Below are positions 1-34,632 of a DNA stretch of 34,632 bases, in pieces. A program made the position numbers and the translations under genes. Within the stretch, counting starts at the first letter, position 1. Each line of letters starts with the position of its first letter. The notes beneath the pieces were generated by a model. That model had not been told where the DNA came from and ran no database searches. It saw only the letters and a list, made by a program, of their open reading frames with translations. Source of the DNA: Bacteroidales bacterium (lineage in GTDB: Bacteria; Bacteroidota; Bacteroidia; Bacteroidales; GCA-2748055); NCBI GenBank assembly GCA_029938715.1, contig JAOZUK010000033.1, positions 1 to 34,632 on the forward strand. Direction: 5' to 3'.

Positions 1-10
1 GTTCACAAAC

Positions 11-31
11 TACAGTCGCTAAAGCGATGTA
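11..31. repeat. small imperfect hairpin at window start
   Basis: TACA-g-TCGCT, two A's, then AGCGA-TGTA can fold into a nine-pair stem with one bulged G. It lies directly before the heptamer repeat leading into the dihydroorotase gene. A similar short hairpin (GCTTGC-AAA-GCAAGC) follows that gene, so these may be small dispersed intergenic elements. No T run follows, so a terminator is not supported. Confidence 0.35.
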
Positions 32-65
32 AGTGGAAAGTGGAAAGTGGAAAGTATAAAGTCCA
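31..65 (+). repeat. tandem heptamer AAGTNNA, five copies
   Basis: Five consecutive 7-bp units occupy the leader just before the dihydroorotase ATG: AAGTGGA three times, then AAGTATA and AAGTCCA. The last unit ends four bases before the start codon. On the minus strand, AAGTATA-AAGT units recur at 17291-17315, so this may be a dispersed simple-repeat family. Copy-number slippage here would alter the leader, not the protein. Confidence 0.7.
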
Positions 66-69
66 AAAG

Positions 70-1419
70 ATGAATAACTACTTGATTAGGAACGCGAAGA
101 TTGTAAATAAAGGGAGTATCACCCATGGGTTTGTGCTGGTTCGGGGGGGAATTATTCGTGCTGTAGCTAAAGGGGAACCCACTGCAGATCAGGATCAGGT
201 GGAAGTGATTGATGCCCATGGCAAATACCTGATTCCGGGGGTTATTGATGACCAGGTACATTTTCGTGAACCTGGGCTGACTCACAAAGCAGAGATTGCC
301 ACCGAGTCCAAAGCAGCTGTAGCCGGAGGGATCACCTCATTTATGGAGATGCCCAATACCAAACCACTGGCCACTTCCATAGAGGAGCTGGAAAAGAAGT
401 ATATACGGGCCTCCGAGGTCTCCTTGGCCAACTACTCGTTCTACCTGGGTGCGACCAATGACAATATGGAGGAAATTAAGAAGTTGGATCCAGCAAGCAA
501 TTGTGGAGTTAAAGTCTTCATGGGCTCTTCCACAGGCAATATGCTGGTAGACGATCCCCAGGCCCTTGAAAAGATATTCGCTGGTTCGCCTGTACTGGTT
601 GCCACCCACTGCGAAGATGAGGCTACCATTCAAAAGAATACCAAAGAGATACGAGAAATCTATGGGGAAGATGTACCGGTGAATCTTCATCCTCAAATCA
701 GGAGCGAAGAAGCTTGTTTCCTTTCAAGCTCTCTGGCAGTAGAACTGGCAAAGAAACATAATACCCGGTTGCATGTCCTCCACATATCTACAGCAAAGGA
801 ACTGGATCTATTTCAACAGGGAACCAACTTTGATAAGAAAAGGATAACTGCTGAGGTCTGTGTTCACCACCTCTGGTTCTGCGACAAAGATTATGAAAAA
901 AAAGGGACCCTGATCAAGTGGAATCCGGCAGTAAAAACTGAACATGACAGAGATTCGTTGCTGGCTGCCCTTTTAAATGATAAGCTGGATGTGGTTGCCA
1001 CCGATCATGCGCCGCATACCATTGAGGAGAAGCAGAGTAAGTACTTTCAGTCACCGTCCGGAGGTCCTTTGGTACAGCATTCCCTGGTGGCCATGCTTGA
1101 ATTGGTATACCAGAATAAGCTAAGCCTCGAGAAAGTAGTTGAAAAGATGTGCCATGCACCCGCCAGGCTTTTTAATGTGAAGGAACGGGGATTTATTGAA
1201 CCGGGATATAAAGCCGATTTGGTGCTTCTGGATAAAGATCAGGAGTGGACCGTGGCCCATAAAAATATCCTCTATAAATGTGGATGGTCACCCTTTACGG
1301 GAGAGACCTTTCATTGGAAGATTTCTCACACCTGGGTAAATGGAAAGCTGGTCTACAAGGAGGGATTGTTTAATGAGATGGTGCGTGGCGAAAGGTTGGG
1401 TTTTGATAGGAAAAGTTAG
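70..1419 (+). CDS. pyrC: dihydroorotase (class I, Bacteroidota type)
   Basis: This predicted cytoplasmic enzyme cyclises N-carbamoyl-aspartate to dihydroorotate in pyrimidine synthesis. The ATG at 70 (MNNYLIRNAKIV) is preferred; a GTG start at 40 would translate the heptamer repeat. The amidohydrolase signature is clear: DDQVHFREPGLTHKAE (61-76), GVKVFMGSSTGNM (146-158, K148 a possible carboxylated bridging lysine), H180 in VATHCEDE, H238 in LHVLHIST and the catalytic D312 in VVATDHAPHT. The first ligand of the usual HxH pair is glutamine (Q62), leaving H64; I believe other Bacteroidota homologues share this, but could not check. At 449 residues the length is normal. A non-catalytic dihydroorotase-like paralogue or another cyclic amidohydrolase is the alternative. 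Confidence 0.88.
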   Translation: MNNYLIRNAKIVNKGSITHGFVLVRGGIIRAVAKGEPTADQDQVEVIDAHGKYLIPGVIDDQVHFREPGLTHKAEIATESKAAVAGGITSFMEMPNTKPLATSIEELEKKYIRASEVSLANYSFYLGATNDNMEEIKKLDPASNCGVKVFMGSSTGNMLVDDPQALEKIFAGSPVLVATHCEDEATIQKNTKEIREIYGEDVPVNLHPQIRSEEACFLSSSLAVELAKKHNTRLHVLHISTAKELDLFQQGTNFDKKRITAEVCVHHLWFCDKDYEKKGTLIKWNPAVKTEHDRDSLLAALLNDKLDVVATDHAPHTIEEKQSKYFQSPSGGPLVQHSLVAMLELVYQNKLSLEKVVEKMCHAPARLFNVKERGFIEPGYKADLVLLDKDQEWTVAHKNILYKCGWSPFTGETFHWKISHTWVNGKLVYKEGLFNEMVRGERLGFDRKS

Positions 1420-1454
1420 TAGTTAATAGGTTAAAACGAAGTGAGCATATTAAC

Positions 1455-1469
1455 GCTTGCAAAGCAAGC
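1455..1469. repeat. short intergenic hairpin
   Basis: GCTTGC-AAA-GCAAGC is a perfect 6-bp stem with a 3-nt loop. It sits in the 64-bp gap between dihydroorotase and aldose 1-epimerase, 15 bases before the ATG. There is no T tract after it, so it is more likely a small repeat or leader hairpin than a terminator. Confidence 0.45.
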
Positions 1470-1483
1470 ATAAAATTACACCC

Positions 1484-2662
1484 ATGAACAAAAAGATTGT
1501 CGCAATATCAAACTTCCCTTTAATCATAGGAATTTCTCTGATTGCATCCCTGGTCATTTTAATATCGGGATGCAACTCAGGTAAAAAAGGCAGTGCTACG
1601 GCCGATCAGAAAAACCCCAAATGCAATGTGGAGAAATCTCTCTTTGGAATGACACCCGAGGGAGATTCTGTCTTGCTGTTTACCATGACAAATGAACAGG
1701 GAATTATAGCAAAAATAACTAACTACGGAGGGATAATAACCGAAATCCATACCCCCGACCGGGATGGGAAGATGGGTAACATTGTACTGGGATTTGACAA
1801 CCTGGATCAATACCTGGCAGGCCACCCCTACTTTGGTGCCCTGATCGGAAGATATGGGAACCGGATTGCCAACGCTCAGTTTTCTTTGGATGGGGAGACC
1901 TACCAACTTGCTGTAAACAATGGCAACAACTCCCTGCATGGAGGAATAATAGGATTTGACAAGGTCATCTGGGCTCCGGAAGTGATTGGTTGTGATGAGC
2001 GATCTGCATTAAAACTGACCTATACAAGTCCCGATGGAGAAGAGGGGTATCCAGGAAACCTGACTGTGGTGGTAACATATGAACTGCTTATGGATCAGCT
2101 TTTTGTTACCTATGAGGCCGAGACTGATAAAGCCACAGTTCTGAACCTGACCAACCATTCCTATTTCAACCTGGCAGGTGAAGGGACCATTTTGGATCAC
2201 ATTCTCTATATAAATGCCTCAAAGTACACTCCTGTTAATGATGAGTTGATACCCACCGGAGAGCTTGCCATTGTGGAGGGAACTCCATTCGATTTCAGGA
2301 AACCCTTTGTTATAGGTGAAAGAATTGCTGAAGTGGAGGGCGATCCGGGAGGTTATGATATCAACTACGTACTGGATGGCTCTTCTGATGATAGGGTGCT
2401 GGCAGCTAAAGTGATGGATCCAAAGAGTGGAAGGTTCTTTGAAGTATCCACCACCGAACCGGGTGTCCAGTTTTATACAAGTAATTTTCTGGATGGAACT
2501 CTGGTTTCAGGAAAATCCATATATGTAAAGTTCTCTGGCGTGTGCCTGGAAACCCAACATTTTCCTGATTCACCCAATCAGCCGGACTTTCCAACCACCA
2601 TACTGAGACCCGGAGAGAAATTTATATCCCAGACCATCTTTAAGTTTGGGGTGGAAGAGTAA
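1484..2662 (+). CDS. galM: aldose 1-epimerase (mutarotase), lipoprotein
   Basis: It interconverts alpha and beta anomers of aldoses. The ATG at 1484 (MNKKIVAIS) gives a signal peptide ending in a lipobox, LVILISGC, so the enzyme is predicted to be periplasmic or surface-anchored, as is common for Bacteroidota mutarotases acting on imported sugars. Family motifs are present: GALIGRYGNRI, NNGNNSLHGG, the catalytic histidine in LTNHSYFNLAG (H225), EPGVQFYTSNF and the catalytic base in CLETQHFPDSP (E356). The 392-residue length is normal for lipidated members. The Crp-type regulator gene starts 8 bases after its stop, so the two may be co-transcribed, although their functions do not obviously match. 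Confidence 0.93.
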   Translation: MNKKIVAISNFPLIIGISLIASLVILISGCNSGKKGSATADQKNPKCNVEKSLFGMTPEGDSVLLFTMTNEQGIIAKITNYGGIITEIHTPDRDGKMGNIVLGFDNLDQYLAGHPYFGALIGRYGNRIANAQFSLDGETYQLAVNNGNNSLHGGIIGFDKVIWAPEVIGCDERSALKLTYTSPDGEEGYPGNLTVVVTYELLMDQLFVTYEAETDKATVLNLTNHSYFNLAGEGTILDHILYINASKYTPVNDELIPTGELAIVEGTPFDFRKPFVIGERIAEVEGDPGGYDINYVLDGSSDDRVLAAKVMDPKSGRFFEVSTTEPGVQFYTSNFLDGTLVSGKSIYVKFSGVCLETQHFPDSPNQPDFPTTILRPGEKFISQTIFKFGVEE

Positions 2663-2670
2663 CCTTGTCT

Positions 2671-3291
2671 ATGAGCCCTGACCATCTTTTTTCCCTGTTT
2701 ACCTTCGAGAAGGAACTTCTGGAAGAAATTAATCATTCAGAAATCATCGAGATCGATCCGGGTACTGTAATCCTGAAGGAAAATGAATTTATTAAGGTTG
2801 TACCACTAGTTCTTGAAGGATCAATAAAGCTTCGGAAACTGGATCCCAGTGGCCGTGAGATAATATTTTATCACATTGAGCCGGGTGAAAGTTGTATACT
2901 CTCCATTACCTCCTGTGTAAATGGTAAGGAGAGTCAGGCAGAGGCAATTATTGAGAAGAAGACCCGACTGGTTGTGATTGAGGCTGAGAAAATCAGATCA
3001 TGGATGGACAGGTACCCCAGCTGGAGGAAATTTGTGATTAATTTGTACTATAACCGAATGGCTGAGCTAATGACACTGGTAGATCTGGTACTCTTTAAAA
3101 GTGTGGATGCAAGGCTAATCCAGCATCTGAAGGATCATGCTGTCAATAACGAGATTGAAATTACCCATCAGCAACTTGCCGGCGAACTGGGGACGGCCAG
3201 AGAGGTTATCTCCAGGTTGTTGAAGCAGATGGAAAGAGACCAGATGATCTCTCTGGAGAGAGGTAAGATCAAAATTATCAATCTATTGTGA
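2671..3291 (+). CDS. Crp/Fnr-family transcriptional regulator
   Basis: A 206-residue DNA-binding regulator: a cyclic-nucleotide-type beta-barrel sensor domain (about 1-115), a dimer helix (about 118-150) and a winged helix-turn-helix at 165-187 (THQQLAGELGTAREVISRLL). The recognition helix carries R177-E178-x-x-S-R182. The Arg-Glu...Arg pattern is the one E. coli CRP uses to read TGTGA, and three TGTGA-N6-TCACA-like sites lie just downstream (3286, 5491, 5562). There is no Fnr-type N-terminal cysteine cluster. Two cysteines (C75, C82) in the barrel are possible redox or metal sensors (inference). ATG 2671 is chosen over an upstream TTG at 2665. Its stop codon lies inside the first operator. 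Confidence 0.92.
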   Translation: MSPDHLFSLFTFEKELLEEINHSEIIEIDPGTVILKENEFIKVVPLVLEGSIKLRKLDPSGREIIFYHIEPGESCILSITSCVNGKESQAEAIIEKKTRLVVIEAEKIRSWMDRYPSWRKFVINLYYNRMAELMTLVDLVLFKSVDARLIQHLKDHAVNNEIEITHQQLAGELGTAREVISRLLKQMERDQMISLERGKIKIINLL

Positions 3292-3303
3292 CTCTGGTCA
3301 CAA
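3286..3303 (+). promoter_or_regulatory. Crp-type operator 1 (upstream of DUF2892 gene)
   Basis: TTGTGACTCTGGTCACAA is a perfect dyad with 7-bp arms (8 if the flanking A/T pair is counted) and matches TGTGA-N6-TCACA. It overlaps the stop codon of the regulator gene. Its centre (3294.5) is 30.5 bp before a consensus -7 box at 3325, which is class II activator spacing (about -41.5/-42.5). Confidence 0.85.
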
Positions 3304-3324
3304 TGTTCATGCAAATTGTGAAGC

Positions 3325-3332
3325 TATTTTTG
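3325..3332 (+). promoter_or_regulatory. -7 promoter element TATTTTTG
   Basis: This is a perfect match to the Bacteroidota TAnnTTTG element, 24 bases before the DUF2892 start codon. No -33 TTTG is obvious, which fits an activator-dependent promoter served by the operator at 3286-3303. Confidence 0.7.
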
Positions 3333-3355
3333 CACTAAATAAAAATTATTTAGTT

Positions 3356-3541
3356 ATGAAAAAGAACATAGGAATATCAGACAGATGGGTTCGTATTGTA
3401 ATTGGTCTGGCCATTGGTGCCGCCGGACTCTATTTTAAATCCTGGTGGGGACTGGTTGGGTTAATTCCCCTATCAACAGCACTCATAAGGACCTGCCCCC
3501 TATACCTTCCATTTAGAATTTCAACCAGAAGTACCAAATAA
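3356..3541 (+). CDS. DUF2892 (YgaP-like) small membrane protein
   Basis: A 61-residue protein with the pattern of the DUF2892/YgaP transmembrane family. An N-terminal MKKNIGISDRWVRIVIGL leads into a helical hairpin of about 14-30 and 32-46 around a SWWGLVGLIPL turn, followed by a conserved cysteine in RTCPLYLPF. In YgaP this domain follows a rhodanese domain; here it stands alone. It is encoded directly behind the Crp-type regulator and its promoter carries the best operator copy, so it is probably a target of that regulator. Its molecular role is unknown. A strong terminator follows. Confidence 0.85.
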   Translation: MKKNIGISDRWVRIVIGLAIGAAGLYFKSWWGLVGLIPLSTALIRTCPLYLPFRISTRSTK

Positions 3542-3573
3542 TTATACCGGGTTGTATCTGAGGTTTATAAGTT

Positions 3574-3604
3574 AAGCCATCTCGTATGAGGTGGCTTTTT
3601 CTTT
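3574..3604 (+). terminator. rho-independent terminator after DUF2892 gene
   Basis: AAGCCATCTC and GAGGTGGCTT form a 10-bp stem (one G-T pair) with a GTAT loop, followed by TTTTTCTTT. The placement, 32 bases after the stop codon, fits. Confidence 0.85.
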
Positions 3605-3610
3605 GAAGGA

Positions 3611-3642
3611 ATGAGAGGGTGCCCGAATGAACACCCTCTCAT
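3611..3642 (-). terminator. terminator hairpin for the convergent T9SS gene
   Basis: A perfect 11-bp stem (ATGAGAGGGTG / CACCCTCTCAT) with a 10-nt loop lies 28 bases past the stop of the minus-strand gene. The downstream T tract on that strand is weak (TCCTT), but the neighbouring hairpin at 3574 also reads into A/T on this side, so the pair probably ends transcription both ways. Confidence 0.65.
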
Positions 3643-3670
3643 CTAATCAAAAAATCAACTAATCGGAATT

Positions 3671-5365
3671 TTACCTCTTCACAAACCGGCTGAAATGAAC
3701 TTCTCTATCGATTGTTCTTACCTCAATTAAGTACACTCCCGGATTAATTCCCTTCAGTGTCATCTCGTATGTCCGGGCCTGAATGCCTGTTGATGTATTG
3801 ATCCGGGCACCCATAATGTTTATTAAGGATACAGATTCAATGACATCATCAGACCTGATGGTCAGCTTATTGAGGGCGGGATTGGGATATAATTCAAACC
3901 CGGTTGACTCAGTAAAATTTTCAACAACACTCACCAAAGGAGCCTCTAAGCCCTGTACTGCCACCGGCCAAACTCCCGGACTTGGCACGGAGACACCAGT
4001 GGCATCGCCCCTTAATGATTCTTCTCCAAAATAGTAGAGGGGCCAGCCGTTGTAGGTTAACTGTGAACGACCAAATACATCAATGGTCCCGAACATAGAT
4101 TTGTCAAGTGTTGAAGCCACTCCCTTGAGTTCCTCCTCATATATGGGCCACACAGAGTTATTACTGAAATCTGATTTTGTGAAGTTGTTCTGCTCATATG
4201 TGTCATTGATGAAAATATAGATCGTTCGACCATACTCATCCACAAAATACTGAACAATCTCTTCTCCGGGCTCATAGTTGCTGTTGTATGCAACTCCATC
4301 CTTTCCAATAAGAGGGCCATTCATCAACATAATGGTATAATCGGGCTTTGCCACAAACCAGACATTCCCAACAGCCTCACCTTTTGTTTCTCCGGGATTC
4401 AGGTCATTCGCCCAGTAGTAGAGCGGCCAGCCGTTGTAGGTGGTTTGCATTCCACCCTCTGGATGCTCAATTACGCCAAAGTCAGCCATATCGAGTCCAT
4501 CTCCCGGCTCCGGATCCTCCACATAAAATAGTGGCCAGTTATCCACACACACCCCGGTACATAATGAAGTATCCGGAAGGGCATCTTTGGTGAAATAGTA
4601 GAGCGTAAATCCAAAGGCGTCGGTGAGGATTGTTCCCAGCTCAGAATCTTCAGCAAGCATTATGTCTGGCCCCAATGATGACTGAATATCTGTGAAATTC
4701 GTGTTGTGATTGAACTCCACTTCCATATTTCCCATGGCTTCTCCTGCTTCAATTCTCCAGGCATGATCGGTGGGTGGGACATCATACATGCCATTTCCAT
4801 TGTGATCAGCATAGAAATCAACCACATACATGTTTCCAGATTCGATTACAGTAGATTTAATCTGGAAATCGGCATCCTCAATTTTGGGAATAACTATGGT
4901 GTCCATGGTTTCCATTGTAGATAAATCTCTCACATACAGGGTAAACATTTGTCCCACATGTGGAGTCATCCCGAAAAAGCTCACCGTCAGAGTATCGGGA
5001 GAGGGTTCAATAACACTCACAATTCCAACCATTCCAAGACTTACATGCGGATCACACTGGTAATCATACAATCCAGGCATTGTAAAGACATAGCTGTATA
5101 CCCAGCCACTTCCCACATCATTGCCGAAGGACTCAGGATTGGACGGGAATTTAGATTTCAAACCATTTACGTTGTGCCGGCCTTCAGAATTGGTCCAGAC
5201 CACCGTATCCCCCACATGAATGGAAATTGCATCAGGAGTAAATACGTTACTGGTGACATCCACCACATGGGATGTTTGAGCGTTTGCAGCCATTTGCAAT
5301 CCAGCTGCTAACATAAGAATCCAGATTCCCTGGATCCTGATTGATTTGGTAAATACTTTTTTCAT
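3671..5365 (-). CDS. secreted plastocyanin-like / PF03640-repeat protein with T9SS sorting domain
   Basis: 564 residues. A signal peptide (1-30) is followed by a cupredoxin domain (about 31-120) with a full type 1 copper set: H64, C104, H107 and M112. A 120-220 domain contains DHNGNGMYD. Then come four copies of the GxxLYxFxxD-like motif of the PF03640/COG4315 secreted-repeat family: GFTLYYFTKD (~252), GWPLYYWAND (~313), GRTIYIFIND (~380) and GWPLYYFGEE (~440). A C-terminal T9SS type A domain (~490-564, LYPNPALNKL...FSRFVKR) completes it. It is probably a surface-exposed copper electron-transfer or copper-binding protein; the substrate is unknown. It is transcribed away from the cytochrome gene, each side with its own Crp-type operator. 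I have not seen this domain order named before. Confidence 0.85.
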   Translation of the reverse strand: MKKVFTKSIRIQGIWILMLAAGLQMAANAQTSHVVDVTSNVFTPDAISIHVGDTVVWTNSEGRHNVNGLKSKFPSNPESFGNDVGSGWVYSYVFTMPGLYDYQCDPHVSLGMVGIVSVIEPSPDTLTVSFFGMTPHVGQMFTLYVRDLSTMETMDTIVIPKIEDADFQIKSTVIESGNMYVVDFYADHNGNGMYDVPPTDHAWRIEAGEAMGNMEVEFNHNTNFTDIQSSLGPDIMLAEDSELGTILTDAFGFTLYYFTKDALPDTSLCTGVCVDNWPLFYVEDPEPGDGLDMADFGVIEHPEGGMQTTYNGWPLYYWANDLNPGETKGEAVGNVWFVAKPDYTIMLMNGPLIGKDGVAYNSNYEPGEEIVQYFVDEYGRTIYIFINDTYEQNNFTKSDFSNNSVWPIYEEELKGVASTLDKSMFGTIDVFGRSQLTYNGWPLYYFGEESLRGDATGVSVPSPGVWPVAVQGLEAPLVSVVENFTESTGFELYPNPALNKLTIRSDDVIESVSLINIMGARINTSTGIQARTYEMTLKGINPGVYLIEVRTIDREVHFSRFVKR

Positions 5366-5461
5366 AATCTATCACTTTTAAATAAACATAAGAACTTCGA
5401 ACTTCACTGGTGAAGTGACTGGTGGAAAGATGATTACTGGAGAAAGATATAATGTATGAAG

Positions 5462-5469
5462 TAAAAGTA
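5462..5469 (-). promoter_or_regulatory. -7 promoter element TACTTTTA (leftward)
   Basis: On the minus strand this matches TAnnTTTG except for the last base. It lies 30.5 bp from the centre of the operator at 5491-5508, the same distance as in the other two promoters of the set. Confidence 0.6.
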
Positions 5470-5490
5470 TCAGGAAATTGTATAGATATA

Positions 5491-5508
5491 GTGTAACCAG
5501 GGTCACAA
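5491..5508 (-). promoter_or_regulatory. Crp-type operator 2 (upstream of plastocyanin-like gene)
   Basis: On the minus strand TTGTGACCCTGGTTACAC differs from operator 1 at three of 18 positions and keeps TGTGA on the promoter-distal side. The shared CTGG core suggests common ancestry or a wider recognition sequence than TGTGA alone. Confidence 0.75.
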
Positions 5509-5561
5509 TGGCATGCCGATAAACTGTTAATTTTGTGTTAATTAATAAGTTACGAGGTCAT

Positions 5562-5579
5562 TTGTGACTCTGGTTACAT
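5562..5579 (+). promoter_or_regulatory. Crp-type operator 3 (upstream of cytochrome gene)
   Basis: TTGTGACTCTGGTTACAT differs from operator 1 at two of 18 positions, both in the promoter-proximal arm. Its centre (5570.5) is 30.5 bp before the -7 box at 5601. Confidence 0.8.
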
Positions 5580-5600
5580 TAATTCCTCTTACAAATTCTC

Positions 5601-5608
5601 TAATTTTA
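5601..5608 (+). promoter_or_regulatory. -7 promoter element TAATTTTA (rightward)
   Basis: It matches TAnnTTTG except for the final base and is spaced from operator 3 exactly as in the sister promoters. The predicted transcript starts near 5612, giving a leader of about 65 bases. Confidence 0.6.
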
Positions 5609-5677
5609 CCATTAACACCTCTTCCCAATACAATCCTTCAGGTTTTGATCCTGTGAATCACTCATGAATTAACAACC

Positions 5678-6043
5678 ATGAAAAAAAACATCATTTTTCT
5701 CCTTATCTACATAGCTGTTTATGGATGCTACTGGGAGAATCAGGAGGCCCTCTATCCCGTAGATCAGTTTTGTGATACAGCTTTCGTCTCTTTTTCCGGG
5801 GATATTCTTCCGATCCTGACCAACAACTGCTTCTCCTGCCATAGCAACTCCAATGCGCCTGAAAATGCCTTTGGCATCACCCTTGAAGATCATGTGGATG
5901 TTTCTGCCTCCGCAATCCTTATTATCGGGGCCATCAATCACCTGGAGGGCTTCCCTCAGATGCCAAAAAACGGTGTCAAACTGGATACATGTAAAATCAA
6001 GGTTTTTGAGGCCTGGGAAAACCAGGGCAGCCTTGATAACTGA
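5678..6043 (+). CDS. monoheme c-type cytochrome-like lipoprotein
   Basis: 121 residues. The N-terminus (MKKNIIFLLIYIAVYGC) has a lipoprotein signal with cysteine at residue 17. A single heme-binding CxxCH is seen in NNCFSCHSN, and GFPQMPKNG supplies the likely distal methionine ligand. DILPILTNNCFSCH is typical of the small periplasmic cytochromes of Bacteroidota that precede surface electron-transfer or oxidase components. It is first in a + strand set with the DUF5777 (26-base gap) and YceI-like genes, behind Crp-type operator 3. It probably carries electrons in the periplasm; the partner is unknown. Confidence 0.85.
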   Translation: MKKNIIFLLIYIAVYGCYWENQEALYPVDQFCDTAFVSFSGDILPILTNNCFSCHSNSNAPENAFGITLEDHVDVSASAILIIGAINHLEGFPQMPKNGVKLDTCKIKVFEAWENQGSLDN

Positions 6044-6069
6044 TCCTTCCCAATATAAATATATTGATC

Positions 6070-6972
6070 ATGAGAGATAATAAAATATACCTACTCTTAT
6101 TCTTGATATTAGCTTCCTTCCAGGTTTCTGGTCAGGATCTGGAATCCATGCTTGAAGGGCAGATGGAAAAGACCACAGATTATACTTTTGCCACCTTTAA
6201 GTCAACCCGTATTCTGAATGGTCATTCCATTGAACACCTTGAAGAGGGTCAGCTTGATTTCAGAATCTCCCACAGGTTTGGACGGATCAACTCGGGTGCT
6301 TACGAGTTTTTTGGGCTGGATCAGGCACATATTCATTTAAGCCTGGAATATGGGATTAAGGATTGGATCATGGTAGGACTGGGCAGAGGTACCTTTGAAA
6401 AAACTGTGGATGGGTTTACAAAAATCAAATTACTCCGGCAATCAAAAGGAGTAAAGAGCTCACCGGTATCCATTTCAATCATGTCTGGAATTTATGTCAA
6501 TGGACTGCGTTGGGAGGATAGAGAAAGAGACAATTACTTTTGGCAACGACTTGATTTTGTGCACCAAATAATGATAGCTAGGAAGTTCAGCCCGGGTTTT
6601 TCTTTGCAATTAACCCCCTCCTATCTTCACCGTAACATGGTGGAAACAGCTAACGATCCAAATGATATTTTTTCCATTGGGGCAGGTTCAAGGTTGAAGC
6701 TCACCAAAAGACTCTCTATCAATGCGGAGTACTTCTATCTTTTTAAACCTGACAATGATCTGCTGTCCACCGAAATTTACAATCCGTTTTCACTGGGGCT
6801 CGATATTGAGACCGGTGGGCATGTCTTCCACATCATATTAACAAACTCTGTGGGAATGCGTGAAAACGGATTTCTTGGCCATACCACTGGCAGCTGGCTC
6901 AATGGAGATATTCATCTGGGATTCAACATCTCCAGGATATTTCAGCTAAAAAAAAATGAAAACTATCAATGA
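6070..6972 (+). CDS. DUF5777 family beta-barrel-like protein
   Basis: 300 residues with a signal peptide (MRDNKIYLLLFLILASFQVSGQ). The body alternates short beta stretches, with features of DUF5777: LEEGQLDFRISHRFGRINSGAYEFFGLDQAHIHLSLEYGIKDWIMVGLGRG. An outer-membrane barrel is likely; the function is not established. The ATG at 6070 is preferred over a TTG at 6064. Its stop overlaps the YceI-like start (ATGA), indicating translational coupling. Family genes commonly accompany YceI and small cytochromes (recollection), in keeping with this operon. Confidence 0.8.
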   Translation: MRDNKIYLLLFLILASFQVSGQDLESMLEGQMEKTTDYTFATFKSTRILNGHSIEHLEEGQLDFRISHRFGRINSGAYEFFGLDQAHIHLSLEYGIKDWIMVGLGRGTFEKTVDGFTKIKLLRQSKGVKSSPVSISIMSGIYVNGLRWEDRERDNYFWQRLDFVHQIMIARKFSPGFSLQLTPSYLHRNMVETANDPNDIFSIGAGSRLKLTKRLSINAEYFYLFKPDNDLLSTEIYNPFSLGLDIETGGHVFHIILTNSVGMRENGFLGHTTGSWLNGDIHLGFNISRIFQLKKNENYQ

Positions 6973-7523
6973 TGAAAAAATCAGTTGCATGCCTGATAAT
7001 GACGATAATATTGCCCTTCACGATTCAGGGACAGGGAAAATATCTTACCAATAATGGGGTCATCAGCTTCTATTCTCATACCATCGTAGAAGATATTACA
7101 GCAGTAAACAATGAGGTGGCTGCTGTTATTGACGGATCCTCTGGCGAAGTAGTAATTATTTTGAAAATGACGCAGTTTCAATTCGAAAAAAAGATGATGC
7201 AGGAGCATTTCAATGAGAACTATTTGGAATCCGAAATCTTTCCTAAGGCCACTTTTTCAGGAACAATTCTTAACAATGATGACGTAAAATATAGTATTCC
7301 CGGCCTGTATGAAGTAAAGGTGAAAGGGGAAATGACCATCCATGGTCAAACGAAAACTATATCTGAAGAGGGAACCGTTAAAATAACCTCCTCCGGAATT
7401 GTCTGCAGTACAAAATTTAAGCTCAATCCGGAGGACTATAAAATTAAAATCCCCGGGATGGTTCGAAAAAACATCTCCAAACAGATGGAAATCACAGTAG
7501 AATTACCCTGTGAACTCATTTAA
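6969..7523 (+). CDS. YceI-like periplasmic lipid-binding protein
   Basis: 184 residues with an N-terminal signal peptide (MMKKSVACLIMTIILPFTIQGQ). The YceI/PF04264 lipocalin-like barrel is recognisable: NNGVISFYSHTIVEDITAVN, the FQFEKKMMQEHFNENYLESEIFPKATFSG segment, and a VKGEMTIHGQTKTI strand pair. YceI proteins bind isoprenoid or amphiphilic ligands, and some are linked to respiratory quinone or stress functions. The ATGA overlap with the DUF5777 gene ties it to the cytochrome operon, so it is probably under the same Crp-type control. The ligand cannot be read from sequence. Confidence 0.88.
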   Translation: MMKKSVACLIMTIILPFTIQGQGKYLTNNGVISFYSHTIVEDITAVNNEVAAVIDGSSGEVVIILKMTQFQFEKKMMQEHFNENYLESEIFPKATFSGTILNNDDVKYSIPGLYEVKVKGEMTIHGQTKTISEEGTVKITSSGIVCSTKFKLNPEDYKIKIPGMVRKNISKQMEITVELPCELI

Positions 7524-7525
7524 AG

Positions 7526-7555
7526 GCCATTGAACGTGTTTATTGAATGGCAGTT
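7526..7555. terminator. weak bidirectional terminator between convergent genes
   Basis: GCCATT and AATGGC form a 6-bp stem with a 14-nt loop followed by AGTTTTA, in the 32-bp gap between the YceI-like gene and the phosphorylase-like gene. The stem is short, so the call is tentative. Confidence 0.4.
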
Positions 7556-10500
7556 TTATAATTCAGGGGTAAGCCACACCTGTATCAGAGTGATTTCCCC
7601 TGTTCTTCTAAATATCTTATTGCTATTCAACGGATCGATAGTGTCTCCTGCAATCTTCAGTTCGGAGCCGTCTTTGAGATGCAGCTTGACCTTCCGTTGC
7701 TCAGAAAGGTGGTATTTAACCGGAACCTGACAATAGGTGAATGCCAATGTATCCTTTTCCATTGGAATCACATTTTTGCTATCCTCCAAATCATAACAAA
7801 TAAACTGGTCAGCTTTTGAAAGGAATTCTTGCCTCCTTAGAAGGATGGGGTGAAATACAATTGAGCCCTCCCTGGCCAGGATACCCAGCTCTCCCCACCT
7901 GGCCAGGATATCCTCCTTCACCTGGCCTGTCATTCCTGGTTGCTGGGCACCTTTATTTCCCGGAGAATGTGAATAGGGATCGGTAGGAAATGCTCCGTAA
8001 ACATCGGGATCCTTATTCAATCCTATTCCAGCCCTGATTGCATAATAGTGTTCTACCAATCTACCAAGGATCTCTTTGTTATGGGGCTCTGAATCCGCTA
8101 TATAATAAATGTCGCAAACAGCCAGCAACAATTTGGACACCATATGCCAGTATATGCTTCCCAATCCCTCATACCCATAAAATGTACCTGATCGGCCTGT
8201 AAATGATTGGTGATCGAAAACCTGCTCATAGATATCCAGAATAAGTTGGGTCTCGTCGGTTACCATCTGGGCATATGGCCCGGATAAATTATCAAGAGCC
8301 TCCTTCAGAAGACCCGCATTTCTTAAATTCCCATTAAAATGATATTCTCCATTCAAATCTTCAACCAGAATCTGTTCATTGGATCGGTCAACAAGGGTTT
8401 TCAATAATAGAGAACGCTCAACTAACCCGGATGGAATCCTGTTTTTTTCCATGAAAGAGGGCAGGATGCGATCGGGATAGAGGATATAACTAAACTGGTC
8501 CTCCCGAAACAGTTTGCTATTTCTCAGAGCATCCAGCAGAGATACAGCTTCTTTAGAGGATAAAACGCCCGAACTTAATACCGCTACCTGACCCTCAAGC
8601 ATCTCATACAACCTCCGCAAAAAAAGTTGATCCGCCTCCACACGCATCAGGTTATAAGAGTGGTAGAGCTGATCGCTCCGGGCATTGGACGCAATGGTGA
8701 TTTCCAATGTCCGGAGGGCCTCATCTAGAAATTCCAGGATCTGATCTACTCCGACCTCTACCCTTTTTCCGGAGAATCCATCCAAATAGATACCCTGCCT
8801 GTATTCGCTTCCGGCCTCACCCAACAAATCCATGCACACTTTCATCCCTCTCTCAGAAAGCATGGTTTCGGGGCTATGCAGTTGATTTTTTACAATCTTT
8901 TTAATGCGGATTAAAAGTCCGGCTACCTCCTCAGACATCCGTACGGATTCCTTTGTATAGCTTTTAAACAGATCCAGGCAGAATTTAAGGAATGCCCTAA
9001 GGTAATAGGTAGTGACCATTGAAACACCCGATCCCACCAGGGCATTATTGGCATCGTTCCATTCGGGTCGCTGTGTATTCATCCAGATCCCTGCTCCGGG
9101 AATAAAATTGGACAGTTTAGAAAGCAGTGTAACAAAAAGCTTTTCTGCAAGGTTTACATTCATTACCTGATCACTCTTATCCCAAACCAGCTTTCCATCG
9201 GATCCCAGTGACTTTACCCTTCTGCCAATCTTCTCCTCAAGCATTGTATCAAATAGAATGGTATCACGAGGATCGCTTAGAAGTTCTCTGTAAGGTTTAA
9301 TTCTGTAAGGCACATTGGCATAACTGAACAGGTCCTGAGACAAAAGCCTGTGCAGATGTCCGGGATGATGGTCTGTGGATAATTCCAGGAATTTTAGCAG
9401 GTAGACAATCTGGTGGTCTCCCCAGTATCCGATGTTTGACCATGGATCTGAAGGATCAGGAACCTCCCAGTCAATCCCATTGCGGGTGATCCGGTAAGGA
9501 TTGTATCCATCCGGTGTGGATGCATTCACAAATTTAGAGATCATGCTCTCTATATACTCTGGAAATGAAAGGCACAATGCTTCCCAGTTCTGAAATATAT
9601 CGCGCCAGTTCCCCTGGAAGTCCAGGTTTTTACTTCCATCCTCTCTCCGGTTTTCAATGGAAAACTTATTCCATGGCCGGCTGGGATCTCCATGACGACG
9701 GCTAAAGGTAAGTGGCAGGTATTCGTAACAGAGCCGGGTCAGGCCCGGGTCATCCTGATTGCCCGCCAATTCCAGTAAGTCGTTGTACAGGATTCTCTGG
9801 TCGGAAGATTTCAACATGGCATTTGCCTGTTGAACAAGGCCCCTATTGGCTTGAGCAATAAAAGCAAGAAAGTCAGGTATGCCTACTCTATAACCCTCGG
9901 GAAACATCCCACCTCGCATCACATTAAACAGCACATTGGTAAGGTGTCTTGAAGTGCTTAATTCGTCATTGGTGCATTGCAAGGCGTCGGATGCCGCCAG
10001 GATGTGCCCGAGTTCATCGGTGCTCCCTTTGATATGCTCCTTTAACAACTGTCTCAACTCCTTCTTCGATTTGAGGAGCTTTAATAAACCGGCGATATCC
10101 GCTGTATCCTGGTTAACCTCAGCCACAATGCTCCACTCCTTGGTTGCGCCCATGGGGATCTCAACACGGGCATTCAGGAAGTAAGCTCCCCTGGTGGCTT
10201 TGACATCATGCTCTGTGATCAATGGGAAACCCGACCGAAAAGAGTCCAGTTGATTGCTGGAAAGTAAAATTGTTGCATCCTCCAGACCTTCAGACCAAAC
10301 CGTGTTGACCTTCAGGGCTTCACTGGGTTCGGCTGTATCAGAGGGGACAGAACTCAAGCGGTAAATACCAAGTGCAACCTCTGGAATCAACTCCTGCCGT
10401 TTGTAGGCATCCAGCAGGTTGCTGGAACTGGACTGAAGTCCGCTGTCCACATGGCATGGCAGAATATTCTGTAACCCATCCAGTATATCCACCTCAACAC

Positions 10501-11014
10501 CATTTGAACCCTGATTTGTCAGCTTCGCCTGCTTTACGAATCCAAAACGGTCACAGTTATACCAACCATACCTGTAGGTCAGTGAGAGATCTTCATTGAC
10601 CTCTTCAAAAATCAATTTGTTGCCATAGAGGTTCTTATAGATGTTTCTCTTCACTGAATAAACTCCAATCTGCTTACCACCAAGAGGTTCCCATAACTTC
10701 AGGGTTGAATCATGGTTAACAATAAGGATGGTTTTACTACCCGTAATATCCCTGTAATCGTGGATCTTATCCTCCGAATAATAAGGAAATAGGGCAGCTT
10801 CTGAATTCTTCCGCCCCGCAGTCAGGGATCCATTGCTGGAGATAAACATCCACTGGTCAGATGCACTCACGATACTCATGAAAAAATCGGGCATCTGATC
10901 AAAATTTGAGATCTTATAAAACCTCTCCCCGTCCAGATCCACAAATTCACCACCTGTAAATGCTTCATTTACTTTGACAGGGCTATCACCTATGAAGATA
11001 TTACTCCTCTTCAT
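7556..11014 (-). CDS. GH149/GH94-like glucan phosphorylase (probable beta-1,3-glucan phosphorylase)
   Basis: 1152 residues, no signal peptide, so cytoplasmic. The N-terminal third is beta-rich, the middle resembles an (alpha/alpha)6 barrel (GNWRDIFQNWEAL, WSNIGYWGDHQIVYLLKFLEL), and RPEWNDANNALVG holds W652-N653-D654 at the place of the GH94/GH149 catalytic acid. Later RSGTFYGYEGLGSIYWHM resembles the phosphate/active-site loop region. Such enzymes release glucose 1-phosphate from beta-glucan ends. The length of about 1100-1180 residues fits GH149 or GH161 better than GH94 (about 800). It is last in an operon with a GH16 laminarinase-like protein (5-base gap) and a sugar porter, supporting beta-1,3-glucan as substrate. 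Family choice is from memory; another clan GH-Q enzyme is possible. Confidence 0.62.
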   Translation of the reverse strand: MKRSNIFIGDSPVKVNEAFTGGEFVDLDGERFYKISNFDQMPDFFMSIVSASDQWMFISSNGSLTAGRKNSEAALFPYYSEDKIHDYRDITGSKTILIVNHDSTLKLWEPLGGKQIGVYSVKRNIYKNLYGNKLIFEEVNEDLSLTYRYGWYNCDRFGFVKQAKLTNQGSNGVEVDILDGLQNILPCHVDSGLQSSSSNLLDAYKRQELIPEVALGIYRLSSVPSDTAEPSEALKVNTVWSEGLEDATILLSSNQLDSFRSGFPLITEHDVKATRGAYFLNARVEIPMGATKEWSIVAEVNQDTADIAGLLKLLKSKKELRQLLKEHIKGSTDELGHILAASDALQCTNDELSTSRHLTNVLFNVMRGGMFPEGYRVGIPDFLAFIAQANRGLVQQANAMLKSSDQRILYNDLLELAGNQDDPGLTRLCYEYLPLTFSRRHGDPSRPWNKFSIENRREDGSKNLDFQGNWRDIFQNWEALCLSFPEYIESMISKFVNASTPDGYNPYRITRNGIDWEVPDPSDPWSNIGYWGDHQIVYLLKFLELSTDHHPGHLHRLLSQDLFSYANVPYRIKPYRELLSDPRDTILFDTMLEEKIGRRVKSLGSDGKLVWDKSDQVMNVNLAEKLFVTLLSKLSNFIPGAGIWMNTQRPEWNDANNALVGSGVSMVTTYYLRAFLKFCLDLFKSYTKESVRMSEEVAGLLIRIKKIVKNQLHSPETMLSERGMKVCMDLLGEAGSEYRQGIYLDGFSGKRVEVGVDQILEFLDEALRTLEITIASNARSDQLYHSYNLMRVEADQLFLRRLYEMLEGQVAVLSSGVLSSKEAVSLLDALRNSKLFREDQFSYILYPDRILPSFMEKNRIPSGLVERSLLLKTLVDRSNEQILVEDLNGEYHFNGNLRNAGLLKEALDNLSGPYAQMVTDETQLILDIYEQVFDHQSFTGRSGTFYGYEGLGSIYWHMVSKLLLAVCDIYYIADSEPHNKEILGRLVEHYYAIRAGIGLNKDPDVYGAFPTDPYSHSPGNKGAQQPGMTGQVKEDILARWGELGILAREGSIVFHPILLRRQEFLSKADQFICYDLEDSKNVIPMEKDTLAFTYCQVPVKYHLSEQRKVKLHLKDGSELKIAGDTIDPLNSNKIFRRTGEITLIQVWLTPEL

Positions 11015-11019
11015 ATCAA

Positions 11020-12327
11020 TTACCTCCGTTCATAAACACGTACATAGTCAATCACCACCTGTTGCGAAGTCACAGACTCATCCATGCCCTGGGCTCCTCC
11101 CCAGCCTCCACCCATGGCAAGGTTCAGAATAATGTTCTGAGGTTCATTGTAGGGCCAGGTCAGCGAATCAGAAGTATCTTCATAGGTAAAATAATGCACA
11201 TCATCCACAAACGCCTTGATGTACTCCGGAGTCCATTCAATGGCATATAAATGATATTCACTATTCATGGATTTAACTTCGGTAATGCCTGTGGGTTGGT
11301 TATTGAGTTTGAAATAGTATGCCCCACAGTGAACCGAAGCGTGGTGAAGCCCATCACCGGTCAGATCATCAATCTCAAATCCCACACACTCCAGAATGTC
11401 GATCTCCCCGCAGTAGGGCCATGATAGCTCATCCACATATTTATCACCCAGCATCCAGCCGGCCGTCCAATTTCCCTTCTCCACAGGCACCTTTGCCCTC
11501 ATTTCGATCCTTCCATACACAAAGCTGGTCTTTCCCCTTGTGGTTAACCTTGCAGAAGTCCACTTCTCCCCCATATGGTTTTTATGTGATTCTATGATCA
11601 GGTTCCCGTTTTCTATGCGGGCATTTTCCTTGTTGCCCTCTGTATAGTATTGCAATTCGTTGTTGCCCCAGCCCCAGTTTCCGATATCGTAGGTCCACTT
11701 TGCCAGATCGGGCTGATCTCCCTTGTCAAACTCATCGGACCAGACAACCACCCATTCATCCCCTTTTGTGTTCTGCATTAACATCTCAGGGGAACCCTGG
11801 TGCTTCTTAAGCAGTGTGAAATTGATCCAGTCCACACGGGCTTCTCCCCCCTGAATATGCAACCTCATTTTATGTATTCCACTGTTAAGAGGTGTTCCAT
11901 CCTTGTGGACAGTAATCAGCTGGTCCTTTTGATCTGAAACCGGAAACTCCAGGGACCCTGTAACGTTAAAGGTTCGACCATCCTTGTTGTCGATGTAGTC
12001 TTCCAGCCAGCAGGTGACAGGGAGCTCTGATCCGGCAGCAAGGCGGACCTCTGTCTTATATCTTCCGGGGACCCGGATGGGTACATCAACTGTAAGCCAG
12101 CCATCCTCTGGCACCTTAATAACCTGATCGCCAGACTCCAGTGTAACAACCTCCACATCAGTGTTTGAACCTGTATGGTTTTCCATTTCAACCCTCACTT
12201 CCGTTGTCTTATCACCTGCAGATTGTGACTGCTTTGAGGAATTTCCATCACCAGTTTGGTTACAAGAAAAGAGAGAGGTAGCAATGATCAATATTGAACC
12301 CAGTGCGCTTGCGGATAGCGTTTTCAT
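11020..12327 (-). CDS. GH16 beta-glucanase (laminarinase-like) lipoprotein with CBM6-like domain
   Basis: About 435 residues with a lipoprotein signal ending ATSLFSC (C22); an ATG at 12339 would add four residues. An N-terminal beta-sandwich domain (about 50-170; VDVPIRVPGRYKTEV ... GIHKMRLHIQGGEARVDWINF) resembles CBM6-type sugar-binding modules. The C-terminal GH16 domain (about 185-435) begins WSDEFDKG and contains the GEIDILE catalytic motif (nucleophile E308, acid/base E313), then NIILNLAMGGGWGG and a terminal VIDYVRVYE strand. It should cut beta-1,3 (or mixed-linkage) glucan in the periplasm or at the cell surface. The gene lies 19 bases after the sugar-porter stop and 5 before the phosphorylase-like gene, in one operon. 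Confidence 0.9.
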   Translation of the reverse strand: MKTLSASALGSILIIATSLFSCNQTGDGNSSKQSQSAGDKTTEVRVEMENHTGSNTDVEVVTLESGDQVIKVPEDGWLTVDVPIRVPGRYKTEVRLAAGSELPVTCWLEDYIDNKDGRTFNVTGSLEFPVSDQKDQLITVHKDGTPLNSGIHKMRLHIQGGEARVDWINFTLLKKHQGSPEMLMQNTKGDEWVVVWSDEFDKGDQPDLAKWTYDIGNWGWGNNELQYYTEGNKENARIENGNLIIESHKNHMGEKWTSARLTTRGKTSFVYGRIEMRAKVPVEKGNWTAGWMLGDKYVDELSWPYCGEIDILECVGFEIDDLTGDGLHHASVHCGAYYFKLNNQPTGITEVKSMNSEYHLYAIEWTPEYIKAFVDDVHYFTYEDTSDSLTWPYNEPQNIILNLAMGGGWGGAQGMDESVTSQQVVIDYVRVYERR

Positions 12328-12346
12328 ATGATGTATCATTTAGGAT

Positions 12347-13909
12347 TTATGACTTAACAAGTATCTTCTCTAACTCTTCCAGTGACTTCCCTTTGGTTTC
12401 AGGAACAACCATGAGAACAAAGATCAACCCAATGGCCCCGAAAATTCCATAAATAAGAAATGTCCCGGAAGTACCCAATGTGGACAGCTCCCAGGGGAAA
12501 ATCAGCTGTACGGAGAAACTAACAGCCGAGTTTATAAAGCCCACGAAAGAGATTGCCAGACCCCTGATCCAGTTGGGAAACAGTTCCGAGAACAATACCC
12601 ACATCACAGGCCCAAGAGATACGGCAAAAGATGCCACAAATCCTAGGATTCCTATCAATATCAGTAGAGGATTGCTGTCAATGGCCCCGGCGATCAACTC
12701 GGATTCATACTCCTTCAAAATCGAAGGTTCCAGGATTTCATTCAATTTGCGCTTGAACTTCACATCGCTATCAAATTGCTGATCCTGGATCGAGTAGAGT
12801 GCTTCCTTATCCACCCGCTCAGGCATTTGCTCTATGGTATCTGCAGTGAGCTGATAGGTAGCAGCATTAAACCCATAGGCCAGGATAAACATAAAGATTG
12901 CGATTCCAGCCAGTCCGATTCCAAGAAGGGGTTTACGTCCCAATTTGTCAATAAACAGTATGGCCACCAAAGTGAAAACCAGATTGGTAAGCCCCACAAG
13001 AATGGCCTGTGAAAAAGCAGCATCGGTTCCTATTCCGGATTGCTCGAAAATCATCGGTGCATAAAAAAAGACTGAATTAATACCGGTAATTTGCTGCAGT
13101 ATTGCCAATCCTACCCCTATGACCAGCACCAGTTTCAATGCAGGTTGAAACAGTTCCCTGAGCGGGATCTTCTCTTTTTTAGTGGTGGATTGAAGGCTTG
13201 CTTTAATATTTTCGAATTCGAGCCTGGCGTTCTCTTCCTCATTGGCCCTGACCAAAACGGTCATCGCCTCATCGTTTTTCCCTTTCAACATTAACCACCT
13301 TGGACTCCTTGGCACAAAAAACAGGGCAACAAAATAGAGTATTGCCGGCAGAGCCTCCAGCCCTAACATCCATCTCCAGTTGTACTGTTCTATACCCAGT
13401 GTAGCCACCCACGAAGCTTCTGATGATCCCAATCGAAGTATCAGGTAATTGGTGAAAAAGGCCACTGAAATACCCAGTACGATATTCAATTGATTAAAAG
13501 AGACCAACCGGCCCCTCATCTTTGGCGGGGATATTTCAGCAATAAACAGTGGAGCGATAATCAAAGATGATCCCACTCCTATACCTCCTATCATGCGCGC
13601 AATGACCAGGAGTGTGAAATTGGGTGCCAGTGCAGAGCCTACTGCCGAAAATGCAAATAGCACTGCTGCCCATTTTAGTACGGTCCTTCTGCCAATCCGG
13701 TCGCTTACTGGTCCCGCAGCCATCATCGCTAGCGTTGCAAACAGGGTAAGGCTACTCACCGACCAGCCCAGCTGAATTTTTGTCAGGTCAAACTGTGGCT
13801 CGATAAATTTTACAACACCCGATATTACAGAGGCATCGAACCCCATCAGGAATCCTCCCAGGGCAACCGTCAAGGCAACCCGGATGGTAAAGAGCTGATT
13901 TTTTTTCAT
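12347..13909 (-). CDS. MFS sugar porter (sugar:H+ symporter)
   Basis: 520 residues with 12 predicted membrane helices. Sugar-porter signatures are present: DRIGRRTVLKWA after helix 2, VPRSPRWLMLKG before the central loop, LQQITGINSVFFYAP in helix 7, DKLGRKPLLGIG and the C-terminal VPETKGKSLEELE. A long insert of about 60 charged residues (QMPERVDKEALYSIQ...) sits between helices 9 and 10, as often in Bacteroidota members. It would import glucose or short gluco-oligosaccharides across the inner membrane. It is first in the operon with GH16 and the phosphorylase-like gene. A 16-bp dyad 61 bases upstream may be its operator. Confidence 0.9.
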   Translation of the reverse strand: MKKNQLFTIRVALTVALGGFLMGFDASVISGVVKFIEPQFDLTKIQLGWSVSSLTLFATLAMMAAGPVSDRIGRRTVLKWAAVLFAFSAVGSALAPNFTLLVIARMIGGIGVGSSLIIAPLFIAEISPPKMRGRLVSFNQLNIVLGISVAFFTNYLILRLGSSEASWVATLGIEQYNWRWMLGLEALPAILYFVALFFVPRSPRWLMLKGKNDEAMTVLVRANEEENARLEFENIKASLQSTTKKEKIPLRELFQPALKLVLVIGVGLAILQQITGINSVFFYAPMIFEQSGIGTDAAFSQAILVGLTNLVFTLVAILFIDKLGRKPLLGIGLAGIAIFMFILAYGFNAATYQLTADTIEQMPERVDKEALYSIQDQQFDSDVKFKRKLNEILEPSILKEYESELIAGAIDSNPLLILIGILGFVASFAVSLGPVMWVLFSELFPNWIRGLAISFVGFINSAVSFSVQLIFPWELSTLGTSGTFLIYGIFGAIGLIFVLMVVPETKGKSLEELEKILVKS

Positions 13910-13969
13910 TGGATAGCTTTAGTTAAAGTGGATTGAAAGCAAGGTAAGAAAATTGTCTATGTTTTTAAT

Positions 13970-13985
13970 CCCTATCTTGATAGGG
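13970..13985. promoter_or_regulatory. 16-bp palindrome, candidate operator
   Basis: CCCTATCTTGATAGGG has perfect 7-bp arms with a TT spacer. It sits in the 129-bp gap between the sugar-porter operon (leftward) and the PD40 lipoprotein gene (rightward), where one repressor could control either or both. The regulator is not encoded in this window as far as can be told. Confidence 0.5.
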
Positions 13986-14038
13986 TAAAGCCTTCAAAGT
14001 GCATCTTAATAAATATCGATCCCTCAAAATTCCACGGC

Positions 14039-15064
14039 ATGAAACTTTCACTGTCACTCCTCTCCCTTGTTATGCTGGTCGCCACAGCTTGTAATCAAGC
14101 TGTTGAAACCAAGCCAAACGACACACAGTTCCCGCACCTCTCAGGCCCATACCTTGGACAACTTCTCCCCGACTCTATCCCACAGCTCTTTGCCCCTGGA
14201 GTCGTTTCCACAGGCATGTTTACAAGGGATGTGGCCATTACACCCGACGGAAAAGAGATCTACTTCTGTGTATCCATAGGAAACTACACCTACGCCACTA
14301 TTCTCTGCACGAAAGAGGTGAATGGAGAGTGGCTTCCCCCTGAAATAGTCTCCTTTTCGGGCGGACCCGGAGTGATGGATTTTGAACCTGCACTCTCGGT
14401 GGATGGATCCAGGCTCTTTTTCCTATCCAATCGTCCACATGGAGATGAACCGGTGGGGGACCAGGATATCTGGGTGGTGGACAGAACGCCCGAAGGTTGG
14501 AGTACACCTCAAAATCTTGGGGCACCCGTAAATACAGATGGAGGAGAGTTTTTCCCGTCACTGACTTCAAATGGCACACTCTATTTCACCCGCAATAAAA
14601 AAGGCAGTGGCCTAAATCAGATTTACAGAAGCAAATGGGAGGATGGAGCCTTTCAGGAACCCGAGTTGCTTCCCGAGCAGGTAAATTGCGGCACCAACCG
14701 GTTCAATGCCTTTGTAGCGCCCGATGAGAGCTATATGATCGTCCCTGCTACCGGGATGGCCGACGCATTTGATGGAGCGGACTACTACCTTGTTTTCCGC
14801 GATTTGAAAGATCGTTGGACTGAGCCAGTAAACCTTGGAGAGAAGGTAAATCTTGACAATGCAAGGGGATGGTCGCCCTATGTCTCTCCAGATGGCAGAT
14901 TCTTTTTCTTTATGGCTACCCGAACCAATGAAATTGAACAGGCACACTGGAGTTACAACCACCTGATAGAGCTGAATAACTCTCCGGGAAATGGGAATGC
15001 AGATATCTATTGGGTGGATGCTGGATTTATTGAAAAAATGAAAGAAAAAGTAGCAGGTGACTAA
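14039..15064 (+). CDS. PD40 (TolB-like) beta-propeller lipoprotein
   Basis: 341 residues. The signal (MKLSLSLLSLVMLVATAC) gives a lipid-anchored cysteine at residue 18. Repeated PD40/WD40-like blades are visible: ITPDGKEIYFC (~77), LSVDGSRLFFLSNR (~120), LTSNGTLYFTRN (~180), VAPDESYMIVP (~225) and VSPDGRFFFFMATR (~285), together with DIWVVDRTPEGWSTPQNLG. These propellers bind proteins or ligands and often accompany Bacteroidota outer-membrane systems; none of the blades marks an enzyme. It is divergent from the glucan operon and followed 39 bases later by the DUF5916 gene, which has its own promoter element. Confidence 0.85.
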   Translation: MKLSLSLLSLVMLVATACNQAVETKPNDTQFPHLSGPYLGQLLPDSIPQLFAPGVVSTGMFTRDVAITPDGKEIYFCVSIGNYTYATILCTKEVNGEWLPPEIVSFSGGPGVMDFEPALSVDGSRLFFLSNRPHGDEPVGDQDIWVVDRTPEGWSTPQNLGAPVNTDGGEFFPSLTSNGTLYFTRNKKGSGLNQIYRSKWEDGAFQEPELLPEQVNCGTNRFNAFVAPDESYMIVPATGMADAFDGADYYLVFRDLKDRWTEPVNLGEKVNLDNARGWSPYVSPDGRFFFFMATRTNEIEQAHWSYNHLIELNNSPGNGNADIYWVDAGFIEKMKEKVAGD

Positions 15065-15076
15065 GGAGGAAAATAT

Positions 15077-15084
15077 TACTTTTG
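15077..15084 (+). promoter_or_regulatory. -7 promoter element TACTTTTG
   Basis: This is a perfect match to the Bacteroidota TAnnTTTG box in the 39-bp gap before the DUF5916 gene. A transcript from it would start around 15089 and have a leader of only about 15 bases. No clear -33 TTTG is seen. A good AAGGAGGA at 15063-15070 is too far (33 bases) from the GTG to act as its ribosome site. Confidence 0.55.
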
Positions 15085-15103
15085 GGAACCAATCCCAACC
15101 ACT

Positions 15104-17281
15104 GTGCATATTCGAAAAATTATCTCATCTGCTACTATTCTCTCTCTTTTTCTGATTCAAGCTGCCGGCCAGTCAAAGATCAATGCCGTCAAATTTGATA
15201 CTGCTCCCATCATTGATGGGATCATCAGCGAAGAGATCTGGATGAAAGCTAAGCCTGTCACCTCATTTATTCAAAGAGAGCCCCAAAACGGAGAACCATT
15301 CACCCAGAAAACAGAGGCCTATTTTGGTTTTGATCAGCACCACCTCTATATCGCATTTCGTTGTTATGGCGATCCTGACAATATCACTGCCAATGAGCTG
15401 GCCAGGGACGTAAGCCTGGGGAATGATGACCGCATCCAGATCATCCTGGACACCTATATGGATCAACGAAATGGGTACTGGTTTCAGGTGGGCCCAAGGG
15501 GCTCCATTGGAGATGCCATTGTGAGCGAAAATGGGGCTTCCTTTAACAAAGCATGGGATGGGTTGTGGACAGGGAAAGCTCAAATCCATAGTGAAGGGTG
15601 GGATGCAGAACTCGCTATCCCTTTTAAAACGCTGGGATTTGCCAAAGACACGGACCAATGGGGCGTGAAGCTGATCAGGAATTATATGAAAAATCAAGAA
15701 ACAGGTTACTGGCCGGTGGCCAACCTGAACTCTCATAGATTCCAGATATCAGATGCCGGAATACTGGAGGGACTGGAGGGGATCAGTCAGGGTGTGGGCC
15801 TGGATATTGTTCCCTATGGATTGGCAGGGACCGACTATAAAAAGGAGGATGGCAAAGTCACTCCTATGGCCAATGCAGGACTGGAAGCCTATTATAACAT
15901 CACCTCCAACCTGAAAGCCGCCATTACTCTCAATACCGATTTTGCCCAGACAGAGGTAGATGCCCAGGAGATCAATCTAACCAGGTTCAGGCTATTTTAC
16001 CCCGAGAAGCGTGACTTTTTCCTGGATGGAGCCAACTACTTCAATTTCGGGATCAATGGAGACCACGGGAACGCCTATAGCACAAGGCTCATTCCCTTCT
16101 TTTCAAGACGTATCGGGCTCGACTCCACCGGCAACCCCATCCCCGTATTATATGGGGGTAAACTTACAGGACAGGCCGGGAAGTGGAACATTGGGGCCAT
16201 GTATATGAAAGACCAGCGCCAGGAGTGGCAAAACTCGAATTTTGTGGTTTCCAGGATCTCCAGAAACTTTGGTGATCAGTCACAGGTGGGCATGATCTCC
16301 ACCTATGGGAATTCCGTTAAAGATGTCCCCAACTATTTACTGGGGATGGACCTCAGGTTAGGGACCTCAAAATTCAGAGGAGATAAAAACATGGCTTTTA
16401 CCCTTTACGGGCTAAAGTCCTCCACCCAGTTTACAGATCCGGATGTGAAGGATCAGGGCCGGGAGCTAGCCTTCGGGGCTGAATTTGTCTATCCCAACGA
16501 CCTGCTCTATTTCCGACTGGGTCATATGCAGATCCAGGAAAATTTTGCAGCCGGAGTTGGTTTTGTGCCCCGTCCCGGCGTCCGGGAAAGTTATGGTGAG
16601 GTTAAGGTGGGCCCCAGGCCTGAACGCTGGGGGATCATGCAGATCCAGGTAGGAACCGGCATCGATCATATCACTGGTTTCGACAACCGCTTACTTACCC
16701 GTGAGTGGACCGCAACCCCTTTCCTGGTCAGGTTTCTTACTGGTGACCAGGTTGGATGGGAGATGACCTCCTCCTATGAATACCTTTCAGACCCATTCTC
16801 CATTTATGAAGATTATGTGATCCCTGAGGGTGAATACACCTTTTTCTGGCAGAAGGTCTCACTCCATTCCGCCCAGCGGCGTAAACTGTGGGGAACCCTG
16901 GATTACCGGTTTGGGGGCTTTTTTAATGGAAACAGGAATGAAATCAAGTTGAAAGCAGGTTATAAAGTGGTGGTTCCCCTGTTTGTGGGCGGAGAGCTCA
17001 TAAGAAACCATGTAATATTCTCTGAGGACGAAGGTTTTACTGCATACATATACAGGGTGAACCTGAACATTTTATTTAGTCCCGATATCACCCTCTATAA
17101 TTTCGTTCAATACGACAGCCAGTCGACTCGAATGGGTTGGCAATCCAGATTCCAGTGGATCCTGAAGCCAGGTCGCGAAATCTTCCTGGTATGGAACAGC
17201 ATAGCAACCGATCCCTACGAACGGTTTCAGTTGGAAGAGGCTAATGCCCGCCTGAAGGTTAAATTCACCATCAGGTTCTAG
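15104..17281 (+). CDS. CBM9-like / DUF5916 outer-membrane protein
   Basis: 725 residues starting at GTG; no other start exists between the upstream in-frame stop at 15062 and this codon. A signal peptide (about 1-23) is followed by a PF06452 CBM9-like beta-sandwich (about 30-225; FDTAPIIDGIISEEIWMKAKPV, YFGFDQHHLYIAFRCYGDP, GWDAELAIPFKTLGF). The rest is the DUF5916 barrel-like region (INLTRFRLFYPEKRDFFLDGANYFNFG is its hallmark), ending in beta strands and a terminal phenylalanine (LKVKFTIRF) typical of outer-membrane barrels. The function of the family is not established. Context next to the PD40 lipoprotein and glucan operon is suggestive only. Confidence 0.88.
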   Translation: MHIRKIISSATILSLFLIQAAGQSKINAVKFDTAPIIDGIISEEIWMKAKPVTSFIQREPQNGEPFTQKTEAYFGFDQHHLYIAFRCYGDPDNITANELARDVSLGNDDRIQIILDTYMDQRNGYWFQVGPRGSIGDAIVSENGASFNKAWDGLWTGKAQIHSEGWDAELAIPFKTLGFAKDTDQWGVKLIRNYMKNQETGYWPVANLNSHRFQISDAGILEGLEGISQGVGLDIVPYGLAGTDYKKEDGKVTPMANAGLEAYYNITSNLKAAITLNTDFAQTEVDAQEINLTRFRLFYPEKRDFFLDGANYFNFGINGDHGNAYSTRLIPFFSRRIGLDSTGNPIPVLYGGKLTGQAGKWNIGAMYMKDQRQEWQNSNFVVSRISRNFGDQSQVGMISTYGNSVKDVPNYLLGMDLRLGTSKFRGDKNMAFTLYGLKSSTQFTDPDVKDQGRELAFGAEFVYPNDLLYFRLGHMQIQENFAAGVGFVPRPGVRESYGEVKVGPRPERWGIMQIQVGTGIDHITGFDNRLLTREWTATPFLVRFLTGDQVGWEMTSSYEYLSDPFSIYEDYVIPEGEYTFFWQKVSLHSAQRRKLWGTLDYRFGGFFNGNRNEIKLKAGYKVVVPLFVGGELIRNHVIFSEDEGFTAYIYRVNLNILFSPDITLYNFVQYDSQSTRMGWQSRFQWILKPGREIFLVWNSIATDPYERFQLEEANARLKVKFTIRF

Positions 17282-17313
17282 ATCTCCTTTTACTTTATAC
17301 TTGCGTACTTTAT

Positions 17314-17350
17314 ACTACATTATGAGTAGCCCTGCTACTCATAATGTAGT
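17314..17350. terminator. 17-bp perfect inverted repeat at the end of the permease gene
   Basis: ACTACATTATGAGTAGC (17314-17330), CCT loop, then its exact reverse complement (17334-17350). The right arm is the coding end of the minus-strand permease, including its TAG stop; the left arm duplicates it in inverted orientation. It can act as a hairpin for both the DUF5916 and permease transcripts, but neither side has a good T tract. AAGTATA-type direct repeats (TACTTTATAC at 17291 and 17306) flank it on the left. Confidence 0.55.
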
Positions 17351-19794
17351 GCCATTGCCGGATTGATTCTTGCTGCCTTCAGTGAGGTGACTGTCACAGT
17401 TACCATGGCAATAATAATGGCCAGCAGTGCAGCTGAAAGAAATAACAAGGGCTGGAATCCCACATTGTATGGAAAATCTCTGAGCCAGTCCTGCATCATA
17501 AAATAGGCCACCGGCATGGCAATTAAAATGGCAATTGCCACTGCATACCCCACACTTTTTGAGATCACTATAATGATGTTCCTTTCGGTGGCACCCAGAA
17601 CTTTCCTGAGACCAATTTCACGTATTCTCTTTTGGGCATTATAAAGGGTCAATCCAAACAGCCCAAGAGAGGCAATAAAGATGGCCAGGATGGAGAAGAT
17701 CATGGTCACAGCTCCTGTGCGCTTCTCCTCTGCATAATAGGATTCAAGCTCTTCATCAAGGAAAAAATACTGAAGTGGCTGGTCGTCTGTAAATTCGTTC
17801 CAGACCTTATCCATATGAGCCAATCCTGCCTCAAGATTATCCTTGCCGGCTGCAAATCTTACAGTAAGATAGCCAGCCCAGTTCCAATCCTTGTCCTTAA
17901 GAATAACGATCTGCGCCCCCACCTCATGTTTCAAAGTCAGGAAATGGTAGTCGTTCATCACTCCTATAATTCTCATCTCATTCTGCTCTTCATCATCGCC
18001 ACCTTGCATGATGCTCATATTTAACGGATCTTCCAGGTTGTATTTCCTCACTGCAGCCTCGTTTACAAGACATGCTGCAGAGTCGGTGGAAAACTCTTCT
18101 GAGAAATACCTGCTGTCGGGTGTGGCCAATCCAAATTTGTATGTCTCCATAAAGTCCTCATCGGTCCAGAAAGTAAAAAACAAGGCAGCCTCTTCTGGCG
18201 GTCTGCCTTTGATGGCATGAGTATTGTTGTTATTGGGAGATCCCAGATAAGCCGTGGAGTTGGTGGCAGAAAGCACAGCCGAATGGGTTAACAGTTCATC
18301 CTTAAAGGTCTGTATCTCATGACCCCTCCCCAGTGGATGAAGTCGTTCCATGACCACTAGCTGCTCCTTATCAAATCCCAGGTCCTTATTGGTCATATAC
18401 TTGAACTGCCAGTAAATAACCAGCGTTCCTGCAATGATAATGATGGAGATGGAGAACTGAATAATAACCAGTGCATTCCTTAATACTGTGGTTCCGTTTT
18501 TGGCACTGGCATTGCCCTTTAATGCAAATATGGGTTTAAAGGAAGCCAGAATAAACGCAGGATAACTCCCGCTCAGAAGTCCTACAATAACTGCAAGCAC
18601 AATAAATGAGGGGATCATATACCACTTAAATACATCGCTATACACCAGGTTCAGTCCCACCAGGTTATTAAAAGGGGTAAGCAAGACCGTGACCAGCACC
18701 AGGGCGATCACCAGTGAAATCAGGCTCAGGAATACACTCTCAAATAGAAACTGTTTGATTAATTGCCCTCTTCCCGAACCTACAACCTTGCGAAGGCTCA
18801 CTTCCTTGGCTCTGCTCAATGATCTGGCTGTACTCAGGTTCATAAAGTTAATAGAGGCTATCACCAGAACGAAAAAGGCAATGACCCCAAAAATAACCAG
18901 GTAGGTGTGGTTCCCAATGGGCCTGAAACCAATATCACTGGGAACTTCAATTTCACTGTCCAGATGTATGGACAGCAGAGGCTGAGTGTAAACTCCATAT
19001 TTGCCTCCCGCTTCCATAAACTCCTCCGGAGAAACCCCCATAAATTGCTCAAGCTGTGGACGGATGTTCTCCAGCAATGAGGCATTGATCTTATCATCCA
19101 ACTCAGCCTGATCGGCACCGGGCCTTACAAGAATATAGGTCTGCATATGGTTATTGAACCATGCAGTTCGGCGGCTCGATTCATAGGTAGAATAGGAGCA
19201 GATAAAATCGTAATGGAAATGCGAGGTCCTTGGCGCATCCTCAACCACTCCGGTCACTCTGTAAAGGGTAGAATCGTTGTCCATGGCGATGGACTTACCT
19301 ATGGGATCTCCCTCTGGAAAATATTGTGCCAGTTTTGATTCAGAGACCAATATGGTGTTGGGTTCATCAAGGCATGTGGCCGGATCCCCTTCCAGTAGAT
19401 TTATTGTAAACAGGTCGAAGAAGGTTGAATCGGCATACATCAGGTGACCCTCCAGGTATTTGTTGGCCGGATCGACCCACATCAGCCGGTTATTAGCGAA
19501 ATCGAAGCGACAGTAGTTCTCTATTTCAGGAATCTCCTCATGAAACGTTGGTCCGAATATGGGACTGTTCCATGCACCCTTAAACTCCTCGCCGGCCATT
19601 TTACCATTTAAATAGAGCCGGTAAATATCGGCCGACCGTTTGTGAAAACGGTCATAGCTGGTTTCACTGATAATGTACAGTATTATAAAAATGGCACTGG
19701 CCAGTCCAATGGCCAGTCCCGATATATTGATCACATTAAATGCTTTATTCTTGTTAATGCCCCTGATCGTTACCCTGATGAAATTCTTCCACAT
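17335..19794 (-). CDS. MacB/FtsX-type ABC transporter permease, downstream copy
   Basis: 819 residues. An N-terminal helix (about 20-42, INISGLAIGLASAIFIILYII) is followed by a large extracytoplasmic MacB_PCD domain (about 45-285), three FtsX helices (about 290-415), a fourth helix (~435-455), a second extracytoplasmic domain (~460-685) and three C-terminal helices (~690-805, ending GFQPLLFLSAALLAIIIAMVTV). The N-terminal FtsX motif NLSTARSLSRAKEVSLRKVVGS and the C-terminal RIREIGLRKVLGATERN are typical. Such permeases pair with a LolD/MacB-like ATPase for lipoprotein, peptide or antibiotic export; no ATPase gene is in the window. It is 28 bases behind a close paralogue and shares long identical nucleotide tracts with it. 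Confidence 0.92.
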   Translation of the reverse strand: MWKNFIRVTIRGINKNKAFNVINISGLAIGLASAIFIILYIISETSYDRFHKRSADIYRLYLNGKMAGEEFKGAWNSPIFGPTFHEEIPEIENYCRFDFANNRLMWVDPANKYLEGHLMYADSTFFDLFTINLLEGDPATCLDEPNTILVSESKLAQYFPEGDPIGKSIAMDNDSTLYRVTGVVEDAPRTSHFHYDFICSYSTYESSRRTAWFNNHMQTYILVRPGADQAELDDKINASLLENIRPQLEQFMGVSPEEFMEAGGKYGVYTQPLLSIHLDSEIEVPSDIGFRPIGNHTYLVIFGVIAFFVLVIASINFMNLSTARSLSRAKEVSLRKVVGSGRGQLIKQFLFESVFLSLISLVIALVLVTVLLTPFNNLVGLNLVYSDVFKWYMIPSFIVLAVIVGLLSGSYPAFILASFKPIFALKGNASAKNGTTVLRNALVIIQFSISIIIIAGTLVIYWQFKYMTNKDLGFDKEQLVVMERLHPLGRGHEIQTFKDELLTHSAVLSATNSTAYLGSPNNNNTHAIKGRPPEEAALFFTFWTDEDFMETYKFGLATPDSRYFSEEFSTDSAACLVNEAAVRKYNLEDPLNMSIMQGGDDEEQNEMRIIGVMNDYHFLTLKHEVGAQIVILKDKDWNWAGYLTVRFAAGKDNLEAGLAHMDKVWNEFTDDQPLQYFFLDEELESYYAEEKRTGAVTMIFSILAIFIASLGLFGLTLYNAQKRIREIGLRKVLGATERNIIIVISKSVGYAVAIAILIAMPVAYFMMQDWLRDFPYNVGFQPLLFLSAALLAIIIAMVTVTVTSLKAARINPAMALHYE

Positions 19795-19822
19795 AATATT
19801 CTCGTATTTAATGTTATTCTGA

Positions 19823-22276
19823 TTATTCGTAATGCAGGCAGATGGCGGGATTGGTACGGGCTGCCTTTAAGGATGTGATGGTGACTGTAATCATGGCTAT
19901 GATGATGGCCAGCATTGCCGCTATTGCAAAAAGCAGAGGCTGGAATCCCACATTGTATGGAAAATCTCTGAGCCAGTCCTGCATCATAAAGTAGGCCACC
20001 GGCATGGCAATCAGAATCGATATGCCCACCGAGTATACCACGCTTCTGGAGATCACAGCAATGACATTGGTCTCAGTTGCCCCCAGAACTTTCCTGATCC
20101 CGATCTCACGGATGCGTCTCTGGGAGTTGTATAGTGTAAGTCCAAAAAGCCCCAGGGAAGCAATGAATATGGTCAGAAAGGAGAAAATCATGGTGATGGT
20201 ACCTGTCCGTTTCTCTTCTGCATAATAGTTTTCGAGTTCTTCATCCAGGAAAAAGTACTGTAGGGGTTGATCATCGGTAAACTCTTTCCACTTCTTATCC
20301 ATATGATCCAGGGCTGCCTCAATGTTCTGTTTACCCGGTGCTAAACGCATGGTAATGTACCCATGCCATCCTGATGACTCTGGCTTCAGCATAATGATCT
20401 GAGCACCTATCTCATCTTTCAGGCTTGAGAAATGGTGGTCACTGACCACTCCTATGACCCTGAATTCTTTGTCAAAGCCCTGGTCGCTTGGCTCAATGAA
20501 CCTCGTATTCAAGGGGTCTTCCAGCGCATACTTCCTTACAGTTGCTTCGTTAATCAGGCAGGCCGATGAATCGCCGGGAAAGGCTGTGGAAAGAAACCTG
20601 CTTTCGGGTGTCGCCAGGGAGAACTTAAAGGTCTCCATAAAATCCTCATCTGTATTGTAGACAAATAACATGGCACTCTCCTCAATGGGTCTTCCTTTAA
20701 TGGCATATGTGCTGTTGTTATTAGTTGCTCCAAGATAGGCGGTGGAGTTGGTAGCTGTCAGGATGGAAGAATGACTGGTTAATTCATCCTTGAATGTCTG
20801 GATCTGCCCATCCAGGGGATGGAGCCGCTCCATCACGACCAGTTGCTCCTTATCAAAGCCCAGATCCTTGTTGGTCATGTACTTGAATTGCCAGTATATC
20901 ACCAGGGTTCCTACAATAATGATGATCGAGATGGAAAATTGGATAATCACCAGCACATTCCGAAGCACTGTAGTCCCATTCTTCACATTGGCATTTCCTT
21001 TCAGAGCAAAAATGGGTTTAAAGGAGGCCAGTACAAATGAAGGATAGCTGCCGCTCAGAAGTCCTACCAGGATGGCAAGAAGAATAAAGGAGGGGATCAT
21101 GTACCAGCGGAAAATATCTCCCATTTCCAAGTTCAATCCTACCAGGATATTAAAAGGCCTCAGCAGAAGCATAACCAGCATAATCGCGATGACCAGTGAA
21201 ACCAGGCTCAGGAACACGCTTTCAAACAAGAATTGCTTGATCAGTTGTTTCTTGCCAGAGCCTACAACCTTGCGCAGGCTCACCTCCTTGGCCCTGCTCA
21301 AAGACCTGGCGGTACTCAGATTCATAAAGTTAATGGAAGCGATGACCAACACGAAAAAGGCAATCACCCCGAATATGACAAGGTAGGTACGGTTCCCAAT
21401 GGTGCGGTATCCCGCACCGTTGGGAAGATCGATCTCCTGATCCAGGTGAATGTCGAGCAGGGGCTGGGTCATGATGCCATATTTATTCCCGGCTTCTTCA
21501 AACTCTTCCGGTGTGATTCCCATGAACTGTTGCAACTGTCCCCGGATATTCTCCAGCACAGAGGTTCTGATCTTGCTGTTTAACAGATCCTGGTCGGTTC
21601 CGGGCCGGACCAGAATATAAGTCATCATCCAGTTGCTGAACCAGAAGGTGGTCCGGCTTCTTTCGTCGGTAGAATAAGAAATGATAAAATCGTAAACAAA
21701 ATGAGATGTCCTGGGTGCATCCTCTACCACACCAGTGATTCTGAATAGATTGGATTCATTGTCCATGGCAATAGACTTGCCAATGGCATCGCCCTCCGGG
21801 AAATACTGAGCCGCCTTGGACTCGGTTAGCAGTATGGTTTGCGGCTCATCCAGACATGTGGCTGGATCACCCTCCAGGAGTTTGATGGAGAACACCTCGA
21901 AGAATGAGGAGTCGGCCAGCATGATTCGGTCTTCCAGAAATTTATTGTCCGGATCCACCCATACCAGCTGGTTGCTACGAAAATCAAAGCGGCAGAAGTT
22001 CTCTATCTCAGGGATTTCCTCATAAAAGGTGGGACCCGCTACCGGGCTGTTCCAGGCGCCTTTGAACTCTTCCCCGGTCATCTTCCCATCGATATAGAGC
22101 CGGTAAATATCGGCCGAACGCTCATGGAAGCGGTCATAGCTGGTTTCACTGATAATGTACAGTATTATAAAAATGGCACTGGCCAGTCCAATGGCCAGTC
22201 CCGATATATTGATCGCGTTAAAAGTTCTGTTTCTACTTAGGCTTCGCAGGGTGACTCTAAAAAAATTTCTCCACAT
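19823..22276 (-). CDS. MacB/FtsX-type ABC transporter permease, upstream copy
   Basis: 817 residues with the same architecture as its downstream neighbour: N-terminal helix (INISGLAIGLASAIFIILYII, identical), MacB_PCD domain, NLSTARSLSRAKEVSLRKVVGSGKKQL, a second extracytoplasmic domain and RIREIGIRKVLGATETN before the last helices. The two proteins are largely alike along their whole length by eye. The most divergent parts are the extracytoplasmic domains (for example around residues 570-640), where substrate or partner specificity may lie. It is first in the two-gene operon. Upstream are a TGGCAC -24-like element and a 34-bp dyad, suggesting sigma-54 and enhancer-binding-protein control. 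Confidence 0.92.
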   Translation of the reverse strand: MWRNFFRVTLRSLSRNRTFNAINISGLAIGLASAIFIILYIISETSYDRFHERSADIYRLYIDGKMTGEEFKGAWNSPVAGPTFYEEIPEIENFCRFDFRSNQLVWVDPDNKFLEDRIMLADSSFFEVFSIKLLEGDPATCLDEPQTILLTESKAAQYFPEGDAIGKSIAMDNESNLFRITGVVEDAPRTSHFVYDFIISYSTDERSRTTFWFSNWMMTYILVRPGTDQDLLNSKIRTSVLENIRGQLQQFMGITPEEFEEAGNKYGIMTQPLLDIHLDQEIDLPNGAGYRTIGNRTYLVIFGVIAFFVLVIASINFMNLSTARSLSRAKEVSLRKVVGSGKKQLIKQFLFESVFLSLVSLVIAIMLVMLLLRPFNILVGLNLEMGDIFRWYMIPSFILLAILVGLLSGSYPSFVLASFKPIFALKGNANVKNGTTVLRNVLVIIQFSISIIIIVGTLVIYWQFKYMTNKDLGFDKEQLVVMERLHPLDGQIQTFKDELTSHSSILTATNSTAYLGATNNNSTYAIKGRPIEESAMLFVYNTDEDFMETFKFSLATPESRFLSTAFPGDSSACLINEATVRKYALEDPLNTRFIEPSDQGFDKEFRVIGVVSDHHFSSLKDEIGAQIIMLKPESSGWHGYITMRLAPGKQNIEAALDHMDKKWKEFTDDQPLQYFFLDEELENYYAEEKRTGTITMIFSFLTIFIASLGLFGLTLYNSQRRIREIGIRKVLGATETNVIAVISRSVVYSVGISILIAMPVAYFMMQDWLRDFPYNVGFQPLLFAIAAMLAIIIAMITVTITSLKAARTNPAICLHYE

Positions 22277-22300
22277 GAATTTTAGTTTTGTCTTATTTTA

Positions 22301-22315
22301 CCAGAAACTGTGCCA
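22301..22315 (-). promoter_or_regulatory. sigma-54-like promoter for the permease operon (tentative)
   Basis: On the minus strand TGGCAC-AGTTT-CTGG matches the -24 part of TGGCAC-N5-TTGC perfectly, but the -12 part poorly (CTGG; the GC is GG). It would start transcription near 22290, 14 bases before the permease ATG. The upstream dyad at 22373-22406 sits about 100 bp away, where enhancer-binding proteins usually bind. Confidence 0.3.
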
Positions 22316-22372
22316 CACATAGTATATATCTGATTATATGATATTTATCTTGGGCTAAGGTTATATTGTATA

Positions 22373-22406
22373 GTACGATTTCGTACGTGCCTGTACGTAA
22401 TCGTAC
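22373..22406. promoter_or_regulatory. 34-bp near-perfect dyad (GTACGATT... / ...AATCGTAC)
   Basis: The left arm GTACGATTTCGTAC and right arm GTACGTAATCGTAC are inverted repeats with one mismatch and a 6-nt spacer (GTGCCT). Each arm is itself nearly palindromic, so two dimers could bind side by side. It lies between the permease operon (97 bp to its ATG) and the broken reductase gene (71 bp to its ATG) and can serve either. Confidence 0.7.
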
Positions 22407-22476
22407 ACTGGATATTTCAACACTTTTGCCCTATCTTGTGTTATCACTAGGACGATCAATCACTAAAAATGTTACT

Positions 22477-23779
22477 ATGAAGCACCATACAGTTTCCCGC
22501 CGTCAATTTGTAAAACTATCAGCCGCTGCGGCAGCCGGTCTCACCATACTTCCAGGTTTTCGATTTGGTCTGGACCAGCTTCCTGCTCCCGCCAAGAGAA
22601 TGTTTGGAAAGACAGGATTTGAAGTGACCACATTGGGACTGGGCGGGCAGGCCTCCCTGCAGTGGACTCCTGAGGATGTGGATCCGGTTCCTATTATATT
22701 AAAGGCTTTTAAAATGGGGATCAACTATTTCGATACCTCAAACCTGTACGCAGGCAGCCAATTAAATTTTGGAGAGGCATTCCAGCAATTGAATCTTATC
22801 CCGGGTGCACCAGGGTATGATAAAAAGCTGCGTGAATCTGTGTTTCTTACCACAAAAACACACATTCGCTGGGCAAAACCAGGTTTTTCCGATACAGAAG
22901 AAGTGAAAAACTGGACCCAGGGAGAGCATGGAGAAGGGGCCATTGCTGACCTGAAAAGATCCCTCTCGCAGATGTTCGGCGATGGTAAGGGGAACTACCC
23001 CGAAGGAGCCTATGTAAATATGGTGCTTATGCACAGCCTGAATAACACAGATGAAGTAGATGTGCTCTATAAGGGACTGGAAACACCCCTTAATAAAGAG
23101 GACAATTTTGGGACCCTGGTGGCCATGCGCGACTTCAGGGACGGTACAAATCATACCGGATTAAATCCCAAGATGGAAAAACTGATCCGCCATGAAGGTA
23201 TTTGCTGACGGAGCCATGTACAGCAAAGAGTCCAGGTGGTCGGGAACTGCCGAAGATGTGGTTCGTACCGTTGGAACCAAGGAACTTCCCAGCAAACCAC
23301 TGGTTGAATATGCGCTGACCACCCCGGGCATCCATACCGCCATCATAGGGATTGGCCAGATTTCGGAGGATCCCTTGAAGTGCCAGCTGGTGCAGAATTA
23401 CTATGCAGCTCAGATTGACCCCGAAGGGATGAGTAAGGAGAAACGACTTGAACTTGAGGCAAAAACAGGGAGAGTAAAAGATGGTCAGACCAACTGGTTT
23501 CAGCTTCCCCGAACCGGACTAACCCCACCTCACAACTTGAAGATCAACAAGAAGGATAAATTGGAGATCACCTGGGATACTGCCTATGCAGCCGATGCTC
23601 CCCTGTCACATTATGAAATTTTTCAAGGAGATAAAAAGGTGGCTGCGGTTAAACATCATCCCCAGATTACAAAACAACCCTTTACTTTTAATGATCGCCT
23701 TGGAGAAGGGGATTACAGGGTAGTGACTGTGGATAAAGCAGGGAACAGGGCAGAGAGTGGAAGCATTAGCTTTTCTTGA
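22477..23779 (+). pseudogene. aldo/keto reductase broken by an internal deletion and frameshift
   Basis: The 5' part (22477-23208) encodes a Tat-type signal (SRRQFVKLSAAAAAG) and the first half of an aldo/keto reductase barrel with all four catalytic residues: D86 (FDTSNL), Y91, K127 (TTKTH) and H186 (VLMHSL). It then reads KLIRHEGIC and stops. The 3' part (from 23192, overlapping, frame +2) continues MKVFADGAMY, the later barrel (PLVEYALTTPGIHTAIIGIG) and a C-terminal FN3-like domain (PPHNLKINKKDKLEITW...). In intact relatives about 55-60 residues separate these segments (recollection), so a middle section is gone and the frame is shifted. The join lies in CCATGAAGGT, consistent with microhomology-mediated deletion. 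A misassembly is the alternative. Confidence 0.75.
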
Positions 23780-25187
23780 ATCCCTCACGCTCCATTTTTC
23801 CCCACGAATTCCGGTTAAATACTTTATCCAGGTTGCCTTTGATGGACATTAACATCACCATGGGATGGTAAAATATCGGTTCCAGAAATGCGGTTCCAAT
23901 GAGTCTCAATACATCCATCTTTTTTTCGTATTTATGGTAGGTCATCTCCTCGAAGAGAACCGACCAGATAGAGAGGGAAACTGCGAAAAAATAGACGAAT
24001 CCAAACAACAGCAGAAAGAAGGGCCAGTTGAGATTTCCTGTAATTGCCAGGAAGATAAACCAGAGAATACCCAGGAATTCAATAATGGGTGCCAGGTACT
24101 CAAACACCAACCAGTAGGGATAACCCAGCATCCCCAGTTTTCCGTATTTAGCGTTGAGAAACAACTTCCTGTGTGTAAACAGGGTCTCCATGGTTCCCCG
24201 GGTCCACCTGCTTCGTTGCCTGGCAAGTACCTTTATGGTAGAGGGAACTTCAGTCCAGCACAGGGGATCGGGAATGTAAACCACATCATAACCCTGGCCC
24301 TTGTCGGCCATATAGCGTCTCATCCGTACCACCAGCTCCATATCCTCCCCCACTGTATTGGTGTGATAGCCTCCCGACTGTATGACCACTTCGCGATCGA
24401 ACATACCCAGAGCACCTGAAATCAACAGGAGTCCATCCAGCTCACTCCATGCCATTCTTCCCATGAGGAATGCACGGGTATACTCCATCACCTGGGCCCG
24501 TGGAATAAACTTTTTTGGAAGATTCACCTTATTGATATGACCGCCCGAAATTTCACATGAATTAGCTATGCGGATGACTCCGCCAGTTCCTATCACCCTC
24601 TTCTCCTTGGCCTCCATAAAAGGTTTAACCATCTTCAGCAGGGCATCAGGTTCCATGATTGAATCGGCATCGATACTAACCACCAGATCGTTCTTGCAAA
24701 CATTCAGTCCTGCATTTAAGGAATCTGCCTTACCGCCATTGATCTTATCAATTATAGTGAGCTTTTTAAAAGAACGGTTTTTAGACTTATACACCCCACG
24801 AATCCGCTTACAGGGCAAATGGTAGTCAAAATAATAGTTGACCTTTTCCATTTCATAGGTCTTTATCATCTTCTCCATGGAATTGTCGCTACTGCCATCG
24901 TTGACCACCACCACCTCAAAATTGTTATAGTAAAGGGAGAGGAGTGTTCTGATATTGTCTTCAATGGTCTGGCTTTCGTTGTATGCCGGAGCAATCACTG
25001 AAATGGAGGGAGCCAACGGAGAAGAGACGATGGAATTGTAATCCACATAACTGTTCTTGCGAAGGTATTTCCGCAAAGAGATGGCGGAGAAGATGGTTAA
25101 TATCAGATAAGTACTGAATATCAATACAGTAATAATAAAAACTGCATTCAGTATAAAAAATTTCAAGGCGCTAAAAAGTTCATCCAT
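23766..25187 (-). CDS. processive family 2 glycosyltransferase (polysaccharide synthase-like)
   Basis: 473 residues. One N-terminal membrane helix (about 9-35) precedes a GT-A domain (about 60-340) with SVIAPAYNES, VVVNDGSSD, D173-A-D175 (metal/UDP-sugar), G-E281-D282 (catalytic base) and Q324-RSRW (the QxxRW of processive synthases), then about three C-terminal helices (about 355-445). This set matches PgaC, hyaluronan and cellulose-type synthases that polymerise a sugar and push it through the membrane; the sugar cannot be read. It is last in a five-gene operon, 2 bases after the HEAT-repeat gene, and overlaps the end of the broken reductase gene by 14 bases on the opposite strand. Confidence 0.88.
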   Translation of the reverse strand: MDELFSALKFFILNAVFIITVLIFSTYLILTIFSAISLRKYLRKNSYVDYNSIVSSPLAPSISVIAPAYNESQTIEDNIRTLLSLYYNNFEVVVVNDGSSDNSMEKMIKTYEMEKVNYYFDYHLPCKRIRGVYKSKNRSFKKLTIIDKINGGKADSLNAGLNVCKNDLVVSIDADSIMEPDALLKMVKPFMEAKEKRVIGTGGVIRIANSCEISGGHINKVNLPKKFIPRAQVMEYTRAFLMGRMAWSELDGLLLISGALGMFDREVVIQSGGYHTNTVGEDMELVVRMRRYMADKGQGYDVVYIPDPLCWTEVPSTIKVLARQRSRWTRGTMETLFTHRKLFLNAKYGKLGMLGYPYWLVFEYLAPIIEFLGILWFIFLAITGNLNWPFFLLLFGFVYFFAVSLSIWSVLFEEMTYHKYEKKMDVLRLIGTAFLEPIFYHPMVMLMSIKGNLDKVFNRNSWGKMEREGFKKS

Positions 25188-25189
25188 CG

Positions 25190-26461
25190 CTAATAGATCC
25201 TGCCATCAAGAACATGCCTGATGATGATTTGATAATTTTTATATTCCGACTTGGATTTCATCAACTTGATGAGCATGGAGATACCAGGTTCATCTGTGTT
25301 TTCCATGGCTTTGGTGGCCTGAATCTGCAATTGCACATCATCTTCCATATCGAGCACCGATTTAAGGAACCCCAGGTGCTGCTCTTCAGGAATCTTTGCA
25401 AAGCTTGTCAATATCTCCAGCTTGTTTTTATGCGACTCTTTTTCATACACCCTCTCCATGGCAGGCAAGGAGTCCGATAGCTCGATCTCTCCACACACCC
25501 TGTAAGCCGTGTTCCGTACATTCTCATTCTCGTGTTCAAAGAGGGGAATCACAGATTCCGACGAACTCAACTGCTTGAACCATGCGGCCATCTCCAGTGC
25601 AAACATTACCACACTGAGGTTCTCTGACTTAAACCAGACTTCAAATTCCGGAACTTCCAGGTTGTGCTGGATCAATAACTCGTGGAGGGTAACCTGTTCC
25701 CAGACAGCCAGTGGTTTCTCCATATAATGCAGGAAGTGATAGGGATTATCATCTGACAGCCGCACCATGGCAATCTGGGCCTCCATCCTTACAATTTCAT
25801 TGTTGGAATTCAGGCTATCTAAGATCTTCTCTGATGCTTCCCTGATGTTCATATAGGCCAGCTCCCTGATTCCCTTCACATTCTCATGCCATTTCTTGCT
25901 GTAGGCTTTTTTAAGAGAGTCTTCTTTGAGACCCAGAAAAAGGTATAACTCTTTAATGGTTTCCTTGATCTCTCCCTTCAGGTTGATACTCAGATCGATC
26001 ATCTGGTCGATTAACAGCTGGCGTTCAAATCTGTTGGCAGCAATCTCCTCAAGGTCCTTACGGACTTCATCCTGCTTCTCCTCTTCGAACAGGTAGTCCA
26101 TTAGTTTTAACTGATAGACTTCTTTCAGGTATAGGCGCTGTTTTTCCTCCCTCTGCAATCTATTCCTGTTCAGTAGAATAATAATGAGTAGCACCACCAG
26201 GGTAACAATTGAATAGAGGATCACCACATTGAGAATCGTGATAAAGAGCGGAGATTTACCAAATTTCTCCCGGACCACCCTGGAATAGCGACTCAATGCC
26301 AGAGACAAATCCGAAGCCTCAGCGATTGTATCCTGCTCAGCAAATGATGCAGAATCTGCAGGTGCAGAAGGGGTATGTTCCTGGGCAACGGAGTAATCCA
26401 ATCCGGAAAAGATCAGAATCAGGACCAGGAAAACAGTTTTATGATAGCCTATAAGTCCCAC
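25190..26461 (-). CDS. membrane-anchored HEAT-repeat protein
   Basis: 423 residues, starting at GTG (no ATG nearby), overlapping the YaiO-like gene by 13 bases. A signal peptide (about 1-26) and short Ser/Ala/Asp-rich linker lead to a membrane helix (about 72-98) followed by NRNRLQREEKQR. By the positive-inside rule, the C-terminal part is cytoplasmic. That part is all helical, with HEAT/PBS-lyase-like repeats (VRMEAQIAMVRLSD, VIPLFEHENENVRNTAYRVCG, DVQLQIQATKAMENT). HEAT repeats are protein-binding scaffolds; here a role in holding the glycosyltransferase or the receiver protein encoded in the same operon is the natural guess (inference). Confidence 0.75.
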   Translation of the reverse strand: MGLIGYHKTVFLVLILIFSGLDYSVAQEHTPSAPADSASFAEQDTIAEASDLSLALSRYSRVVREKFGKSPLFITILNVVILYSIVTLVVLLIIILLNRNRLQREEKQRLYLKEVYQLKLMDYLFEEEKQDEVRKDLEEIAANRFERQLLIDQMIDLSINLKGEIKETIKELYLFLGLKEDSLKKAYSKKWHENVKGIRELAYMNIREASEKILDSLNSNNEIVRMEAQIAMVRLSDDNPYHFLHYMEKPLAVWEQVTLHELLIQHNLEVPEFEVWFKSENLSVVMFALEMAAWFKQLSSSESVIPLFEHENENVRNTAYRVCGEIELSDSLPAMERVYEKESHKNKLEILTSFAKIPEEQHLGFLKSVLDMEDDVQLQIQATKAMENTDEPGISMLIKLMKSKSEYKNYQIIIRHVLDGRIY

Positions 26462-27633
26462 TTCTTTATTTTAAAGTAAAAGCCTGTTCTGAAGTCATAC
26501 CTGTTTCGATACTGCTGATAGTCATACTCTTCGTAAGCATATCCAAGGGTAACCTCAAAACGTAACCCAGGATTCAGCTGCCTCGAGTAACCCAGTTTGA
26601 AGGATAGGGCATTGAGCCGGTCCAGATCGGAAACCACAAGCAAAGGTTCATCAGGGGATGTACCATAACCGATGGTTCCGCTTATATAATCGTATTTGCT
26701 GGCAAGATATCTCCTGGCATGTAAATACCACGAGCTTGAGATTCCATAATCTTTACTAAAGAGATAGCTTCTTAGGGAAATATAGTAGTTCCCGAAATAC
26801 TTCTCTCCTGAAAGGGTAAAGAAGGTAAAATGTTCGTTCCAGTAGAAATAGCGCAATCCGGCTGATACGCCAAATCCTTTAGGTAAAACGCGCCAGTACT
26901 CCAGGGCCGCACGGTGATCGGGCAGGAAATCAATGCTCCCGGAAGGAGAGAAACCGTACCCTGCCAGCACAGAGTTTTTCTCTCCCAGGTTAAAATAGGC
27001 ATCAAGGTTAAACTGGATATCGCCTGATAGACCCTCAAAGCCCGGATGATACCCTGCATTTACATAGGGCATATAGGTTACAATTTCGGTGGGAAGAATG
27101 GCTCCGGCAGTGAGCATGTGCCAGTTCCTCACATAGGGAACGCTAAAATGATCGTAAGAATAGGCCGCAATAATTTCGGGCTTTTCTACTGTTCTCACAT
27201 CCTGCTGTCTGGCCAGCAATAGCTTCTCCTGGACCTCTGTTAGATCGGGGTCTATCTCCAAAGCCTGGTTTCCAAAGCCTTCAAGCTTCTCCCAATCGTT
27301 CTCCCAGTAGGCCAGATCAACACCCAAAAGGTATGCCTCCAGTAAGGTTGAGTCCTCCGCAAGTACTTTATCCAGGATGGCATAAGCCGAATCATAGGAC
27401 GCTTCCCACCCATATAGTCTGGCCAGGTAGAGGGTTACATCATGATATCCGGGATTCTCTTCCAGCAACTGATACCCTGTCTTTTTTGCCAATGCATACT
27501 CCTGATCGGCAGCCTGCTGCCTCATAAGTGCAAAACCTTCTTCAGGGGTCTTATAGGTCGGATCGGATTCTTGCGACCAGACCGGGACATGGAGCATCCA
27601 TGCACATATTACAATAACTAATACCTTTTGCAT
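26449..27633 (-). CDS. TPR + YaiO-family outer-membrane beta-barrel protein
   Basis: 394 residues from the ATG at 27633 (a TTG at 27645 would overlap the receiver gene). A signal peptide (MQKVLVIVICAWMLHVPVWSQ) precedes tetratricopeptide-like helices (about 25-150; DVTLYLARLYGWEASYDSAYAILDK, LEAYLLGVDLAYWENDWEKLEGF). A beta-rich barrel of the YaiO family follows (about 155-394), with repeated aromatic strands ending RYDFRTGFYFKIKKWDL. The TPR plus barrel build is that of exopolysaccharide export porins such as PgaA and BcsC, though shorter. With a processive synthase in the same operon, an export pore is likely; YaiO itself has no firm function. Confidence 0.82.
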   Translation of the reverse strand: MQKVLVIVICAWMLHVPVWSQESDPTYKTPEEGFALMRQQAADQEYALAKKTGYQLLEENPGYHDVTLYLARLYGWEASYDSAYAILDKVLAEDSTLLEAYLLGVDLAYWENDWEKLEGFGNQALEIDPDLTEVQEKLLLARQQDVRTVEKPEIIAAYSYDHFSVPYVRNWHMLTAGAILPTEIVTYMPYVNAGYHPGFEGLSGDIQFNLDAYFNLGEKNSVLAGYGFSPSGSIDFLPDHRAALEYWRVLPKGFGVSAGLRYFYWNEHFTFFTLSGEKYFGNYYISLRSYLFSKDYGISSSWYLHARRYLASKYDYISGTIGYGTSPDEPLLVVSDLDRLNALSFKLGYSRQLNPGLRFEVTLGYAYEEYDYQQYRNRYDFRTGFYFKIKKWDL

Positions 27634-27641
27634 AATGGAAA

Positions 27642-28004
27642 TCAATTCTCAGGGGTGAAGGAATTGACCATATTCGCCAGTACATGAGGATCAAATGGTT
27701 TGGTCAGGTATCCTTTTGCGCCAAGCTCCAGGGCGTGATCTTTTGTCTCTTTAAGTGTAATACTTGATATGATTATCACCGGTATTTTCTTTTCAAATTT
27801 CGTATTTACATACCGAACCAGCTCCAGTCCCTTGGTGAAAGGCATGTTAATATCAGTTATCACCAGGTCAATCTTCTGTTCATCCAATAATCTGACTCCC
27901 TGGTCACCATCCACTGCTTTAATCACTTCATGTCCCTCTTTTTTAAGAGAGAACTCAAGAGCCCTAAGGGTCAATAAATTATCTTCACAAACAAGGATCT
28001 TCAT
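27642..28004 (-). CDS. single-domain response regulator (receiver only)
   Basis: 120 residues making one CheY-like receiver domain. The acidic pocket E7-D8, phospho-acceptor D51 (ITDINMP), S81 at the switch Thr/Ser position (IIISS) and K102 (LTKPF) are all present, so it should be phosphorylated. There is no output domain, so it must act through another protein; the HEAT-repeat scaffold or glycosyltransferase of the operon are candidates. No histidine kinase is encoded in this window. It lies 24 bases after the glycosidase-like gene and 8 before the YaiO-type gene. Confidence 0.92.
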   Translation of the reverse strand: MKILVCEDNLLTLRALEFSLKKEGHEVIKAVDGDQGVRLLDEQKIDLVITDINMPFTKGLELVRYVNTKFEKKIPVIIISSITLKETKDHALELGAKGYLTKPFDPHVLANMVNSFTPEN

Positions 28005-28028
28005 AGCCTCCGATCATTCATACGAGAA

Positions 28029-30659
28029 TTACTGAATAAGGATACGGTGTTGCTCCAGAATTTGATCAACTTTCACATTAAATAGGTAGATGCCAGGTAC
28101 CACATCCTTCATATCAATCCATGTGGTCGACCCTTCAAGCTCTATTTCCATCACCACTCTGCCCATCACATCAACCACCCGTAAGGATGCATCCTGGTAA
28201 GAATCCCGGGTTTTAATGCAGAACCGCTCCTTACCAGGATTTGGAAATACCGAGCTATGCATCTGGTGAGTATGTTGCAATGCTCCGGTAGGGAAGCCGA
28301 CCTTAAGAAAGACCGGGATCAGTGAGGAAAATGTTTCACCATCATTCAAATAGTACATGAAGAAATCATCGCCTTTATAGTCGGGACGAGGAATGTAGTT
28401 AAAACTTCCATCGGGGTGCAGAAAGAGATTTCCATTATCAGTGGAGCTTCCAATGGGCAATAAAGCCTGTAATTGATTACCATCCAGGTCCATATCATTT
28501 GCAAGCAGGCCAGCTTCTGCTCCCACATCCAGTGGACTGCCAGGCCATACTTCAAAAGTATCCGCAAAACCAATGGGAGGCGAATTAAATGAGGGCAGCA
28601 TCTGCTTCAGATAGTGAAATGATTGTTTTTTTCGCTCAATGGGTGGATCATTGAAGATCTTCTCGTGATCCCAGGGAGCCCATGTATGGCGTTCAGACTG
28701 GTAGAGGTCCTCACCCAGGGAAACTGTAACCGCTATCCCATCGGTTAGGGTATCCCGCTGATCAATGACCAGCTCGCTGCCCTCCATATGTGAGACATAG
28801 TGCATGGCCCTGCTTACCGTAGGGGCCGTATAATTGATTAGCGTCCAGGGAATCCTGATCTCAAGACTGTCATTGAAAATGGTAACCGCATTGAGAAATT
28901 GATATGGATCATCAAAATCGGAGATAGTAAGCTTTCCGATATACTGTGTGATGTTATACTGGTAGCTGGTCTTCCACCTGACCAGGTTCCATAATCCTGT
29001 ATCGGCCCGACTCGAAACAACGGTGTCGAGTCTGTCAAGTGCTTTAATCCCATAGACATCGTAAGACGGGATGACAAACAGATCGGCTCTTGAGCCTGTC
29101 ATGGGAATCTCCAGTGCAAACTCAGCCCGCAGGGTATCCGGCCCTGATCCCAGTGAGATTCCGTTGGGAAGTATGGATTCTCCCAGAGACTTATCATAGG
29201 TGTCCAGTGCAATCCAGAGGGTATCGTTCAGAAATTTTTCAGTGTCCATATGAATCCTTATTCTGAAATAGGTATAATCTGAATGGACCTTGATCCTTTG
29301 GATGGATTGGTTGGGAAAGCTCCCTGCCTCAGTATAGGGAGCCGGTGGGGGTGTATAGGAGAGAATTCCAAAATTCTGTTCGGGAGAGGTGATGTTATGC
29401 CACAAATGTCTGTAGGATCTGTCAGAGTATGGATTGGTAATCCAGGTTTGCTTAAACCACTCATCAATCAGAGAAAATTGTATCCCGCCGGCGCAGCCGG
29501 ATTCACGAATGTTATCCAGCATCCGTAAGGTATATTTCCCCTGCTCCTGTTCCGAAAGCTCCCCATGATTCATTCCCGAAGGGGTCTGATGCCCGCTCCC
29601 CCAGCTGGTTGGCACACCAAATTCAGCGATGACCAGAGGGATATCCTTATAATGATCTTTCAATTCTTTGAGATAGCCCAGGTAACTGTTGGGACCTATT
29701 GAATCGGTCTCAAAACCGTATCCCGGATCCTGAATGATAAAATCGGGATAGTAGGGATAGGCATGATAACCTATAAAAAATCCTCCTGAGGATTCGGATA
29801 CCTCCAGATTTGCCAGGTCAATCTTCTCCAGGTCTTCCGAGCTGCCAATGTTATATTGCTCCGTAGGATGGATAAGTGGATCCAGGGTGGGCCATGATGA
29901 AAAACCGGTGGGCCTCACCGACTGGTATTGCTCCTGCTCGTAGATCATCAGGCTATCGAGCCGTTCTGTAAGCCATACTTCCACGGGATCTCCTTCTGCC
30001 AGCGAAAAAAATGTTCCGCTATGGCTGGTAATTTCAGCATGATTCTGGTTGGTAAGGGCCACCTCACCCGGAAAGATCTCCCTTCCCGGAAGAAACCCGA
30101 GTACCCACGGAGAGATATCCGTAGAAAAAGTGCCATAAGCCTTACCAAACCTATGACCTATTTCCAGATCTCCATGTACAGCACTAACCACCTCCCTGAT
30201 CTCCTGCCCAAATTCCGGAGTCATTTCATACAGGTCCCTGGCTGCTTCATTCTCCTCCAGCCAGATTCCATGAATGACCAGCAGGGGATTCTGGGGATGA
30301 TCAAGATTGTACAGGGAAAGTTCTTCATAAAACCTTGGAAAATGAAGGGTATAGAGTCTGATGGCATTGTAGCCTGCCTCTTTAATAAGGCCGAACCAAC
30401 GACGGTAGTCTTCCCTGGTTGCTGCCAGGTTTCCAGGTTGTGTTCCAGGCAGCGATATACCCAGATTAATTCCCTTTACAAAGAGCGGAACATAGGCCGA
30501 CCCATTCCAGATTGCAAACTGGGCATCCTTGATGGTATAGGCGCCTTTATATGGATCTTTCGCCTCAATCTGAAGCCTTTCCTGGCTAAATCCAGGAGCA
30601 GCAAGCGTGGTGACAAAAACGACGACCAGGAAAGCAGTTTTTCGTAGGGATAAATTCAT
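28029..30659 (-). CDS. secreted clan GH-A glycosidase-like protein with Ig-like and T9SS domains
   Basis: 876 residues, first gene of the operon. A signal peptide (about 1-25) is followed by a TIM-barrel domain (about 45-420) with GYNAIRLYTLHFPRFYEEL, GFLPGREIFPGE (E194, possible acid/base) and LVIAEFGVPTSWG (E346, probable nucleophile). This arrangement recalls GH2/GH5/GH17/GH72-type clan A enzymes, but no single family is certain. A beta-sandwich region (~440-680) precedes a cadherin/Big_9-like tandem Ig domain (~695-790, LLANDMDLDGNQL...GSFNYIPRPDYKGDDFFMYYLND) and a T9SS type A sorting domain (~800-876, SVFPNPGKERF...). It is probably exported to the surface to trim or remodel the polysaccharide made by the operon. 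Confidence 0.78.
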   Translation of the reverse strand: MNLSLRKTAFLVVVFVTTLAAPGFSQERLQIEAKDPYKGAYTIKDAQFAIWNGSAYVPLFVKGINLGISLPGTQPGNLAATREDYRRWFGLIKEAGYNAIRLYTLHFPRFYEELSLYNLDHPQNPLLVIHGIWLEENEAARDLYEMTPEFGQEIREVVSAVHGDLEIGHRFGKAYGTFSTDISPWVLGFLPGREIFPGEVALTNQNHAEITSHSGTFFSLAEGDPVEVWLTERLDSLMIYEQEQYQSVRPTGFSSWPTLDPLIHPTEQYNIGSSEDLEKIDLANLEVSESSGGFFIGYHAYPYYPDFIIQDPGYGFETDSIGPNSYLGYLKELKDHYKDIPLVIAEFGVPTSWGSGHQTPSGMNHGELSEQEQGKYTLRMLDNIRESGCAGGIQFSLIDEWFKQTWITNPYSDRSYRHLWHNITSPEQNFGILSYTPPPAPYTEAGSFPNQSIQRIKVHSDYTYFRIRIHMDTEKFLNDTLWIALDTYDKSLGESILPNGISLGSGPDTLRAEFALEIPMTGSRADLFVIPSYDVYGIKALDRLDTVVSSRADTGLWNLVRWKTSYQYNITQYIGKLTISDFDDPYQFLNAVTIFNDSLEIRIPWTLINYTAPTVSRAMHYVSHMEGSELVIDQRDTLTDGIAVTVSLGEDLYQSERHTWAPWDHEKIFNDPPIERKKQSFHYLKQMLPSFNSPPIGFADTFEVWPGSPLDVGAEAGLLANDMDLDGNQLQALLPIGSSTDNGNLFLHPDGSFNYIPRPDYKGDDFFMYYLNDGETFSSLIPVFLKVGFPTGALQHTHQMHSSVFPNPGKERFCIKTRDSYQDASLRVVDVMGRVVMEIELEGSTTWIDMKDVVPGIYLFNVKVDQILEQHRILIQ

Positions 30660-30698
30660 GATATGTGCCGGACTTCAGGAAGTAATAAAATGTTACAC

Positions 30699-30706
30699 CA
30701 AAGGTA
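30699..30706 (-). promoter_or_regulatory. -7 promoter element TACCTTTG of the polysaccharide operon
   Basis: On the minus strand this is a perfect TAnnTTTG match, about 40 bases before the glycosidase-like ATG. The -33 region is occupied by the palindrome at 30714-30725. Confidence 0.6.
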
Positions 30707-30728
30707 GATATACATCTACGTAGATATA
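30704..30728. promoter_or_regulatory. palindrome and direct repeat at the -33 region
   Basis: ATCTACGTAGAT (30714-30725) is a perfect 12-bp palindrome, and GTAGATATA occurs twice, at 30704 and 30720. A protein bound here would cover the -33 region of the operon promoter, so it is a candidate operator. The copies of AATGTTAC at 30689 and 30733 frame the site. Confidence 0.5.
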
Positions 30729-30748
30729 TGTTAAATGTTACCTGTCAG

Positions 30749-32014
30749 TTATCCAATATCCTTGATGACGAGCTCAATATTTTGCACTCCGCGCTGCTCC
30801 ATGATCAACTCCTTATTGATCATTACCCTGTCGATGGTAGATTGGTCGAAGTACCTGATAGTAACCAGTTCAAGCCCTGTCTGATAAACAACCTTGTACT
30901 TCTCTTCCAGGGCATCCACCACAAGTCTCAGTCTTCGTCTGTCGTTGTTGACAATCATTTTAAAACTGATGGCCGAATTTTGCATCAGGTTAATTCTCAT
31001 TCCATATTGATTAAGGATCCCGAAGATCTCCTCAAGGTTGTTCTCGTTGATAAAAGAAAAATCGAGGGGTGATATACGTAACAGTACCTGATCCATCTTA
31101 AAAATGAAGGAGGGAGTCAGTTTATTATAAGTAAGATTTCCCACCAGGGTACCGGGAGCATCCGGATTAACAAACGATTTCACATGAAGGTTGATGTTCT
31201 TGTTCTGAAGCGGTTTGATGGTCTTGGGATGTATAACACTGGTGCCGAAGTAGGCCAGCTCAATGGCGTCGAGGTAGGAGAGCTTTTCAAGCAATATGGT
31301 GTCATCAAAGTATTTGGGATCGGCATTTAGTACTCCAGGCACATCCTTCCATATGGTAACGCTTTCTGTCTTAAGCATATACGCCAATATGGCCGCGGTA
31401 TAATCTGAGCCTTCCCTTCCCAGTGAAGTGGACTGGTCATTGATGGTGGCTCCCAGAAAACCCTGGGTGATCAGGATGCGCTCTCCGTTAAATTTAAAGT
31501 GCTCATTCACCAGCTGGGAAGAGAGCTCCCAGTCCACCCTTGCTTCCCGCCACCGGTTATCCGTCTTTAGGGATTTCCGAATATCCATCCAACGGGTGGG
31601 GACATTAGACACGTTTAAAAAATGACTTATGATGGTCGTAGATAGCAATTCGCCAAAGCAGATCAACTGATCATAATCATAGTCATAATTAAGTGTGGGG
31701 TCTTTGGTTAACCGGGCATCCAACTCATCAAACAGGTTTTCCACATCGCTGTATACCTTGTGATCCTGATCAGGAAACAATCCACCAACGACCTCCATAT
31801 GAGATAACTTCAACGCTTCAAACTTCTGTCTGAAGCACTCCCTGTTCTCACCCGCATAACACTCTATGATCTTCTCCAGTGCATTGGTGGTCTTTCCCAT
31901 GGCTGAAACCACTACTACAATTTCTTCTGAATCGTATCGCTGAAGTATCTCTACTATATTCTTTACTGCTTCAGCACTTTTTACTGAAGCTCCACCAAAT
32001 TTGAACACAAACAT
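30749..32014 (-). CDS. aspartate kinase (monofunctional)
   Basis: It phosphorylates L-aspartate to 4-phospho-aspartate, the first step toward lysine, threonine, methionine and isoleucine, in the cytoplasm. 421 residues: the N-terminal kinase motif FKFGGASVKS (4-13), VVVVSAMGKTTNAL (35-48), SLGREGSDYTAAILA (the R(G/E)GSD site) and WKDVPGVLNADPK in the catalytic domain (to about 275). Tandem ACT domains (about 285-421) are there for amino-acid feedback. REGSD instead of RGGSD is a variant I associate with Bacteroidota enzymes. A TAnnTTTG box (32047-32054) gives it its own promoter, and the polysaccharide operon follows 89 bases after its stop. Confidence 0.93.
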   Translation of the reverse strand: MFVFKFGGASVKSAEAVKNIVEILQRYDSEEIVVVVSAMGKTTNALEKIIECYAGENRECFRQKFEALKLSHMEVVGGLFPDQDHKVYSDVENLFDELDARLTKDPTLNYDYDYDQLICFGELLSTTIISHFLNVSNVPTRWMDIRKSLKTDNRWREARVDWELSSQLVNEHFKFNGERILITQGFLGATINDQSTSLGREGSDYTAAILAYMLKTESVTIWKDVPGVLNADPKYFDDTILLEKLSYLDAIELAYFGTSVIHPKTIKPLQNKNINLHVKSFVNPDAPGTLVGNLTYNKLTPSFIFKMDQVLLRISPLDFSFINENNLEEIFGILNQYGMRINLMQNSAISFKMIVNNDRRRLRLVVDALEEKYKVVYQTGLELVTIRYFDQSTIDRVMINKELIMEQRGVQNIELVIKDIG

Positions 32015-32046
32015 TATAAAAATCTATTAATTCGTAAACCAGGGGG

Positions 32047-32054
32047 CAAAAGTA
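32047..32054 (-). promoter_or_regulatory. -7 promoter element TACTTTTG of the aspartate kinase gene
   Basis: A perfect TAnnTTTG match on the minus strand in the 50-bp gap between the glycerate kinase stop and the aspartate kinase start. It gives a leader of about 27 bases, beginning in CCCCC. Confidence 0.6.
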
Positions 32055-32064
32055 GCAATATTTG

Positions 32065-33198
32065 CTAGGAAGTTAACCCGAGCCACCTGCCAATCCGTTC
32101 TCCGGTATTCTCAAGCAAATGCTCTGCATTTGCAAGGGCAAAGGCAAGGTCCACTGGCTTTTCCATGATGGGCATAATCACATCAAATCCCAGATCATAA
32201 AGAACTTCTGCACCCTCTTCAATGGTTCCTCCAATGCCTACTACAGGTATTTTATGTTTTCTTGCAAGTTGCGCAACTCCAAAAGGAGTCTTCCCGTATT
32301 GTGTCTGAGCATCTATTTTCCCTTCACCGGTAATCACCAGGTCGGCTTTTATTACTTTCTGTTCAAGGCGGACCGTTTCTGCGACCAAATCAAAACCTCT
32401 GGCCAGTTGAGCGTCCAGAAACGCCATCAACCCGGCACCCAGTCCGCCTGCAGCACCCGATCCTGGTACCTTTGCAACCCTTTTTCCAAGCTGCTTTTCT
32501 ATAATTCCGGCAAAATGCTCCAGGTTGGCATCCAGTTTCTTCACCATTGCGGGATCTGCACCTTTCTGCGGGCCATATACTACCGATGCTCCTTCAGGTC
32601 CTGTAAGGGGATTACTCACATCACAGGCTACCATGATTTCAGCATCCTTAATCCCAGGATTCAGCTCCCCCATATGGATCTGTTTCAATTCACCCAAGGA
32701 ACCACCCCCACGGCCCGAAGATCTGAGATTACCATAGGAAAACTTCACCCCAAGCGCCTCTGCCATACCGGCTCCCCCATCGTTGGTGGCACTTCCTCCA
32801 ATCCCCAGCAATATCTTCTTAACTCCTTTCTCCAGGGCATCAGCGATTAACTGACCGGTTCCATAGGTGGAGGTGATCCAGGGATCTCTTTCTGAAGATG
32901 AAAGCAACTCAATTCCTGAGGCCGAGGCCATCTCAATGACAGCTGTGGAGCCATCGCCTGTAATCCCATAAAATGAATCGATTTCGCGCAAAAGAGGATC
33001 CCTGACCTTTAAATGGACCAGCTGGCCCCCGGTGGCATCAATAACCGACTGAACGGTACCTTCTCCCCCATCGGCCATGGGTGCAATCTGAAATGCTGCT
33101 TCGGGTAGAATCCGCTCAATTCCTGCCCTGATGGCCTCTGCCACCAGGCGGGCGCTCAGGCAATCTTTAAAGGAATCGGGCGCAATCAATATATTCAT
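32065..33198 (-). CDS. glycerate kinase (GarK/GlxK family)
   Basis: 378 residues. It phosphorylates D-glycerate with ATP (2-phosphoglycerate in this family). Motifs: MNILIAPDSFKDCLSA at the start, APMADGGEGTVQ, LGIGGSATNDGGAGMAEALG, CDVSNPLTGPEGASVVYGPQKGA, PGSGAAGGLGAGLMAFL and VITGEGKIDAQTQYGKTPFGVA. The ATG at 33198 is chosen; an upstream in-frame ATG at 33246 would add an aromatic 16-residue tail not typical of the family and run into the divergent promoter region. It faces the lactate/glycolate-type permease across about 100 bp, suggesting shared use of hydroxy-acids. Confidence 0.93.
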   Translation of the reverse strand: MNILIAPDSFKDCLSARLVAEAIRAGIERILPEAAFQIAPMADGGEGTVQSVIDATGGQLVHLKVRDPLLREIDSFYGITGDGSTAVIEMASASGIELLSSSERDPWITSTYGTGQLIADALEKGVKKILLGIGGSATNDGGAGMAEALGVKFSYGNLRSSGRGGGSLGELKQIHMGELNPGIKDAEIMVACDVSNPLTGPEGASVVYGPQKGADPAMVKKLDANLEHFAGIIEKQLGKRVAKVPGSGAAGGLGAGLMAFLDAQLARGFDLVAETVRLEQKVIKADLVITGEGKIDAQTQYGKTPFGVAQLARKHKIPVVGIGGTIEEGAEVLYDLGFDVIMPIMEKPVDLAFALANAEHLLENTGERIGRWLGLTS

Positions 33199-33251
33199 GG
33201 CATGTAGGTTAGCATATGTGCAATAAAAGTAGTATAAACAGTCCAAATTGG

Positions 33252-33266
33252 AATATTTTAAATATT
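33252..33266. promoter_or_regulatory. AT-rich 15-bp dyad between divergent genes
   Basis: AATATTT-T-AAATATT is a perfect inverted repeat in the 98-bp gap between glycerate kinase (leftward) and the permease (rightward). It could be an operator or simply part of an AT-rich promoter. Confidence 0.3.
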
Positions 33267-33296
33267 TTACATGCTACAACCAAACTATACCTCATC

Positions 33297-34632
33297 ATGT
33301 CTGCCGGATTACTCGCCCTGATCGCCTCACTTCCCATTGTAGCTATCTTTGTCTTTATGGTTGGATTCAGATGGCCTGCCACCAGGGCCATGCCTGTTGC
33401 CTTTGTAATTGCCCTTATTCTGGCATTGACCGTTTGGAAGACTCCCACAAACTGGATCCTTGCAGCCTCGGCCAATGGACTGGTAATAGCCATGAAGATC
33501 ATTTTCATTGTCTTTGGAGCCCTTCTTGTCCTCTTCACCATGCGCGAGAGTGGAGCCATTGAAGCCATCAACCGGGGATTCACCAACATCTCCACCGATA
33601 AGCGTGTGCAGGCGATAATAATCGCATGGTTGTTCGGAGGATTTATTGAAGGCTCGGCAGGCTTTGGTACTCCGGCTGCCCTGGCTGCTCCTCTTCTGCT
33701 CTCCCTGGGATTCCCCGCACTCGCTGCTGTGATGGTAGCGCTTATCGCCAACGTAACACCTGTCTCTTTCGGTGCGGTGGGCACACCCACACTGATAGGA
33801 ATTCAGTCCTCTCTGGACATTCCTTCGGTACAGCAGACCATTGCCGAATCGGGAATGACCTATGCCGAATACATTCAGCAGGTGGGGGTCTGGACAGCCG
33901 CACAACATGCAGTCCCCGGGCTGATCCTCCCCCTGATTATGGTGGCTATGATGACACGGTTCTTTGGGGAGAAGAAGAGCATCCGGGATGGACTGGCCAT
34001 CTGGCCATACGCCCTGTTTGCAGGGTTCTGCTTCGTAGCACCCTATACACTGGTGGCCCTCTTCCTGGGACCTGAATTCCCAAGCCTTCTGGGTGGCCTC
34101 ATTGGTCTGGCCATTCTGATACCGGCTACACAGGCCGGATTCCTGGTTCCAAAAAAGAGCTGGGACTTCCCGAAAAAAGAGTCCTGGGAGAAACAGTGGA
34201 TGGGATCAATCAGCATGGACTCCACTTCAGGCAAAGGGAAGATCTCCATCTTAAGAGCATGGAGCCCTTATGTGCTGATCGGACTGCTGCTGGTACTCAC
34301 CCGCGTGAGGACCCTACCCTTCGGGAACTGGGTAAAATCGGTGGCCATCAACTACACCAACATCTTTGACACCACAGTGAGTGGCTCTATCGATCCCCTC
34401 TACAATCCCGGGATTCTGCCCTTTATCCTGGTGGCATTTCTTTGCATTCCCATCTTTGGTATGAAAGGTAAACAGGTGGGGGCTGCCTGGGGAGAGGCGG
34501 TGAAACGTATTAAAAATCCCCTGATCGCCATGGTGTTTGCCGTGCCCATGGTTCGGATCATGATGCAATCGGGCAATAATCCGGATGGAATTGTGGGAAT
34601 GCCCATTGCCATGGCTACAGCCATGACCAATA
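33297..34632 (+). CDS. lctP: L-lactate/glycolate permease (LctP family), 3' end beyond window
   Basis: An open frame from ATG 33297 to the window edge encodes 445 residues and no stop. The sequence is strongly hydrophobic with many membrane helices, and carries the LctP family signature [31 protein letters not shown] (about 105-135), then [21 protein letters not shown]. Family members of about 500-560 residues take up L-lactate, D-lactate and glycolate with protons. About 70-120 residues are therefore missing. Divergent glycerate kinase supports a hydroxy-acid uptake role. The start at [18 protein letters not shown] places the first helix at once; upstream in-frame codons offer no better ATG. 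Confidence 0.93.

Follow-up and report, generated by a model that had tools for sequence, protein, structure and literature searches.

The window, by which we mean the whole 34,632-nucleotide stretch analyzed, carries a gene for a Crp/Fnr-family regulator and, beside it, candidate target genes preceded by operator dyads and promoter -7 boxes. The features are as follows:

2671..3291, + strand: Crp/Fnr-family regulator, 206 aa from ATG (Pfam HTH_Crp_2 and cNMP_binding; alignments)
3286..3303, + strand: operator 1, TTGTGACTCTGGTCACAA, a perfect TTGTGAC-N4-GTCACAA dyad (sequence and scan)
3325..3332, + strand: -7 box of target 1, TATTTTTG, 30.5 bp from the centre of operator 1 (scan)
3356..3541, + strand: target 1, YgaP-like transmembrane protein (DUF2892), 61 aa (PF11127)
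3671..5365, - strand: target 2, secreted protein with an N-terminal cupredoxin domain, Lipoprotein_15 repeats and a type IX secretion tail (PF00127, PF03640, PF18962)
5462..5469, - strand: -7 box of target 2, TACTTTTA, starting at 5469 and running leftward (scan)
5491..5508, - strand: operator 2, TTGTGACCCTGGTTACAC (sequence and scan)
5562..5579, + strand: operator 3, TTGTGACTCTGGTTACAT (sequence and scan)
5601..5608, + strand: -7 box of target 3, TAATTTTA (scan)
5678..6043, + strand: target 3a, c-type cytochrome-like lipoprotein with one CxxCH (NNCFSCHS; translation)
6070..6972, + strand: target 3b, DUF5777 membrane beta-barrel protein (PF19089)
6969..7523, + strand: target 3c, YceI-family protein (PF04264)

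The Cys47-Pro48 pair of target 1 is invariant across 15 aligned relatives. The window copy of target 3a matches no Pfam or NCBIfam model, and a relative at locus L058 gives a weak match to a cytochrome c551 model (20.8 bits with a cut-off of 118, E 0.00028). Pfam scans detected no Hcp, globin or NO reductase in the larger ORFs of the window or in the scanned representatives from related loci.

The regulator ORF, for which an alternative TTG start is possible at 2665, encodes a member of the Crp/Fnr superfamily as defined by a cNMP-binding-type beta barrel, a dimer helix and a C-terminal Crp-type winged helix. Pfam matches are above cut-off and the AlphaFold model (pLDDT 89.4) gives 618 PDB matches at E<=0.001, among which CRP-fold chains rank first, and reaches Z up to 16.7. 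The recognition helix contains R177-E178-V-I-S-R182, as the original prediction had read from the ORF. The protein has two cysteines, C75 and C82, which occupy the place where CRP binds cAMP and are both invariant within its clade. Cys75 is present in all 51 family proteins aligned, including 24 that had been collected independently of that motif, and Cys82 in 19/19 members of the regulator's own clade. The second cysteine is missing from most of the distant members (L074, L077, L079-L081), is shifted to one residue before its position in L075 and L076, and is absent from some YgaP-adjoining regulators (G042, G043 and G075), which have Cys75 only.

Better-known members of the superfamily were considered as identities for the protein and rejected. 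The hallmark of cAMP-responsive CRP is the phosphate-binding cassette IGEL...RSA; the corresponding segment aligns as GESCILSITSC...SQAEA in the regulator. Fe-S FNR proteins hold a [4Fe-4S] cluster with four cysteines, and the regulator, with its two, lacks the FNR cysteine set. HcpR was rejected on motif and targets: the dyad is GTGACnnnnGT(C/T)AC, the helix keeps Arg-Glu, and Hcp is absent from the window proteins scanned with Pfam.

The operator and promoter architecture is well supported. All three dyads of the original prediction are present at the positions and on the strands listed, and its uniform distance of 30.5 bp from dyad centre to -7 box, on either strand, was borne out by scanning. 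Its placement of the sites near -42 stands, with dyad centres at -42.5 or -41.5 by published -7 box coordinates and, for the window sites, at -42.5 instead of exactly -41.5; the transcription starts used here were inferred from the -7 box coordinates. The value of -42.5 follows from the position of the TAnnTTTG box in Flavobacterium, given as -12 to -5 in the available text of PMC9723704. Operator 1 overlaps the end of the regulator gene, such that its left half holds the last codon TTG and the stop codon TGA (3289-3291).

The TGTGACN4GT(C/T)ACA dyad occurred in 0/300 dinucleotide shuffles of the window, compared with four strand-hits at three places in the actual sequence, and the exact pattern TTGTGACNNNGGTNACA, which had been fitted to the three window sites, has three matches in the whole genome, all in the window. 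When TTGTGACN4GTCACAA and TAnnTTTG at 30.5 bp were sought with up to three mismatches, three matches were obtained against one for a reversed control pattern. A genome scan with dyad and spacing had been proposed as a check; across 6.2 Mb it returned these three promoters and no others, and a wider regulon with dyad and box at 30.5 bp in the organism's own genome was therefore rejected. At 29.5 bp, the scan returned four places. Two of these are operator 1 read in other ways; the others are the thioredoxin promoter on contig C556 and, on C477, a palindrome that lacks a usable box.

The original prediction also made conservation in orthologues a condition, and this was borne out for the dyad and modified for the spacing. 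Of 20 loci including the window, 19 keep the dyad, and together they contain 22 operators, with a spacing of 30.5 bp in 13 and 29.5 bp in nine; the uniform 30.5 bp holds only within the window. All 22 operators lie at the class II position (site near -41.5), 29.5 or 30.5 bp from the -7 box, and 21 boxes read TAnnTTT(G/A), the exception being TAACTTCG at L065. The operators were hand-picked from a pattern scan and a reading of the loci, and L071, where a one-base-off dyad was noticed by eye, was scored as a miss. Orthologues that keep operator and spacing occur in Bacteroidia and Flavobacteriia. In 11 loci, the regulator's stop codon lies inside the left half of the operator, and no further dyads of the TGTGACN4GT(C/T)ACA form lie more than 3.6 kb from the regulator in the loci examined. 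The 20 loci are separate from nine distant regulator loci (L074-L082, <=44% identity), in which scanning, supplemented for some by reading by eye, showed just one case, L079, of a dyad and box close to the regulator (three mismatches). Relatives add Rieske and HsmA proteins to the targets and, in Flavobacteriia, a protein with a predicted DsrE fold and an invariant cysteine (5/5) encoded behind the operator. The DsrE assignment rests on the predicted fold, the Pfam match being below cut-off (21.3 vs 22.7 bits).

Operators track the regulator, not the target genes. An operator is present at 10/11 YgaP-type loci near a family regulator and at 1/19 elsewhere (Fisher p 4e-6, relatedness ignored). 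This comparison covers 30 YgaP loci, 7/37 YgaP matches having had no locus; among the 11 with a regulator, one regulator is broken and four are just 34-38% identical to that of the window. The dyad and box patterns in this test and in that of the DUF5777 loci were looser than in the shuffle test. The exceptions are L163, where a family regulator beside YgaP lacks the operator, and L171 in genome G026, where YgaP has a dyad and a weaker box, TAATATTG, at 29.5 bp; no regulator relative was found in this 99% complete genome. In G003, dyad and box are kept beside a broken regulator gene, which together with L171 indicates that the operator can outlive the regulator. Within the genus, YgaP was found in 4/5 regulator-bearing genomes, one of these regulators being broken, and in 0/13 genomes without the regulator, several of which are incomplete. 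The cytochrome-DUF5777-YceI genes are widespread, and carry the operator just where they adjoin the regulator (2/25 loci scanned, out of 30). For example, G063 has a regulator and its DUF5777 genes, located elsewhere, have no operator; likewise, in G015, of the same genus and gene order and 88% complete, neither a regulator orthologue nor an operator was found. This tracking is the best indirect evidence that the window regulator is the binder.

On the basis of these results, we consider it probable that the locus is a local class II activator regulon responsive to thiol or reactive-sulfur state. The regulator, presumably a dimer, would bind GTGAC-N4-GT(C/T)AC at three promoters of its own neighbourhood, with dyads centred about 42 bp upstream of the transcription start, and would recruit the housekeeping sigma-A polymerase. 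The regulon would comprise three transcripts in the genome, yielding a YgaP-type membrane protein, a secreted cupredoxin and an envelope operon of cytochrome c, DUF5777 barrel and YceI protein. Because operator 1 is built into the end of the regulator gene, that gene, the operator and target 1 make up a single cassette. Such a regulon is of an ordinary kind; the sensor and the target set are unusual.

Several alternatives were weighed against this reading. Chance or functionless repetition was rejected on the shuffles, the exact-pattern genome count and the genome scan and, given retention in 19/20 loci, its probability is negligible. It is quite improbable that another Crp/Fnr protein uses the sites. 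The paralogue at G000:C827, for example, shares the R-E-V-I-S-R recognition helix, a similar operator (TGTGACN4GTTACA) precedes thioredoxin in its genomes, and in G026, where no regulator was found, a dyad precedes YgaP. However, a match to the paralogue was found in 18/18 genomes of the genus (partial in G012), whereas operators of the present type were seen only in genomes that have the adjoining regulator, G026 outside the genus excepted, and the thioredoxin operators differ, with GTTACAG as a rule and a spacing of 29.5 bp. Repression, in which the regulator would lie across the -33 region and keep sigma-A out until released by a signal, is unlikely, even though a dyad centred at -42 overlaps that region and the E. 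coli regulator of ygaP, YgaV, is described as a repressor (PMC9774250). The regulator likely activates, given the site position and the near-identical 29.5-bp geometry before Hcp and 4Fe-4S genes. Crp/Fnr proteins classically activate from sites of the -41.5 class. The 29.5-bp geometry is that of HcpR-type sites, and HcpR activates hcp according to the available text of PMC12750200. In addition, TTTG is absent from the -33 region of 22/22 promoters (TTG occurs in three), and the promoters therefore look activator-dependent, with the caveat that -33 motifs are described as generally weak in the phylum (PMC7366714).

The nature of the signal is less certain than the architecture. The regulator may respond to thiol redox or reactive-sulfur state through Cys75 and Cys82. 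The sulfur theme is suggested by the DsrE-fold target with its invariant cysteine and by E. coli ygaP, reported to be controlled by sulfide-responsive YgaV (PMC9774250). A doubtful alternative retains the same regulator and sites but invokes a gas signal (NO, CO or O2) perceived through bound heme, as in HcpR, DNR and CooA, with Cys75 as heme ligand. PgRsp of Porphyromonas gingivalis, a likely relative, is described as binding heme and Rhodospirillum rubrum CooA as using Cys75 as heme ligand (both PMC6955866); the window targets include electron-transfer proteins by Pfam, and a DUF2892 gene is listed within the nitric oxide-related NnrR regulon of Bradyrhizobium (PMC6710368). Against this, the same account of PgRsp reports heme binding unchanged in the single variants C76A, M78A and H85A and DNA binding unaltered by heme (PMC6955866), HcpR-type sites form a distinct set in these genomes, with targets of their own, and the Pfam scans for Hcp, globin and NO reductase were negative as given above. 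Returning to sulfur sensing, we tentatively propose a more specific version: a clade with no need of nucleotide, heme or Fe-S cluster might use Cys75 and Cys82, at one helix of the former cAMP pocket, as a direct sensor of persulfide or polysulfide. It might drive a small regulon for sulfur and electron transfer in the envelope (YgaP-type, DsrE-type, Rieske, cupredoxin and cytochrome proteins), with an operator built into its own stop codon, while thioredoxin might be under the control of a paralogous clade that shares this cysteine region. A two-cysteine mechanism cannot hold family-wide, as Cys82 is missing from most of the distant members. If the cysteines are the sensor, Crp/Fnr proteins would join YgaV, SqrR and BigR as a route to sulfur sensing.

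No published description of this Bacteroidota Crp/Fnr subfamily was found in the available portions of the literature on DUF2892 with Fnr and on DUF5777; its operator, the spacing rule and a list of targets are now at hand. A geometry control extends the rule. In a multi-genome pattern search, for which the control gave six matches, TGTAACN4GTTACA, the HcpR2 motif of PMC1274295, precedes an Hcp gene and 4Fe-4S protein genes at 29.5 bp. Operators before YgaP, thioredoxin and hcp/ferredoxin genes therefore share nearly equal spacing, so that Crp/Fnr regulons can be sought, in a phylum whose promoters are unusual, by the practical rule of a dyad with TAnnTTT at 29.5-30.5 bp.

Among known systems, YgaV is a repressor of the ArsR family, whereas the window regulator is of the Crp/Fnr family, and E. 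coli YgaP has a rhodanese domain that the window target lacks. The likeness lies in a cysteine-dependent regulator, presumed to be so in the window, that adjoins a YgaP-type membrane protein gene, as described for YgaV-ygaP and its SqrR/BigR relatives (PMC9774250). E. coli CRP resembles the regulator in fold, R-E-x-x-x-R helix (PMC1274295), TGTGA-N6-TCACA-type site and class II position, but has a cAMP-binding cassette and is global rather than local. HcpR and HcpR2 (PMC1274295) are likewise Crp/Fnr proteins, and their sites in the same Bacteroidales genomes have a class II-like geometry; HcpR is NO-responsive, and Hcp and 4Fe-4S protein genes are of the kind known as its targets. HcpR2 has the motif GTAACnnnnGTTAC, an hcp target and Pro in place of Glu181 (PMC1274295), whereas the window regulator keeps Arg-Glu, a GTGAC dyad and non-hcp targets. 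PgRsp, as described in PMC6955866, is a Bacteroidota Crp/Fnr protein of similar length (207 aa), with Cys76 near position 75 in a Cys76-x-Met78 arrangement similar to the SC(I/V)M motif that some family members have, and is linked to oxidative stress and bcp. Compared by that description, it differs in binding heme and in targeting hmu, bcp and its own gene; no operator motif for PgRsp was seen in the available text. It was modelled on 3DV8, a Eubacterium rectale Crp/Fnr protein from structural genomics that is also the regulator's best PDB sequence match (E 1.5e-27). The title of this entry names no function; its sequence has two cysteines in the same segment as the regulator, the second one residue off in the alignment.

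The original prediction of three matched Crp-type promoters was borne out by the sequence and by a scan of the window, which recovered all three dyads, their -7 boxes and the shared 30.5-bp distance. The features concerned are as follows.

2671-3291 (+): regulator of the Crp/Fnr family, with cNMP-binding and Crp HTH domains and an R-E-x-x-S-R recognition helix
3286-3303 (+), 5491-5508 (-), 5562-5579 (+): operators, 18-bp dyads
3356-3541: YgaP-type membrane protein, behind one of the three promoters
5365-3671: cupredoxin with Lipoprotein_15 repeats and a type IX secretion tail, behind one of the three promoters
5678-7523: gene run for a CxxCH lipoprotein, a DUF5777 barrel and YceI, behind one of the three promoters

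A dyad of the searched form occurred in 0 of 300 shuffled windows. The whole genome (6.2 Mb in 945 contigs, the window being the complete contig C759) was scanned with the dyad, 21 spacer bases and TAnnTTTG, allowing up to three mismatches; all three places found lie in the window, and the reversed pattern gave one. With 20 spacer bases, there were four places: a thioredoxin promoter on contig C556, a palindrome on contig C477 and two further readings of operator 1. An opposite-strand TAnnTTTG box at 3270-3277, within the last codons of the regulator and 17.5 bp from the centre of operator 1, is probably a by-product of coding sequence. Further along the window (7556-13909), a beta-1,3-glucan phosphorylase (GH149), a GH16 family enzyme and a sugar transporter are encoded consecutively and are likely to form a beta-glucan utilisation set.

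Class II regulons of the Crp/Fnr family are well established. The regulator is probably an activator of this kind, as judged from operator position and the parallel with the NO-responsive regulator HcpR. Its dimer would bind the dyad, contact sigma-A polymerase from about -42 and switch on three envelope transcripts. No description of this set of regulator, operator and targets was found in the literature searched, most subscription journals lying outside its coverage. The TAnnTTTG box of Flavobacterium spans -12 to -5 (PMC9723704); on these coordinates, a distance of 30.5 bp places the dyad centre at -42.5 and one of 29.5 bp at -41.5, in keeping with the predicted position near -42. Across 22 promoters of the window and related loci, the -33 region contains TTTG in none and TTG in three. 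The proposed fit of the recognition helix to TGTGA also agrees with a 2005 Crp/Fnr comparison, where Arg180 and Glu181 correlate with half-site G3 and A6 (PMC1274295).

Dyad and spacing are conserved in relatives. In addition to the window's own regulator, a protein search of 80 related genomes yielded six close ones (52-78%) and a broken copy, and a scan of a species-genome collection yielded 27 loci, several on identical contigs. Twenty loci were compared (the window, L056-L073 and the broken copy L045 of genome G003), and 19, the window included, keep the dyad with a box at 29.5 or 30.5 bp; the dyad of L071 is one base off (by eye) and was scored as a miss. The 19 loci hold 22 operators, 21 with boxes fitting TAnnTTT(G/A) and one, at L065, with TAACTTCG. 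Dyad positions 3, 4, 6, 7, 13, 15 and 16 are identical in all 22, sites that were picked as dyads close to the regulator. As a control, the same loci contained no further dyads of the form searched for beyond 3.6 kb from the regulator. Among 33 box distances, 13 are at 30.5 and seven at 29.5; the next groups (six at 18.5, three at 17.5) are all opposite-strand readings. Nine distant loci (L074-L082) gave a dyad and box near the regulator once (L079, three mismatches). Adjoining a distant regulator in Kapaibacteria/Ignavibacteria, L076 and partly L075 have a shorter dyad, GTGA-N5-TCAC, upstream of the YgaP gene and about 29 bp before TATTTTTG (by eye), possibly a variant form of this operator.

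Of the 19 loci with an intact regulator, 11 (the window, L056, L057, L058, L060, L061, L062, L064, L067, L070 and L072) have an operator that begins exactly at the last sense codon of the regulator, such that TTG-TGA, TTG-TAA or CTG-TAA serves as both protein end and left half-site. Two constraints thus act on the left half. The right half, GT(C/T)AC, is noncoding and independently conserved. By eye, the broken G003 copy likewise ends in an operator, and L068 and L069 retain decayed dyads at the regulator gene end.

The genes behind these operators vary. At L058, the operator is followed by genes for a Rieske lipoprotein, an HsmA-family membrane protein, a cytochrome and DUF5777. By BLAST clustering of the second gene, YgaP is followed by Rieske at L056 and by HsmA at L059, while at L073 cupredoxin and YgaP each have their own operator. 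At five Flavobacteriia loci (operators at L063, L065, L068 and L069, the one-off dyad at L071), the gene that follows encodes a protein that by eye seems to carry a signal peptide and that weakly matches DsrE (L069 copy). Its AlphaFold model (pLDDT 84) matches DsrE/DsrF, YchN and DsrEFH structures, and its single cysteine, at position 103, is invariant in all five.

The presence of an operator goes with the regulator, not with the target genes. The 80 genomes gave 37 YgaP-type matches, 30 of which have loci. An operator with a box was present at 10 of 11 YgaP loci with a family regulator (one broken, four just 34-38% identical to the window's) versus 1 of 19 without, using looser dyad and box patterns than in the dyad-distance control (Fisher p 4e-6, relatedness ignored). 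The single exception is genome G026 (L171), where no regulator relative was found. Its dyad, with box TAATATTG and YgaP, lies directly 3' of an epimerase-like gene (by eye) that takes the place held elsewhere by the regulator, suggesting regulator loss; the Pro next to the conserved Cys of this YgaP is lost as well. In G003 (L045 10100-10515, minus strand), an internal deletion that changes the frame, or else an assembly fault, has disrupted the regulator gene beside an intact operator, box and YgaP gene. DUF5777 matches occur in 44 of the 80 genomes and cytochrome-DUF5777-YceI genes are common; among 25 DUF5777 loci scanned, only the two adjoining the regulator have an operator. In G015, an 88% complete genus member, the paralogue (a second Crp/Fnr protein of the genus) was found and the regulator was not; the cupredoxin/cytochrome arrangement is that of the window, but the intergenic stretch lacks a dyad.

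The window's regulator has two cysteines, Cys75 and Cys82. Cys75 is present in all 51 family proteins, 26 of them collected by a scan with two patterns, one of which contained Cys75, and 24 by a cysteine-independent whole-protein search. Cys82 is present in 19/19 proteins of the regulator's clade (support 0.93) and absent from most distant family members; in the paralogous clade (19 proteins), positions 81 and 82 are both Cys. In the predicted model (pLDDT 89), residues 76-84 are helical in the region of the CRP cAMP pocket, with Cys75 at the helix start and Cys82 seven residues further. Residues of the CRP cAMP-binding cassette are not kept in the alignment. Having only two cysteines and no such cassette argues against Fe-S sensing of the FNR type and cAMP sensing, and does not discriminate between a heme sensor and one for thiols or sulfur. 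Thiol or reactive sulfur state is our leading, still tentative, candidate for the signal, supported by control of E. coli ygaP by the sulfide-responsive YgaV (PMC9774250). A heme-bound gas ranks second and seems rather unlikely; in its favor and against the sulfur reading, two papers describe heme binding by the Porphyromonas gingivalis Crp/Fnr protein PgRsp (PMC6955866) and an NnrR regulon holding a DUF2892 gene alongside trxC (PMC6710368).

Over the 80 genomes, the composite pattern gave 43 matches versus six for the reversed control, including two further operator types.

Thioredoxin-type, own genome (C556): L050 3707-3724 and from ~3783
Thioredoxin-type, 14 loci: L086-L092, L096-L101, L105
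TGTAACN4GTTACA: L083, L103, L104, L106, L107, L108, L111 (Pfam on L104)
Paralogue example: L046 7447-8025, minus strand

The thioredoxin-type operator, TGTGACN4GTTACA usually followed by G, precedes thioredoxin (checked by Pfam at L091 only), its box lying at 29.5 bp, and spans the window's genus and two further genera. All 15 genomes read with it have a paralogue match, and Cys75-Cys81-Cys82 is present in 13/13 paralogues checked from such genomes; we infer that the paralogue regulates these operators. Six genomes (G001, G012, G019, G022, G027, G041) have a paralogue-like match but no thioredoxin-type site by exact pattern. TGTAACN4GTTACA, also with a box at 29.5 bp, precedes an Hcp gene at L083 and 4Fe-4S protein genes at the six other loci; it is the HcpR2 motif, in nearly the geometry of the regulator's operators. 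Four further matches (L085, L095, L109, L110) precede other or unclear genes, that of L109 encoding a cytochrome c.
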